The notes under the pieces: generated by a model
Told to the model about the DNA's origin: nothing
The model's input: the letters and a program-made list of their open reading frames with translations, nothing else
The model's database searches: none
Assembly: GCF_027604915.1 (NCBI RefSeq)
Contig: NZ_JAJAQC010000033.1
Coordinates: 1-64,000 of the forward strand
Length of the DNA: 64,000 bases
Reading direction: 5' to 3'
Source of the DNA: Streptomonospora mangrovi
GTDB taxonomy: Bacteria; Actinomycetota; Actinomycetes; Streptosporangiales; Streptosporangiaceae
Shown: piece by piece, positions 1-64,000 of the stretch
Layout of the letters: each line of letters starts with the position of its first letter
Numbering within the stretch: position 1 is the stretch's first letter
Made by a program: the position numbers and the translations under genes

Positions 1-90
1 CGCACCCGCGCCAGGACCCGCTCGGCCTCGTGCGGGGAGAGGTCCCGCAGGTCGTGCACTGCCAGGGCGGGCGCCGCGGCCGCGGCGGGG
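1..90. repeat. Copy of an internal NRPS 1 segment at the window edge
   Basis: Bases 1-75 are identical, in the same orientation, to 19609-19683, which codes for part of the first cyclization domain of NRPS 1. From 76 to about 90 the match continues with two T-to-G differences (76 and 82) and then enters a run of G. No start or complete domain is present, so this is not a second gene. The likeliest explanation is a contig-end misassembly; a truncated second NRPS beginning outside the window cannot be excluded. Confidence 0.8.
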
Positions 91-225
91 GGGGGGGGGG
101 TGGGGCCGGCGCCGGGGTAGCCCACCCCCCCCACGGGGGGGGGGGGCCCGCGCGCCGGGGGGGGGTCGCGCGGCCGGCTGGAGGCGAGCAGCGAGGAGGC
201 GCCGGCCGCGCGACGATCGGGGCGG
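76..225. other. Non-coding edge with G/C homopolymers
   Basis: This stretch contains runs of 14 G (87-100), 8 C (125-132), 12 G (135-146) and 9 G (157-165). I see no gene, hairpin or motif. Homopolymers this long are rare elsewhere in the window except near 22054 and suggest poor sequence at a contig end. Confidence 0.6.
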
Positions 226-1968
226 TTAGGGTGCGGCGGAGGTCAGGCGCCAGCCGCGGGCGCGTTCGCGGGTGCGGACGAAGTCGGCGTGCCGGCCGCC
301 CCGGGCCAGCAGTTCACCGGGCGGCCCCGCCTCGGCGACCTTCCCTCCGTCGAGGAAGACCACCTGGTCGGCGGCCGCCACGGTCGCCGGGCGGTGCGCG
401 ATGACCAGGACCGTGCGGCCCTCGGCGGCCAGCGCGACGGCCGCCGCCGTGACCACCGCCTCGTTCTCCGCGTCGAGGGCGGCCGACGCCTCGTCCAGGA
501 CCACGATCGGCGCGTCCTTGAGCAGGGCGCGGGCGATGGAGACGCGCTGGCGCTGCCCGCCCGACAGCGCCGCCCCGCCCTCGCCGACCCGGGTGTCCCA
601 GCCCTCGGGCAGCTCGGCCACCACGGTGTCGAGCCCGGCCAGGGCGGCGACCCGGTCCAGGTCGGCGCGGGTGGCGTCGGGGTCGGCCACGCGCACGTTC
701 TCGGCGATGGAGGCGTCGAACAGGTAGACGTCCTGGAAGACCACGGCGACGTGCCGCGACAGCTCGTCGCTGCCGATCTCGCGGACGTCCACCCCGCCCA
801 CGCGCACGCTCCCGGCGTCGACGTCGTGGAAGCGGGCCAGCAGCCGGGCGGCGGTCGTCTTGCCCGACCCAGACGGCCCCACCAGGGCGGTGAGGGTGCC
901 CGGTTCGGCGCGCAGGTCCACCCCGTCCAGCACCCGGGGGCCTTCGGGGCTGTAGGAGAACACCACGCCGTCGAACTCCACGTCGGCGCCGCGCGGCGGC
1001 ACCGGGGTGGCGGGCTCGGGCAGCGGCCGGGCGTCCAGCACGGCGTTGATCCGCTGGAGCTGGTTGACCGCCATCCGCAGCGCCGCGCTCTGCTCGCCCG
1101 CCGCCGCCAGCGGGTGGGTGAACCGCGCCACCAGCACCAGCAGGGCCACCGCGCGCGGCGCCGCGAGGTCGCCGCCCGCCGCGAGGTAGACGGTGCCCGC
1201 CAGCAGCACCGCGAACGTGAACCGGACGGCGAAGGAGTAGCCCAGCAGGGCGGGCACCGCGCGCGCCAGCAGCGTGCGGAAGGCACCGTGCTCGGCGGCC
1301 AGCGCGGCGTCCAGGCGGGCGGTGCCCTGCTCGGCGCGGCCGAAGGCGCGCAGCACCGGCTGGGCCTGGGCGAACTCCAGCACCCGGTCGGCGGCCTCGT
1401 CGGCGGCGGCGTCGCGCGCGCCGTCGTAGCGCCCGGCGGCGTCGCCGGCGCGGCGGAAGACCACCCACAGCAGCGGCAGGCACGCGGCCGCCGCCAGCCC
1501 CAGGCGCCAGTCCCACAGCGCCAGCGCCGCCACCGCCACCACGGGCGTGACCACGGCGTCGGCCAGCGGCGGGTAGAGGTGCACGGGCAGGTTGGTGGCG
1601 CGCGAGACCGCGTCGGTGGTGATGCGGTTCAGCTCGCCCACCCGCGCGCGGGTGAACCAGCCCAGCGGCAGCCGGACCAACTGGTCGCCGATGCGGTGGT
1701 GGAGGCCGCGCGACACCGCACCGCCGACCCGGAAGTTGACGAACAGGCTGGTGGCGCGCAGGACCGCGTACCCGGCGGCGGCCCCCAGGAGCACCCCCAG
1801 CCAGGGCCGCGCGGCCTGCGGGTCGGGGCTCAGCAGCGCGGTGAGCACGGGCACGAGCAGGGCGAACAGCACGCCCTGCACCGCCGACACCAGGGTGGTG
1901 AGCGCCAGGCTGGCGCGCAGCGGACCGGCCTGGTCGGGGCCGACTGCGTGGAGGAAGGCTCGGATCAC
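226..1968 (-). CDS. ABC half-transporter, YbtQ/IrtB-like metallophore transporter
   Basis: The product has 580 residues: an N-terminal membrane domain (about 1-310) fused to an ATPase domain (about 328-565). Walker A is GPSGSGKT at 364-371, the signature LSGGQ at 468-472, Walker B VVLDEA at 489-494, and an AHR switch histidine follows. This is the exporter-fold class that in yersiniabactin (YbtPQ) and mycobactin (IrtAB) systems imports the loaded chelator. Its start overlaps the stop of the upstream half-transporter by 4 bp (ATGA, 1965-1968), so the two probably form a heterodimer. It is the last gene of the NRPS operon. Import rather than export is inferred from family and context. Confidence 0.88.
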   Translation of the reverse strand: MIRAFLHAVGPDQAGPLRASLALTTLVSAVQGVLFALLVPVLTALLSPDPQAARPWLGVLLGAAAGYAVLRATSLFVNFRVGGAVSRGLHHRIGDQLVRLPLGWFTRARVGELNRITTDAVSRATNLPVHLYPPLADAVVTPVVAVAALALWDWRLGLAAAACLPLLWVVFRRAGDAAGRYDGARDAAADEAADRVLEFAQAQPVLRAFGRAEQGTARLDAALAAEHGAFRTLLARAVPALLGYSFAVRFTFAVLLAGTVYLAAGGDLAAPRAVALLVLVARFTHPLAAAGEQSAALRMAVNQLQRINAVLDARPLPEPATPVPPRGADVEFDGVVFSYSPEGPRVLDGVDLRAEPGTLTALVGPSGSGKTTAARLLARFHDVDAGSVRVGGVDVREIGSDELSRHVAVVFQDVYLFDASIAENVRVADPDATRADLDRVAALAGLDTVVAELPEGWDTRVGEGGAALSGGQRQRVSIARALLKDAPIVVLDEASAALDAENEAVVTAAAVALAAEGRTVLVIAHRPATVAAADQVVFLDGGKVAEAGPPGELLARGGRHADFVRTRERARGWRLTSAAP

Positions 1969-3947
1969 CGGTCGGCTCCCTGTCGGTCGGACTCGTCGGG
2001 GGTGTCGGGCTCGTCGGGGTTGTCGGGGTCGTCAGGACGGTCGGCGTCCGGGCGGCCGGGGTCGGTCGGCGGGTGGCCGGTGCGGGCAGCCTGGTCGGGC
2101 CGACCGGAACCCTCCGGCCCGTCGGTTCCCTCCCCCTGCTGGGCGCGCCACAGGGCGGCGTAGCGCCCCCCACGGGCCAGCAGGTCGGCGTGGGTGCCGA
2201 TCTCGGCGAGGCGGCCGGCGTCCAGCACCGCGATCCGGTCGGCGCCGGCCACGGTGCGCAGCCGGTGGGCCACCACCAGGACGGTGCGGCCCCGCGCGAG
2301 TTCGCTGAGGGCGTCCTGGATGGACTCCTCGGCCTCGGGGTCCACGGCGGCGGTGGCCTCGTCCAGCACGAGCACGGGGGTGTCGGCGAGCAGGGCGCGG
2401 GCGATGGCCACCCGCTGCGCCTCGCCGCCGGACAGCTCGGCGTCCTCGCCGACGACGGAGTCGTAGCCGCGCGGCAGCCGCTCGATGCGGTCGGCGATCC
2501 GCGCGGCCCGCGCCGCCGCCGCGACCTCCTCGCGGGTGGCGCCCGGCCGGCCCATCGCGATGTTGGCGGCGACCGTCTCCCGCAGCAGCCGGGTGTCCTG
2601 GAAGACGAACCCGACCGTGCGGTACAGCTCGGCGGTGGCCAGGTCGCGGACGTCGGTGCCGCCGATGGTGATCGACCCGGCGGTGACGTCGTGGAAGCGG
2701 GCGAGCAGCGCGGCCAGGGTGCTCTTGCCCGCGCCCGAGGGGCCGACGAGCGCGGTCACGGTGCCCGGCTCCAGGACCAGGTCCACGCCGCGCAGCGCCT
2801 CCTCCTCGCCCGGAGCGCCCTCAGGACGGGGGTAGGCGAACCGCACTCCGGAGAACACCACGCGGGCGCTTTCGGGCGCGGGGGCCCCGCCCTCGGGCAG
2901 CACCGGGGCGGCCAGCACGCCCGCCACCCGCTCGGCGGCGGCGCGCGCCGCCTGGATCTGCTGCACGCTCTGGCCGATCGCGCTCATCGGCGCGCACAGC
3001 GCGGGGGCCAGCAGCGCGAACGCCACGATCGACACGGGCTCGCTCCAGCCCAGGAACGCGAACAGGGCGCCGGCGCCGACCGTGGTGACGGTGACCGTGG
3101 GCGCCGACAGCAGCAGGAAGCTGCCCACCGCCACGGGCGTGGTGCTGCGTGTCCACGAGACGAAGAAGTCGGCGAAGTCGTCGGCGGCGGCGGTGAACCG
3201 CTGGTGGGCGCGGCGGTGGTGGCCGAAGTGCTTGACCACCTGGATGCCGTCGACGAACTCCACGGCGGCGCTGTTGACCGCGCCCATGGCGGCCACGTAC
3301 CGCGCCATCTTGGCCGTGCTCCCGGCCATCGCGCGGGCGAACAGCGCCGCCCCGCCGATCACCAGCGCCACCGCCACCAGGGTGAGCCGCCAGTCCACGG
3401 CGGCCAGGTAGACCAGCGCCACGACGGGCACCGCCACCACGGCGGCCAGGTCGGGCAGGGTGTGGGCGACCAGCGAGTGGACGTCGGAGATGTCGTCGTG
3501 CAGGGCCTTCTTGACCCGCCCCGAGCCCCGGCCGGCGAACCAGCCCAGCGGCACCCGGGCCACCCGGCGGGCCAGCGACCGGCGCACCGACAACTGGAGG
3601 TCGTTGTCGGCCAGGTGCCCCACCACCGTGGAGGCGGCGCCGGCCGCCAGCGCGGCGACCGCGCCGGCGACGGCCGCGACGACCAGGGTCCACAGCGGGC
3701 CGGTGTCGGGCCCGCCGGGGGCCAGCAGCGCGCCGGCGATCTCGGCCACGCAGATCAGCGGGACCAGGCCGAGCGCGCCGGCCAGCCCCTGGAGCGCGGT
3801 GGCGGCGGCCACCCGCGTCCGGACGGGCGCCAGCAGCGCGCCCAGGGGTGCGGGGGCGTCCGGGGTGCCGGCGGCGGCGCCGGTCCCGGCGGCGGGGGTC
3901 TCGCGCTCCGGCGCGGCGGCGGGCGCGGTGTCGTGTCGGCTCGTCAC
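1965..3947 (-). CDS. ABC half-transporter, YbtP/IrtA-like metallophore transporter
   Basis: The product has 660 residues with the GTG start at 3947; the reading frame stays open upstream, but the methyltransferase stop overlaps this GTG (GTGA), giving translational coupling. After an Ala/Pro-rich leader of about 45 residues comes a six-helix membrane domain and an ATPase domain with GPSGAGKST, LSGGEAQR, VLVLDEATAAVD and AHR. It lacks the siderophore-reductase domain found at the N terminus of mycobacterial IrtA, so it is closer to YbtP. The last 55 residues are an acidic Asp-Pro-rich tail built from short D-x-P-D units (DNA about 1985-2050), probably disordered. It pairs with the downstream half-transporter. 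Confidence 0.87.
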   Translation of the reverse strand: MTSRHDTAPAAAPERETPAAGTGAAAGTPDAPAPLGALLAPVRTRVAAATALQGLAGALGLVPLICVAEIAGALLAPGGPDTGPLWTLVVAAVAGAVAALAAGAASTVVGHLADNDLQLSVRRSLARRVARVPLGWFAGRGSGRVKKALHDDISDVHSLVAHTLPDLAAVVAVPVVALVYLAAVDWRLTLVAVALVIGGAALFARAMAGSTAKMARYVAAMGAVNSAAVEFVDGIQVVKHFGHHRRAHQRFTAAADDFADFFVSWTRSTTPVAVGSFLLLSAPTVTVTTVGAGALFAFLGWSEPVSIVAFALLAPALCAPMSAIGQSVQQIQAARAAAERVAGVLAAPVLPEGGAPAPESARVVFSGVRFAYPRPEGAPGEEEALRGVDLVLEPGTVTALVGPSGAGKSTLAALLARFHDVTAGSITIGGTDVRDLATAELYRTVGFVFQDTRLLRETVAANIAMGRPGATREEVAAAARAARIADRIERLPRGYDSVVGEDAELSGGEAQRVAIARALLADTPVLVLDEATAAVDPEAEESIQDALSELARGRTVLVVAHRLRTVAGADRIAVLDAGRLAEIGTHADLLARGGRYAALWRAQQGEGTDGPEGSGRPDQAARTGHPPTDPGRPDADRPDDPDNPDEPDTPDESDRQGADR

Positions 3948-4705
3948 TTGACCAGCACCCCGATCTCCGGTGTGGCGGCGCGACCGGCCTGGACGAGCCG
4001 CTTGGCGGTCAGCCCGGACTCCTCGGCCAGCCGCTCGACCCCGAAGGTCTCCCAGTCGTACTCGTCGTCCACGGTGCGCACGAGGTCGCCGCCGCGGAAG
4101 ACGCGCCACTGGGTGCGCCAGCGCATGGTGCCGGAGCCGGCGGGCTCGCCGGAGATCCACCATTCGTAGACCTGCTCGCCGACGGTCTCCCGGCACATCC
4201 GCACGAACGGGATGGAGCGCGGGGTGTCGACGCCCATCAGCTCCACCACCACGGGCGCGCCCGGGGGCAGCCGCTCGGCCAGGCGGCGCCACAGCTCCAG
4301 CCGCTCGGAGCGGGGGATGTGCCCGGCCACGCCGAAGACCACCGCAGCCGAGATGGAGTCGGGCAGCGGCAGCTCCTGGGCGGGCTCGGGCAGCACGGTG
4401 ACGCGTTCGCGCAGGTCGGGGTCTGCGAACACGCGGCTGGTCAGGATCGCGCGCATGTTCGGCGAGGGCTCGGCCGAGATGATGCGCGCCGAGGGCAGGA
4501 TGCCGGCGATGGTCGCGGTCACCAGGCCGGTCCCCGCGCCGATGTCCACGACGGGGCCGTGCGCGGTGTCCAGGCCGGCCAGGGCGGCGCGCAGCGCGGG
4601 CGCGCTGGAGGCCAGGTGCCGGTGGCCGACGAGGTCGAAGAACTCGGCCGCCGGGGAGTAGTAGTCGATGGCGGGAATGGTGTCCTCCAGGGTCGGACGG
4701 GTCAG
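3944..4705 (-). CDS. Free-standing class I SAM methyltransferase of the metallophore cluster
   Basis: A Rossmann methyltransferase with motif I VVDIGAGTG about 48 residues in, followed by an acidic E in the ISAEPSPNM strand. No ATG or GTG lies near the N terminus in this frame. The best candidate is CTG at 4705-4703, which overlaps the thioesterase TGA as CTGA, mirroring the ATGA/GTGA couplings in the rest of the operon; this gives 253 residues. Its own stop overlaps the next gene by GTGA. A methyltransferase domain is already embedded in NRPS 2, so this enzyme probably methylates a different position, such as a carbon, hydroxyl or carboxyl of the chelator. The target cannot be read from sequence. 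The start is the uncertain part. Confidence 0.72.
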   Translation of the reverse strand: MTRPTLEDTIPAIDYYSPAAEFFDLVGHRHLASSAPALRAALAGLDTAHGPVVDIGAGTGLVTATIAGILPSARIISAEPSPNMRAILTSRVFADPDLRERVTVLPEPAQELPLPDSISAAVVFGVAGHIPRSERLELWRRLAERLPPGAPVVVELMGVDTPRSIPFVRMCRETVGEQVYEWWISGEPAGSGTMRWRTQWRVFRGGDLVRTVDDEYDWETFGVERLAEESGLTAKRLVQAGRAATPEIGVLVK

Positions 4706-5487
4706 GGCGTGCTCGGCCAGGGGCCGGGCGCGGCGGCGAGGGCGGGGTCCAGCCGGCGCACCAGCTCGGCGACGACCTCGGCGCGCCGGGGGCCGAGGTA
4801 GAAGTGGTCGCCGGGGAACACGCGGACGTCGACCCGCCCGGTGGTGGTCTGCGACCACAGCCGGGCGCGCCCGGCGTCGACCTCGGGGTCGGCCGCGCCC
4901 AGGAACACGCTGACCGGACAGCTCAACGGCGCGCCGGCGAAGGGCCGGTAGCGCTCGATGAGCCGGTAGTCGGCGCGCACGCAGGCCAGCACGGCCTCCC
5001 GCAGCCCGGGTTCGGCCAGCACCTGGGGGTCGGTGCCGCCCAGGCGCGCCAGTTCGGCGGCGATGGCGTCGTCGGAGGCCAGGTGGACGGTGCCGGGTGG
5101 CGCGTCGGCGGGGGCGCGGCGGCCCGAGGCGTACAGCCGGTCGGGTTCGGGCAGCCCCATGCCGCGCAGCCGCCGGGCCAGTTCGAACGCCACGGCCGAG
5201 CCCATGCTGTGCCCGAACAGGGCGTAGGGCCGGTCCAGCAGGGGCGCCAGCTCCTCGGCGACGGCGGCGACCGCCTCGGCCATGTCGTCGGCCGGGTCCT
5301 CGCCCATCCGGTCCTCGCGGCCGGGCGGCTGCACGGCGACGAGTTCGACACCGGGCGGCAGCAGCGCGGCCCACGCGCGGTAGGCGTTGGCGCCGCCTCC
5401 GGCGTGGGGCAGGCAGACCAGGCGGATCCGGGCCTCGGGGCGGGGCCGGAAGCGGCGCAGCCACGACGGCGCTGGGGCGGGGCTCAT
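4702..5487 (-). CDS. Type II (editing) thioesterase, YbtT/GrsT family
   Basis: The 261-residue alpha/beta hydrolase carries the GHSMG nucleophile elbow (Ser94), an Asp in the region LGAADPE, and the catalytic His in PGDHFYL. The early HAGGGA segment is typical of type II thioesterases. These enzymes clear mis-charged or stalled acyl groups from carrier proteins. The ATG at 5487 overlaps the reductase TGA (ATGA). NRPS 2 has its own release domain, so an editing role is the better reading. Confidence 0.9.
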   Translation of the reverse strand: MSPAPAPSWLRRFRPRPEARIRLVCLPHAGGGANAYRAWAALLPPGVELVAVQPPGREDRMGEDPADDMAEAVAAVAEELAPLLDRPYALFGHSMGSAVAFELARRLRGMGLPEPDRLYASGRRAPADAPPGTVHLASDDAIAAELARLGGTDPQVLAEPGLREAVLACVRADYRLIERYRPFAGAPLSCPVSVFLGAADPEVDAGRARLWSQTTTGRVDVRVFPGDHFYLGPRRAEVVAELVRRLDPALAAAPGPWPSTP

Positions 5488-6650
5488 GGGGCTTCCTCGC
5501 GGACGGCGGGCGCCAGGTCGGCGGCGCCCAGGTGGGTGGGCGGGTCGGGCCGGACGATCTCGGGCCGGCCCAGGCGGGCGGTGGTCTCGTGCCACAGGCG
5601 GCACACGCCCAGGTCGAAGCCGCCGCGCTCCAGCGGGTCGGCGCCGGCCCGGACGTCGGCGGCGAAGTCGGTGAGGGCGCGGGCGAGCGCCTGGGGCCAC
5701 AGGCGGTCGAACACCTCGCGGCGGGGCGGCGCCTCGGTGCCCGCCAGCACGGTGGTGGCGGGTTCGGCCAGGTGCTCGGTGCCGGGGCCGGAGGTGCGCA
5801 GCCGGCCGTGGGCGTCGCGGGGGGCGTACAGGCGCGGCTGCCACAGGACGGGGCCGTGGGTGTCGGCGAGGGTGAGCACGCCCTCGGCGGTGCCGATCGC
5901 CAGGCGGTGCCACAGCAGGGCGTGGTTGTCGCCGTCGGAGGGGTGGAGCTGGTTCTGCACCCGCAGGGTGACCGGCGCGCCCGCGACGGCGGCCTGGAGC
6001 ACCCGGTAGGGCTGGGGCGCGGCGGCCAGGCGGTCGGCGGCGGGGTCGGGCGGCAGCGGGTCGCCCAGCGCCCAGGGGCGGGGGGCGCCCAGCGCGCGGG
6101 CGAGCACGTCCAGGAGGGGGTGCAGGACCTGGATCGCCGAGGTGGCGTCCACGAACAGCACCGGGCCGCGCCCGCGCAGGGTGCGGGCCGCCGCCAGGAA
6201 GCGGCGGATGGGTTCCACGTGCCGGTAGAAGGGGTTGAGGTGGTAGACGGTGCGGGCGCGGCGGGCGGCGCGCAGCGCCTCGGCCAGCTCGTCGGGGTGG
6301 ACGGGGTGCTCCTGGAGGACGGGCAGGCCCCGGCCGAGGAAGGCGCGGGCGAGTTCGCCGCCCGGCCCGCCCGACACCGCCGAGCCCACGACCACGCAGA
6401 CGGCGTCCACGTCGCCGGGCACCTGGTCGGGGTCCGTGTACAGCGGCACGCCCAGCCGCCGGGCGTAGTCGCGGGAGAACTCCCCGCCCCGGGCCAGCAG
6501 CCCCGCCAGCGTGAACTCCTCGGGCAGCCGCGCCAGCGCTTCGACGTAGAAGCGCCCGAACCCGGTGCCGCACACGATCGTGCGCAGCGGCCGCCCGGAC
6601 GCGGGGACGCGAGGTGCGGGTGCGGTTTCGGGATCGCGAGCGGATGTCAC
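5484..6650 (-). CDS. Thiazolinyl imide reductase (Irp3/YbtU/PchG family)
   Basis: The 388-residue protein belongs to the Gfo/Idh-like NADPH reductases that act on carrier-bound thiazolines. The nucleotide-binding motif CGTGFGRFY is at 27-35, the conserved QEHPVH at 113-118, and NPFYRHVEPIRRF follows. In yersiniabactin and pyochelin assembly this enzyme reduces one thiazoline C=N to a thiazolidine, whose nitrogen can then be methylated; NRPS 2 has the matching methyltransferase domain. The GTG start at 6650 overlaps the stop of the preceding small ORF (GTGA). The ring reduced here is inferred to be the last one, by analogy with pyochelin. Confidence 0.92.
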   Translation of the reverse strand: MTSARDPETAPAPRVPASGRPLRTIVCGTGFGRFYVEALARLPEEFTLAGLLARGGEFSRDYARRLGVPLYTDPDQVPGDVDAVCVVVGSAVSGGPGGELARAFLGRGLPVLQEHPVHPDELAEALRAARRARTVYHLNPFYRHVEPIRRFLAAARTLRGRGPVLFVDATSAIQVLHPLLDVLARALGAPRPWALGDPLPPDPAADRLAAAPQPYRVLQAAVAGAPVTLRVQNQLHPSDGDNHALLWHRLAIGTAEGVLTLADTHGPVLWQPRLYAPRDAHGRLRTSGPGTEHLAEPATTVLAGTEAPPRREVFDRLWPQALARALTDFAADVRAGADPLERGGFDLGVCRLWHETTARLGRPEIVRPDPPTHLGAADLAPAVREEAP

Positions 6651-6835
6651 CGGCCTCCCTCCCCGGTGGTGGCGCCGGCCGGCACGCCGCCGACGGTGAT
6701 GCTGGTGGTGGCAGCGGCGGCACCCGTCCCGGCGGGAACCCGGGACGCGGACGCGCGGCCGGCGGACCCGCCCTCGGCACGGGCCGCCATGCCGTGGGCG
6801 GGCGGCGGGCCGGCCGTGCTGTGAACGGGGCTCAC
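6647..6835 (-). CDS. Small coupled ORF, 62 residues, unknown function
   Basis: A reading frame opens with GTG at 6835, inside the stop of the saccharopine-dehydrogenase-like gene (GTGA, 6832-6835), and closes with TGA at 6647, inside the GTG of the imide reductase (GTGA, 6647-6650). It therefore fills the gap with a 4-bp overlap at both ends. The predicted protein is rich in Ala, Gly, Pro and Thr, has no cysteine, no membrane segment and no motif I recognise. The double coupling argues for real translation; the low-complexity composition argues against a folded protein. In this GC context a 62-codon frame can occur by chance, so confidence is moderate. Confidence 0.45.
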   Translation of the reverse strand: MSPVHSTAGPPPAHGMAARAEGGSAGRASASRVPAGTGAAAATTSITVGGVPAGATTGEGGR

Positions 6836-7976
6836 AGGGCGCCCTCCTCGGCCTCGGACGTGACCGCCGCCGGGGCCGTCTCGCTGTGGCGCAGGACGCC
6901 GGCGGCCGCTCCTTCGGGGGTGTCGGTGAACAGGGCGTCCACCGCCTCCTGCGGGTCGAGCACGTCGGCGGCGTGGTGGACGCCCTCGGGCAGGCCGCCG
7001 AGCGCGGCGGTGTGGGCCGCGTGCGCGCCCACGTGGCCGGTCATGCGGTAGCTGTCGGGGAACTCCGCGACGAGGGTGTGCGCGCGGCCGGCGGCGTCGG
7101 TCAGCACGTAGGACAGCCGGTAGTAGGGGGTGCGCCCGGCGAGGTCGAGGTCGGCGGCCCGGCGCAGGCGGGCCGTGGCCTCGGCCGCGTCGGCCCCGGG
7201 CCGCCCTGCCACCGAGGTCAGCACCGCGCGGGTGTGCTCGCCGGGGTGGACGTTGTACCACTCCAGGTCGGCCAGCCCCAGGTCGGCGGCCACGCGGCGG
7301 GCCTCCTCGGTGAGGAAGGGCTGCACGAACCCGGGTTCGGCGAACCCGGGCGCCCAGGCGCCGTCCACGGCGCGCAGCGCCCGGGGCGCCGTCCGGCCCC
7401 CGCGCCAGGCGGCCAAGGGCTCGCCGAAGGCGGCCCCGCCGGTCTCGGTGCCGGCGCCGGGGAGCGACAGCAGCAGGTCGCCGGCCGCCGCCTCGGTGCA
7501 GCGCTCCCGGCCGCCCGCGTAGCAGCGCAGCGCCGACAGCCCGTGCCGCCGGGCGAACCAGCGCGGCAGCAGGGCCGACAGCCCGGGCAGCACCCCCGCC
7601 GACACCACTGCGGCGGTGGGGTGCGGCTCGGGCGCCGCCGCCAGCCGGTCGCGGACGGTGTCGCCGGTGACGTCCACGTAGTCGGCCCCGGCGGCGCGTG
7701 CCGCGCGGCCCACCCGGTCCAGCAGCCGGTATGAGGGGCCGGCGCAGTTGAGCACCACCGCGCGGCCCGCGCAGAACGCCGCCAGCGACTCCGGTGAGTC
7801 GGCGTCCACGCGCACCGCCGCCGCACCGCCGCCCAGTTCGGCGGCCAGCGCCTCCAGCGGCCCGGTGCGCCGCCCGCCCAGCAGCAGGCCGGTGTGGCCC
7901 AGCGCGCGCAGCCGGCGGGCGGCGGCGGCGCCCACCGCCCCGGCGGCGCCCACGATCCCCACGGGTCCGGCGCCGC

Positions 7977-7980
<4 letters not shown>
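6832..7980 (-). CDS. Saccharopine-dehydrogenase-like NAD(P)-dependent reductase
   Basis: The 382-residue protein starts at GTG 7980, overlapping the NRPS 2 stop (GTGA). It opens with a Rossmann fold (GIVGAAGAVGAAAARRL), followed by a GGRR motif typical of NADP binding in this superfamily, and VLNCAGPSYRLLDRVGRAA, a hallmark of saccharopine-dehydrogenase-like proteins. It is a second reductase beside the thiazolinyl imide reductase. It might reduce another azoline or a thioester intermediate; neither can be shown from sequence. Related proteins occur in actinobacterial clusters of the coelibactin type, as far as I recall. Confidence 0.8.
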
Positions 7981-13529
<5,549 letters not shown>

Positions 13530-13619
13530 GGTGGGGTTCTCCTCGGGGTGGAGCCGGTCGGGGCGGGGCCGGTGCGCGGTGCGGGCGGGCGGCGGCGGGC
13601 GGCCGGGCGGCCGGGCGGG

Positions 13620-16600
13620 TCAGATCACGCCGGTCTGGAGGTCGCCGGGGCGGGCGGCGCGGACCTGGTCGGCGAGCGCGGCGAGGGTGGGGGCGGCCAG
13701 GAACGCGCGGGTGGACAGCTCCGCGCCGAGGTCGCGGCGCAGGACGGTGATCATGCGGATGGCCAGCAGGCTGGTGCCGCCCAGGCTGAAGAAGTTGGCG
13801 TCGCGGTCGCCGACCTCGGCGCCGACCAGTTCCGACCACACGCCGGCGATGTGCTTCTCGACCTCGTCGGCGAGCGGGGCGGGGCCGCCGGCCGGCCGGG
13901 CCGCCGCCAGCTCGGCGAGAGCCTGCTGGTCGACCTTGCCGTTGGCGGTCAGCGGCAGCTCGGCCAGGGCGTGGACCTCGGCGGGCACCGCGTGGGCGGG
14001 CAGCCGCGCCGCCAGGTGGGCGGCGAGGTCGGCGGGGCCGGGCGCGGGGTCGCCGGCGACGAACGCGGCCAGCCGGCGCGCGCTGCGCTCGCCCACGGCC
14101 AGCACCGCCGCGCGGCGCACGCCGGGGTGGTCCTCCAGCGCGGCCTCGACCTCGCCGAGTTCCAGCCGGTGCCCGCCGATCTTGACCTGGCGGTCGGTGC
14201 GGCCCAGGAACTCCAGGAGCCCGCCGGGGCGGTAGCGCCCGAGGTCGCCGGTGCGGTACCAGCGCTCGCCGCCGGCGGTGGGGAACCGCTCGGCGGTGCG
14301 CCGGGCGTCGCCCCGGTAGCCCTCGGCCAGCCCGGCGCCGCCGATCCACAGCTCGCCCGGGGTCCAGTCGGGGCAGTCGCGGCCGTGGGGGTCGACCACC
14401 CGGTAGCGCTGGTTGCGCAGCGGGTGGCCGTAGGGCACCGAGGGCCAGCCGTCGGGGACGTGGCCGCCGTCGAAGGCGTTGGACCAGATGGCCGCCTCGG
14501 TGGCGCCGCCCAGGGCGACCAGGCGCACCCGCCCGCCGGCGGCGGCGCGCAGGCGCGGCGCGAGGTCGGCGCCCACCCAGTCGCCCGACACCAGGGCCAG
14601 CCGCAGCGCGGGGGGCAGCCCGGGGCCTTCGGCGGCCAGCAGCAGCATGTCCAGCAGGGCGGGCACGGTGTTCCACACGGTCACGCCGTGCTCGGCGCAC
14701 AGCGCGCGCCAGCGCTCGGCGTCGCGGCGGTCGTCCTCCTCGGGCACCACCAGCGCGCCGCCGGCGCCCAGCAGGCCGAAGAGGTCGTAGACCGACAGGT
14801 CGAAGTCCAGCGCCGACAGCGCGAGCACCCGGTCGCCGGATCCCACTTCGTAGCGCTCGGTGATGTCGGCGACGGTGTTGAGCGCGGCGGCGTGGCTGAC
14901 CGCGACACCCTTGGGCGCGCCGGTGGAGCCGGAGGTGAACACGGTGTAGGCGAGCGCGCCGGGGTCGGTGGCGAGGGGCGCGGCCAGCGGCGGGGCGGCG
15001 CGCAGCTCGGCGGGGTCGGCGGCGCGCGGCGCGCCGGTGCCGTCGCCCACGGCCAGCACGGTGCCGGCGGCGCGGTGGATGCGCTCGCGCCGCAGCGGGG
15101 GCTGGCCGGCGCCCACGGGCACGTAGGCCGCGCCGGCGGCCAGCACGCCCAGCACGGCCACGACCTGGTCGGCGCCCTTGGGCAGGCACACGCCCACGGT
15201 GTCGCCGGGGCGCACGCCGCGCCCGACCAGCCCGGCGGCGGTGCGCAGGGCGGCCTCGGCCAGTTCGCCGTGGGTGAGGACCCCCTCGGCGGTGATCACG
15301 GCGGGGGCGTCGGCGCGCTCGGCGGCGCGGGCGAAGAACCCCCCGTGCAGGGTGCCGGCGGGGCGGGGGCCGGCGGTGGCGTTGGCGGCGGCGCGGGCGG
15401 CGCGCTGGTCGGCCGGCAGCGGGGGCGCGGCGGCGCGCGGCCAGGCGGCGGCGCCGTCGGCGGCCAGCGCGCGCAGGGTGTCCAGGTAGGCGGCGAACAT
15501 GGCGTCGAGCACGCCGGGGCGGAACAGCTCCTCCACCGCGTCCCAGGAGACCTCCAGGCCGCCGCGGCTCTCCATGACCTGGTTGTCCAGGTAGACCTGC
15601 GGGGACTGGGACAGCCCCCACACCCGCTCGGGGAACTCGGGCGACAGGTCCAGGGAGACGTCGCCGCCCACGCCCAGGGAGCTGGTGAACACCACGGGGA
15701 TCCCCGGCTGCGCGCCTCCGGTGCGCCGCGCCAGCTCGCGCAGCACCCACTCGGCGGGCGCCTCGCGGTGGTCGAGGTCGCGGCCCAGCCGCCGCTGGAG
15801 GTCGCGGGCGGCCTCCAGCGGGTCCCGGCCGGGCTCGCGGTGGTAGGAGGTCAGCGACAGGGAGGTGAAGTCGCCCAGGACGCGGCCGATGTGGGGGTGG
15901 ACGTCGTGCCGGTTGAACAGGGTGAGGGTGAGGCTGAGGGCGGTCTGGCCGCTCCAGCGGCCCAGCACCTCGCCGTAGCAGGCGAGCAGCAGCGCGGCGG
16001 GGGTGATCCCGGCCGAGCGGGCCAGCGCCCGCAGCGCCGCCCACTCGCGGGGGGCCAGCCGGTCGGCGCGGCGGGTGAAGCGGGGGCGGTCGATGTCGGC
16101 GGGCGCGCGGCGCAGCGGGAGGTCGGGCGCGGGCGGCAGCTCGGCCACGCGGGCGCGCCAGTAGTCCTCGTCGCGGCGGCGCCGCTGGGGGTCGGGGCGC
16201 ACCTGGGCGAGGTAGTCGCGGAAGGTGACGTCGAGCGGCTCCAGTTCGGCGGCGGGCTCGCGGTAGAGGCGGTCCAGCTCGGTGTAGAAGGTCATGATGC
16301 TCAGGGCGTCCAGGACCAGGTAGTCCAGGCCGACGCCGAGGCGCACCCGCTCGGCGCCGCCGCGCCGGTAGCGCACCGCGCGCACGTCGAACAGCGGCCA
16401 CCGGGTGGGGTCGAGGACCTGGTGGGACATGGACTCCCGCAGGTCGCGCAGCGCGGGGTCGGGGTCGTCGGGGTCGGCGTCGGCCACGGGCACCCGGACG
16501 GGGGCGACCTCGGGCAGGACCCGCTGGTCGCCGTCGGGGCCGAAGACCGCGCGCAGCATGTCGTGGCGGGCGACGAGCCGGTTCAGCGCGCGCTCCAGCC

Positions 16601-19600
16601 GGGGCAGGTCCACGCCGGCGCCGTCGAACTCGGTGTAGTGGTAGGTGCCCACCCCGCCCAGCGGGAAGTCGGGGCTGCGGCCGGTGAGGTAGGCCCGCTG
16701 CACCTCGGTGGGGGCGAACGGCTCGTGGCGCGCGCCGGGGTCGTGGGCGATGGGCGCGGCGCCGGTACCGGTGTCCGCCGCGGCGCCGGGTTCGGGCAGC
16801 CGGGCGGCGAAGTCGGCGAGCACGGGGTGGGCGAACAGCTCGGCCACGCCCGCCTCGGCGTGGCCGAGGGCGCGCAGCGCGGCGACCACGCGGGTGGCCA
16901 GCAGGGAGTCGCCGCCCAGCGCGAAGAAGGAGTCGCCGCGGTGCACGGCGGCGGCGCCCAGCACCTCTTGCCAGACCTCGGCGACGCGGCGCTCGGCGGC
17001 GGTGGCGGGCGGTTCGGCGCCGGCCGGGGCGGCGCCGAGGTGGTCGGTGATCCGGGCGGCCACGGCGGCGCGGTCGGGTTTGCCGTTTCGGGTGAGCGGC
17101 ACGGCGGGCAGCGCCACCACGGGGTCGGGCAGCATGGCCGGCGGCAGCAGGGTGCGCGCGTGGTCGGCGGCGGCTTCGGCGAGCCCGTCGGCGGGGGCGC
17201 CGGGGGCGGGGGCGACGGCGGCGGCCAGGCGCGGTGCGGGTCCGGGCAGGGCCACGGCGACGGCGGCGGCCACGCCGGGGTGGGCGCGCAGGGCGGCCTC
17301 GACCTCGCCGGTCTCGACGCGCACGCCGTTGACCTTGACCTGGTGGTCGGCGCGGCCGAGGAACTCCAGGGTGCCGTCGGGGGCGTAGCGGGCGAGGTCG
17401 CCGGTGCGGTACCAGCGCTCGCCGCCGGCGGTGACGAACCGGTCGGCGGTGGCGGCGGCGTCGCCCCGGTAGCCCCGGGCCAGCCCGGCGCCGCCCACCC
17501 ACAGCTCGCCGGCGACGTGGTCGGGCCGGTCGCGGCCCTGGGGGTCGACCACCCGGCAGCGCACGCCGGGCAGCGGGCGGCCCCAGGGCACGCACGGCCA
17601 GGCGGGGTCGGCCTCATCGACCTCCAGCAGGGTGGAGTGGATCGCGGCCTCGGTCATGCCGCCCAGCGCGAGGAACCGGCAGTCGGGGGCCTGGGCGCGC
17701 AGCCGGTCGGCGAGGGAGGGGGCGATGCGGTCGCCGCCCAGCAGCGCGGCGCGCAGCGGCGGCATCGGCGCCGCGCCCGCCTCGACCGCCGCCAGCAGCA
17801 TGTCCAGCAGCGCGGGCACGCAGTTGAGCAGGGTCGCCCCGGCGTCGGCGGCGGCGCGCGCCCAGGTGAGGGCGTCGCGGCGGTCGGCGGAGTCGACCAG
17901 CACGGCGGCGCCGCCGGCCGACAGCGGCGCGAACAGGTCGAACACCGACATGTCGAAGTCGGGGTCGGCCAGCGCCAGGGTGCGGTCGCCGGGGCCGGTG
18001 CCCAGGTGGGCGTTGAGCACGTCGATCGTGTGCGCGGCGGCGCGGTGGGGGACCTCCACGCCCTTGGGGGTGCCGGTGGAGCCGGAGGTGAACAGCACGT
18101 AGGCGAGGTCGTCGGGGGCGGCCGGGCGGGGTTCGGCGGGCGGTGCGGTGCGCGCGTCGTCCCAGGCCAGCACGGGTACGCGGCCGTCGTGGCGGCCGGG
18201 GTCGTCGGTGAGCAGCAGCGCCGGCGCGCCCGCCGCGATGACGCGGGCGCGCCGGGCCGCCGGCTGGTCGCGGCCCACGGGCAGGTAGGCGCAGCCGGCC
18301 GCGAGGACCCCCAGGACGGCGGCCACCTGGTCGGCGCCCTTGCGGAGGTCGACGGCCACGACCGCGCCGGCGGGCGCCTGGGCGGCGACGGCACCGGCGG
18401 CGCGCAGCGCGCGGTCGGCCAGGTCGCCGTAGGAGACGGCGGTGCCGTCGGCGGCGACCAGGGCGGTGGCGGCGGGCGCGGTGCGGGCGCGGGCGAGAAA
18501 GGGCGCGTGCAGGGTGCGGGGCGCGGGCGGCGCCGCGTCCGGCGCGGTGGCGGCGCGCGCGGCGGCGCGGGCGGCCGGCAGCGGGGGGCAAAACGGGCGC
18601 GACCAGGCGGCGGGGTCGTCGATCAGCTCCTCGACCAGGGCGCGGTAGCGGTCGAACGCCTCGGCGGCCGCGCCGGGCGCGAACGCGTGCTCGCGCAGGT
18701 CCCAGTTGAGCAGCAGGCCGCCGTCCAACTCGGTCACCTGGGCGTCCAGCAGCACCTGGGGGCCCTGGGAGATGATCCACGACGGCGCGCCGAACACCTC
18801 CTGGACGGCGTCGGTGAACAGCGGGCCCAGGCCGATGGCGCTGGTGTAGACGACCGGCGCCAGGACGGGCGCGCCGCCGCCGGAGCGGGCGAGGTCGCGC
18901 AGCACCTCCACCCCGCCGTAGGCGCCGTGGTCCACCGCCTGGTGGAGGTCGGTCCGCACGGCGGCGGCGCGCTCGGCGAAGGGGGCGGGCGCGCCGGTGT
19001 CCACGCCCAGCAGCACCGAGCCGCTGAAGTCGCCGATCACCTGGTCGACGTTGGGGTGCAGCGGCGCCCGGTCGAAGAGGGGCAGGTTGAGGGTGAAGCG
19101 CGGCTCGGCGCTCCAGGCCCCCAGCACCTCGGCGAAGGCGGCGGCCAGGGCGGCGGCGGGGGTGACCCCGGCGGCGCGGGCGCGGCGGGCGAACGCGCGG
19201 GTGCGCTCGGGCGGGAGGTGGTGGTGCAGCCGGGTGGAGCGGGTCGGCGGGGCGCCCGCCGAGGCCGGCGCGAGGGCGTCGGGGACGGTGGGCAGGGCGG
19301 GCGGCGGCGGGAGGTCGGGCAGGCGCTCGGCCCACCAGGCGCGGGCGCGCTCGCGAGGGGCGGGGTCGGCGGCGGCGCGGGCCGCGCGGTCGGCCAGGTA
19401 GCGGGCGAAGTCGTAGTCCAGCGGGGGCAGGGAGCCGCCGGTGTAGGCGGTGCGCAGGTCCTCCAGCAGCACGCGCAGGCTCAGCGCGTCGGCGACGATC
19501 ATGTCGAGGTCGACGTGCAGCCGGGTGGCGCCGCCGGGCAGCAGGGACAGGGCGATGTCCAGCACGTGCCCGGCGGCGACGTCCATGCGGCGGTGGGTGG

Positions 19601-20240
19601 AGTCGTCGCGCACCCGCGCCAGGACCCGCTCGGCCTCGTGCGGGGAGAGGTCCCGCAGGTCGTGCACTGCCAGGGCGGGCGCCTCGGCCTCGGCGGGGGC
19701 GGTGTACTGGCGGCCGTCGCCGGTGAAGCGCACGCGCAGCATGGGGTGGCGGGCCACGACGGCGCGCACGGCGGCGGCGAGCCGGTCGGGGTCGAGGCCG
19801 CGCCCGTCGAACTCGGTGTAGAAGTGCGCGGCGACCCCGCCCAGGGGCTGGCCGTCCTGCCGGCCGATCCAGTAGGCGTGCTGCATGGTCGCCATGGGGA
19901 AGGGCGCGCCGGGGGCGGCGGGCGCGGCGGAGCCGGGGGCGGCGACCAGGTCGGTGGGGGCGGCGGTGTCGGCGGCCGGGGCGGGCGTGCGGGCGGCGGG
20001 AGCGGCGGGGGCCGAGCGGCGCAGCAGGTCGCGCCAGGCCGCCGCCGTGGGTTCGGCGGCAACGTCGGCGAACGTGACGTCGTGGCCGGCCTCGCGCCAG
20101 GCGCCCACGAGCCGGATGAGCCCGAGGGAGTCCAGCCCGTGGTCGAAGAGGTCGTCGGTGTCGGCGAAGCCGTCGGTGCCCAGGATCGCGGCCACCTGCT
20201 CCCGTACGGACTTGGGCCCGGCCTCGGCGCGGTCAGCCAC
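13620..20240 (-). CDS. NRPS 1: ArCP-Cy-A-PCP-Cy-A(Cys)-PCP (PchE/HMWP2-like)
   Basis: The 2206-residue synthetase starts with an aryl carrier domain (8-75, Ser38 in DHGLDSLGL). Cy1 (about 115-545) has D246, D251, S254. A1 (about 575-1060) has FTSGSTGTPKG and pocket residues D-M-F-N-L-G-L-I-H-K. PCP1 carries Ser1112. Cy2 (about 1170-1600) has D1306, D1311, S1314. A2 (about 1630-2115) has D-L-Y-N-V-S-L-I-W-K, a cysteine code. PCP2 carries Ser2157 in an unusual LGGTS context. Neither A domain has the embedded epimerase/MT-like insert found in PchE or HMWP2. There is no release domain, so the chain passes to NRPS 2, 90 bp downstream. A1 shares Gly301 and His331 with the threonine code and may make an oxazoline. 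The GTG start at 20240 follows AAGGGGG. Confidence 0.93.
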   Translation of the reverse strand: MADRAEAGPKSVREQVAAILGTDGFADTDDLFDHGLDSLGLIRLVGAWREAGHDVTFADVAAEPTAAAWRDLLRRSAPAAPAARTPAPAADTAAPTDLVAAPGSAAPAAPGAPFPMATMQHAYWIGRQDGQPLGGVAAHFYTEFDGRGLDPDRLAAAVRAVVARHPMLRVRFTGDGRQYTAPAEAEAPALAVHDLRDLSPHEAERVLARVRDDSTHRRMDVAAGHVLDIALSLLPGGATRLHVDLDMIVADALSLRVLLEDLRTAYTGGSLPPLDYDFARYLADRAARAAADPAPRERARAWWAERLPDLPPPPALPTVPDALAPASAGAPPTRSTRLHHHLPPERTRAFARRARAAGVTPAAALAAAFAEVLGAWSAEPRFTLNLPLFDRAPLHPNVDQVIGDFSGSVLLGVDTGAPAPFAERAAAVRTDLHQAVDHGAYGGVEVLRDLARSGGGAPVLAPVVYTSAIGLGPLFTDAVQEVFGAPSWIISQGPQVLLDAQVTELDGGLLLNWDLREHAFAPGAAAEAFDRYRALVEELIDDPAAWSRPFCPPLPAARAAARAATAPDAAPPAPRTLHAPFLARARTAPAATALVAADGTAVSYGDLADRALRAAGAVAAQAPAGAVVAVDLRKGADQVAAVLGVLAAGCAYLPVGRDQPAARRARVIAAGAPALLLTDDPGRHDGRVPVLAWDDARTAPPAEPRPAAPDDLAYVLFTSGSTGTPKGVEVPHRAAAHTIDVLNAHLGTGPGDRTLALADPDFDMSVFDLFAPLSAGGAAVLVDSADRRDALTWARAAADAGATLLNCVPALLDMLLAAVEAGAAPMPPLRAALLGGDRIAPSLADRLRAQAPDCRFLALGGMTEAAIHSTLLEVDEADPAWPCVPWGRPLPGVRCRVVDPQGRDRPDHVAGELWVGGAGLARGYRGDAAATADRFVTAGGERWYRTGDLARYAPDGTLEFLGRADHQVKVNGVRVETGEVEAALRAHPGVAAAVAVALPGPAPRLAAAVAPAPGAPADGLAEAAADHARTLLPPAMLPDPVVALPAVPLTRNGKPDRAAVAARITDHLGAAPAGAEPPATAAERRVAEVWQEVLGAAAVHRGDSFFALGGDSLLATRVVAALRALGHAEAGVAELFAHPVLADFAARLPEPGAAADTGTGAAPIAHDPGARHEPFAPTEVQRAYLTGRSPDFPLGGVGTYHYTEFDGAGVDLPRLERALNRLVARHDMLRAVFGPDGDQRVLPEVAPVRVPVADADPDDPDPALRDLRESMSHQVLDPTRWPLFDVRAVRYRRGGAERVRLGVGLDYLVLDALSIMTFYTELDRLYREPAAELEPLDVTFRDYLAQVRPDPQRRRRDEDYWRARVAELPPAPDLPLRRAPADIDRPRFTRRADRLAPREWAALRALARSAGITPAALLLACYGEVLGRWSGQTALSLTLTLFNRHDVHPHIGRVLGDFTSLSLTSYHREPGRDPLEAARDLQRRLGRDLDHREAPAEWVLRELARRTGGAQPGIPVVFTSSLGVGGDVSLDLSPEFPERVWGLSQSPQVYLDNQVMESRGGLEVSWDAVEELFRPGVLDAMFAAYLDTLRALAADGAAAWPRAAAPPLPADQRAARAAANATAGPRPAGTLHGGFFARAAERADAPAVITAEGVLTHGELAEAALRTAAGLVGRGVRPGDTVGVCLPKGADQVVAVLGVLAAGAAYVPVGAGQPPLRRERIHRAAGTVLAVGDGTGAPRAADPAELRAAPPLAAPLATDPGALAYTVFTSGSTGAPKGVAVSHAAALNTVADITERYEVGSGDRVLALSALDFDLSVYDLFGLLGAGGALVVPEEDDRRDAERWRALCAEHGVTVWNTVPALLDMLLLAAEGPGLPPALRLALVSGDWVGADLAPRLRAAAGGRVRLVALGGATEAAIWSNAFDGGHVPDGWPSVPYGHPLRNQRYRVVDPHGRDCPDWTPGELWIGGAGLAEGYRGDARRTAERFPTAGGERWYRTGDLGRYRPGGLLEFLGRTDRQVKIGGHRLELGEVEAALEDHPGVRRAAVLAVGERSARRLAAFVAGDPAPGPADLAAHLAARLPAHAVPAEVHALAELPLTANGKVDQQALAELAAARPAGGPAPLADEVEKHIAGVWSELVGAEVGDRDANFFSLGGTSLLAIRMITVLRRDLGAELSTRAFLAAPTLAALADQVRAARPGDLQTGVI

Positions 20241-20282
20241 GACGATTCGCCCCCTTGCGGTGTGGTTCGCGGGTATCGGTGA

Positions 20283-20303
20283 TAATGAAAACCGTTTTCA
20301 TTA
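20283..20303. promoter_or_regulatory. Zur-type operator in the divergent NRPS/ligase promoter
   Basis: A perfect 10-1-10 inverted repeat: TAATGAAAAC, a central C, GTTTTCATTA. Its 15-base core TGAAAACCGTTTTCA (20286-20300) is a 7-1-7 palindrome matching the Streptomyces Zur box (TGAAAATGATTTTCA class). It lies 43 bp before the NRPS 1 start and 74 bp before the ligase start, so one bound dimer pair could repress both directions. It does not look like a DtxR/IdeR iron box. Fur-family repressors have similar sites, so Zur versus Fur is inference. Confidence 0.8.
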
Positions 20304-20376
20304 CCGGTGTCTATGTATAGCACCGCCCGGATCGCCGAGTCGAGCCCGGATCGCCCACATCACAAGGAGGAGTCGC

Positions 20377-21993
20377 ATGCCGCAGGACTGGCTGCCCTGG
20401 CCCGCGGACACGGCACGGGAGTACCGCGAGCGCGGGTTCTGGGACGACCGGCGGCTGGACGCGCCGCTGCGCGAGGGCGCCGCCCGCCACGGCGACCGCC
20501 TCGCCCTGGTCGACGGCGCCGACCGGCTCAGCTACGCCGATCTGGACACCTGCGTGGACCGGGTGGCCGCCGGGCTGGCCGCGCTGCCGGTGCGCGCGGG
20601 CGAGCGCGTGCTGCTGCAACTGCCCAACCGCGCCGAGTACGTGGTCACCCTGTTCGCGCTGGTGCGCATCGGCGCGCTGCCGGTGCTGGCGCTGCCCTCG
20701 CTGGGCCCGGCCGAGGTGGAGTCGCTGGTGCGCACCAGCGGCGCGTGCGCGCTCGTGGTCGCCCAGGGCCGGGGCCGCGCCGACCCGCGCCCGGCCGCCG
20801 CGCGCATCGCCGCCGAGGCGCCGTCGGTGCGCCGCCTCATCGTGGTGGGCGACCCGGGCGACACCGGCGGCCTGGCCTGGGACGCCCTGCTGGAGGCCGG
20901 CGCCGCCCCGCCCGCCGCCGATGCGGGGTCCGCCGAGGAACCGGCCCTGCTCCTGCTGTCGGGCGGCACCACGGGCACGCCCAAGCTGATCCCCCGCACC
21001 CACGCCGACTACGGCTACAACGCCCGCGCCTCGGCCGCCGCGTGCGGCGTGGGCGCCGACGCCGTGTACCTGGCGGTCCTGCCGGCCGCGCACAACTTCA
21101 CCATGGTGTCGCCGGGGATCGTGGGGACGCTGGCGACCGGCGGCACGGTGGTGCTCAGCCCCGACCCCAGCCCCACGACCGCCTTCGGGCTGGTGGAGCG
21201 CGAGGGGGTGACCATCACCGCGCTGGTGCCCGCGCTGGTGCCGGCGTGGCTGGAGGAGGCCGGGCGCACCGCGCACGACCTGGGGTCGCTGCGGGTGCTC
21301 CAGGTCGGCGGCTCCCGGCTGGACGACGCCACGGCGCGGCGGGTCGGCCCGGCGCTGGGCTGCCGCCTCCAGCAGGTGTTCGGGATGGCCGAGGGCCTGA
21401 ACAACTACACCCGGCTGGACGACCCCGACGACGTGGTGTGCACGACGCAGGGCCGCCCGCTCTCCCCCGCCGACGAGGTCGCGGTGGTGGACGAGGACGG
21501 CCGGCCGGTGCCGCCGGGCACCCCCGGCGAGCTGCTCACGCGCGGGCCCTACACGATCCGCGGCTACTACCGGGCGCGGGAACTGGACGCGCTGCGGTTC
21601 ACCCCCGACGGGTTCTACCGCACCGGCGACCTGGTGGTGCGCACCGAGCGCGGGGACCTGGTGGTGGTGGGACGGGTGAAGGACCAGGTGAACCGGGCGG
21701 GCGAGAAGATCGCGGCCGTGGAGGTGGAGGAGCACCTGCTGGGGGTGCCGGGGGTGGCGGCCGCGGCGGTGGTGGGCGCGCCCGACCCCGTGCTCGGGGA
21801 GCGGTCGGTGGCCTTCGTGGTCGCCCGGGGCGCCGCCTGCCCCGGCCGGGAGGAGGTGCGCGCGGCGCTGCTGGCGCGGGGGGTGGCGCCGTTCAAGGTC
21901 CCTGATGAGGTCCGCGCGGTGCCCGCGCTCCCGCTGACCGGGGTGGGGAAGGTGGACAAGCGCCCGCTGCGGGAGCGGGCGGCGGAGGGGTAG
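20377..21993 (+). CDS. 2,3-dihydroxybenzoate(aryl)-AMP ligase, DhbE/YbtE family
   Basis: The 538-residue protein begins at ATG 20377 after AAGGAGGAG. The AMP-binding loop [11 protein letters not shown] lies at about 193-203. The aryl pocket reads HNFTMVSPG at 239-247. Ser245 aligns with Ser240 of DhbE, which goes with 2,3-dihydroxybenzoate, whereas salicylate ligases usually have Cys there. The position of DhbE Val337 is Asn342 here ([12 protein letters not shown]), which is neither the usual Val nor Leu. C-terminal GVGKVDKR holds the catalytic lysine. It should activate the aryl acid and load Ser38 of the NRPS 1 ArCP. It is divergent from NRPS 1 and shares its operator. Confidence 0.92.
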
Positions 21994-22014
21994 CGGGGGG
22001 CGGCCTCCGGCCGT

Positions 22015-22037
22015 GCCGGCCCGGGGGCCGGGCCGGC
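22015..22037 (+). terminator. Hairpin after the aryl-AMP ligase
   Basis: Nine-base arms GCCGGCCCG and CGGGCCGGC enclose a 5-base loop, 22 bp after the ligase stop and before the convergent isochorismatase. There is no T run, as is common in actinomycetes. Confidence 0.5.
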
Positions 22038-22053
22038 GGGCGGGCGGGCGGCC

Positions 22054-22098
22054 GGGGGGGGGGGGGGGGGGCCGCGGGCGTCCGGGCCGGGGGGGGGG
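22054..22098. other. Long G homopolymers between convergent genes
   Basis: Runs of 18 G (22054-22071) and 10 G (22089-22098) lie in the 187-bp gap between ligase and isochorismatase stops. They resemble the runs at the left edge of the window and may be a sequencing artefact or a join. No gene is affected. Confidence 0.6.
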
Positions 22099-22180
22099 TC
22101 GGGCGGGACGGCCGGACGGCCGGAGGTGGTCGGCGGGGCCGGGGCGGACGGCGGAGGCCGGGGGGGACAGCCGGAGCCGG

Positions 22181-22819
22181 TCAGCCGGACAGGGCGGCCA
22201 GCACCTCCTTGGTGCCGACCGCGCCCGCGCAGCGGTTGGCGGCGTACGACAGGGCCATGGCGTGCTCGGCGGCGGAGAAGTCGGCGACGGCGTCGCCGAC
22301 CACGAAGGTCTCGAAGTCGCGCATGAAGGAGTCGCAGGCGGTGACCAGCACCCCGATGTGGGCGTAGACCCCGCAGACGACCAGTTGGTCGCGGCCGGAG
22401 TCGCGCAGCCGCCACTCCAGGTCGGTGCGGGCGAAGGCGCTGTAGCGCCACTTGGTGATCACGGGCTCGTCGGCGGCGGGCGCCAGCGGCTCCACGATGG
22501 CGGTGTGGGCGGGGTCGTCGCGCAGGCCGTCGCCCCACAGGTCGCGCAGGAGGCCGCGCTCCCGGGGGTGCTGGGACCCGGGCTGGGCGGTGTAGACGCG
22601 CGGCACGCCCAACTCGGCGCAGCGGCGGCGCAGCGCGGAGATGTTGGCGAGGAGGCTGGGCACGGGCTCCTCCTCGGGGGTGAAGGCGTCGAGGAAGTAG
22701 CGCTGCATGTCGTGGATGAGCAGCACGCAGCGGTCGGGGTCCACCGTCCACGCCATGCGGTTGGCGGGCAGGTCGCCCTCGCCGGGCATCGGGTAGGGGT
22801 CGATGGTCGGTAGCGGCAT
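22181..22819 (-). CDS. Isochorismatase (EntB/DhbB/PhzD family, no carrier domain)
   Basis: The 212-residue protein starts at ATG 22819 after AAAGGA. It has the family signatures: DLPANRMAW near the N terminus, [11 protein letters not shown] with the catalytic Asp, the basic residue in [15 protein letters not shown], and [22 protein letters not shown]. It cleaves the vinyl ether of isochorismate to give 2,3-dihydro-2,3-dihydroxybenzoate and pyruvate. The length equals the catalytic domain alone; the aryl carrier domain fused in EntB/DhbB is instead at the N terminus of NRPS 1. It works with the dehydrogenase encoded upstream on the same strand. Confidence 0.9.
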
Positions 22820-22860
22820 CAGCGGTCCTTTCGCGCGGGCGCCACGCGCCGGAGGCCGGA

Positions 22861-22980
22861 GCGGCGGCGGGGACGGGATCGGGACGGGGATGGGGCGTGG
22901 GGTGTGGGGGCGCGGAAGCGGGGCGGGGGTGCGGGGGGTGTGGGGGGTGTGGGGGTGGCGGCGGGCCACCGGCCCGGGAG
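22861..22980. other. G-rich strand with many GGG/GGGG tracts
   Basis: The 171-bp gap between the isochorismatase start and the dehydrogenase stop carries more than ten runs of three to six G on the + strand, which is the template strand for both flanking genes, with spacings compatible with G-quadruplexes. No ORF or operator was found. Confidence 0.45.
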
Positions 22981-22990
22981 TCACCGGGGT

Positions 22991-23833
22991 TCAGGCGCCG
23001 AGGCTGGCGCCGCCGTCCACGCGCAGGTCGTGCAGGGTGATGTGCCGGGCGGCCGGGGAGATGAGGAAGGCGACCGACTCGGCGACGTCGTCGGGCTGGG
23101 CGATCCGACCCAGGGGTACGGCCACCCGGAAGGCGCGCGGATCGGCGCCGGGCGCGGTAGCGGGTTCGGCGCGGGCGCCGGGGGCGGGTGCAGCGGGCTC
23201 GGCGGACTCGGCGGGCTGCGTCGCGGGGGCGGGTTCCCGGTCCCACAGCGCCCGCTGCATGGCGGTGTCGGTGGCGCCGGGCGAGACGACGTTGCAGCGG
23301 ATGCCGTGCGGGGCGAGTTCCAGGCCCAGCGACAGGGTGAAGTGGGCGGCGGCGGCCTTGGAGGCGGCGTAGGCCGCCATGGCGGCGCGGGGCACGGCAC
23401 CGGCGTCGGAGCCGACGGTGACGATGCTGCCGGACTGGCGGGGCACCATCGCCCGCGCCGCCGCGCGGCAGACGTGGAAGACGCCGAGGGTGTTGACGTC
23501 GAAGACCTCGCGCCACTGCCGATCGGAGAAGGCGGTGACCGGCCCCCAGCGCAGGACCCCCGCGACGTTGACGGCGGCGGCGAGCGCCCCGAGGTCGCTC
23601 TCGGCCGCCGCGACCGCCGCCTCCACGGCGTCGGCGTCGGCCACGTCGACCGCGTATCCCCGGACGCGGTGCCCCCGCGCGGCCAGCCGCGCCGCCAGGT
23701 CGGCGACGCCGTCGCCGTCGACGTCCAGCGCCGCCACGGCAAACCCCCGCTCGACCAGCAGACGCACGACGGCACTCCCGATTCCCCCGGCAGCCCCGGT
23801 GACCAGGGCCGTTCCGGGCGGCTCCCCTACCAC
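22991..23833 (-). CDS. 2,3-dihydro-2,3-dihydroxybenzoate dehydrogenase (DhbA/EntA-like SDR)
   Basis: A 280-residue short-chain dehydrogenase. The cofactor motif is TGAAGGIG (12-19), and the catalytic Tyr155 and Lys159 are in AYAASKAA, preceded by [12 protein letters not shown], the EntA-type context. It oxidises 2,3-dihydro-DHB to 2,3-DHB with NAD+. I place the start at GTG 23833, preceded by GGAAAG; the frame is open further upstream but would run through the Zur-like site. Residues about 201-232, just before the substrate lid, are an Ala/Pro-rich insert not found in EntA, explaining why it is about 25 residues longer than the family norm. Together with the isochorismatase it commits the cluster to 2,3-DHB. 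Confidence 0.87.
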
Positions 23834-23852
23834 GGAGCATCTTTCCGAGGAA

Positions 23853-23867
23853 TGAAAATGATTATCA
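23853..23867. promoter_or_regulatory. Second Zur-type operator, upstream of the DHB dehydrogenase
   Basis: TGAAAATGATTATCA is a 7-1-7 inverted repeat with one mismatch and only one base away from the Streptomyces Zur consensus. It lies 20 bp before the proposed GTG start of the dehydrogenase, where a repressor would block transcription of that gene and the isochorismatase. Confidence 0.65.
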
Positions 23868-24059
23868 TGTTCACACCATAGCAACGACCTTCGGACAGAC
23901 CCGCAGTAGCCACCCACCCGCACAGCCTGGCCGCCGCCACCCTGGTCCGATCACTGGAGATGAGGCGGTTCCCGTGCGGTGCGAACGGGACGGAACCAGA
24001 CGTCCGGCCCGCCCCAGCACCGCTCAGGTGAAACCTGGGACCCGCGGGTAACCGGCCGT

Positions 24060-24075
24060 TGACCGGTGCCGGTCA
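24060..24075. promoter_or_regulatory. Inverted repeat and possible promoter before the peptide gene
   Basis: TGACCGG-TG-CCGGTCA is a perfect 7-2-7 palindrome. It overlaps a TTGACC element (24059-24064), which is followed 18-19 bases later by TGACAAT, a plausible -10. The peptide start lies 66 bp downstream. The rest of 23868-24141 shows no gene. Confidence 0.4.
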
Positions 24076-24141
24076 GCTCCAGTGACAATGCGTTGCCTTC
24101 TGACTACGGTGAGGGCACGTCCCCTTCCGCTGGAGGTTGCG

Positions 24142-24258
24142 ATGGGTCACCGTAAAGAAGGCGAACCGGACCAGAAACCGGAGCCCAAGATCATCCAGGA
24201 CGGGCAGAACCCGTCCCCGCACGGCCGCGGCGGTGAGAAGACCGGCGAGAACAAGTGA
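24142..24258 (+). CDS. 38-residue peptide, candidate imiditide-type RiPP precursor
   Basis: A short gene starting at ATG 24142 behind an ideal TGGAGG with 5-base spacing. The peptide is strongly hydrophilic: 7 Lys/Arg, 8 Asp/Glu, 5 Pro, no Cys and no signal sequence. Its centre reads PKIIQDGQNPSPHG, so Asp20 is followed by Gly21, the dipeptide most prone to aspartimide formation; a Gly/Lys/Glu-rich tail follows. The stop codon overlaps the GTG of the methyltransferase by 4 bp (GTGA), showing the two are translated together. Imiditide loci consist of just such a charged peptide plus a protein-isoaspartate methyltransferase homologue that turns an Asp into an aspartimide. The assignment rests on architecture and the Asp-Gly; which Asp (10 or 20) is modified is not known. 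Confidence 0.75.
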   Translation: MGHRKEGEPDQKPEPKIIQDGQNPSPHGRGGEKTGENK

Positions 24259-25415
24259 CTTCGCCACCGCACGGCGGCCCGGCCGCGCTGGCCGGGCTGC
24301 TGTGCGCTCGCGGAGTGCTCACCGACCCGGTGTGGGAGCGCGTCTTCGCCTCGGTGCCGCGCCACGCGTTTCTGCCCGACGTGGTCTGGGCCAACGACGC
24401 CGACGGGTGGCTGTCCCCCGTCACACGCGACGATCCGCGCTGGTGGGAATGGGCCTACTCCGACGTGCCCGTCGTGACCCAGGTCGACGACGGCGCACCC
24501 GAGGGCGCGGACGGGCGCGGACGGCTGGCGACCAGCTCGGCGAGCCAACCCCTGATGGTCGCCGCCATGCTCGACGCGCTTGAGGTGTACGACGGTGCGC
24601 GGGTGCTGGAGATCGGCACGGCGACCGGCTTCAACGCGGCCCTGCTGTCGGCGCGGCTGGGATCGCGGCAGGTGACCACGGTGGAGATCGACGCGGCCCT
24701 GGCCGAGCAGGGGCGGGCGAACCTGGAGCGCGCGGGCTTCGCGCCGACCGTGGTCGTGGGCGACGGCACGAAGGGGGTCGCCGCTGACGCCCCCTATGAC
24801 CGGGTGCTTTCCACGGTCGCCGCGAAGTCGGTGCCCTTCGCCTGGGTGGAGCAGACCCGGCCCGGCGGGGTGATCGTGACCCCCTGGGGCAACGACTACC
24901 TCGGCCACCACCTGCTCCGCCTGGACGTGGGAGCCGACGGCACCGCCTCGGGGCGGATCATCGGCCCTGCGGCGTTCATGTGGCTGCGCGGTCAGCGCTC
25001 CTACACGGGAACCTGGCGCGACCACATCGACTTCGACGCGCCCATGGCCGAGGGCACGACGACCCTGGACCCCGGCGCCGTACTGGCGGCCGAGGACAGC
25101 GGTGCCCGGTTCGTGATCGGCGCGGCGGTGGAGGACCTCTACGCCATGCGGTTCAGCGCTCGCGACGGGTCGGGCGAGTTCACGGTCTGGCTCTACGACG
25201 CTCGGGGGTCCTGGGCGGCGGCCGACCACGTCCCCGGCGCGGACGAGTTCGCCGTGAGCCACCACGGGCCGCGCCGCCTGTGGGCCGAGGTCGAACGCGC
25301 CTACACCGCGTGGGAGGCGGCGGGCCGACCGGAACGCGATCGGCTCGGGCTTACCGTCTCCGCTGCGGGACAAGCGGTGTGGGTCGATGAACCGGGAATC
25401 GTGGTCGGCCCGTGA
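24255..25415 (+). CDS. Protein-L-isoaspartate methyltransferase-like enzyme, candidate imiditide maturase
   Basis: The 386-residue protein starts at GTG 24255 within the peptide stop. Residues about 15-215 form a PIMT domain: the substrate-loop motif SSASQP at 94-99 and SAM motif I VLEIGTATG at 117-125, followed by an acidic strand end TVEID. A C-terminal extension of about 170 residues, absent from the roughly 220-residue repair enzyme, is seen in PIMT homologues that work in RiPP pathways. These enzymes methylate the side chain of an Asp in a dedicated precursor, after which the ester collapses to an aspartimide. The dedicated small gene upstream is why I do not call it a general repair methyltransferase, although that remains possible. 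Confidence 0.82.
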   Translation: MTSPPHGGPAALAGLLCARGVLTDPVWERVFASVPRHAFLPDVVWANDADGWLSPVTRDDPRWWEWAYSDVPVVTQVDDGAPEGADGRGRLATSSASQPLMVAAMLDALEVYDGARVLEIGTATGFNAALLSARLGSRQVTTVEIDAALAEQGRANLERAGFAPTVVVGDGTKGVAADAPYDRVLSTVAAKSVPFAWVEQTRPGGVIVTPWGNDYLGHHLLRLDVGADGTASGRIIGPAAFMWLRGQRSYTGTWRDHIDFDAPMAEGTTTLDPGAVLAAEDSGARFVIGAAVEDLYAMRFSARDGSGEFTVWLYDARGSWAAADHVPGADEFAVSHHGPRRLWAEVERAYTAWEAAGRPERDRLGLTVSAAGQAVWVDEPGIVVGP

Positions 25416-25442
25416 CCGGACGGGCGGCGTGCGGCCCGGCGC

Positions 25443-25483
25443 CCCGCGTCGCCGGACTCCGGCGGGGAGCCCGGCGACGCGGG
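25443..25483. terminator. Strong hairpin between convergent genes
   Basis: Thirteen-base perfect arms (25443-25455 and 25471-25483, CCCGCGTCGCCGG and its complement) with a 15-base loop, 28 bp after the methyltransferase stop. Probably terminates the peptide/methyltransferase transcript. Confidence 0.65.
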
Positions 25484-25498
25484 CGGGGACTGAGTCGC

Positions 25499-25545
25499 CA
25501 CCCGGCGCCGCCCACGTGCGGGTGGCGCCGGGGCGGCACCGGGTG
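25499..25545. terminator. Second hairpin between convergent genes
   Basis: Fifteen-base arms at 25499-25513 and 25531-25545 with a single mismatch and a 17-base loop. It is 66 bp beyond the stop of the minus-strand SDR gene and may terminate it. Confidence 0.5.
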
Positions 25546-25611
25546 GGCGCGTCCGTGCTCGGGGCGGCGGCTGCGCCTGGGCCTCGCTCCGGGCGCTCCG
25601 GGCGCTCCGGG

Positions 25612-26376
25612 TCAGACCGCCGACCAGCCGTTGTCCACGGGCAGGACGGCGCCGCTGATGTTGCTGGCGGCGTCGGAGGCCAGGAAGACGATCGCGGCGG
25701 CGAGTTCGGCGGGGTCGGCCACGCGGCCGATGTTGGTGGCGTAGGTCCCGACCACCGTGGGGCCGCCGGGCGCCGGGGCGGCCTCCACGGCGATGGCGGT
25801 GGCGGTGCCGCCGGGGGCCACCGCGTTCACCCGGATGCCGTGGTCGCGGTACATGACCGCCGTGGACTTCACCAGGCCCACCACGCCGTGCTTGGCGGCG
25901 GTGTAGGCGGTGCCGGCGGCGCTGCCGCGCAGGGACGCCTCCGAGGCGGTGAAGACGATCGACCCCTTGCCCCGCTCCAGCATGTGCGGCAGGGCGGCGC
26001 GGGTGAGCAGGAACGGCGCGGTGAGGTTGACGCGGATCAGCCGCTCCCACACGGCGTCGGTGACGTCGGCGGTGGCCGACAGGTCGTCCATGATCCCGGC
26101 GTTGTTGACGAGGACGTCGATCCCGCCCAGGCGCTCCACGGCGGCGGCCACGACCTCGTCCACCACCTCCTGGCGGCTGAGGTCGCCGGCGACCACCTCG
26201 GCGGTGCCGCCGGCGGCGCGGACCTCGGCGGCCGCGCTCTCGGCGGTCTCGGCGTTGAGGTCGGCGATGAGCACGCGGGCGCCCTCGGCGGCGAAGCGCA
26301 GCGCGCTGGCCCGCCCGATGCCGGAGCCGCCCCCGGTGACGACGACGTTCTTCCCGGCCAGACCCGACTCGATCAC
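25612..26376 (-). CDS. Short-chain dehydrogenase/reductase
   Basis: A 254-residue classical SDR. The cofactor motif is TGGGSGIG, NNAG follows in LVNNAGIM, and the catalytic Tyr/Lys are in AYTAAKHG; the C terminus ends in the typical GAVLPVDNGWSAV. The GTG start at 26376 is preceded by AAGGGACC. The D in LIADLN suggests NAD(H) preference. The substrate is not predictable. It is divergent from a TetR regulator with a palindromic site between them, so it is probably that regulator's target. Confidence 0.88.
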   Translation of the reverse strand: MIESGLAGKNVVVTGGGSGIGRASALRFAAEGARVLIADLNAETAESAAAEVRAAGGTAEVVAGDLSRQEVVDEVVAAAVERLGGIDVLVNNAGIMDDLSATADVTDAVWERLIRVNLTAPFLLTRAALPHMLERGKGSIVFTASEASLRGSAAGTAYTAAKHGVVGLVKSTAVMYRDHGIRVNAVAPGGTATAIAVEAAPAPGGPTVVGTYATNIGRVADPAELAAAIVFLASDAASNISGAVLPVDNGWSAV

Positions 26377-26466
26377 GGTTGGTCCCTTCGTCCCGACGGC
26401 AGGGTCGGCCCTGCGTGGCCGACCGGCGAGGCTGCCTCGGGCCTCCTCTGTCACTCTACGACTTTT

Positions 26467-26481
26467 TGTCGCTAAGCGACA
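26467..26481. promoter_or_regulatory. Palindromic operator between SDR and TetR genes
   Basis: TGTCGCTAAGCGACA is a perfect 7-1-7 palindrome in the divergent intergenic space, followed at 26485 by a second TTGTCGGTGAGTGA half-like copy. The flanking T-rich context (TTTTTGTCGC, ATTTTGTCGG) stands out from the local GC content. It is a likely site for the adjacent TetR protein. Confidence 0.6.
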
Positions 26482-26573
26482 TTTTGTCGGTGAGTGATAT
26501 TCCGGCACGTGGGAGCGGTAGCCTGGTGCGGCCCGGGGAGCCCTCCCGGGGGCCGGTGGCGAAGGAGGTCGGG

Positions 26574-27377
26574 GTGGCGCAGCGCAAACCGCTTGAGCCG
26601 GCGGAGCCGGTCCGGCCGCCGGACGAAGGGGAGCCGGCGGACCCGCCGCAGCCGAGCGGACCGGCCGGGGCGACCGGGCCGACCGGCCCGGCGCGGACGT
26701 CGAGGCCGGCGCAGCAGGGCCGGGGCCGCCCGCCCATGTCGGAGCGGCGCCGCTCGCTCATGCGCCTGGAGATCGCGCGCGCCGCCGTCAAACTGTTCCG
26801 CGCCAAGGGGGTGGCCGCCACCACCGGCGACGACATCGCCGGCGCCATCGGCATCAGCGCCCGCACGCTGTGGCGCTACTTCCCCACCAAGGAGAGCTGC
26901 GTCCGCCCCCTGCTCACCGGGAGCCTGGAGACCCTGGCCGCCGCGCTGCGCGACTGCCCGCCCGGCGCGGGGCTGCTGGCGCACCTGGAGCGCGTGGGCA
27001 TATTCGCCGACCGCGAAACCCTCGGCACCGAGCCCATCGCCGACCTGGTCCGGATGACCCGCACCGAGCCCGCGCTGCGCACCGTCTGGCTGGACGTCCA
27101 CCACGCCGCCGAGGAGGTCTTCGCCGAGATCATCGCCGAGCGCGTCGGCGCCGCACCCGGCGACCTCGCCGTCCGCATGCAGGCGGCCGTCCTCAACGCC
27201 GCCCTGCGCGTCGCCGCCGAGGAGCACGCCCGCGCCCTCGCGCAGTCGTCCGATCCCCCGCCCCTGGGCGCCGTCCTGCGCACCGCCCTGACCGCCGCCG
27301 CCCCCGCCCTTCCCGCCTTCGCCCCGGCCCCCGAGCCCGACACCCGCCCCCGCACCGACGCCGGCACCGGCACCTGA
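26574..27377 (+). CDS. TetR/AcrR-family transcriptional regulator
   Basis: The product has 267 residues from GTG 26574, which sits 5 bases after GGAGG; longer upstream starts in frame lack a ribosome site. The first 58 residues are Pro/Glu-rich and probably disordered. The DNA-binding domain follows, with the recognition helix region IAGAIGISARTLWRYFPTKESC, the TetR hallmark. The C-terminal ligand domain resembles the MftR-like C-terminal family in general layout. It likely autoregulates and controls the divergent SDR through the palindrome between them. Confidence 0.88.
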   Translation: MAQRKPLEPAEPVRPPDEGEPADPPQPSGPAGATGPTGPARTSRPAQQGRGRPPMSERRRSLMRLEIARAAVKLFRAKGVAATTGDDIAGAIGISARTLWRYFPTKESCVRPLLTGSLETLAAALRDCPPGAGLLAHLERVGIFADRETLGTEPIADLVRMTRTEPALRTVWLDVHHAAEEVFAEIIAERVGAAPGDLAVRMQAAVLNAALRVAAEEHARALAQSSDPPPLGAVLRTALTAAAPALPAFAPAPEPDTRPRTDAGTGT

Positions 27378-27407
27378 CACCCGCACCGCTCCCGGCCGGC
27401 CGCCCGG

Positions 27408-29963
27408 CTAGGGCAGCGGCGGCGTCGGCTCGGCCGGCTCCGCCGGCTCGGTGGCGTCGGCCGACGGCAGCGAGACCAGCATGGTCAGCCCGCCTCCGGA
27501 CGTGGGCTCAGGGGAGAGAGTGCCGCCCATGGCCTCCACCAGGCCCCGCGACAGCGCCAGCCCCAGCCCCACACCGGTGGTGTTGTCGGTGTCGCCCAGG
27601 CGCTGGAACGGCACGAATACCCGGTCCCACTCCTCCTCGGGGATCCCCGGGCCGTGGTCGGTGATCCGCACCTCCACCCGGGAGTCGGTCTCGGTGGCGG
27701 TGATCTCGGGCGGGGCGCCGGCGGGGCTGTAGCGCAGCGCGTTGCCGATCACGTTGGCCAGCGCCCGCTGGAGCAGGCCGAGGTCGGCGTGCACGGCCGA
27801 GAGGTCGTCGGGGACGCGCAGCCGCACGGGCGCCTCCGGCGCGGCCTCCTCCAGGGCGGGCATGAGCGCCTCGGCCACGTCGAAGTCGCTCAAGCTCACC
27901 CCCAGCGCCCCGGCGCGCAGCCGGCTCATGTCCAGCAGGTTGGCCACCAGCCGGGTGAGCTGGTCCACGGCCTCGTCGGCGGTGGCCAGCAGCTCGGCCT
28001 GGTCGTGGGCGTCGAAGTGCACCTCCTCGCTGCGCAGGCTGGTGATCACCGCCTTGGCCGAGGCCAGCGGCCCGCGCAGGTCGTGGCTGACGGCCGCCAG
28101 CAGCGCGGTGCGCAGCCGGTCGGCCTCGGCCAGCGGGCGGGCCGTGGCCGCCTCCTCGGCCAGCCGCTCGTGGCGCAGCGCCACCGCCGCCTGGGCGGCG
28201 AACGCCTCGACCACGCGGCGGTCCTCGGCGGCCAGCCGCCCGCCGCGCAGGACCAGGCGCAGGGTGTCGTCGATGGCGACCTCCACCCCGCCCTCGCCCG
28301 GGTCGGCGCCCGGCGGCTCCCCGGCCGAGGCGGCGACCCGCCACGCCCCCGGGTCGAGCCGCGCGCCGTCCTCGGCCGGCCGCTCCAGCAGGGCGACCGA
28401 CTCCGAGCCGAACGTCTCGCGCAGCCGCTCCAGCAGCGCCGCCAGCGGCCGCGACCCGCGCAGGACGCTGCCCGCCACGGTGGCCAGGGTCTGGGCCTGG
28501 GCCTGGGCGCGCGCGGCCTCGCGGGTGCGCCGGGCCGCGCGGTCGACCACCACGCTCACCGCCGCGGCCACCACGAGGAACACCCCCAGCGCCAGCACGT
28601 CGCGCGGGTGGGAGACCGCCAGCGTGAGGTAGGGCCGGGTGTGGAAGACGTCCATCAGCAGGAACCCGACCACGGCGGCGGTCAGCGCGGGCGCCATGCC
28701 CCCGGTGAGCGCCGCGCCGATCACGGCCGCGAACACCACCAGGATGGCGGTGGGCAGGGACTCCTCGCCGGGCGGCAGGACGCCGCTCAGCATCAGCAGC
28801 GGCAGCGCGCCCAGCGCCAGGGCGTGGCCGATGGCCCGGCGGCGCCGGGGCAGCGCCGGTGCCGGGCCGCGCCGCCCGCCGCGCCCGGCGTGCTCGTGGT
28901 TGACCAGGTGGACGTCGATGGACCCTGCCAGCGCCGTGGTGGTCGGCCCCACCCCCGGCGACAGCGCGTGGCCCAGCCGCCCCCGCCGGCTGGCGCCCAG
29001 CACCAACTGGGTGGCGTTGGCGCCCCGGGCGAACTCGATGAGCGCGGTGGGCACGTCGTCGCCGATGACCTCGTGGTAGGTGCCGCCCAGGCACTCCACC
29101 AGCACCCGCTGGCGGGCCAGCAGCGCGGGGTCGGCGCCCACCAGCCCGTCGGAGCGGGCGACGTGCACCGCCAGCAAATCGGCGCCCTTGCTGCGCGCGG
29201 CGATCCGGGCGGCGCGGCGGATGAGGGTGTCGCCCTCGGCGCCGCCGGTGAGCGCCACGACCACCCGCTCGCGCGCCTCCCAGGTGGCGGTGACCTCGTG
29301 CTCGCTGCGGTAGCGGTCGAGCTGGTCGTCGACCTTGTCGGCCAGCCACAGCAGCGCGAGTTCGCGCAGCGCGGTGAGGTTGCCGACGCGGAAGTAGTTC
29401 TGGAGGGCGGCGTCGACCTTGTCGGGGGCGTAGACGTTGCCGTGGACCATGCGGCGGCGCAGCGCCTCGGGGGTCATGTCGACCAGCTCGATCTGGTCGG
29501 CGGCGCGCACCCAGGCGTCGGGCACGGTCTCGCGCTGGGGCACGCCGGTGATGCGCTCCACGACGTCGTTCAACGATTCCAGGTGCTGGATGTTGAGCGT
29601 GGACAGCACGGTGACTCCGGCGTCCAGCAGCCGGGCGATGTCCTGCCACCGCTTGGCGTTGGCCGACCCGGGGACGTTGGTGTGCGCCAGCTCGTCCACC
29701 AGCGCGATGCGCGGGCGGCGGGCGAGCACGGCGTCGAGGTCCATCTCGGTGAAGACCGCGCCGCGGTGCTCGACCGTGCGGCGCGGCACGGTCTCCAGGT
29801 CGCCGATCATGGCCTGGGTCTCGGGGCGGCCGTGGGTCTCGACGTAGGCGACCACCACGTCGGCGCCCCGGGCGCGGCGCCGGTGCGCCTCGGCGAGCAT
29901 GGCGTAGGTCTTGCCGACCCCCGGGGCCGCGCCCAGGTAGACGCGCAGCCGTCCGCGTGCCAT
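27408..29963 (-). CDS. kdpD: Potassium/turgor sensor histidine kinase KdpD
   Basis: The 851-residue sensor starts at ATG 29963 after GGAGGG. The N-terminal KdpD domain has the ATP-binding GAAPGVGKTY at 11-20, followed by a universal-stress-like domain with GASRRGRLG. Four membrane helices (about 385-480) precede a GAF domain, the phospho-accepting His near residue 627 in SHDLRGPL, and a HATPase domain with NVIGNALRYSP and DHGPGIPEE. It phosphorylates KdpE when potassium is low. It is transcribed away from kdpFABC and is not next to kdpE, unlike the usual kdpDE operon. It converges on the TetR gene with only 30 bp between stops. Confidence 0.96.
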   Translation of the reverse strand: MARGRLRVYLGAAPGVGKTYAMLAEAHRRRARGADVVVAYVETHGRPETQAMIGDLETVPRRTVEHRGAVFTEMDLDAVLARRPRIALVDELAHTNVPGSANAKRWQDIARLLDAGVTVLSTLNIQHLESLNDVVERITGVPQRETVPDAWVRAADQIELVDMTPEALRRRMVHGNVYAPDKVDAALQNYFRVGNLTALRELALLWLADKVDDQLDRYRSEHEVTATWEARERVVVALTGGAEGDTLIRRAARIAARSKGADLLAVHVARSDGLVGADPALLARQRVLVECLGGTYHEVIGDDVPTALIEFARGANATQLVLGASRRGRLGHALSPGVGPTTTALAGSIDVHLVNHEHAGRGGRRGPAPALPRRRRAIGHALALGALPLLMLSGVLPPGEESLPTAILVVFAAVIGAALTGGMAPALTAAVVGFLLMDVFHTRPYLTLAVSHPRDVLALGVFLVVAAAVSVVVDRAARRTREAARAQAQAQTLATVAGSVLRGSRPLAALLERLRETFGSESVALLERPAEDGARLDPGAWRVAASAGEPPGADPGEGGVEVAIDDTLRLVLRGGRLAAEDRRVVEAFAAQAAVALRHERLAEEAATARPLAEADRLRTALLAAVSHDLRGPLASAKAVITSLRSEEVHFDAHDQAELLATADEAVDQLTRLVANLLDMSRLRAGALGVSLSDFDVAEALMPALEEAAPEAPVRLRVPDDLSAVHADLGLLQRALANVIGNALRYSPAGAPPEITATETDSRVEVRITDHGPGIPEEEWDRVFVPFQRLGDTDNTTGVGLGLALSRGLVEAMGGTLSPEPTSGGGLTMLVSLPSADATEPAEPAEPTPPLP

Positions 29964-30151
29964 CGCGGACCCTCCCTCCTCCTGGCGGGCGGCCGGGGAA
30001 CGTCCCACCGCCCGCGCACCCGTTGTAGTCGCCCGAGGTCGCGGCGGCAACGGCGCTTGGTGGGTTCTTAGCGGCCGGCGCGGTGTCGCCCGCGTCACGC
30101 CCCGCCGCCCGCCCGCGCACGCCCACCACCTCCCCCGCGTCAAGACGGTGC

Positions 30152-30183
30152 TAAATAACGCGGCCCGCCGGGTTAAGAGCGCG
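30152..30183. promoter_or_regulatory. Possible KdpE direct repeats in the kdpD/kdpF divergent region
   Basis: The 328-bp gap 29964-30291 between kdpD and the kdp operon contains TAAATAACGCG (30152) and TAAGAGCGCG (30174), similar elements 22 bp apart, two helical turns, as expected for an OmpR/PhoB-type regulator. They are the only AT-rich bases in the region. A related TTCTTAGCGG lies at about 30066. No gene is seen in the gap. Confidence 0.35.
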
Positions 30184-30291
30184 TTGCGGATGCGGGCGGC
30201 GCCGGGCCGGGGCGCGCAGTGTGGGCGAGGTGCGCACTTCGCGCACTTTCACCCCATTCACGCCCCACCCGTCACGAGAGGAGCCCGACCG

Positions 30292-30465
30292 ATGGCCGAC
30301 ATCGCGTTCGTGCTCGTCGCGGTCGTGTTCTTCGCCCTGTGCGTCGGCTACGTCCGCGGCTGCGAACGGATCATCGGCGCCGCGCCCGCCGGCGCCGGCG
30401 ACGACGAGCACCCCGCCGGCCGCCCCGAGCGCGCCGACCGCGCCGGCGAGGCGGTCGCGCCGTGA
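30292..30465 (+). CDS. Small single-span membrane protein heading the kdp operon
   Basis: A 57-residue protein starting at ATG 30292 after GAGAGGAG. Residues 3-22 ([20 protein letters not shown]) form one membrane helix; the rest is a charged, Asp/Glu/Arg-rich cytoplasmic or extracellular tail. The stop overlaps the kdpF GTG (GTGA). Similar small ORFs precede kdpF in other actinobacteria. It may be an extra small subunit of the Kdp complex; there is no domain evidence. Confidence 0.75.
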
Positions 30466-30551
30466 CCCTCGACGACGCCCTCGCCCTGGCCCTCGCCGTC
30501 CCCCTGGCCGCCTACCTGGTGGCGGCCCTGCTGCTTCCCGAGAGGTTCTGA
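30462..30551 (+). CDS. kdpF: KdpF, small subunit of the potassium ATPase
   Basis: A 29-residue hydrophobic peptide from GTG 30462 to TGA 30549-30551, ending in LLLPERF, the end typical of KdpF. It has one membrane helix and stabilises the KdpFABC complex. It is too short for most gene finders. It overlaps the preceding small ORF by 4 bp and shares one base with the kdpA ATG. Confidence 0.9.
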
Positions 30552-32245
30552 TGTCCGGCGCCGCCTGGTCGCAGTTCGCCGCGCTCATCGCGCTGCTGCT
30601 GCTCACCGCACCCCCGCTCGGCCGCTACCTGGCCGCCGTCTACGGCGACGCCGGCCGCGCGCCGGGCGACCGGGTGTTCCTGCCCGTGGAACGGGCCGTC
30701 TACCGGCTGTGCCGGGTGGACGCCGGCCGCGAGCAGCGCTGGACCGGCTACGCCCTGTCCCTGCTGGCGTTCAGCCTGGTCTCGTTCCTGCTGCTCTACG
30801 CCCTGCTGCGGCTCCAGGGGGTGCTGCCGCTCAACCCCGTCGGCCTGCCCGGGGTGGCCCCCAACGTGGCGTTCAACGCCGCCGTCAGCTTCGTCACCAA
30901 CACCAACTGGCAGTCCTACGGCGGCGAGTACACGATGAGCCACCTCAGCCAGATGGCCGGGCTCACCGTGCAGAACTTCGTGTCGGCGGCGGCGGGCATG
31001 GCCGTGATGGCGGCCCTCGTCCGCGGGCTGGCCCGGCGGCGCGCCGCCACCGTCGGCAACTTCTGGGTGGACCTCACCCGGGGCACGGTGCGCGTGCTGC
31101 TGCCGCTGTCGTTCGCGCTCGCCGTGGTGCTGGCCGGCCAGGGCGTGGTGCAGAACCTGTCCGGGCACACCGCCGCCGCCACCCTGGAGGGCGCCCGCCA
31201 GCTCATCCCCGGCGGCCCCGCCGCCGGCCAGGTCGCCATCAAGCAGTTGGGCACCAACGGCGGCGGGTTCTTCGACATGAACTCCGCCCACCCGTTCGAG
31301 AACCCCACCCCGCTCAGCAACCTGGTCGAGAACTGGGCGATCCTCGTCATCCCGTTCGCGCTGGCCTTCGCCTACGGCCACCTGGTCGGCGACCGCCGCC
31401 AGGGCCGCGCGGTGTTCGCCGTCATGGCGGTGGTGTGGGCCGGGATGTCGGTGGCGGCCATGGCGCTGGAGACCGCCGGCAACCCCCGCCTGGACGCCCT
31501 GGGGGTGGACCAGGCGGCCGGCTACCTCGAAGGCAAGGAGACCCGGTTCGGCGCCGCCGCCTCGGGCCTGTGGGCGGCCTCGACCACCGGCACCTCCAAC
31601 GGGTCGGTCAACGCCATGCACGACAGCCTCACCCCCATGGGCGGCGGCACCGCGCTGATCCACATGATGCTGGGCGAGGTCAGCCCCGGCGGCGCCGGCG
31701 TCGGCCTCAACGGCCTGCTCGTGATGGCCGTGCTGGCCGTGTTCGTCGCCGGGCTGATGGTGGGGCGCACGCCCGAGTACCTGGGCAAGAAGATCCAGGC
31801 CGCCGAGATGAAGCTGGTGGTGCTCTACCTGCTGGCCATGCCAACGGTGCTGCTGGGGTTCGCCGCGGCGTCCTCCGTGCTGGACACCGCGCTGGCCTCG
31901 CGCTCGGCCGAGGGGCCGCACGGGCTCACCGAGATCCTCTACGCCTACGCCTCGGCCGCCAACAACAACGGCTCGGCGTTCGCCGGCCTGGACTCCACCA
32001 CCTACTGGTACACCACCACGCTGGGGCTGGCCATGCTGGTCGGCCGGTTCCTGCTGATCATCCCGGTCCTGGCCATCGCCGGGTCCCTGGCCCGCAAGCA
32101 GCCGGCCCCCGCCACCGCGGGCACCCTGCCCACCCACACGCTGCTGTTCGGCGGCCTGCTCATCGGCGTCGTCGTGGTCGTCGCCGGGCTGACCTTCCTG
32201 CCCGCGCTCGCGCTGGGCCCCATCGTCGAGCACCTGTCCCTGTAG
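30551..32245 (+). CDS. kdpA: KdpA, potassium-translocating subunit
   Basis: A 564-residue membrane protein of the SKT superfamily with the selectivity-loop sequences of Kdp[52 protein letters not shown] and [13 protein letters not shown]. It binds and passes potassium through the KdpFABC complex. The ATG at 30551 overlaps the kdpF stop by one base. Length and motifs are normal for the family. Confidence 0.97.
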
Positions 32246-32252
32246 GAGAACC

Positions 32253-34391
<2,139 letters not shown>

Positions 34392-34392
34392 C

Positions 34393-34980
34393 ATGCGCGC
34401 CGCACTGCGCCAACTTCCCTCCGCCCTGGGCATGGTGCTGGTGTTCACCGTGCTGACCGGGCTGCTCTACCCGATGGCGGTCACCGGCGCCGCCCAGGCG
34501 CTGTTCGGCGACCGCGCCGACGGTTCCCCGGTGGTGCGCGACGGCCAGGTGGTGGGGTCGCGGCTGCTCTCCCAGCCGTTCACCGGCCCCGGCTACTTCC
34601 ACCCCCGCCCCTCGGCGGTGGACCACGACGGCTCCCACAGCGGCGCCAGCCAGCTCGGCCCCACCGACCCCGCCCTGCTCGCCGACATCGAGGCCCGCGC
34701 CGTGGCCTACCGTGAGGAGAACGGGCTGGCCGCCGGCGCCGAGGTGCCGGTGGACGCCGTCACGGCCTCCGGCTCCGGGCTGGACCCGCACATCTCCACG
34801 GCCAACGCGCGGCTCCAGGCGCCTCGGGTGGCCCGCGACCGCGGCCTGGACCGGGCCGAGGTGCTGGCCCTGGTCGAGGAGCACACCCAGGGCCGCTGGG
34901 CGGGCGTCCTCGGCGACCCGGGGGTCAACGTGCTGGAGCTGAACCTCGCCCTGGACGAGTCGGCCGAGGAGGGCGCCTGA
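34393..34980 (+). CDS. kdpC: KdpC, accessory subunit of the potassium ATPase
   Basis: A 195-residue protein starting 2 bp after the kdpB stop. One N-terminal membrane helix (about 12-36, MVLVFTVLTGLLYPMAVTG) precedes the periplasm-side domain with GSRLLSQPFTGPGYFHPRPSA, ASGSGLDPHIS and PGVNVLELNLAL, all typical of KdpC. It raises ATP affinity of KdpB. Confidence 0.97.
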   Translation: MRAALRQLPSALGMVLVFTVLTGLLYPMAVTGAAQALFGDRADGSPVVRDGQVVGSRLLSQPFTGPGYFHPRPSAVDHDGSHSGASQLGPTDPALLADIEARAVAYREENGLAAGAEVPVDAVTASGSGLDPHISTANARLQAPRVARDRGLDRAEVLALVEEHTQGRWAGVLGDPGVNVLELNLALDESAEEGA

Positions 34981-34981
34981 G

Positions 34982-35029
34982 CGCGCCGGGCGGCGCCCGC
35001 TCCGGCCGGGGCGGGCGCCGCCCGGCGCG
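34982..35029 (+). terminator. 19-bp perfect hairpin between kdpC and kdpE
   Basis: Arms 34982-35000 and 35011-35029 are exact reverse complements, 19 bases each, with a 10-base loop, starting right after the kdpC stop. It should end or attenuate the kdpFABC message so that kdpE is made at a different level, by read-through or its own promoter. Confidence 0.75.
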
Positions 35030-35056
35030 GGGGCGCCGCGACGAAGGGACGACACC

Positions 35057-35761
35057 ATGAGCGAGGCCGGCCGGGTGCTGGTCGTCGACGACGACCCGCG
35101 CATCCGCAAGGCGCTGGAGGTCAACCTGCGCGCCCGGGGGTACGCCGCCGACTTCGCGGCGACCGGCCACCAGGCGCTGCGGCTGGCGGCCCGGCGCCAC
35201 CCCGACGCCGTCGTGCTCGACCTGGGCCTGCCCGGCATGGACGGGCTGGAGGTCGTGCAGGGGCTGCGCGGGTGGAGCACGGTGCCCATCGTGGTGCTGT
35301 CGGGCCGCGACACCGAGGCGGCCAAGGTCCGCGCGCTGGACCTGGGCGCCGACGACTACGTCACCAAGCCCTTCGCCGTGGACGAGCTGTTCGCGCGGCT
35401 GCGCGCGGTGCTGCGCCGCGCGGTGATGCCCGAGAGCGGCGGCGTGGTGACCACCCCCGACTTCACGATCGACTTCACCGCCAAGGAGGCGTCGCGCGGC
35501 GGCGAACCCGTGCGGTTGACCCCGCGCCAGTGGAGCATCGTGGAGGTGCTGGTCCGCAACGCCGACCGGCTGGTCACCCACGAGCAACTGCTGCGCGAGG
35601 TGTGGGGGCCGGCCTACGTCAAGGAGACCAACTACCTGCGGGTGTACATGACCCAGATCCGGCGGCGCCTGGAGCCGGTGCCCTCGCGGCCCCGCTACTT
35701 CACCACCGAGCCGGGCATGGGGTTCCGGTTCCGGCCGGCGCCCGCGCCGGCGGCGGACTGA
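35057..35761 (+). CDS. kdpE: KdpE, OmpR/PhoB-type response regulator
   Basis: A 234-residue regulator from ATG 35057, preceded by AAGGGA. The receiver domain has the acidic pair DDD at 11-13, phospho-acceptor Asp55 (VVLDLGLPG) and Lys in DDYVTKPF. The winged-helix domain ends in GMGFRFRP. It activates kdpFABC when phosphorylated by KdpD. It follows kdpC but is separated from it by the large hairpin, and its kinase gene is on the other side of the operon on the opposite strand. Confidence 0.93.
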   Translation: MSEAGRVLVVDDDPRIRKALEVNLRARGYAADFAATGHQALRLAARRHPDAVVLDLGLPGMDGLEVVQGLRGWSTVPIVVLSGRDTEAAKVRALDLGADDYVTKPFAVDELFARLRAVLRRAVMPESGGVVTTPDFTIDFTAKEASRGGEPVRLTPRQWSIVEVLVRNADRLVTHEQLLREVWGPAYVKETNYLRVYMTQIRRRLEPVPSRPRYFTTEPGMGFRFRPAPAPAAD

Positions 35762-35860
35762 GGCCGCGCCGGAGGGCGGGCACGCTGGGGGCGCACGACG
35801 GGCGCGCGACGGGCGGACGGGACGCGCGCGGCGGGCCGGACGGGGCGCGGGCGCTGCGCC

Positions 35861-36841
35861 CTAGAAGGCGCGGTCGGCGCCCGGCCCCCGCTCCGGCGGG
35901 GTGTAGACCACCGACCACGGGCGCTCGGCCGGGCCGATGGGCGGCGCGGGCGGCTCCGGCGGCGCCAGCAGGCCCACCGCCACCCGCGCGAACTGCGCGG
36001 CGGCCGGATGCGGCGCCTCGCGCGGCCAGGCCGCGCCGATCCGGCGCACCAGCGGGCGGCCCTTCAGCGGGCGCCAGGCCGCGCGGGGCTCGCGCCGCGC
36101 CAGCGCCTCGGGCTCCAGCGCCACGCCCCGGTCGGCCAGCACCAGCCCCAGCAGGAACTCCGGGTTGCCGGCGTGGCGCACCCGGGCGGGGCTGAACCCG
36201 GCGGCGCGGCACGCGGCCAGCAGGTGGTCGTAGGCGCCGGGCGCGGTGGCGCGCGGGAACGCCACCAGGTCGTGGCCGGCCAGGTCGGCCGGCGCCACCT
36301 CGGCCGAGCGCGCCAGCGGCGAGGTGCGCGCCAGCACCGCGCCCAGCGGGATGTCGGCGGTCGGACCCAGGTGCGCGTCGGGCGCCTCGACCGGGTGGTG
36401 CAGCAGGCCCACGTCCAGGTGCGCGGCCGCCAGCATCCGCACCTGCTCGGCGGTCGTCAGCTCCTGGAGGTCGACCTCCAGGCCGGGCGCGTGCTCGGCC
36501 ATGGCCTCCAGCAGCGCCCGCAGCACCGGGGCGGGGGTGTCGGCGGGGACCCCGGCGCGCAGCGCGCCCAGCTCGCCGTCGCGGGCGCGGCGCATCACCG
36601 CGCGCAGCCGCTCCTCGCGCAGCAGCAGGGCGCGCGCCTCGTCGCACAGCAGCCGGCCGGCGGGCGTCAGGGCGATGGCGCGGCGCGAGCGGTCGAACAG
36701 CACCACCCCCAGCTCCCGCTCCAGGCGCTGGACGGACTGGCTGAGCGGCGGCTGGGCGATGCCCAGCGCCTCGGCGGCCCGGCCGAAGTGCATCTCCTCG
36801 GCCACGGCGAGGAAGTGGCGCAGGTGGCGGGACAGGTCCAC
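35861..36841 (-). CDS. LysR-family transcriptional regulator
   Basis: A 326-residue LysR protein from GTG 36841. The N-terminal helix-turn-helix has FGRAAEALGIAQPPLSQSVQRLERELG and DRSRRAIALTPAG. The C-terminal substrate-binding domain is of usual length. It is divergent from a beta-lactamase-like serine hydrolase, the classic LysR/ampC arrangement, so it probably controls that gene and itself. The inducer is unknown. Confidence 0.92.
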   Translation of the reverse strand: MDLSRHLRHFLAVAEEMHFGRAAEALGIAQPPLSQSVQRLERELGVVLFDRSRRAIALTPAGRLLCDEARALLLREERLRAVMRRARDGELGALRAGVPADTPAPVLRALLEAMAEHAPGLEVDLQELTTAEQVRMLAAAHLDVGLLHHPVEAPDAHLGPTADIPLGAVLARTSPLARSAEVAPADLAGHDLVAFPRATAPGAYDHLLAACRAAGFSPARVRHAGNPEFLLGLVLADRGVALEPEALARREPRAAWRPLKGRPLVRRIGAAWPREAPHPAAAQFARVAVGLLAPPEPPAPPIGPAERPWSVVYTPPERGPGADRAF

Positions 36842-36864
36842 GGCACACCAGCCTAGCCCCGCCC

Positions 36865-36880
36865 ATAGCGAAACGGCTAT
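36865..36880. promoter_or_regulatory. LysR-type operator between the divergent genes
   Basis: ATAGC-N6-GCTAT, a 16-bp interrupted palindrome in the 80-bp space between the LysR and serine-hydrolase starts; ATA...TAT with this spacing is typical of LysR-type sites. It lies 24 bp from the regulator start. Confidence 0.6.
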
Positions 36881-36921
36881 CGGTCGGGGCGGCGGGATGC
36901 GGACGCGCGTCGGGCGCTAGC

Positions 36922-37839
36922 GTGGCCCGCGTGTCGATCCAGGACAGGTTGGCGGCGGTGTTCGCCGAGACCGGAGTCACCGCCAAGCTGCACGCCCGCG
37001 ACCTCGTCGACGGCGGCGAGGTCGCCTGGCACGCCGACGACCAGGTGGTGATCGCCTCCGTCTTCAAGGTGCTGCTGGTGCTGGAGTTCACCCGCCAGGC
37101 CCACGCCGGCCAGCTCGACCCCGCCGAGCGGGTGGTGGTGGGCGCCGCCGACCGGCTGGGCGGCTGGGGCACCGCCGGCTACGCCGACGACGTCGAGATG
37201 TCGCTGCGCGACCTGGCCTACTCCGCCATCCAGGTCAGCGACAACACCGCCGCCGACGTGCTGCTGCGCCGGGTGGGGCTGGACACCGTGCGGATGCTGG
37301 CGGCCGAGCTTGGTCTGGAGCGCACCCGGGTCATCGGCGGGCCCCGCCAGGTGCTGGAGATGATGCTGGCCGACGTGGGCGCGCGCGACTACGCCGAGTT
37401 CGCCCGGGTCTTCCCCACCCTGCCCGAGGAGCGCATGCGCCGCCTGCGGGTGTTCGACCCCGACCGCACCACCTCCAGCACCGCGCGCGACATCACCCGG
37501 CTGCTGGAGCTGATCTGGACCGACGCGGCGGGTCCGGCCCCGGCGTGCGCGGCGGTGCGCGCCTACCTGGCCCAGCAGATCTTCTGGACCCGGCTGGCCT
37601 CGGGGTTCCCGCCGGCGGTGCGGGTGTGCGCCAAGACCGGCACGCTGCCTGGGCTGCACATGGAGGCCGGGGTCGCCGAGTACCCCGACGGCGGCCGGTA
37701 CGCGGTCGCGGTGTTCGCCGCCACCCCCACCGTGAAGTCCGACGCCCGCCGCCTGGACGTGGACGTGGCGATCGGCCGGGCGGCGCGCGCGGCGGTGGAG
37801 GAGCTGCGGTCGGCGGCGGGCCGCGCGCCCGTGGAGTGA
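36922..37839 (+). CDS. Class A beta-lactamase-fold serine hydrolase
   Basis: A 305-residue protein with class A motifs: SVFK (Ser46, Lys49), SDN at 106-108 and KTG at 238-240. No signal peptide is visible, so it appears cytoplasmic, which is unusual for a secreted beta-lactamase; the true activity may be an esterase or amidase. I keep GTG 36922; GTG 36931 is an equal alternative since neither has a clear ribosome site. Its divergent LysR neighbour suggests inducible expression. Confidence 0.83.
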   Translation: MARVSIQDRLAAVFAETGVTAKLHARDLVDGGEVAWHADDQVVIASVFKVLLVLEFTRQAHAGQLDPAERVVVGAADRLGGWGTAGYADDVEMSLRDLAYSAIQVSDNTAADVLLRRVGLDTVRMLAAELGLERTRVIGGPRQVLEMMLADVGARDYAEFARVFPTLPEERMRRLRVFDPDRTTSSTARDITRLLELIWTDAAGPAPACAAVRAYLAQQIFWTRLASGFPPAVRVCAKTGTLPGLHMEAGVAEYPDGGRYAVAVFAATPTVKSDARRLDVDVAIGRAARAAVEELRSAAGRAPVE

Positions 37840-37843
37840 CGCC

Positions 37844-37861
37844 GGGCGGTTTTTCCCGCCC
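37844..37861 (+). terminator. Short hairpin after the serine hydrolase
   Basis: GGGCGG-TTTTTC-CCGCCC, six-base perfect stem, 5 bp after the stop codon. Confidence 0.4.
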
Positions 37862-38030
37862 TCCTTCCCCGCACGCACCGGCCGTGGCCTGGTCCGATAC
37901 GCGTCCGGATATGACCGCCGTTCCCCCGTGGTCTTGGACGCGGCGGCCCCGGCGCTGGTTGGGTCGTCCCCGCGCGGCCGCCGCAGAGCCGGGCCGCGCG
38001 ACCCGCCACCCAAGAGACCAGGGGAGAACC

Positions 38031-39008
38031 ATGTCCGCACTGGACCGCCGCCGCTTTCTGCGCACCGCCGGGGCCGGGACCGCGCTGGCCTCGCTGCTGG
38101 GCGCCGGCGCCGTCGGGGTAGTCGCCGCCACCGCCGACACCGCGCCCGCCGCCGACGACCGCCTGAGCGGCACCACCGCCCGGCTGCACTGGCTGGGCAC
38201 CTCGGGCTGGCGCCTGGAGGCCGGCGGCACCACCCTGCTGGTCGACCCCTACCTGTCGCGCTACCCCACCGGCCTGTTCACCGGGAAGTTCAACCCCACC
38301 ACGAAGCTCACGGTGAAGGGCGACGTGATCGACCGGCACATGGGCGACCCCTCGCTGGTCCTGGTCACCCACTCCCACTGGGACCACTTCAACGACGTCC
38401 CCTACATCGCCAAGAGCACCGGCGCGCGGGTGGTGGGCACCGCCTCCACGGTCTACCTGGCCCAGGCCATGGAGGTGGACACCGCCCAGCTCAGCGCGGT
38501 CAAGGGCGGCGAGGTGTTCGACTTCCCCGACGTCGTGGTCGAGGTCGTGCCCTCCCTGCACAGCCGCAACGGCAACTACTCCATGGCCTTCCCCGGCACG
38601 GTGCCCGCGCCGCCCGCGACCAAGCCCGCCACGATCGCCGACCTGCCCGAGGGCGACACCCTGTGCTTCCAGGTGCGGGTCAAGGGCGGCCCCGCCATCT
38701 TCTTCATGGGCGCCAGCGACTTCGCCGAGCGCGCCGTGGCGGGTCTGGACCCCGACGTCGCCATGGTCGCGCTGCCCTCCAGTTCGGCCACCCACGACTA
38801 CGTCCCCCGGCTGATCCGCGCGCTGGGCAAGCCGGCCACCGTGGTGCCGGTGCACTGGGACGACTTCGAGGTGCCGCTGAAGAACCCGCCGGTGGACGCC
38901 ACCGGCGAGGCCATGGGCCCCGAGGAGTTCGCGGCCAAGGTCAAGGAGGTCGCGCCGGACACCAAGGTGGTCGTCCCGGAGTACCTGACCCCCTACACCT
39001 TCGGCTAG
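38031..39008 (+). CDS. Tat-exported metallo-beta-lactamase-fold hydrolase
   Basis: A 325-residue protein from ATG 38031 after GGGGAGAA. Residues 1-42 look like a twin-arginine signal: DRRRFLRTAGAG, then a hydrophobic Ala/Gly/Leu stretch and an Ala-rich cleavage region. The mature part has the MBL zinc motif HSHWDH at 114-119 and the Asp in FFMGASDF, and a late VPVHWDDFE. It belongs to the L-ascorbate-6-phosphate-lactonase-like (UlaG/YtnP-like) branch of MBL proteins. Substrate unknown; it is likely periplasmic or cell-wall associated. Confidence 0.85.
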   Translation: MSALDRRRFLRTAGAGTALASLLGAGAVGVVAATADTAPAADDRLSGTTARLHWLGTSGWRLEAGGTTLLVDPYLSRYPTGLFTGKFNPTTKLTVKGDVIDRHMGDPSLVLVTHSHWDHFNDVPYIAKSTGARVVGTASTVYLAQAMEVDTAQLSAVKGGEVFDFPDVVVEVVPSLHSRNGNYSMAFPGTVPAPPATKPATIADLPEGDTLCFQVRVKGGPAIFFMGASDFAERAVAGLDPDVAMVALPSSSATHDYVPRLIRALGKPATVVPVHWDDFEVPLKNPPVDATGEAMGPEEFAAKVKEVAPDTKVVVPEYLTPYTFG

Positions 39009-39027
39009 CGCCGCCCGCCCGCCGGCC

Positions 39028-41943
39028 TCACCACCAGGTGAGGCGGCTGGTGGTGGCCACCGGGCAGGGCGGCGCTCCCGGAGCGCCCCGCAGCGCCGGG
39101 GCGCCGGCGGCCACCGCCCCCGAGACGGGCGAGGCGGCCGCCACCCAGCGCCGCCACGCCCGCTCGAAGGCCGCCAGGCGGGTGCGGTCGCGGGCGAAGA
39201 CCGCCGGGACGGCGTGGGGCACCGCGCGGTTGAGAGGCGCGTCGCGGCGCAGCCAGGCGGCGGCCAGGCCGCGCTCGCCGCCCGGGTGCTCGCCCGGCGC
39301 CACCTCGTAGCGGTGGATGACGCGGCGCGTGCCGGCGACCGGCGCCAGCACCTCCTCCAGCGCCGCCCGGAACCGCTCGGCCGCCTCGGGACCGGCGCCG
39401 GTGAGGGTCACCCGGGAGCTGCCGTCGCGGTCGACGTGCAGCCGCACGCCCTCGGCGCCCGCCTCGGACTGCCCGGTGGCGGCGAGCGCGTCGGCGACGG
39501 CGCGGGCGAACGCCACCACCCCGGGCGGCCGGGCGGCCTCGCGCACCAGCCCCGTCGCCAGGGCCAGGCGCGCGCGGCGCACGACCGTCCGCTCCACGGC
39601 GGCGAACGCGGTCGGCGCCGCCACCACCGCCCCGGCGACCAGGCCCAGCGCCAGGCAGAGCAGCGCCACGCAGGCGGCGGCCAGCGCGCCCAGCGCCGCC
39701 GCCACCGGGGTGGGGGCGCGGGAGGGAAGGTCGGCGGGGTCGGCGTCGCGCATGGCCACGCCCCGCTGGGCGGGCACGGCGGCCGGCGGACGCGCGGCCT
39801 CGCCCTCGGCGGTGGCGCGGGTCCACTCCGGTGCCGCGCCCGGCAGCGGCGACACCCGCAGGGTCGGCAGCACCTCGTCGCGGTAGGGGGCGCCCACGCG
39901 CCAGCGCTCGCGGGTGCCCAGGCGGTCCTCGGCGCGGGCCAGCATGCGGGCGTTGATGGCGTCGAACTCCGCGGCGGGCGGCGGGTGGAACGGGGAGAAC
40001 GCCGGGTCCACGTGGGCGACGCCGTTCATCACCTCGCCCTCGGCGTCCACCGCCAGGTAGCCCTCGTGCTTGCGGACGAACCGCTCCCAGTCGGTGTCGC
40101 CTTGGGGGTGGTCGGGGCTGACGCACACCACCGTCCAGGTGTGGGCGGTCTTGTCGGGGTTGCCGGGGTCCAGCCGCAGCGCGCGCCCGCGCCCCTGCAC
40201 CACCGCCGTGGGGGTGGTGGCGGTGGTCAGGTCGACCACGGTGGTGACGGCGGGGGCGTCCCAGCCCTCGCCGAGCATGCCGCGCGTGCCCACGAGCACC
40301 TGGCAGCCGCCCTCGGTGAAGTAGGCGGTGGCCAGCCGCACCCAGGTCCGGGAGTTCCAGTCGCCTTCAATCCGCACCAGGTCGGCCTCGCGGGCGCCGA
40401 TGCCCAGGACGGTGTCGGCGCCGGCGCTGAGGGCGGTCAACTCCAGGCCGGGGCGGCGCTCGCGCACCCAGGCGGCGAAGTCGGCGGCGACCTCGGCCGT
40501 GGTGGCCACCGTGCGCCCGGTGACCAGCATGGGGCGCAGCGGCCGGGTGCGCGCGTCCTCGCCCAGTAGCACCAGGCACTCCCAGGCCGAGCCCGCCTCG
40601 TCGGCGAGCACGCCGCGCAGCCGCGCCGAGGGGCGGGCGCCCTCGCGCTCGTGGTCGCACAGCACCAGGGCGCGCAGCCGGTCGCCCATGGCGGCCGACT
40701 CCACGGCGGCGATCTCCACCGTGGCGCGGGCCTTGGCGGCGCTGCGGGCCAGCACCCGGTCCACCGGCGAGCGGCCGGTGCGCACGCCGCGCCGGGTGAG
40801 CTGGTAGCCGACGGCCGGCAGCGCGGCGCGGACCCGCTCGAACGCCTCGGCGTTGGCGGCGGGGCGGCGCGCGCCGGGCAGCAGGTGGCGGCGGGCGTAG
40901 TCGTCGAGCAGCGCCATCCAGTCGGCCACGCGCGGGGCGGTGCGGTGCCACTCCTGGAGGCGGGCGCCCTCGGGCAGCGGCACGTGCCCGGCGTGGTGCA
41001 GGCGCAGCAGCGCGTCGGCGAGTTCGGGTTCGGCGGCCGCCAGGTCGGGCCACGGGCGGCGCGCTCCGGTGGCGGGGTCCACGCCCTCCAGGAAGCGGGT
41101 GTGCAGCCAGGAGCGCAGGTCGGGCTCGGCGAACCCGGGGGCCAGCAGGTCGGTGCACAGCTCGGCGAAGCGCAGCCCGTTCTCGGCGAGGTAGTCGCGC
41201 TCCACGGCGGTGGGCTCGGCCAGCCAGGCCAGTTCGGCGAAGGGGGCGAGGTGGCCGTCGCGCACCAGGGCGGGGATGGAGGCGCCGTGTACGGGCGCGC
41301 CGAACAGGCCGGTGACGAGCGCGGACTCGGAGCGGGTGAGGGTGGTGGGCGGGGTGCCGGTGAGGCCGATGACGTGCGCCCGGGTGTCCAGCTCGGCCAG
41401 GATCTCGGCGAGGAGGCGGCCCCAGACCTGGAGCAGGTGATGGCACTCGTCCAGCACGATGGTGAGCGGCCCCGCGCGGCGCAGGGCGTCCACGAGGGCG
41501 GCGCCGTTGGGGTGCAGGCGGCGGAGCAGCCCCCCGGTCCCGTTCTCGGCGCCGTCGCCGTCGTCCTCGGGATCGGGGTCGGGGTCGATGTCGGGGTCGA
41601 ACACCGCGAGCGACTGGTAGGTCAGGACGTTGACCGCGTCGCCCAGCTCCCGCGAGGTCCCGGCGCGGGCGCCGCCGGGCCGCTCGAACCGCTCCCACTC
41701 GGCGATCCACTGCCCCTGGATGGCGGTGTTGGGCACCAGCACCACGGTGCGCGCCCCGAGTTCGCGGGCGGCCTCCAGCCCGACCAGCGTCTTCCCGGCC
41801 CCGGGCGGCAGCACCACCCAGGCCCGGGGTTCACCGGAGGCGAACCGCTGCCGCAGCCGCTCCAACACGTCCCGCTGATAGGGCCGCAGCTCACCGGGCC
41901 AACGCGCCTGCCCGATGACCACCGGCGCGTCGGCCGCCGTCAT
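39028..41943 (-). CDS. SF2 DEAD/DEAH-type helicase with a C-terminal membrane segment
   Basis: A 971-residue protein. The helicase core occupies about 15-700: Walker A PPGAGKT at 46-52, a DECH box in LTIVLDECHHL, TGTPPTTL (motif III-like), and the C-terminal motif VVQGRGRALR (motif VI). An insert of about 240 residues separates the two RecA lobes. After residue 740 comes a long hydrophobic stretch (about 748-783), enough for one or two membrane helices, followed by a soluble domain of about 190 residues with no family I recognise. A membrane-tethered helicase is unusual. Function is unknown; DNA repair or defence roles are possible but not shown. It is convergent with the MBL gene with 19 bp between stops. 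Confidence 0.8.
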   Translation of the reverse strand: MTAADAPVVIGQARWPGELRPYQRDVLERLRQRFASGEPRAWVVLPPGAGKTLVGLEAARELGARTVVLVPNTAIQGQWIAEWERFERPGGARAGTSRELGDAVNVLTYQSLAVFDPDIDPDPDPEDDGDGAENGTGGLLRRLHPNGAALVDALRRAGPLTIVLDECHHLLQVWGRLLAEILAELDTRAHVIGLTGTPPTTLTRSESALVTGLFGAPVHGASIPALVRDGHLAPFAELAWLAEPTAVERDYLAENGLRFAELCTDLLAPGFAEPDLRSWLHTRFLEGVDPATGARRPWPDLAAAEPELADALLRLHHAGHVPLPEGARLQEWHRTAPRVADWMALLDDYARRHLLPGARRPAANAEAFERVRAALPAVGYQLTRRGVRTGRSPVDRVLARSAAKARATVEIAAVESAAMGDRLRALVLCDHEREGARPSARLRGVLADEAGSAWECLVLLGEDARTRPLRPMLVTGRTVATTAEVAADFAAWVRERRPGLELTALSAGADTVLGIGAREADLVRIEGDWNSRTWVRLATAYFTEGGCQVLVGTRGMLGEGWDAPAVTTVVDLTTATTPTAVVQGRGRALRLDPGNPDKTAHTWTVVCVSPDHPQGDTDWERFVRKHEGYLAVDAEGEVMNGVAHVDPAFSPFHPPPAAEFDAINARMLARAEDRLGTRERWRVGAPYRDEVLPTLRVSPLPGAAPEWTRATAEGEAARPPAAVPAQRGVAMRDADPADLPSRAPTPVAAALGALAAACVALLCLALGLVAGAVVAAPTAFAAVERTVVRRARLALATGLVREAARPPGVVAFARAVADALAATGQSEAGAEGVRLHVDRDGSSRVTLTGAGPEAAERFRAALEEVLAPVAGTRRVIHRYEVAPGEHPGGERGLAAAWLRRDAPLNRAVPHAVPAVFARDRTRLAAFERAWRRWVAAASPVSGAVAAGAPALRGAPGAPPCPVATTSRLTWW

Positions 41944-42227
41944 ACCTCACCGTCCGTTCCGCAGCACACGCCACCAGGAAGCCCCCCGGAGGGCCCCGGG
42001 GGTCGGCCGCCACCGCACTCCCCCACGATCGAAGCCAGTATGCCGCCGCGCTCCCTGCCGGACGAGGGCGAGGCCGAGCGCGGCGGCGGCGAGGGGTGCG
42101 GCACCAAGGTCGGCGCAGGGCGGGGCCGGAGGACCACCGGTTCGCGGGACGGACGGCTGATGTAGGCGGCGGCGCGACCGCGGAGTCGACGCAACAGGTG
42201 GGGCGCCCCCGCCCCCCGGCCGAGGGG

Positions 42228-43217
42228 TTACGCGGGGTCCTCTCCCACCACGAGCAGCGTCTTGCCGACGACCGTGCGCGCCTCCATCGCGGCGTGGGCC
42301 TCGGCGGCGCGGTCCAACGGGAGGGTCGCGCCGATGAGCGGGATCAGGCGACCGGCGGCGGCCTCCTCCAGCGCTCGGCGGGTCCGCTCCTGGGTGTGGG
42401 CGCCGAAGCCGAAGAGCTGGGACAGCGGCAGGACCGCCACGCCCCGCTCGGCGGCCAGCGCCGGTGCGACTTCGGTGGCCGCGCCGCTGGAGGCGCCGTG
42501 CACCGAGAACCGGCCGCCGCGCGCGACCAGGCCGAACCCCGTCCGGCCGATCTCACCCCCGACACCGTCGAAGACCAGGTCGAACCCGGCGTCGCCGGTC
42601 GCCGCGCGGGCCTCCTCGGCCCAGTCGGGCCGGGAGTAGTCGATCGCGGCCTCGGCGCCCAGCTTGCGCACCGCCGCCAGCTTGGCCTCGCCCCGCGCCG
42701 CGCCGACCACCCGCGCACCGGCCGCGAGGGACAACTGCACCAGCAGGCTGCCCAGCCCGCCCGCCGCCGCCTCCACCAGCACGAACTCGCCCGCGCCGAC
42801 GCCCGCGCCCGCCACCAGGCCGATCGCCGTGCTGCCGTCGCTTTGCAGGGCGGCGGCCTCGGCGAGGGACACGCCGTCGGGGACGGGGATCAGCGACGCC
42901 GCCACGGCCACGGCGCGCTCGGCGTTGCCGCCCACCTGCCCCGGGGTGCGGCCCAGCACGCGGGTGCCCACCAGGCCGGCCGGCACGCCCTCGCCGACCG
43001 CCCGCACCCGTCCGGCGACCCCGCTGCCGGGGATGTAGGGGACCTCGGGCAGCGGCGGGCCGGGCGTGAAACCGCGCCGCAACTGCGTCTGCACGAAGTC
43101 GATCGGCGCGACCGCCACGTCCACGACCACCTCGCCGGGACCGGCCTGGGGTTCGGGCACCTCGCGCGGCCGCAGCACCTCGGGTCCGCCGTACTCCTCC
43201 ACGACCACCGCACGCAT
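42228..43217 (-). CDS. NADPH:quinone oxidoreductase (zinc-less MDR family)
   Basis: A 329-residue medium-chain reductase. The N-terminal GroES-like domain (MRAVVVEEYGGPEVL) and nucleotide motif AAAGGLGSLLVQL are those of quinone reductases; zinc-ligand cysteines are absent. It reduces quinones or enones with NADPH. A perfect 14-bp palindrome lies 64-77 bp upstream of its start, suggesting repression by a local regulator. Upstream of the helicase start there are 284 bp (41944-42227) without a gene I can support. Confidence 0.9.
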   Translation of the reverse strand: MRAVVVEEYGGPEVLRPREVPEPQAGPGEVVVDVAVAPIDFVQTQLRRGFTPGPPLPEVPYIPGSGVAGRVRAVGEGVPAGLVGTRVLGRTPGQVGGNAERAVAVAASLIPVPDGVSLAEAAALQSDGSTAIGLVAGAGVGAGEFVLVEAAAGGLGSLLVQLSLAAGARVVGAARGEAKLAAVRKLGAEAAIDYSRPDWAEEARAATGDAGFDLVFDGVGGEIGRTGFGLVARGGRFSVHGASSGAATEVAPALAAERGVAVLPLSQLFGFGAHTQERTRRALEEAAAGRLIPLIGATLPLDRAAEAHAAMEARTVVGKTLLVVGEDPA

Positions 43218-43280
43218 GTCGGTTCTCCCTCACTCGCACCGGCGCCCGGTGCGGGCGCGTCCGTGACCGAGCCTGCATCG

Positions 43281-43294
43281 TCAACCATGGTTGA
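43281..43294. promoter_or_regulatory. Perfect palindrome upstream of the quinone oxidoreductase
   Basis: TCAACCATGGTTGA is fully self-complementary over 14 bases and lies in the promoter region of the minus-strand reductase. No regulator gene is adjacent. Confidence 0.5.
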
Positions 43295-43353
43295 GGTCAA
43301 GCGGAGCCAAGCGGCGGCCGGGGCGCCGGCCCGTGGGGCGGCGGCTCAACCGC

Positions 43354-43854
43354 TCAGCCGCGCTCGATCCGGTGCAGGCGCACGTCGCGCAGTTCGCCGT
43401 CGGCGGCCGTGGCGGTGAGGTAGGTGTGGTGGGGCTGGCGGCGGCGGTCGGTGGGCGACCCGGGGTTGAGCAGCCGCAGGCCCGTGGGCGCGGTGGTGTC
43501 CCACGGGATGTGGGAGTGGCCGAAGACCAGCACGTCGGCGTCGCCGAACCGCGCGGCCATGCGCTTCTCGCGCCCGGCGGAGGGGCCGGTCTCGTGGACC
43601 ACGGCCAGGCGCACGCCCTCCAGTTCGGCGCGGGCGACCTCGGGCAGGCGGGCGCGCAAATCGGGGCCGTCGTTGTTGCCGTAGACGCCGATCAGCCGCC
43701 GGGCGCGCGCCTGGAGGTCGGTGAGCGACCCGAGGTCGCACCAGTCGCCGGCGTGCACGACCACGTCGGCGCGGTCGACCTCGGCCAGCACCTGGTCGGG
43801 CAGCACCCGGGCGCGGCGCGGGATGTGGGTGTCGGAGATGATCAGCAGCCTCAT
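43354..43854 (-). CDS. Metallophosphoesterase, YfcE/MJ0936 family
   Basis: A 166-residue protein starting at ATG 43854. Motifs of calcineurin-like phosphodiesterases are complete: SDTHIPRR, HAGDWCD, GNNDGPD, VVHETG, and GHSHIPW. The length is that of the small MJ0936/YfcE phosphodiesterases, which hydrolyse phosphodiester bonds with two metal ions. The in vivo substrate is unknown. It is upstream of and co-directional with the quinone reductase, with 136 bp between them. Confidence 0.9.
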   Translation of the reverse strand: MRLLIISDTHIPRRARVLPDQVLAEVDRADVVVHAGDWCDLGSLTDLQARARRLIGVYGNNDGPDLRARLPEVARAELEGVRLAVVHETGPSAGREKRMAARFGDADVLVFGHSHIPWDTTAPTGLRLLNPGSPTDRRRQPHHTYLTATAADGELRDVRLHRIERG

Positions 43855-43933
43855 CGCCGCCCACGATAGCCCCCGCGTCCGCTCGCGCGCGGCCCGCCGC
43901 ACGCGAGCGGAGGCACACCGCGGAAAACCCGGG

Positions 43934-43965
43934 CCGGTACGCCGGTACGCCGGTACGCCGGTACG
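43934..43965. repeat. Tandem octamer CCGGTACG x4
   Basis: Four perfect head-to-tail copies of CCGGTACG in the gap between the phosphoesterase start and the stop of the next reductase gene. The unit overlaps the palindrome CGGTACCG only partly. Function unknown; a slippage-prone simple repeat. Confidence 0.9.
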
Positions 43966-43986
43966 CCCGGACCCGGGACCGCGTCC

Positions 43987-44958
43987 TCAGGCTCCGGCGA
44001 CGTCCACGACGATCTTTCCGGTGGTGTGGCCCGTCTCCCCCGCGCGGTGGGCGTCGGCGATCCGGTCGAGGGGGAACACCTCGCTGACGTGCGCCTTGAG
44101 GAGGCCCCGGGAGACCAGGTCGGCCACCGCCGACATTCCGGCGTGGTCGTGCTCCACCAGCATGGCCGCCGCCCGCATGCCCCGTTCGCGGGCCTGGGCG
44201 ATGACCTCCTCCTGGCCGACGGGCAGGGTCGTCACCAGGGTGCCGCCCGGGCGCAGCGTGTCCAGGGAGCGCATGCCGTAGTCGCCGCCCACCGTGTCCA
44301 GCACCACGTCGAGCCCGTCGAGTTCGGCGGCGAAGTCCACCGCGCGGTAGTCGATCACCTCCTCGGCGCCCAGACCCAGCACGAACTCGTGCTTTTTGGC
44401 GCTGGCGGTGCCCACCACCCGCGCACCGCGCGCCGCGGCGATCTGCACGGCCAGGTGCCCCACTCCCCCGGCCGCCGCGTGGACGAGCACGCGCTGCCCC
44501 TCGGCCAGGCCGGCGGTGTCGACCAGCGCCTGCCAGGCGGTCAGCGCGGCGAGCGGCACGCCCGCGGCCTCGACGTGGCCGAGCCCGGCGGGCTTGCGGG
44601 CGAGGGCGCGCGTGGGCGCGGTGACGTAGTCGGCGAAGGACCCGGCGCCGTAGGGGTAGGGCAGCATGCCGAAGACCTCGTCGCCGGGTTCGAGCAGGGT
44701 CACGCCGATCCCCACCCGCTCCACCACTCCGGAGACGTCCCACCCCAGCACGTAGGGCGGGTCGCCGAGGAACCGGCGGCCGGAGCGGTGCTTCCAGTCG
44801 GTGGGGTTGAGGCCGGCGGCGTGCACGCGCACGAGCACCTGGGAGGGGCCGGGCTCGGGGACGGGGCGCTCGACCAGGCGCAGGACCTCGGGACCGCCGA
44901 AGCGGTCCTGGACGACGGCGCGCATGGCTGCGGGCGGGTCGGTGTGTCGGGAAGTCAT
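43987..44958 (-). CDS. NADP-dependent quinone oxidoreductase-like MDR protein
   Basis: A 323-residue medium-chain reductase from ATG 44958; a shorter start at ATG 44925 (MRAVVQ) is possible. The nucleotide motif AAAGGVGHLAVQIA and N-terminal VQDRFGGPEVL place it with zinc-less quinone oxidoreductases. It is paralogous to the reductase at 42228 but clearly diverged. Substrate unknown. Confidence 0.88.
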   Translation of the reverse strand: MTSRHTDPPAAMRAVVQDRFGGPEVLRLVERPVPEPGPSQVLVRVHAAGLNPTDWKHRSGRRFLGDPPYVLGWDVSGVVERVGIGVTLLEPGDEVFGMLPYPYGAGSFADYVTAPTRALARKPAGLGHVEAAGVPLAALTAWQALVDTAGLAEGQRVLVHAAAGGVGHLAVQIAAARGARVVGTASAKKHEFVLGLGAEEVIDYRAVDFAAELDGLDVVLDTVGGDYGMRSLDTLRPGGTLVTTLPVGQEEVIAQARERGMRAAAMLVEHDHAGMSAVADLVSRGLLKAHVSEVFPLDRIADAHRAGETGHTTGKIVVDVAGA

Positions 44959-45068
44959 GCCCCCAGGCTGCCGCGTGCGGCCCCGCGGTGCCAGCACCGG
45001 CCCGCCGGAAGGCGCGGTTCACGCGGTGGCGTGGCTCACCGGACGGAGCGACACCGCGACGCGGGGCG

Positions 45069-45863
45069 TTACGGCACGATCGAGTCGACGTAGCCGCCGT
45101 CGACACGGACGGCGGCGCCCGTTGTGGCGGCGGCCTGCGCGGAGCTGAGGTAGACCACCAGGTTGGCGATCTCCTCGGGTTCGATCAGCCGGCCCAGCAG
45201 GGACTGCGGGCGGTGCTCGCGCATGAACACGCGCTGGGCCTCCTCCCACGGCAGGTCCCGGTCCACCAACTGGTAGACGAAGTCCTCGACGCCGCCGGTG
45301 TGGGTGGGGCCCGCGATGACCGAGTTCACCGTCACCCCCGTGCCGGCCGCCTCCTTGGCGAACCCGCGCGCCACGGCCAGCAGCGCGGTCTTGGACATGC
45401 CGTAGTGGATCATCTCGGCGGGGATGACGACGGCGGAGTCGCTGGCGATGAACTGCACCCGCCCGAACCCGCGCTCCATCATGCCCGGCAGGTAGGCGCG
45501 GGTCAGCCGCACGCCCGCCAGGACGTTGACCTCGAAGTAGCGCCGCCACTCGTCGTCGGAGATCTCCAGCGCGGGCGCCGATCCGAAGATGCCCAGGTTG
45601 TTGACCAGGATGTCGGCGTCGGGCAGGGCGGCGACGGCCTGCGCCGCGCCGTCCTCGGTGGCGACGTCGGCGGCCACCGCCACCACGTCGGCGCCGGGGA
45701 CCTCCGCGCGCAGCCGCTCCACCGCCTCCTCGACCCGGGCGGCGGTGCGGCCGTTGACCCCCACGCGGGCGCCCGAGCGGGCCAGCCCGGTGGCGATGGC
45801 CTCGCCGATGCCCTGGGTCGAACCGGTGACCAGTGCCGTCCTGCCGCTGAGGTCGAGTCGCAT
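45069..45863 (-). CDS. Short-chain dehydrogenase/reductase
   Basis: A 264-residue SDR from ATG 45863 after AAAGG. Cofactor motif TGSTQGIG, GVNGR (NADP-type Arg), NNLG, and catalytic Tyr/Lys in HYGMSKTAL. It has a longer substrate loop (residues about 190-225, HTGGVEDFVYQLVDRDLPWEEAQ) typical of the FabG-like branch that acts on bulky substrates. It is followed by the co-directional MDR reductase; a shared detoxification role is possible. Confidence 0.88.
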   Translation of the reverse strand: MRLDLSGRTALVTGSTQGIGEAIATGLARSGARVGVNGRTAARVEEAVERLRAEVPGADVVAVAADVATEDGAAQAVAALPDADILVNNLGIFGSAPALEISDDEWRRYFEVNVLAGVRLTRAYLPGMMERGFGRVQFIASDSAVVIPAEMIHYGMSKTALLAVARGFAKEAAGTGVTVNSVIAGPTHTGGVEDFVYQLVDRDLPWEEAQRVFMREHRPQSLLGRLIEPEEIANLVVYLSSAQAAATTGAAVRVDGGYVDSIVP

Positions 45864-46063
45864 CGGCGCGCCTTTCGTCGTCTCCGTGGTGTCCTCGCCG
45901 GTGCGCCGGGGGTGGGCCGCGCACCGGTCCCCATCGTGGCAAGGGGGCGGTGCCGGGGGCGATGCGCCACGCGCGGGCGGGCTGTGAGGACCCCCACCCC
46001 GGCGCGCGCCCGTCCGCCGACCGGACGCGGCGCGGCACGGGTGCGGGCACGCGGGCACGGCGA

Positions 46064-46091
46064 AGGGCGGCGCCCCAGGGGGCGCCGCCCT
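46064..46091 (-). terminator. Perfect 13-bp hairpin after hsp20
   Basis: Arms 46064-46076 (AGGGCGGCGCCCC) and 46079-46091 are exact complements with a minimal loop, 65 bp past the stop of the minus-strand hsp20 gene. The remaining bases of 45864-46155 show no gene. Confidence 0.65.
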
Positions 46092-46155
46092 CGGCAGAGG
46101 CGACCGGGGCGCGGGAGGCGCCGCGCGCCCCCGCGCGGCGCCGGCGCCGGGCGGG

Positions 46156-46593
46156 TCAGGCGTTGATCTGGCGCGCCTGGCCGCTGCCGCCGGCGGCGAC
46201 GCTGATCTTGCGCGGCTTGGCCTGCTCGGCGACCGGGATGCGCAGCGTCAGCACGCCGTCGGTGTAGTCGGCCGCGATGCGGTCGGTGTCGAGCGTCTCG
46301 CCCAGGAAGAGCTGCCGCGAGAAGGAGCCGTAGGGGCGTTCGCTGACCACCGGGTCGCGCCCCTCGGCGCCGGCGGAACCGGGGCGCTCGGCGCGGACCG
46401 TCAGGACGTTGCGCTCGACCTCCAGGTCGATGGAGTCGGCGCGCACGCCCGGCAGGTCGAAGGAGACGACGAAGGTGTCGCCCTCGCGGTAGGCGTCCAT
46501 CGGCATGGCCGCCGGACGGGCGGCGGAGTCGTCGAGCAGCCGCTGGGCGAGGCGGTCGAACTCCCGGAAGGGGTCGGTACGCATCAGCATCAT
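46156..46593 (-). CDS. Small heat-shock protein, Hsp20/alpha-crystallin family
   Basis: A 145-residue chaperone from ATG 46593, five bases after GGAGG. The alpha-crystallin domain spans about 33-135 with [22 protein letters not shown] and the closing [11 protein letters not shown]; the N terminus [17 protein letters not shown] is typical of actinobacterial Hsp18. It holds unfolding proteins under heat or solvent stress without ATP. A HAIR-like site lies just upstream. Confidence 0.95.
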
Positions 46594-46618
46594 GGTCACC
46601 TCCTGCGTGCTCAGCAAA

Positions 46619-46639
46619 CCTGATGCGTCGACACTCAAC
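46619..46639. promoter_or_regulatory. HAIR-like heat-shock element before hsp20
   Basis: CCTGATG-N7-ACTCAAC matches the HspR/HAIR consensus CTTGAGT-N7-ACTCAAG at about 10 of 14 positions with the correct spacing, 26 bp before the hsp20 start. One half-site is good, the other weak. Confidence 0.35.
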
Positions 46640-46832
46640 TTTGTTGCCGACCTCCCGCGCGGATAAACCTTCGGATCCCCGGTTTTTTCTCCCGTGCGGC
46701 GCCCCCGATCGCGGACCTGACCTGGCTCTCAGCCCCACCGCCAGGCCCCCGCACGCCACCGGCCCGGCCGCCGGTGCGCGGCGGCCGGGCCGGGTCGTTC
46801 GTTCGGGGGATCGCCCCCACACCGCGCGGGCG

Positions 46833-47816
46833 CTACTCCCCTGCGCCCCCCGCGTCCCCGGCGCGCAGTCGGGGGATCACCTCGTTGGCGTAGAAGTCGA
46901 AGAAGCCGTCCTGGTCGGGGCCGATCTGGCTGACGTAGACCTCATCGGCCCCCGCCTCGTAGTAGGGCCGGATCGCCGCCAGGTGCGCCTCGGGGTCGGG
47001 CCCGCACGGCACCTGCGCGGCCACGCGCTCCTCGGTGATCAGCTCGTCGGTGACCTGGCGGAAGTGCCGGGGCAGCGGCAGGATCTGGGAGGTCTCCCCC
47101 GGCAGGGCGTCGTTGGGCCACTGCCGCCGGGCCAGCGCCCGCGCCTGCGCGGCGTCGGGACCCCAGCAGACGTGCAGGCCGCCCTGCACCGGCCGGCCCT
47201 CGCCGCCGCTGGCGCGGAACTCCCGCACGGTGTCGGCGGCGGGACCCATGATGATGAGCCCGTCGGCGATCCGCCCGGCGGTGTCGGCGGCCTTGGGGCC
47301 GAAGGCCGACATCAGCACCCTCGGCGGCTCCTCGGGCAGCGTGTAGATCCGGGCGCCGTCCACCGTGTAGTGGGTGCCCCGGTGCGAGACCAGCCGACCG
47401 GTCCACAGCTCGCGCATGAGCCCCACGGCCTCTTCGAGCATCTCCAGCCGCTCGGGCGCCGAGGGCCAGGGGTCGCCGAAGATGTGCTCGTTGAGCGCCT
47501 CGCCGGTGCCCACGCCCAGTGCGAACCCGCCGGGCAGCAGCGCGCCGGCGGTGGCGGCGGCCTGGGCGACGATCGCGGGGTGGATCCGCCGGATGGGGCA
47601 GGTCACGGCGGTGGTCACCGGCAGCGGGACGGTCTCGCCGATGGCGCCGATGACCGGCCAGACGAACGACGCCTGGCCCTGCCGGTCCAGCCAGGGGTGG
47701 AAGTGGTCGGAGATCCACAGCCCGTCGAACCCGGCCTCGTGGGCCATGCGCGCCTGGCGCACGAGTTCGCGGGGCGGATGCTGCTCGGTCGACAGGAAGT
47801 ACCCGATGCGCGGCAC
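46833..47816 (-). CDS. F420-dependent LLM-class oxidoreductase, FGD-like
   Basis: A 327-residue luciferase-fold protein from GTG 47816 after GAAGGAGA. The motifs ISDHFHPW (with the His and Trp that in glucose-6-phosphate dehydrogenase FGD contact substrate) and GVGTGEALNEHIFG match the F420-dependent G6P-dehydrogenase-like subfamily. It should use cofactor F420; whether glucose-6-phosphate is the substrate is open since FGD paralogues vary. The 283 bp upstream to 48099 hold nothing I can support as a gene. Confidence 0.87.
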   Translation of the reverse strand: MPRIGYFLSTEQHPPRELVRQARMAHEAGFDGLWISDHFHPWLDRQGQASFVWPVIGAIGETVPLPVTTAVTCPIRRIHPAIVAQAAATAGALLPGGFALGVGTGEALNEHIFGDPWPSAPERLEMLEEAVGLMRELWTGRLVSHRGTHYTVDGARIYTLPEEPPRVLMSAFGPKAADTAGRIADGLIIMGPAADTVREFRASGGEGRPVQGGLHVCWGPDAAQARALARRQWPNDALPGETSQILPLPRHFRQVTDELITEERVAAQVPCGPDPEAHLAAIRPYYEAGADEVYVSQIGPDQDGFFDFYANEVIPRLRAGDAGGAGE

Positions 47817-48099
47817 GGCTCTCCTTCGGCGTGGTGGGAGGAACGAGGAACGCGGCGGGCGGCACGCGGGGCGGCGGGCGCCGCCGGCACCGGGCCGCGC
47901 CGGCGGCCGACGGCTGACGGCTGACGGCCAACCGTCGACGCCGGATCCCGGCGGACGCGGACTCGACGACCTGCGCGGGTGCGACGACCTGCACCGACGC
48001 GGTGGCGTGCGCGGTCGCCCTGGCGTGACGTGCGCGGGCGCGGCGGCCCGCTGTCGCACCGCCGCGCCGCCGTCCCCCCGGGCGCCGCCGGGGGGCGGA

Positions 48100-48498
48100 T
48101 CAGGTGCCGCCGCGACTGCCCGCGAGCGTGAACCGCCGCAGGTCCTCGGGCAGGCCGCCGCGCACCTTGGTCATCACGTTGACGGTGGCCTCGTCCAGCA
48201 CCTCGAACACGGCGCGGGCGGCGTAGGACGCCTGCGACCGGTCGGCGTGGGCGCGCGCGGCCACCCGGTCCACGAACTCGTCCTGGCCGAAGCGCTCGGT
48301 GGGGTCGTACTGGTCGGTGACGCGGCGCACGTTCTCGCCGATCTCCTGCGGGAGCTGCGCGGCGAGGTCGTCGGCGAGGTCGGGGTTGATCCGCTCGGCG
48401 ACCGTTTCGAGCGTGGCCCGGGTGAACGCCTCGGCGCTCCCACGGCTGTCCAGGCGGGCGCGGGCCTGCACCTGTCCGATGAACGCGTCGTGCTGCAT
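48100..48498 (-). CDS. DUF2267 protein
   Basis: A 132-residue protein from ATG 48498. It is composed of two similar helical units: FIGQVQARARLDSRGSAEAFTRATLETVAERI and FVDRVAARAHADRSQASYAARAVFEVLDEAT, with LPQEI between, the pattern of DUF2267. Such proteins are soluble and often lie near stress genes, as here with hsp20. Molecular function unknown. Confidence 0.88.
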   Translation of the reverse strand: MQHDAFIGQVQARARLDSRGSAEAFTRATLETVAERINPDLADDLAAQLPQEIGENVRRVTDQYDPTERFGQDEFVDRVAARAHADRSQASYAARAVFEVLDEATVNVMTKVRGGLPEDLRRFTLAGSRGGT

Positions 48499-49054
48499 CT
48501 CGCCCTCCAGTCCTGGCGCGTGTGTGCGTGCACTCCGCCCGGCCTGCGCGGGCCTGTCGGCCGGGCGGACGGTTTCGCCACCGGGTCCGCTACCACGGGG
48601 GCCGCGAGGTATGCGCGGCGGCGCGCACGGGCCGCGACGGTTTCCGGCGCACCGGTGCGGGTTAGTCGGCCGGTAGCTGTAACGGAGCGCACGAAGAGAA
48701 CGCGGGCCGCCGCTGGCAGCGCCGCGACCGCACAGCAGCGCAGTGCACGACAGCGGAGCGCCGGGCGGGACCGGCCCGTTCCACGCGGACCGGCCCCGGT
48801 GTCCGGCATCTGCTCATACGCCTTACCTCCAGGCAACGGAGGCATCGCCATCGTAGAAGTGGCGTGTGACAATTTCGGGTGGCAGGCGCCGCGGCACCGC
48901 ACCCCCGGGCGGGCCTGACGCGGGACCGGCCGGTCCCCGCACCGGCGGGCCGGCGCCGCTCCGGCACCGGTCCGACGTACCCCTGGTGTTCGTCCGCCGA
49001 TCGCCTCCCGGCGGTGGCTTCTGCGCGCGCACGTTCGAGGAATGGGAGTAGCCC
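48499..49054. other. 556-bp intergenic region with no supported gene
   Basis: Between the divergent DUF2267 and sulfotransferase genes. Short frames exist (for example GTG 48866 to 49051, 61 codons, Pro/Gly/Arg-rich) but none has a good ribosome site or a recognisable product. The GTGTGACAATTT stretch at about 48864 is a possible promoter element for the sulfotransferase. Confidence 0.4.
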
Positions 49055-50143
49055 GTGGCACAGCGGCTTGTCCTGCACATAGGTGTGCAGAAATCAGGAA
49101 CGACGTATCTGCAACAGATGATGCAGGACCGCGCGCGCGAACTGGCCGCGATCAACGTCCTGTACCCCGTCCCGCCCCGCCGGCCCGATGCCGGGCGGCT
49201 CAACCACCACGAGACCGCCTCCTACGGCCTGCTCGGCACCGAGTACCCGTGGGTGACCGAGGAGCGCTCGGCCCAGGAGAAGGCATGGTGGGCCAACCTG
49301 CGCAAGCAGGTGCGCGACTGGTCGGGCACCGCGATCGTCTCGGCCGAGGCGCTGTCGGTGGTGCGGACCGACGCCGCGCGGCGCACCATCGAGGAGTTCG
49401 GCGTGCCGGAGAACACCGACGTGTTCATCACCGGGCGCGGCCTGGGCAAGCTGCTGCCGTCGGTGTGGCAGCAGCACGTCCGCAACGGCCACGCCACCAG
49501 CTACGACCGCTACCTGCGCCAGCTCGCCCGGCAGCGCGACCGGGGCTGGGAGGAGTTGGAGCAGGACCCCAAGACCCACCTGTGGCGGGCGTTCGCCCTC
49601 GGCCGGCTGGCCCAGCGGTGGGCCGCGCTCGTGGGTCCCGAGCGGGTGACACTGGTCACCAACCCGGGCTCGCCCGCCGACCGGCTGTGGCACCGCTTCC
49701 TGGAGGCCATCGACCTGGGCGACACCTCGGGCCTGCCCGCCCCCGACACCGCCACCACCGTGCACAGCGGGGTGACGGCACCGGAGGCCGAGGTGCTGCG
49801 GGCGGTCAACGGCAACCTGATGGGGGAGGGGTGGGACCGGGCCTCGACCCGCAAGCTCCGGACGCAGGTCATCGAGGAGTTCGCCGGGCGCGAGAAGCGG
49901 GGACCGCGCCTGGGCGTCCGCTCGGGGTTCCGCGACCGGGTCGCCGCCTGGAGCCGGGAGGACATCGACGATCTGCGCGAGTCGAAGGTGCGGATCGTCG
50001 GTGACATCGCCGAACTCCACTACGACCCCGAGAGCGAGCCGGCCGAGCCCACCCCCGCCGAGATCGCCGAGGCCGCCGGCACCGCCGTGCGCGCCGCCGC
50101 CGACTGGGCGCCCAGCCGCCGCGAGGCGGCCAAGGCCAAGTAG
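49055..50143 (+). CDS. PAPS-dependent sulfotransferase-like protein
   Basis: A 362-residue protein from GTG 49055. The N terminus VLHIGVQKSGTTYLQQMM (about 6-23) is the 5-prime PSB loop of sulfotransferases, which binds the PAPS phosphosulfate. The 3-prime-phosphate loop is less clear, perhaps TGRGLGKLLPSVWQQHVRNG at about 130. It could sulfate a carbohydrate or lipid acceptor. No sulfate-activation genes are nearby. The C-terminal 50 residues are Ala/Glu-rich and probably flexible. Confidence 0.82.
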   Translation: MAQRLVLHIGVQKSGTTYLQQMMQDRARELAAINVLYPVPPRRPDAGRLNHHETASYGLLGTEYPWVTEERSAQEKAWWANLRKQVRDWSGTAIVSAEALSVVRTDAARRTIEEFGVPENTDVFITGRGLGKLLPSVWQQHVRNGHATSYDRYLRQLARQRDRGWEELEQDPKTHLWRAFALGRLAQRWAALVGPERVTLVTNPGSPADRLWHRFLEAIDLGDTSGLPAPDTATTVHSGVTAPEAEVLRAVNGNLMGEGWDRASTRKLRTQVIEEFAGREKRGPRLGVRSGFRDRVAAWSREDIDDLRESKVRIVGDIAELHYDPESEPAEPTPAEIAEAAGTAVRAAADWAPSRREAAKAK

Positions 50144-50190
50144 CGCACGGCGGCCCGCGCACCGGCGTGGGCGCCCGGCGGTCAGCCGAC

Positions 50191-50232
50191 GCGCACGCGG
50201 CGGCCCCGGAGATCCGGGGCCGCCGCGTGCGC
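50191..50232. terminator. Perfect 20-base inverted repeat, bidirectional terminator
   Basis: Bases 50191-50210 are the exact reverse complement of 50213-50232, separated by two bases. It lies between the convergent sulfotransferase and monooxygenase genes and should stop both transcripts. Confidence 0.8.
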
Positions 50233-50368
50233 GCGGGGACACGGGCCTACGGGGACGCGGGCGAGCGGCGGGGGCAGGCGCTCGACGTGCGGCGGGGTGC
50301 GGCGGCACGCCCCCTCCCCCACGGCTCCCCTCCCCTGTCCCCGCCCTGTCCCGCCCCTCCCGCCTGCC

Positions 50369-51598
50369 TCACGCGTCGGCGGGCGGGGTAGGCGGGTAGT
50401 CGCGGACGGTGAAGCGCGCGAGCTGGGTCGACACCCGGTTCTCGCCACCCAGCAGGCGCGCGCTCACGGCGGCGGGCAGGCGCGGCAGGGCGCCCAGCAC
50501 CCAGCCCGCCATGCGGACCTCCAGCGGCGAGCGGGGCACCAGAGTGCGCATCGCGCGGGGACCGAACTCGCGGCTGCGGCGCACGTAGTCGCCGATCTCG
50601 GCGGCGTAGCCGGCCAGGGCGGCGCGGTGGTCGCCCCCGGCCGCCGCCAGGTGCCCGGCCAGCACGTAGGCGGCCACGAACGCCACCGTGGTGCCGCCGC
50701 CCACCGCCGGACCGGGGGCGTACCCGGCGTCGCCCACGAGCGCGACCCGGCCGCGCCACCACTCGTCCATGCGGATCTGGCTGATGGAGTCGAAGTAGAA
50801 GTCGGCGGCGCCCGCCGCCTCCTCCAGCAGCCGGGGCACCTGCCAGCCGTCGTCGGCGAACATCTCCCGCAGCAGGCGGACCTGCGCGCCGGTGTCGCGG
50901 TGGTCGAACGGCACCTCGGCGTGGCGGCGGAGGAACACCGCGCGGGCGTCACCCGTCTGCCAGACCGGGTAGAGGCCGACCAGCCGGTCCACGGCGTTGT
51001 AAAGGGCCATGCGCCCGTCCAGGGCGAGGTGGTTGGGCACGGTGAAGGCGCTGAGGTAGCCGCCGAGGAAGCGCCGGTAGCGCTCCTCCGGGCCGAACGC
51101 CAGCCGGCGGACGGTGGAGTGCAGGCCGTCGGCGCCGACGACGAGGTCGAAGCGGCGCGGCGGCGCGTGCTCGAAGGCGACCTCCACCCCGCCGGCGTCC
51201 TCGCGCAGGGCGCTGACGGAGTCGCCGAAGACGTACTCGACGTCGTCGCGCGTGGCGGCGTGCAGGATCCGGGCCAGCTCGCCGCGCAGCACCTCGACGT
51301 GGCGGTCGGCGGAGGCGGCGGGCAGCCCGCCCAGGTCGATCTCGACCGGTCGGCGGCCGGGCCGCTCCAGGGTGATGGCGGCGGTGCCGGTGGCGGCCTC
51401 GCGGATCTCCGCCAGCACGCCCATGCGCTCGGCGATCTCGACGGCGGGCTCGAACAGGTCCACGGCGTGGCCCCCGGTGCCCATGCGGAGTTCGGGCGTG
51501 CGCTCGACCACGACCGGGGTGTGGCCGTGTCGGCGCAGCCAGTAGGCCAGGACCGGGCCGGCCACGCTGGCTCCGGAGATCAGCACGGTCAGCGCCAT
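50369..51598 (-). CDS. FAD-dependent aromatic monooxygenase (PHBH/UbiH fold)
   Basis: A 409-residue class A flavoprotein. The N-terminal dinucleotide motif is ISGASVAGPVLAYWL (GxSxxG variant), the middle motif is VVGADGLHSTVRRL (DG motif), and the FAD ribityl motif is RVALVGDAGYAPGPAVGGGTT, slightly altered from the usual GDAAH. It hydroxylates an unknown aromatic substrate using NAD(P)H and oxygen, possibly inactivating a drug or natural product as TetX-like enzymes do. It is divergent from a TetR gene with two matching operators between, so it is probably induced by its substrate. Confidence 0.9.
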   Translation of the reverse strand: MALTVLISGASVAGPVLAYWLRRHGHTPVVVERTPELRMGTGGHAVDLFEPAVEIAERMGVLAEIREAATGTAAITLERPGRRPVEIDLGGLPAASADRHVEVLRGELARILHAATRDDVEYVFGDSVSALREDAGGVEVAFEHAPPRRFDLVVGADGLHSTVRRLAFGPEERYRRFLGGYLSAFTVPNHLALDGRMALYNAVDRLVGLYPVWQTGDARAVFLRRHAEVPFDHRDTGAQVRLLREMFADDGWQVPRLLEEAAGAADFYFDSISQIRMDEWWRGRVALVGDAGYAPGPAVGGGTTVAFVAAYVLAGHLAAAGGDHRAALAGYAAEIGDYVRRSREFGPRAMRTLVPRSPLEVRMAGWVLGALPRLPAAVSARLLGGENRVSTQLARFTVRDYPPTPPADA

Positions 51599-51615
51599 GG
51601 TGTCCTCCCTCGTTT

Positions 51616-51637
51616 GTTTACTTACCGGAAGGTAAAC
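51616..51637. promoter_or_regulatory. TetR operator copy 1 (monooxygenase side)
   Basis: A 22-bp near-palindrome GTTTACTTACCGG...GGTAAAC, 18 bp upstream of the monooxygenase start. It has the same ends (GTTTAC/GTAAAC), centre (CCGG) and length as copy 2. Confidence 0.82.
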
Positions 51638-51666
51638 CTAACCGGCGCCGAACGCCGCCGTCAACG

Positions 51667-51688
51667 GTTTACTTTCCGGTAGGTAAAC
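51667..51688. promoter_or_regulatory. TetR operator copy 2 (regulator side)
   Basis: GTTTACTTTCCGG...GGTAAAC, 22 bp, differing from copy 1 at two positions and starting 51 bp away, about five helical turns, so both can be bound on the same DNA face. It lies 63 bp before the regulator start. Confidence 0.82.
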
Positions 51689-51750
51689 GAACGCGGATCC
51701 ACCGCGGGCGCACTAGTCTCGATGCGTCGATCGACCGAGGAGGGGTGCGG

Positions 51751-52404
51751 GTGCCACGAGCGCGCAGCGGCGAGACCCGGGAGCGGATCCAGGCCGCCGC
51801 CCTGGACCTGTTCAGCGAGCAGGGCGTCCAGCAGACGAGCCTGCGGGCGATCGCCGAGCGGCTGGGGCTGACCAAGCCGGCGCTCTACTACCACTTCCCC
51901 TCGCGCGAGGAGCTGGTGCGCAGCCTGGTCCAGCCGCTGATCGAGGACATCGAGGAGCTGATCGCGCGCGACGAGGCCGCCGGGTCCACCGACCCGCGCG
52001 CGCTGCTCGGCGGGTACTTCGACGCGAGCTGCCGGCACCGCCGGGTGACCGCGCTGGTCGCCCGGGAGCTGGCGACGCTGTCCTACCTGGACCTGGGCGC
52101 GCGCGTCATGGACTGGCGGCGGCGGCTCATCGCGCTGCTGGCGGGGCCTGAGCCCGACCTGACCGCCCAGTGCCGCGCGGTCACCGCCATCGGCGGGCTG
52201 TCGGACTGCCTGGTGTTCTTCGGCGACGCCGATCCGAGCGAGCTGCGCCCGGCGGTGCTGGCGGCGGCGCTGTCGGCGCTCGGCATCGAGGACGCGGAGG
52301 ACGCCGAGGGGGCGGCGGACGCTGAAGGCCGGAGGGCCGCAGAGGAGCCAGAGGGACCGGAGAAGCGGGAGGCGGGGAAACCCGAGGCCGCCGGAGGCGC
52401 CTGA
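51751..52404 (+). CDS. TetR-family repressor of the divergent monooxygenase
   Basis: A 217-residue protein. I choose GTG 51751, seven bases after GGAGG; GTG 51745 would be too close to it. The helix-turn-helix is TSLRAIAERLGLTKPALYYHFPSREEL. The ligand domain carries DYLDLGARVMDWR-like helices of the TetR C-terminal type. The last 45 residues are a highly charged Glu/Ala/Lys tail outside the fold. Two operators in the divergent promoter indicate autoregulation and control of the monooxygenase. Confidence 0.9.
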   Translation: MPRARSGETRERIQAAALDLFSEQGVQQTSLRAIAERLGLTKPALYYHFPSREELVRSLVQPLIEDIEELIARDEAAGSTDPRALLGGYFDASCRHRRVTALVARELATLSYLDLGARVMDWRRRLIALLAGPEPDLTAQCRAVTAIGGLSDCLVFFGDADPSELRPAVLAAALSALGIEDAEDAEGAADAEGRRAAEEPEGPEKREAGKPEAAGGA

Positions 52405-52429
52405 GGCGGGTCAGGAGCGGCGGGGCTCG

Positions 52430-54724
52430 TCAGTCGGCCGCGCGCGCCTCGACCAGCACCGCCTGCGCCGGGAACAGCCGGGGCATCGGCACGCCCAGGG
52501 CGCCCAGCGCGGCGCCGCCGAGCACCGGTGCCGGAGTGTCGGCGTGCATCCAGGCGGGCGCGCCCGCCGCCCCGCGCGTGGGGTCGCCCAGGTCGGTGCG
52601 GTGGCGCAGCGTGTAGGTCCGATCGGGGTCGAGGCCGGGCAGCGGGGTGCGGCCGGGCTGCTCGGCCGCCGCCGTGGCCAGTTGCGCGAAGCAGTACAGC
52701 GCGTGGTCGCGGCCGGGCGAGACGACCCCGTGCAGCAGCGCGGCGGGGTCGGTCTGCTCCGCGCGCACGGTGCGGCCGGTGCGCAGCAGCGGGCGGAACT
52801 CGCGGACCATGGCGGTCCAGGCGGTGAGGGCGGCGAGGTCGCGTTCGCCGCAGCGGGTGAGGTCCCATTCGATCCCGGAGTGGCCGAACAGGGCGGTGCA
52901 CAGCCGGAACGCGAGGTCGGTGCGGCGGTGCGTGGTGTGGGCGACGGGCGGGCCGACGTGGGTGCCGACGAGTTCGGGCGGCAGCAGCAGGCCGGTCCAG
53001 CGCTGGACGGCCTGGCGCTCCAGGGGGTCGTTGCAGTCCGAGGCCCACACGCGCTCGGCGCGGTCGAGGATGCCCAGGTCGATGCGGGCGCCGCCGCTGG
53101 AGCAGGACTCGAACTCCACGTCGGGGTGGCGCTCGCGCAGCGCGTCCAGCAGGGCGTACAGCGCGCGGGTCTGGCGGTGCACGCCGGGCACGCGGCGCCC
53201 GGCGCCGCCCGGTGCGCCGCCGGGTTCGGCGCGGTGCACGGCCTCGTAGAGGTCGCGGTTGTGGTCCCACTTGACGTAGGCGATGGGGTAGCGGGTCAGC
53301 AGCGCGTCGAGGCGGTCGTGGACGAGCCGCCAGGTGTCGGGGCGGGCGAGGTCGAGCGCGTACTGGTGGCGCCAGGTGCGGCCGGGGTCGCCCTCGGGGT
53401 GGAGCAGGCGGGTGGGGTCGGTGCGCACCAGGTCGGAGTCGAGGTTGGCCATCTCCGGCTCGACCCACAGGCCGAAGTCCATGCCGAGGGCGTGGACGTG
53501 GTCGATGACCGGGTCCAGCCCGTGCGGCCAGGTGTGCGGGTCGACCTCCCAGTCGCCCAGGCCGGACCGGTCGCCGCGCCGCCCCAGGAACCAGCCGTCG
53601 TCGAGCACGAACCGCTCGACCCCGACCTGCGCCGCGCGGTCGGCCAGGGCGCGCAGCCGGTCGAGGTCGTGGTCGAAGTAGACGGCCTCCCAGGTGTTGA
53701 GCACGACGGGGCGCGGGCGGACCGGGTGCCGGGGGCGGGCGCGCAGACTGCCGTGCAGGCGCGCGGAGAGCCCGTCGAGCCCGTCGGCGGAGTGGCAGAA
53801 GACGATCTCGGGGCCGGTGTAGGCCGCGCCGGGGTCGAGCCGGATCTCGCCGGGCAGCAGGGCCTCGGCGCCGCCGAGGACGGCGGCGTGGGCTCCGGCG
53901 CCCTCGGGCAGGCGCTCCACCAGGTACTCCTGGTGGCCGCTCCAGGCGACGTGCACCGCCCACACCTCGCCCGCGCCGAACCCGAACCCGGGGGTGCCCG
54001 CCGCCATCAGCAGGGGGCTGTCGTGGCCGGGGCGCCCGCGCAGGGCGCGCCGCAGCAGCGTTCCGTCGCGCATGGGGCCGCGCTGGGGGCTGCGCTCGCG
54101 CACCCACCGGCCGGTGAGGTCGAGGACCTTCGAGGCGCGGGCGGGCAGCGGGAGGAGCACGCGCAGGGCCGCGAGGTCGTAGGGGGCGGGGCGGGCGGCC
54201 GGGTCGGTGGAGTCGGCGGGGTCGGTGGCGGGGGCGTCGGCGGCCGGGGAGGCGTCGGCGGTCGCGGTGGCGCGGGCGCGCAGGACGCCGAACGCGTCGA
54301 GCCGGTAGCGCAGTTCCACGGCGATCCCGATGTCCGGGTCGTGCAGGTCCAGCGTGAGCGTGTCGGCGCCGTCGTCGCTGCTCCGGCGGTGGCCGCGCAG
54401 CCGCAGGCGCGGGGCGGTGGCGGTGCCCGCCCGGTGCCCGCTGAGGCCGGGCGTCCCGGCCCAGGCGTCGGCCTGGGTGGGCAGCACGGTGAACCCGCGC
54501 GGCGCGTCGGGGGCGCTGTGGGGCACGGCGGGCACCGACGTGGTGCGCAGGTGCTCGGCGAGGTCGGGGGTGAGCGGGCCGAGGTCGGCGCCCCAGTGCA
54601 GCACCTCGGGCAGGCCGCGCCCGGCCATCGGTGCGAGGTCCACGACCAGGCAGGCGCCCGCGCGGCGCAGCACGGCGACCGGGGGGCGGGCGGCGGTGTC
54701 GGGGGTCGGGTCCGGGTCGGGCAC
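52430..54724 (-). CDS. GH36 alpha-galactosidase
   Basis: A 764-residue glycoside hydrolase. The N-terminal beta-sandwich leads into a (beta/alpha)8 barrel containing VLNTWEAVYFDHD, FVLDDGWFLGRRGD, the nucleophile Asp487 in YVKWDHNRD, SCSSGGARIDLGIL and the acid/base Asp563 in ASDCNDPLERQ; a C-terminal sheet domain follows. These are the GH36 signatures. No signal peptide, so it acts inside the cell on imported alpha-galactosides such as melibiose or raffinose. A LacI regulator lies upstream on the same strand. No dedicated sugar ABC transporter is in the window. Confidence 0.93.
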   Translation of the reverse strand: MPDPDPTPDTAARPPVAVLRRAGACLVVDLAPMAGRGLPEVLHWGADLGPLTPDLAEHLRTTSVPAVPHSAPDAPRGFTVLPTQADAWAGTPGLSGHRAGTATAPRLRLRGHRRSSDDGADTLTLDLHDPDIGIAVELRYRLDAFGVLRARATATADASPAADAPATDPADSTDPAARPAPYDLAALRVLLPLPARASKVLDLTGRWVRERSPQRGPMRDGTLLRRALRGRPGHDSPLLMAAGTPGFGFGAGEVWAVHVAWSGHQEYLVERLPEGAGAHAAVLGGAEALLPGEIRLDPGAAYTGPEIVFCHSADGLDGLSARLHGSLRARPRHPVRPRPVVLNTWEAVYFDHDLDRLRALADRAAQVGVERFVLDDGWFLGRRGDRSGLGDWEVDPHTWPHGLDPVIDHVHALGMDFGLWVEPEMANLDSDLVRTDPTRLLHPEGDPGRTWRHQYALDLARPDTWRLVHDRLDALLTRYPIAYVKWDHNRDLYEAVHRAEPGGAPGGAGRRVPGVHRQTRALYALLDALRERHPDVEFESCSSGGARIDLGILDRAERVWASDCNDPLERQAVQRWTGLLLPPELVGTHVGPPVAHTTHRRTDLAFRLCTALFGHSGIEWDLTRCGERDLAALTAWTAMVREFRPLLRTGRTVRAEQTDPAALLHGVVSPGRDHALYCFAQLATAAAEQPGRTPLPGLDPDRTYTLRHRTDLGDPTRGAAGAPAWMHADTPAPVLGGAALGALGVPMPRLFPAQAVLVEARAAD

Positions 54725-54946
54725 AGCGCCTCCACTCGCGGTCTCGCCGGGCGGCCGGGCCGTTCAAGGGTAGGCCATGGCCCCGCCCCCGCCCCGGCAG
54801 GCGCGTCGGGGGAAGGGCGGCGCCAAGGCCGGGCGGGGTGGGCGTGGGGGTGGGCACGGGGGCACGCGCGGGGGCGGCTGCGGCGCGGTGTGGGGCTGAG
54901 TGCAGGGGCGGGTGCCGATGGGGTGCGGACCGGCGCCGCAGGGCGC

Positions 54947-55060
54947 GACTCGGTGGGGACAACGGGACTCAGGGGGACGACGACCCCGCTCGGTGCGGAC
55001 GACGCGGCTCGGTGCGGACGGCGCGGCGGCGGGGACGACGCGGCTCGATGCGGAGCGGCG
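54947..55060. repeat. Degenerate ~19-bp tandem repeat between GH36 and lacI
   Basis: Within the 347-bp gap 54725-55071 the unit GCTCGGTGCGGACGACGCG recurs four times or more with changes (for example at about 54988, 55007 and 55042), and more degenerate copies precede it from 54947. No LacI-type operator or gene was found in the gap. Confidence 0.5.
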
Positions 55061-55071
55061 CGTGTCGGCGG

Positions 55072-56115
55072 TCAGGCGGACGCGCGGACGATCAGTTCCC
55101 ACGGCGCGGCCATGACCTCGCCGGGCAGCGGCGCGGCGGCGTCCAGGCGCGCGAAGAGCCGGGCGACCTCGCGGGTGAAGTCGAGTTCGCGCGCGCCCAC
55201 GGTGGTCAGCGCGGGCGTGATCACCACTCCCTCGGGGATGTTGCCGATCCCCGCCACGGCGAGGCCGCCGGGCACCTCGACTCCGTGGTCGCGGGCCGCC
55301 CACACGGCGTCGATGGCGGCGCGGTCGGTGGCCGACAGCACGGCGGTGGGCGGATCGGGGCGGCGCAGCAGCTCGCGCACTGCGGCGTAGGCGGCGGGGC
55401 GGGAATCGGCGACGGGCAGCACGAGGGCGGGGTCGACGCCGATGCCGTGGGCGGCGAGCACGTCGCGGTACCCGCGAAGCTTGACCGAGCGGACGCCGTC
55501 CCAGCCGTCCTCGCCGGGGTGGGCCAGGTAGGCGATGCGCCGGTGGCCGGAGGCCACCAGGTGCTCCACGGCGGCGCGGCAGGCGCGGGCGCGGTCCTGG
55601 CGGACGACGTCGAAGCCGTCGGGGGCGAGGTGGTCGTCGAAGACGACGAGCGCCAGGCCCCGGCCCGCCAGCCGGGTCAGCTCGGCGGGGTCCACCCGGC
55701 AGTCGGGCAGTAGGACGGCGCCGTCGACGTAGCGCTCGCGCAGCACCCGCAGGGCCGCGTCGCCGGAGGCGGCTTCGCCCTGCGGCAGCGCCACCACGCC
55801 CAGGCCGCGCTCGGCGGCGCCCGCCTGCATCTGCTCGGCAAGGCGGTCCGACCACGGGCTGGAGGGCGCGGGGTACATGAGCGCGACGAGGTCGGTGCGG
55901 CGGCGGCGCAGGCTGCGCCCGGCGTGGTCGACCTGGTATCCGACCTCGGCGACGGCGCGCAGGACGCGCTGGCGGGTCTCCTCGGGCGGCGGCTTGGCCC
56001 CGCCGCGCCGCCCGTTCAGCACGTAGGACACGGTCGCGGTCGACACTCCTGCCCGGCGCGCGATGTCGCGCTGGGTCGGGCGTGCGGGGGGCTCGGTCAC
56101 TGCCACATCCGTCAA
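55072..56115 (-). CDS. LacI-family transcriptional regulator
   Basis: A 347-residue regulator. The DNA-binding headpiece is PTQRDIARRAGVSTATVSYVLNGRRG, with hinge helix AGRSLRRRRTDLVAL; the rest is a periplasmic-binding-protein-like sugar domain. The start is TTG 56115, or GTG 56106 or 56100; none has a clear ribosome site, so it may be near-leaderless. It could control the downstream GH36 gene, or the divergent transporter/sulfatase operon through the palindrome at 56391. Confidence 0.9.
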   Translation of the reverse strand: MTDVAVTEPPARPTQRDIARRAGVSTATVSYVLNGRRGGAKPPPEETRQRVLRAVAEVGYQVDHAGRSLRRRRTDLVALMYPAPSSPWSDRLAEQMQAGAAERGLGVVALPQGEAASGDAALRVLRERYVDGAVLLPDCRVDPAELTRLAGRGLALVVFDDHLAPDGFDVVRQDRARACRAAVEHLVASGHRRIAYLAHPGEDGWDGVRSVKLRGYRDVLAAHGIGVDPALVLPVADSRPAAYAAVRELLRRPDPPTAVLSATDRAAIDAVWAARDHGVEVPGGLAVAGIGNIPEGVVITPALTTVGARELDFTREVARLFARLDAAAPLPGEVMAAPWELIVRASA

Positions 56116-56390
56116 GCGTAGTCGCCCGGCCCGGCCCGGGTTGAGCCGTCCGCGCGAGCGGACATCGGCCCCCCCGGGGCGGGCGGCTGAGGCGGCAGCG
56201 GGGCGGCAACGGGGGCGGCGACGGCAGCGGATGCCTGAGGCGGCCGAGCATCACCACTCGGGGCGAATGCCCGAGGTCGCGACGGCGGTGGCGGCGAGAG
56301 CGGCGACGGCAGCGGGCCGCCGGCCCGCCCCGAAACGCCTCGCCACCCGGGGCCTGGACGCCGGTTCCACCGCGATGTAGCGTGCGTCAC

Positions 56391-56404
56391 GTTAATCGAA
56401 TAAC
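56391..56404. promoter_or_regulatory. Candidate LacI operator before the transporter/sulfatase operon
   Basis: GTTAATCGAATAAC is palindromic at 12 of 14 positions with a central TCGA, and LacI-family operators are typically palindromes with a central CG. It lies in the 516-bp divergent space (56116-56631) between lacI and the MHS transporter and is the only AT-rich patch there. Confidence 0.5.
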
Positions 56405-56494
56405 ACGATCTCGGATGCCCGTCCGGAGCCCGTCCGGAACCCCCCGGGCGTCGGCCGCGCGGGTCCCCTCAGGGCGGCGGACCGCCCCTCCCTC

Positions 56495-56534
56495 CGGGGC
56501 GCCCGCCCTCCCCCTCGGGGCACCCGCCCTCCCC
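56495..56534. repeat. Two 19-bp direct repeats in the leader of the transporter gene
   Basis: CGGGGCGCCCGCCCTCCCC (56495-56513) recurs with one change at 56516-56534, 21 bp apart. C-rich on this strand; function unknown. Confidence 0.6.
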
Positions 56535-56584
56535 CGGCGGCGCGGGGCACGGCGCCCTCGTCCGGCCCGGCGCCACCCCCGAAC

Positions 56585-56627
56585 GCCGAACGAAGAAGGC
56601 CGTCACAGCAAGCCGAACGAAGAAGGC
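56585..56627 (+). repeat. Duplicated ribosome-binding segment before the MHS transporter
   Basis: GCCGAACGAAGAAGGC occurs at 56585-56600 and again at 56612-56627. Only the second copy places its GAAGAAGG next to a start codon (ATG 56632); the first is followed by no ATG or GTG. A recent 27-bp duplication is likely. Confidence 0.8.
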
Positions 56628-56631
56628 TGAC

Positions 56632-57996
56632 ATGACGACACGCCCGACCGACGACCCGCCCCGCCAACCCATGCGCAAGGTCATCGCCGCCAGCCTCTCC
56701 GGCGCGCTGCTGGAGTGGTACGACTTCAACCTCTACGGGCTCTCGGCCGCGCTCGTCTTCAACCGCCTCTTCTTCCCCGACGCCGATCCGCTGATCGGCA
56801 CGCTGCTCTCGCTCGCCACCTTCGGCGTGGGGTTCGTGTCGCGGCCCATCGGCGCCCTCCTCTTCGGCCACCTGGGCGACCGTGTCGGGCGCAAGCAGAT
56901 CCTCGTCGCCACCATGATGATCATCGGCGGCGCGACGTTCCTCATCGGCCTGCTGCCCGACTACAACACCATCGGCGTGTGGGCGCCGATCCTGCTGGTC
57001 ACCCTCCGCCTGGTCCAGGGGCTCGGCCTGGGCGGGGAGTTCGGCGGCGCCTCCCTCCTCACCGTCGAGCACGCGCCCCGCCACAGCCGGGGGTTCTGGG
57101 GCAGCCTGCCCCAGACCGGCGGCCCCATCGGGTACCTGATCGCCGTCGCCGTGGTCAGCCTGTTCGCGCTGCTCCCCGAGGACGACTTCCTGAGCTGGGG
57201 CTGGCGGGTGCCGTTCCTGCTCAGCGCGGTGCTGCTGGTGGTGGGGCTGCTCGTGCGGCTCAAGATCGAGGAGACGCCCGCGTTCCACCGGGTCAAGGCG
57301 GCCGACGCCCAGGTCCGCGTCCCGCTGCTGACGGCGCTGCGCCGCTACCCGCGCAGCATCGCCGTGGGGTTCGGCGCGCGCCTCGGCGAGGCGGGGACCT
57401 CCCAGATCTACCAGCCCTTCGCCATCAGCTTCGTCACCACCAGCCTGGGGTTCAGCCAGGGCGTGGCGCTGACCGGCGTGGTGCTGTACAACCTTCTCGG
57501 CCTGGCGCTGATGCCGGTGGCCGGGGCGATCTCCGACCGGGTGGGGCGGCGCCCGCTGTACCTGGCGGGCGGCGTGATCGTGGCGCTGACCGCCTTCCCC
57601 TACTTCTGGCTGCTGGAGATGGGCAGCACGTGGTGGGCGTGGACGGCGATGGCGCTGGCCACCCTCGGCGGCGCGGTGTGCATGTCGAGCCTCCAGGCCA
57701 CCCTGTTCACCGAGATGTTCGGCGTGCGGGTGCGCTACTCGGGCATGTCGTTCGCCTACCAGACCTCCGCCATGGTCGCCGGGTTCGTCCCGGCCGCGGC
57801 GACGTCGCTGCTGGTGGCCTTCGACGGCGCGACCTGGCCGGTGGCGCTGCTGGTAGTGGGCCTGGGCGCGGTGTCGGTGGTCTCCACGCTGTTCATGCGC
57901 GAGACGCGGCACGTCGACACCGCCGAACTGGAGGCGGCCACGGGCGGCGGCGCGCCGGGCGCGGACAACCGAGCGGACAGCCGCGCGGACGACTGA
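56632..57996 (+). CDS. MFS transporter, metabolite:H+ symporter (MHS) family
   Basis: A 454-residue, 12-helix MFS protein. MHS signatures are clear: SLSGALLEWYDFNLYG at the first helix, GHLGDRVGRKQ in loop 2-3, RLVQGLGLGGEFGGA in helix 4, and SDRVGRRPLY in loop 8-9. This family takes up organic acids or osmolytes such as shikimate, citrate, proline or betaine with protons. It is followed after 86 bp by a sulfatase gene on the same strand, suggesting its substrate is a sulfated compound or the sulfatase product; this is inference. Confidence 0.9.
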   Translation: MTTRPTDDPPRQPMRKVIAASLSGALLEWYDFNLYGLSAALVFNRLFFPDADPLIGTLLSLATFGVGFVSRPIGALLFGHLGDRVGRKQILVATMMIIGGATFLIGLLPDYNTIGVWAPILLVTLRLVQGLGLGGEFGGASLLTVEHAPRHSRGFWGSLPQTGGPIGYLIAVAVVSLFALLPEDDFLSWGWRVPFLLSAVLLVVGLLVRLKIEETPAFHRVKAADAQVRVPLLTALRRYPRSIAVGFGARLGEAGTSQIYQPFAISFVTTSLGFSQGVALTGVVLYNLLGLALMPVAGAISDRVGRRPLYLAGGVIVALTAFPYFWLLEMGSTWWAWTAMALATLGGAVCMSSLQATLFTEMFGVRVRYSGMSFAYQTSAMVAGFVPAAATSLLVAFDGATWPVALLVVGLGAVSVVSTLFMRETRHVDTAELEAATGGGAPGADNRADSRADD

Positions 57997-58082
57997 GCCG
58001 AGGACCGAGCGCCCCGCGGCACGCGGGCGGCGCACGCACAGGACACGGGAACGGACGGAAACGGCGAGGGGGACGCGGACCG

Positions 58083-59459
58083 ATGGCGGACACGGCGGAC
58101 GGCCGGGGCACGGCGGGCACGACAGGACGGGAGGGCTCCGGCCGGGGCGGTCGGCACCCCAACGTGGTCGTCTTCTTCACCGACCAGCAGCGGTGGGACA
58201 CCACCGGCGTGCACGGCAACCCGCTCGGCCTGACGCCCAACTTCGACCGGATGGCCGCCGAGGGCGTCCACGTGGCCAACTCCTTCACCTGCCAGCCGGT
58301 GTGCGCGCCCTCGCGCGCCTCGCTCCAGACCGGGCGCTACCCGGCGCAGACCGGCGTCTACCGCAACAACATCCCGCTGCCCGAGGACGCCCCGACCCTG
58401 GCGCACCACTTCGCCGCCGCCGGATACGACACCGGCTACATCGGCAAGTGGCACCTGGCCGACACCGACGTGGCCGGTCCGGTGCGGCCCGAGCAGCGCG
58501 GCGGCTACCGCGACTGGCTGGCGGCCAACCTGCTGGAGTTCACCTCCGACGCCTACGAGACCACCCTCTACGACGCCGACGGCCGGGCGCACGACCTCGC
58601 GGGCTACCGCGCCGACGCGCTCACCGACGCCGCGATCGACTACGCCACGCGCGAGCGCCGCAACCCGTTCTTCCTGTTCCTGTCCTACCTGGAACCGCAC
58701 CACCAGAACCAGCGCGACGACTACCCGGCGCCCGAGGGCTACGGCGAGCGGTACGCGGGCGGCTGGACGCCCGGCGACCTCGCCGCGCTCGGCGGCAACG
58801 CCGCCGAGCACCTGGGCGGCTACTACGGGATGGTCCGGCGGCTGGACGAGTGCCTGGGGCGGCTGCTGGCGGCGCTGGAGGAGCACGGGCTGGCCGAGGA
58901 CACCGTGGTGCTCTACACCTCCGACCACGGGTGCCATTTCAAAACCCGCAACAGCGAGTACAAGCGCAGTTGCCACGACGCCTCGATCCGGGTGCCCACG
59001 GCCCTGCGCGGGCCGGGGCTGGGCACCGGGCGGCCGATCACCCGACTGGTCAACCACATCGACCTGCCGCCGACGCTGCTTGACGCCGCCGGTCTGCCGG
59101 TTCCGGCGGACATGCACGGCCGGTCGCTGCTGCCGCTGGTGCGCGGCGCCCCCGACGACCGGCCCGACGACGTGCTGGTGCAGGTCAGCGAGTCGGAGGT
59201 GGGGCGCGCGCTGCGCACCCCGCGCTGGAAGTACGGCGTGGTGGCCCCGCACGCCGACGGCTGGGACGACCCGGCCGCCGACGAGTACGTGGAGACCTAC
59301 CTCTACGACCTTGAGACCGACCCCGACGAGCTGCGCAACCTCGTCGCCGACCCCGGCGCCCGGGAGGCCCTGCCCCCGCTGCGCCGCCGCCTTGTGGAGC
59401 GGCTGGCCGAGACCGGCGAGCACCCGGTGATCCGACCTGCTCCGGCGTCGGCGCCGTGA
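58083..59459 (+). CDS. Type I sulfatase (formylglycine-dependent)
   Basis: A 458-residue sulfatase from ATG 58083. It has the metal-binding VFFTDQQRWDTTG near the N terminus, the modification site CAPSR with Cys74 at the formylglycine position followed by ASLQTGR, KWHL, and SDHGCHFK. It removes sulfate from an organic ester and needs a formylglycine-generating enzyme, none of which is in the window. No signal peptide, so it is cytoplasmic and likely acts on the compound brought in by the preceding transporter. Choline sulfatase or aryl/carbohydrate sulfatase are all possible. Confidence 0.92.
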   Translation: MADTADGRGTAGTTGREGSGRGGRHPNVVVFFTDQQRWDTTGVHGNPLGLTPNFDRMAAEGVHVANSFTCQPVCAPSRASLQTGRYPAQTGVYRNNIPLPEDAPTLAHHFAAAGYDTGYIGKWHLADTDVAGPVRPEQRGGYRDWLAANLLEFTSDAYETTLYDADGRAHDLAGYRADALTDAAIDYATRERRNPFFLFLSYLEPHHQNQRDDYPAPEGYGERYAGGWTPGDLAALGGNAAEHLGGYYGMVRRLDECLGRLLAALEEHGLAEDTVVLYTSDHGCHFKTRNSEYKRSCHDASIRVPTALRGPGLGTGRPITRLVNHIDLPPTLLDAAGLPVPADMHGRSLLPLVRGAPDDRPDDVLVQVSESEVGRALRTPRWKYGVVAPHADGWDDPAADEYVETYLYDLETDPDELRNLVADPGAREALPPLRRRLVERLAETGEHPVIRPAPASAP

Positions 59460-59529
59460 GGGCGTGGGCCGGTGGGGCGGTGGGGCGGCGGGCGCGGTCG
59501 GTAACGGGCACGGCGGTGGGGCGGCTCGC

Positions 59530-59574
59530 GGCCGGCTGCGCCGTCCCGGCCGGCTGCGCTGCCCGGCCGGCTGC
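59530..59574. repeat. Three copies of GGCCGGCTGC
   Basis: The decamer occurs at 59530, 59548 and 59565 (spacing 18 and 17 bp) in the gap between the convergent sulfatase and ybgA-like genes. Likely simple sequence; no hairpin dominates. Confidence 0.6.
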
Positions 59575-59584
59575 TCCGTCCCGG

Positions 59585-60577
59585 CTAACCGCTCCGTCCG
59601 GCGAGCGCGGTGCGCGGCAGCGCGTCGGCGGGGAAGGGCGCCAGGTAGGTCTGCCGGGCGGCCCACTCCACGCCCTCGGCCGCGCAAAGGCGGCGGATCA
59701 GCGCCGCCGGGACGCCGAGGGGGAGGTCGCCGCGCCGGTAGCGCTCGACGGCGTCGAGCACCTCGCGCCGTGCGGTGTCGTCCAGCAGGCCGCTGACCAT
59801 GCCGAAGGCGTGCTGGAGCGCGTTGGCGTGCGTGCCGGGGGTGGTGGGCCGCTCCAGCGCGCGGGTGAAGGCGGCGGTGTAGTCGCGTTCGACCTCGGCG
59901 CGCGGCCGGTCACCCGCCCGTGCGGCCACGCGGCCCGCCGCGCGGTAGCCCTCGGGCGAGTGCGCCATCAACTGGAGCTTGTGGCGGGCGTGGAAGGCGA
60001 CGAGATCGCGGGGCCGCCACGCGCCGCCGTCCGCGTCCTCGTCCGCGTCGGCCGCACCGCCCCCACGGCCCGTGTCCGCCGCACTCCTCGTGTCCTCGGG
60101 CACCCCCTCGAACAGGGCGCGCAGCCGGGCGCGGGCGAACACCCGCTCCACGAAGTGCTCCCGCAGAGTGTCGTCGGTGAGCCGCCCCGCCTCCTCCACC
60201 GGCAGGTCGGGCCGAAGCTCGGCAAGCCGCGACGCGAACGCTCCGCCCCCGTCCACCACCACGCAGCCGTCGAGCCGCCCCAGCACGGCACGGCGGCGGC
60301 CGTCCCGCTCGCCCGCATCCCGCGAGCCCGCCGCGTCCCCCTCCCCCTGCGCCCCCGCGCGGGAGGTGCCAAGCCCGATCTCGGCCTCGGGGCGGATCGG
60401 CACCCGGTCGAGGTGGCGGTCCAGCGCCTCGGTGAGGAGGCGAAGACCCGCCGCGCCACCGTCCGGGCGCGCGCGGGCGGCGAGCAGGCGGGCGGGGACC
60501 CCGATCCGGGGCCGGGTGCGGGGGTCGGGGAGGCCGGAACCGGAGGGGGCGTCCGGGCGGGCGGCGGCGGGGTCCAT
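59585..60577 (-). CDS. DUF523-DUF1722 protein (YbgA-like)
   Basis: A 330-residue protein starting at ATG 60577. The N-terminal half is DUF523 (RPRIGVPARLLAARARPDGG, IRPEAEIGLGTSR), lacking the usual Cys at SSCLLG. The C-terminal half is the YbgA domain DUF1722 (LVAFHARHKLQLMAHSPEGYR, GLLDDTARREVLDAVERYRRG). In enterobacteria ybgA sits next to the photolyase gene phr; here they are divergent neighbours 102 bp apart, so a link to light or DNA repair is plausible. Biochemical function unknown. Confidence 0.88.
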   Translation of the reverse strand: MDPAAARPDAPSGSGLPDPRTRPRIGVPARLLAARARPDGGAAGLRLLTEALDRHLDRVPIRPEAEIGLGTSRAGAQGEGDAAGSRDAGERDGRRRAVLGRLDGCVVVDGGGAFASRLAELRPDLPVEEAGRLTDDTLREHFVERVFARARLRALFEGVPEDTRSAADTGRGGGAADADEDADGGAWRPRDLVAFHARHKLQLMAHSPEGYRAAGRVAARAGDRPRAEVERDYTAAFTRALERPTTPGTHANALQHAFGMVSGLLDDTARREVLDAVERYRRGDLPLGVPAALIRRLCAAEGVEWAARQTYLAPFPADALPRTALAGRSG

Positions 60578-60679
60578 GTCGGCGGCCCTACCCGCTCTGA
60601 CCTGCCCGAACCTTGACATCACCGGGGGTAGTGTCGCCACTACACCCGCCCGTTGCCGAGGGACGGAGGAGGCCCGCCC

Positions 60680-61993
60680 GTGCGGCCGACCATCGTGCTG
60701 TTCACCCGCGACCTGCGCACGCACGACCATCCCGCGCTGGCGGCCGCCGAGGAGCGCGGCGGCGGCGTGGTGCCGCTCTTCGTGCTCGACCCCACCGTGC
60801 TCACCCGCTCGGCGCGCAACCGGATCGCCTACCTGCGCGAGGCCCTGGCCGACCTCCGGGACGGCCTGCGCGCGGTGGGCGCCGACCTCGTGGTGCGCTC
60901 CGGCGACACCGTCGCCGAGACGGTGCGGGTGGCGCGGGCGGTGGAGGCCGAGCGCGTGCACCTCAGCGCCGACGTCAGCGCCTTCGCCGCCGACCGCGCC
61001 CGCCGCCTGCGTGCCGCCGGTGCGCGGGAGCGGTTCGCCGTCGCGGAGTTCCCCGGCGTCACCGTGGTGCCGCCCGGCGGACTGGTACCGGCGACCGGCG
61101 ACCACTACAAGGTGTTCACCCCCTACTGGCGGGCGTGGGAGGCGCGCCCGTGGCGCCGCGCCGAGCGCCCGCCGCGTCGGCTCGGCCCCCTGCCCGAAGG
61201 GCTGGACGCGGGCGCGCTGCCCGGCGAGGAGTGCGTGGAGCGGGGCACCGGGCGGCTGTCCCCGCGCCGGATCCGCGGCGGCGAGGGCGCCGCGCGCGAG
61301 CGGATGCGCCGGTGGCTGCGCGGCGGCTGCTCCGGCTACGGCGAGGACCACGACGACCTCGCCGCCGACGCGACCTCCCGCCTCAGCGCCGACCTGCGGT
61401 TCGGCTGCCTGTCGCCGCTGGAACTGGCGCGCGCCGCCCGCGAACGCGGCGGCTGCGACCCCTTCGTGCGGCAACTGGCCTGGCGCGACTTCCACCACCA
61501 GGTGTGCGCGGCCTTCCCGCTGCTGGCCCGGCGCGACTACCGGCCGCGCGACACCCGCTGGCGCGACGACGACGCCGCGTTCGCCGCCTGGTGCGAGGGC
61601 CGCACCGGGGTCCCGGTCGTCGACGCGGGCATGCGCCAACTGCTGGAGGAGGGGTTCATGCACAACCGCGCCCGCCTCATCACGGCCGCGTTCCTGACCC
61701 GCGAACTGCGGGTGCACTGGCGGCGCGGCGGCGACCACTTCCACGCGCTGCTGACCGACGGCGACATCGCCGACAACTACGGCAACTGGCAGTGGGTTGC
61801 GGGCACCGGCAACGACACCCGGCCCAACCGCTCATTCAACGTTTTGCGGCAGTCGCGCCGGTTCGACCCCCGGGGCGACTACATCCGGCGGTACGTGGCG
61901 GAGCTGGCCGACGTCCCGGCCCCGCGGATCCACGCGCCGTGGGAGTCGGCCCGGCCCGCGTCGGGCTACCCGGAACCGCTGTTCGACGTGTGA
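60680..61993 (+). CDS. phr: Deoxyribodipyrimidine photolyase
   Basis: A 437-residue photolyase from GTG 60680, nine bases after GGAGGA. The N-terminal antenna domain begins VLFTRDLRTHDHPAL; the FAD domain has GCLSPLELARA, RQLAWRDFHHQV, GMRQLLEEGFMHNRARLITAAFL, and NYGNWQWVAGTGNDTRPNR, with the Trp residues of the electron-transfer chain. It repairs UV-induced cyclobutane dimers with light. The asparagine and length fit class I CPD photolyases. Confidence 0.95.
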   Translation: MRPTIVLFTRDLRTHDHPALAAAEERGGGVVPLFVLDPTVLTRSARNRIAYLREALADLRDGLRAVGADLVVRSGDTVAETVRVARAVEAERVHLSADVSAFAADRARRLRAAGARERFAVAEFPGVTVVPPGGLVPATGDHYKVFTPYWRAWEARPWRRAERPPRRLGPLPEGLDAGALPGEECVERGTGRLSPRRIRGGEGAARERMRRWLRGGCSGYGEDHDDLAADATSRLSADLRFGCLSPLELARAARERGGCDPFVRQLAWRDFHHQVCAAFPLLARRDYRPRDTRWRDDDAAFAAWCEGRTGVPVVDAGMRQLLEEGFMHNRARLITAAFLTRELRVHWRRGGDHFHALLTDGDIADNYGNWQWVAGTGNDTRPNRSFNVLRQSRRFDPRGDYIRRYVAELADVPAPRIHAPWESARPASGYPEPLFDV

Positions 61994-62081
61994 GGGCGGC
62001 CCCGCCGCCGCCCGGGGAGTCCCGTCCCGTATCGCCGATTGACACCGCACCGCCGCCCATTTACCTTTCATCACCTAATAG

Positions 62082-62095
62082 CTTTGCATCCAAAG
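62082..62095. promoter_or_regulatory. AT-rich promoter patch with CTTTG-N4-CAAAG palindrome
   Basis: CTTTGCATCCAAAG is a perfect 5-4-5 inverted repeat inside a 40-bp AT-rich island (62060-62100), the most AT-rich stretch of this end of the window, 18 bp before the start of the nitroreductase-hemerythrin gene. It resembles MarR/HxlR-type sites (TTTGnnnnCAAA). Confidence 0.5.
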
Positions 62096-62112
62096 ATAAA
62101 TGGACGGGCACC

Positions 62113-63081
62113 ATGACCGACATGTCTGACAGGACTGACGGGTCTAACGGGTCTGAGACCACGACGGAGGAACCGAGCCCCGCCGCCTTCAACCGGCGGG
62201 TCATCGCGGAGTTCCGGGCCAACGGCGGCGCGGTGGGCGGGATGTTCGCGGGGGCGCCGCTGGTGCTCCTCACCACCGCCGGGGCGCGGACCGGGCGGCC
62301 CCACACCAACCCCGCCGTGTACGCGCGCGACGGCGAGCGCCTGCTGGTGTTCGCCTCCAACGCCGGAGGCCCGCGCAACCCCGCCTGGTACCACAACCTG
62401 CTGGCCCACCCGCAGGTCACGGTGGAGATCGGCGACGGGCGCGGCGGGGTGGCGGTGCACGCGGCGCGCGCCGTGCCGCTCGACGGGGAGGAGCGCGACC
62501 GCCAGTACGCGCTCCAGGCCGAGCGCGACCCCGCGTTCGCCGCCTACCAGGACGCGACGGCGCGCACCATCCCGGTCGTGGCCCTGCACCTGCTCGACCT
62601 CACCGGCGACCCCGAACGCGGCCGGGCCATCGGCGAGCAACTCAAGCGCCACCACGACGACCTGCGCGCCCAGGTCGGGCGGGTGCGCGCGGCCGTGGAC
62701 CGCCGCCTCGCCGAGGGGGCGCCGGACACCGGCGCGAACGTCGCGGCGGCGGCCAGGCCGGAGGGCGGTGCCGACCTCATGGCGCACTGCCTGTCCCTGT
62801 GCGACGCGCTTGGCCTGCACCACATCCGCGAGGACGGCGCGTTCACCGCCTTCGAGGCGGCCTACCCCCACCTCCGCCCCGCCGTCACCCGCCTGCGCGC
62901 GGAGCACCGCGCGGTGGCCGACCTGCTCACCGACCTGCGCACCCTCCTCCGCGAGGACACCCCCACCCCCGACCTCCCGGCCCTGCGCGCCGACCTCGCC
63001 CGCATCGACGCCGAACTGGACCGCCACTTCACCTACGAGGAGGAGTCCCTACTCCCACCCCTGGGAGTCGCCACCCGCTAG
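62113..63081 (+). CDS. F420-type nitroreductase fused to a hemerythrin domain
   Basis: A 322-residue two-domain protein from ATG 62113 (ATG 62122 possible). Residues about 20-160 are a deazaflavin (F420)-dependent nitroreductase of the Ddn family (LLTTAGARTGRPHTNPAVYARDG, FASNAGGPRNPAWYHNLLAHPQVTVEIG). Residues about 175-320 are a hemerythrin-like HHE domain with the metal ligands in LKRHHDDLR, LGLHHIREDGAF, AEHRAVADLL and HFTYEEESLLPPL. The fusion joins a hydride-transfer fold to a di-iron oxygen/NO-sensing fold. Such proteins may detoxify quinones or reactive oxygen/nitrogen; actual function unproven. Confidence 0.9.
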   Translation: MTDMSDRTDGSNGSETTTEEPSPAAFNRRVIAEFRANGGAVGGMFAGAPLVLLTTAGARTGRPHTNPAVYARDGERLLVFASNAGGPRNPAWYHNLLAHPQVTVEIGDGRGGVAVHAARAVPLDGEERDRQYALQAERDPAFAAYQDATARTIPVVALHLLDLTGDPERGRAIGEQLKRHHDDLRAQVGRVRAAVDRRLAEGAPDTGANVAAAARPEGGADLMAHCLSLCDALGLHHIREDGAFTAFEAAYPHLRPAVTRLRAEHRAVADLLTDLRTLLREDTPTPDLPALRADLARIDAELDRHFTYEEESLLPPLGVATR

Positions 63082-63338
63082 GCAGGAACGGCAAAGGGGC
63101 GGGGGGCCGCTGCGGCACATCACCGCGCCCCCGTCGCACACCCCCACCACCGGCCCGCGAACCGATGGCCGCCCGCTGCGACCCCGCCGCCTACTCCTCC
63201 GACGTGGGATGTATACGGTAGCCGGGAGCGCGGCCGCCCCCTGAAGGGTGGCTGTCGCCGCACCCTGCCTTCCCCTCCCCCGTCCGTCGCTCCGCCCCTC
63301 TCGTCGTTCGTCCCGCCCGCAAGGAGGAACCAGCACCC

Positions 63339-64000
63339 ATGCCCATGTTCACCACCCGGCCCGAGCTGCGCGGGTCGTTCGGCATGGCCGCGTCGACCCA
63401 CTGGCTGGCCACCGGGGTCGCCATGTCGGTCCTGGAGCGCGGCGGCAACGCCTTCGACGCCGCCGTCGCCGCCGGGTTTACCCTCCAGGTGGTCGAGCCG
63501 CACCTCAACGGGCCGGCGGGCGAGGTCCCCATCATCTTCCAGGCGGCCGGCGCCACCCCCACCGTGGTCTGCGGCCAGGGCCCCGCGCCCGCCGCCGCCA
63601 CCCCCGACGCCTTCGCCGGGCTCGACCGCATCCCCGGCAGCGGCGTGCTCCCGGCCTGCGTCCCCGGCGCGTTCGACGCCTGGCTGCTGCTGGCCCGCGA
63701 CCACGGCACCCTGCCACTGCGCGACCTGCTGGAACCGGCCATCGGCTACGCCCGGCGCGGATACCCCGTCACCCCCCACATCGTCGGCCACGTCACCGCC
63801 GTGCGGGAGGTCTTCACCCGGCACTGGCCCTCCTCGGCCGCGCTGTGGCTGTCGGGCGGCGCGCCGCCCGCGCTTGACTCCTTCCACACCAACCCCGCCC
63901 TCGCCGACACCTACGAGCGCGTCGTCACCGAGGCCGAGGCCGCCGGGAGCACCCGCGAGCAGCGCATCAACGCCGCCCGCCGCATCTGGCGCGAGGGCTT
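63339..64000 (+). CDS. Gamma-glutamyltransferase family protein (5-prime part)
   Basis: The frame starts at ATG 63339 after AAGGAGGAA and remains open to the window edge (220 codons seen). The N-terminal GMAASTHWLATGVAMSVLERGGNAFDAAVAAGF, LNGPAGEVPIIF and PGAFDAWLLL are those of the gamma-glutamyltransferase large subunit, usually about 550-600 residues. The catalytic Thr would lie beyond the edge. The 257 bp upstream show no gene. Confidence 0.88.
   Translation, partial: MPMFTTRPELRGSFGMAASTHWLATGVAMSVLERGGNAFDAAVAAGFTLQVVEPHLNGPAGEVPIIFQAAGATPTVVCGQGPAPAAATPDAFAGLDRIPGSGVLPACVPGAFDAWLLLARDHGTLPLRDLLEPAIGYARRGYPVTPHIVGHVTAVREVFTRHWPSSAALWLSGGAPPALDSFHTNPALADTYERVVTEAEAAGSTREQRINAARRIWREG

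What the first reader, a model, noticed from the sequence alone, without database searches (positions are those of the whole stretch)
24142..25415. Two-gene imiditide-like RiPP unit: 38-residue peptide coupled to a PIMT homologue
A 38-codon gene with an ideal Shine-Dalgarno overlaps by GTGA a PIMT-family methyltransferase with a 170-residue C-terminal extension. The peptide is charged, Cys-free, and has Asp20-Gly21 (IIQDGQNP), a dipeptide primed for aspartimide formation. Established knowledge: imiditides are RiPPs in which a PIMT homologue methylates an Asp of a dedicated precursor to give a stable aspartimide. Nothing else (no lanthionine synthetase, no ATP-grasp ligase) is adjacent, so the aspartimide would be the only class-defining change.
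Basis: partly seen in the sequence, partly recalled or inferred. Interest (0 to 1): 0.85.

Follow-up and report, generated by a model that had tools for sequence, protein, structure and literature searches.

The report
Two-gene type I pamtide (imiditide) unit
A tiny gene pair in an actinobacterium makes a 38-residue peptide and the enzyme that very probably methylates one aspartate in it to form an aspartimide or isoaspartate; it is a clear new member of a recently described peptide class, not a new class.

Summary
A 38-codon gene (24142-24258) with Shine-Dalgarno GGAGGT overlaps by GTGA a 386-aa PIMT homologue (24255-25415). The peptide is under strong protein-level constraint (dN/dS about 0.08). 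The enzyme has the ~170-residue C-terminal domain and WXXXGXP motif of RiPP-associated PIMTs (PAMTs); its model matches Thermotoga PIMT 1dl5 best. Of 79 PAMT homologues, 69 have an intact Gly/Pro/Asp/Lys-rich, Cys-free 26-47-aa peptide directly upstream, 6 more a decayed one. In the window's clade Asp20 is invariant (29/29), followed by Gly (27) or Ser (2). No other RiPP enzyme is adjacent; neighbours are not conserved. This is a type I pamtide / imiditide unit.

Additions: a dedicated sigma-HrdB-type promoter (24082-24110) shared by many such units; a class-wide N-terminal G-x-H motif, also in type II precursors, of unexplained role; several retained PAMTs with broken precursors; four intact type I units, one type II unit and graspetide-type PAMTs in this genome. 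Modification itself was not testable here.

The parts
24082..24110 (+). Dedicated promoter, sigma-HrdB type: -35 GTGACA (24082-24087), 17-nt spacer, -10 TACGGT (24105-24110), 31 nt before the ATG
   Evidence: TGAC[AG]-N16-18-TANNNT found at this place upstream of 29 of 69 precursors; mean 0.18, maximum 2, in 100 shuffles. The generic TTGACA/TATAAT scan finds nothing here, so this rests on conservation, not on the E. coli consensus.
24132..24137 (+). Shine-Dalgarno GGAGGT
   Evidence: Sequence
24142..24258 (+). Precursor peptide gene, 38 aa: MGHRKEGEPDQKPEPKIIQDGQNPSPHGRGGEKTGENK
   Evidence: purifying selection
24169..24171 (+). Asp10 codon, invariant in the clade (alternative modification site)
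   Evidence: 29 of 29
24199..24204 (+). Asp20-Gly21 codons, the likely modification site
   Evidence: Asp 29/29; Gly 27/29, Ser 2/29
24255..24258 (+). GTGA overlap of peptide stop and enzyme start (translational coupling inferred)
   Evidence: Sequence
24255..25415 (+). PAMT: protein L-aspartyl O-methyltransferase of the PIMT family, 386 aa
   Evidence: PF01135 E 5.5e-30; TIGR04188 332 bits, cut-off 380; best PDB fold 1dl5
24606..24635 (+). SAM-binding motif I, LEIGTATGFN (residues 118-127)
   Evidence: Alignment A1: G121, T122, G125, N127 invariant
24900..25412 (+). C-terminal domain typical of RiPP-associated PIMTs (about residues 216-386)
   Evidence: AlphaFold model pLDDT 91.5; alignment with 1dl5 extends over it (379 columns)
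25311..25331 (+). WXXXGXP motif (WEAAGRP, residues 353-359)
   Evidence: W353 and P359 invariant in 20 PAMTs; motif defined in PMC13001092

Best explanation
It is a stand-alone type I pamtide / imiditide biosynthetic unit. A dedicated promoter transcribes a two-gene mRNA; the peptide and the PAMT are translated as a coupled pair. The PAMT uses SAM to methylate the side chain of an Asp in the otherwise unmodified peptide, most likely Asp20. The backbone amide of Gly21 displaces methanol to give an aspartimide, which is partly retained and partly opened by water to isoAsp/Asp. Shown here: the genes, constraint on the peptide, the fixed pairing, the invariance of Asp20, the enzyme's family and fold. 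Inferred from characterised relatives: the chemistry. Unknown: the biological role, any trimming, and export.
For: Peptide real and constrained. Same two-gene arrangement in 69 of 79 PAMT homologues, composition G 21%, P 15%, D 12%, K 11%, no Cys, matching published type I precursors (G 17%, P 17%, D 10%; PMC10787088). Asp20 invariant with Gly or Ser after it and His-Gly at nearly fixed distance. Precursor subtypes follow the enzyme tree: 25 changes against 55.8 shuffled, 0 of 200 as low. PAMT C-terminal domain and WXXXGXP. No other RiPP enzyme adjacent and no conserved neighbour. Shared promoter upstream of the peptide.
Against: No experiment. TIGR04188 score is below its curated cut-off (332 vs 380), though that model was made for graspetide PAMTs and all 20 relatives aligned here match it. 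Asp10 is as invariant as Asp20. Published type I peptides are described as strongly positive; this one has net charge 0. The closest relative (L010, Murinocardiopsis flavida) has a TAG at precursor codon 11 while its PAMT is intact, so the pairing is not always maintained.
Confidence: 0.87

Rival explanations
1. Same unit, but the end product is an isoAsp peptide (or the modified residue is Asp10), so that the aspartimide is only an intermediate. This is a refinement of the best explanation, not an alternative class.
For: n+1 is Gly, a fast-cyclising and fast-hydrolysing context; SpaA aspartimide is fully hydrolysed by 24 h and FcaA ends mainly as isoAsp (PMC13001092, PMC10787088). Asp10 invariant 29/29.
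Against: NmaA accumulates about half aspartimide (PMC13001092). Asp10 is followed by varied residues (S, Q, T, G, A), unlike Asp20.
Confidence: 0.5
2. A housekeeping or repair PIMT with an unrelated upstream ORF or a regulatory leader peptide.
For: PF01135 family; the closest relative keeps the enzyme with a broken peptide.
Against: The peptide is under protein-level selection and tracks the enzyme tree. The genome has two other PIMT homologues (C6:132k, C9:73k) that fall outside the PAMT clade and have no such peptide.
Confidence: 0.04
3. An orphaned graspetide methyltransferase acting with an ATP-grasp ligase encoded elsewhere.
For: Best NCBIfam model is the ATP-grasp-associated one; three graspetide-type PAMTs lie elsewhere in this genome.
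Against: No ATP-grasp gene nearby; those PAMTs fall in other branches; the peptide has the composition and invariant pattern of type I precursors.
Confidence: 0.03
4. The conserved N-terminal Gly-x-His (here Gly-His-Arg) and the His-Gly after Asp20 hold a metal ion that folds the peptide into a hairpin for the enzyme, as zinc does in type II pamtides.
For: His, Asp10, Asp20 and the C-terminal His are the invariant residues of the clade, with a variable linker between the two Asp. Type II precursors from other families begin with the same MGKH. Other PAMTs need cyclic or hairpin substrates (PMC10787088).
Against: The published SpaA reaction lists no added metal (PMC10787088); NmaA is still modified after loss of its first 20 residues (PMC13001092). 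G-x-H sits at varying distance from Met (exact in 52 of 69), and some subtypes have one His only.
Confidence: 0.07

Closest known systems
Type I pamtides / imiditides (SpaA-SpaM of Streptomyces sparsogenes; NmaA-NmaM of Nonomuraea maritima)
   Same: Two-gene unit; short Gly/Pro/Asp/Lys-rich Cys-free precursor; PAMT with C-terminal domain and WXXXGXP; conserved Asp next to Gly/Pro; no cyclase
   Different: n+1 residue is Gly (NmaA has His); net charge 0 rather than strongly positive; DGQ-x4-HG core subtype. The published sequences themselves were not available to align.
Type II pamtides / cysimiditides (FcaA, TceA, NalA)
   Same: PAMT plus precursor; several share the MGKH start; this genome has one such unit (L047)
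   Different: Window peptide has no Cys and no zinc ribbon
Graspimiditide PAMTs (AmdM, SsfM; TIGR04188)
   Same: Same enzyme family and domain layout
   Different: No ATP-grasp ligase or graspetide precursor here; score below the model's cut-off
T. maritima PIMT (1dl5)
   Same: Catalytic fold plus C-terminal domain; best PDB match
   Different: 21% identity; no dedicated peptide gene known for it

Membership tests
Type I pamtide / imiditide | Dedicated small precursor gene beside a PAMT gene | tested here: met
   GTGA-overlapping pair; 69 of 79 homologues have an intact one
Type I pamtide / imiditide | Precursor about 45 aa, rich in Gly, Pro, Asp (Lys), without the tetracysteine motif | tested here: met
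   38 aa, no Cys; family composition matches
Type I pamtide / imiditide | Highly conserved Asp near conserved Gly/Pro | tested here: met
   Asp20 29/29, Gly21 27/29, position 24 Pro 19/29
Type I pamtide / imiditide | PAMT with extra C-terminal domain and WXXXGXP | tested here: met
Type I pamtide / imiditide | No primary modification enzyme of another RiPP class in the cluster | tested here: met
   Flanks are siderophore-like genes, an SDR, a TetR-type regulator and kdp genes; not conserved with the pair
Type I pamtide / imiditide | Charged N- and C-termini used in recognition | tested here: inconclusive
   Ends HRK and EKTGENK are charged, but net charge is 0; recognition not testable
Type I pamtide / imiditide | PAMT converts Asp to methyl ester, aspartimide, isoAsp | not testable with these tools
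   Needs co-expression and mass spectrometry
Type II pamtide / cysimiditide | CxxCxGxG zinc-ribbon precursor | tested here: not met
   No Cys in the peptide
Graspetide (graspimiditide) | ATP-grasp ligase in the cluster | tested here: not met
   None near; TIGR04188 332 < 380 bits

The most novel reading that the evidence does not exclude
The class-wide N-terminal G-x-H, together with the invariant Asp10, Asp20 and His27, marks a metal-binding, hairpin-forming peptide. Type I pamtides would then not be truly linear substrates, and the mature product would be a small metal-binding peptide.
Probability: 0.07. Interest if true: 0.65.

Novelty: new member of a known kind. Interest (0 to 1): 0.36.

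Why it matters
In the two papers held, only two type I examples have been tested, and no role is known for any. This copy belongs to a well-sampled subtype with a clear invariant pattern (G-x-H, Asp10, Asp20-Gly/Ser, His-Gly), which gives a sharp list of mutants. The G-x-H motif is shared with type II precursors although truncation of NmaA says that the N-terminus is largely dispensable for modification; that points to a second, unknown function of the peptide's start, which can be tested.

Tried and rejected
Copper/nickel ATCUN motif (free N-terminal Gly-x-His after Met removal): exact in 52 of 69 precursors, but the window copy has Gly-His-Arg and other loci carry the motif 1-7 residues further in, so a fixed N-terminal site is not general. 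Defence role: the only PADLOC match is to the generic methyltransferase part of mad2. Conserved operon partner: none; the recurrent neighbour families were an antisense ORF inside the PAMT gene, common SDRs, histidine kinases and XRE regulators. Generic promoter/terminator scan: nothing. The first upstream scan seemed to show homologues without a peptide; the cause was unoriented minus-strand loci, corrected. In one search one row (L012) was out of frame; one search is used instead. In one search some flank proteins were read in the wrong frame; one search is used instead.

Full report
OBSERVATION. An SD, GGAGGT, lies at 24132-24137. The enzyme matches PF01135 (5.5e-30) and, below cut-off, TIGR04188 'ATP-grasp peptide maturase system methyltransferase' (332 vs 380 bits). 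All 20 aligned relatives match the same model.

IS THE PEPTIDE REAL? Against the closest homologue (L010 = L059, Murinocardiopsis flavida, PAMT 78% identical) the peptide gene has dS 0.73 and dN 0.06 (the one stop codon left out), with codon-position differences 4, 2, 11; the two other frames show the opposite pattern. The PAMT pair gives dS 0.60, dN 0.14. Other precursor pairs (L040/L084, L055/L057, L036/L042) show the same.

PAIRING. Seventy of 151 genomes of the family have a PAMT match at E <= 1e-60. I examined 90 distinct PIMT-family loci: 79 lie in the PAMT clade apart from the graspetide (8) and type II (1) rows, and 2 are ordinary PIMT homologues. Of the 79, 69 have an intact short peptide directly upstream, 6 have a decayed one, 2 have none, and 2 (an unclassified and a tandem PAMT) are unclear. 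Composition is G 21.4, P 15.2, D 12.3, K 10.8%, with no Cys. The published type I figures are G 17.3, P 16.8, D 10.2% (PMC10787088).

CONSERVATION. The window enzyme lies in a 30-row clade (SH-aLRT 98) in which 24 members have a DGQ-x4-HG precursor, 2 a shortened DGQ precursor, 3 a decayed one and 1 none; precursor subtypes follow the enzyme tree (25 changes, shuffled mean 55.8, 0 of 200 as low). In 29 aligned precursors of this clade and close relatives, the N-terminal His, Asp10 and Asp20 are invariant; Gly21 is Gly in 27 and Ser in 2; His27-Gly28 is present in 27, the other 2 being shortened copies. So Asp20-Gly21 is well supported as the site, but Asp10 is not excluded. The linker between the two Asp varies in length.

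ENZYME. Motif I is LEIGTATGFN. WEAAGRP at residues 353-359 fits WXXXGXP, which PMC13001092 gives as a mark of imiditide, lasso and graspetide PAMTs. The AlphaFold model (pLDDT 91.5, pTM 0.89) matches 1dl5, the T. maritima PIMT with a C-terminal domain, best and over the longest stretch (379 columns) among the PIMTs; the other PIMTs match the catalytic part only.

SURROUNDINGS. The pair sits between a catecholate-siderophore-like gene set (NRPS 13620-20240 -, an adenylation enzyme on +, an isochorismatase-like and an SDR gene on -) and an SDR, a TetR-type regulator and kdp genes (names from reading the translations). Apart from scattered generic SDR and kinase matches, none of these flanks recurs next to the pair in 18 other loci. 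A promoter of the form TGAC[AG]-N16-18-TANNNT ends 27-40 nt before the start codon in 29 of 69 upstream regions, against 0.18 by chance; in the window it is GTGACA-N17-TACGGT at 24082-24110. So this is probably its own transcription unit. Related PAMTs also occur on 44 plasmid records, all of actinobacteria as far as the tally names them.

MECHANISM. By established work on SpaM and NmaM (PMC10787088, PMC13001092), the PAMT methylates Asp, an aspartimide forms, and it hydrolyses to isoAsp/Asp at a rate set by its context. With Gly at n+1 a stable -18 Da product is not assured: in NmaA, changing n+1 to Gly lowered the aspartimide, and SpaA was fully hydrolysed by 24 h.

WHAT IS NOT YET EXPLAINED. 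Most precursors begin MG[KRSGD]H (His at position 4 in 56 of 69; Gly2 and His4 together in 52). The same start is seen in type II precursors of other families, including one whose residues 19-26 are ITVTSDGK, the published FcaA fragment (L157). In several class-level type I loci GKH is shifted inward (GGKHGGEP). Because NmaA tolerates loss of its first 20 residues, this motif may serve something other than methylation. The two held papers do not mention copper or ATCUN. I treat metal binding as a low-probability lead.

DECAY. Several PAMTs are intact beside broken precursors: L010 (TAG at codon 11), L041 and L043 in this genome, L098; in L022 both precursor and PAMT look disrupted; L025 has Asn-Gly where relatives have Asp-Gly and no clear start. 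Action on paralogous precursors is possible but untested.

VERDICT. New member of a known kind, high confidence. Interest is moderate: the class is recent, its biology is unknown, and this subtype is a good test case, but the architecture is the published one.

Noticed in passing
whole genome G000 (L039-L050): The genome carries PAMTs of several kinds: four intact type I units (C26 window, C28, C121:82k, C29), two with decayed precursors (C69, C121:50k), one type II zinc-ribbon unit (C6:64k, MAQCAMCEGTGVVFTTTDGDGKNPWKSTRPVQCPNCKGTGRV) and three beside ATP-grasp C-termini (C10, C20, C72).
   Followed up: partly
L010 / L059 (Murinocardiopsis flavida): Closest homologue of the unit has an in-frame TAG at precursor codon 11 with an intact PAMT and otherwise conserved peptide; recent loss or an assembly error.
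   Followed up: partly
L023 and L083 against L026: Short precursors look like deletions between the two DGQDP repeats of the longer form; many precursors of this clade carry two DGQ motifs.
   Followed up: no
window 13620-23923: Catecholate-siderophore-like gene set; AT-rich near-palindromes at about 20279-20305 and 23850-23875 (gaaaatgattatcatgttc) resemble iron-regulator boxes.
   Followed up: no
G148:C2 (89,998 bases), L030: A type I unit lies on a contig of the same length and match position as the 89,998-bp plasmid of Streptomonospora litoralis (NZ_CP036456.1); G148 is in the window's genus, so the window is probably a Streptomonospora.
   Followed up: partly
L157, L159, L161, L162, L170: Type II precursors from other families also start MGKH or MAGKH before the zinc ribbon.
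   Followed up: partly
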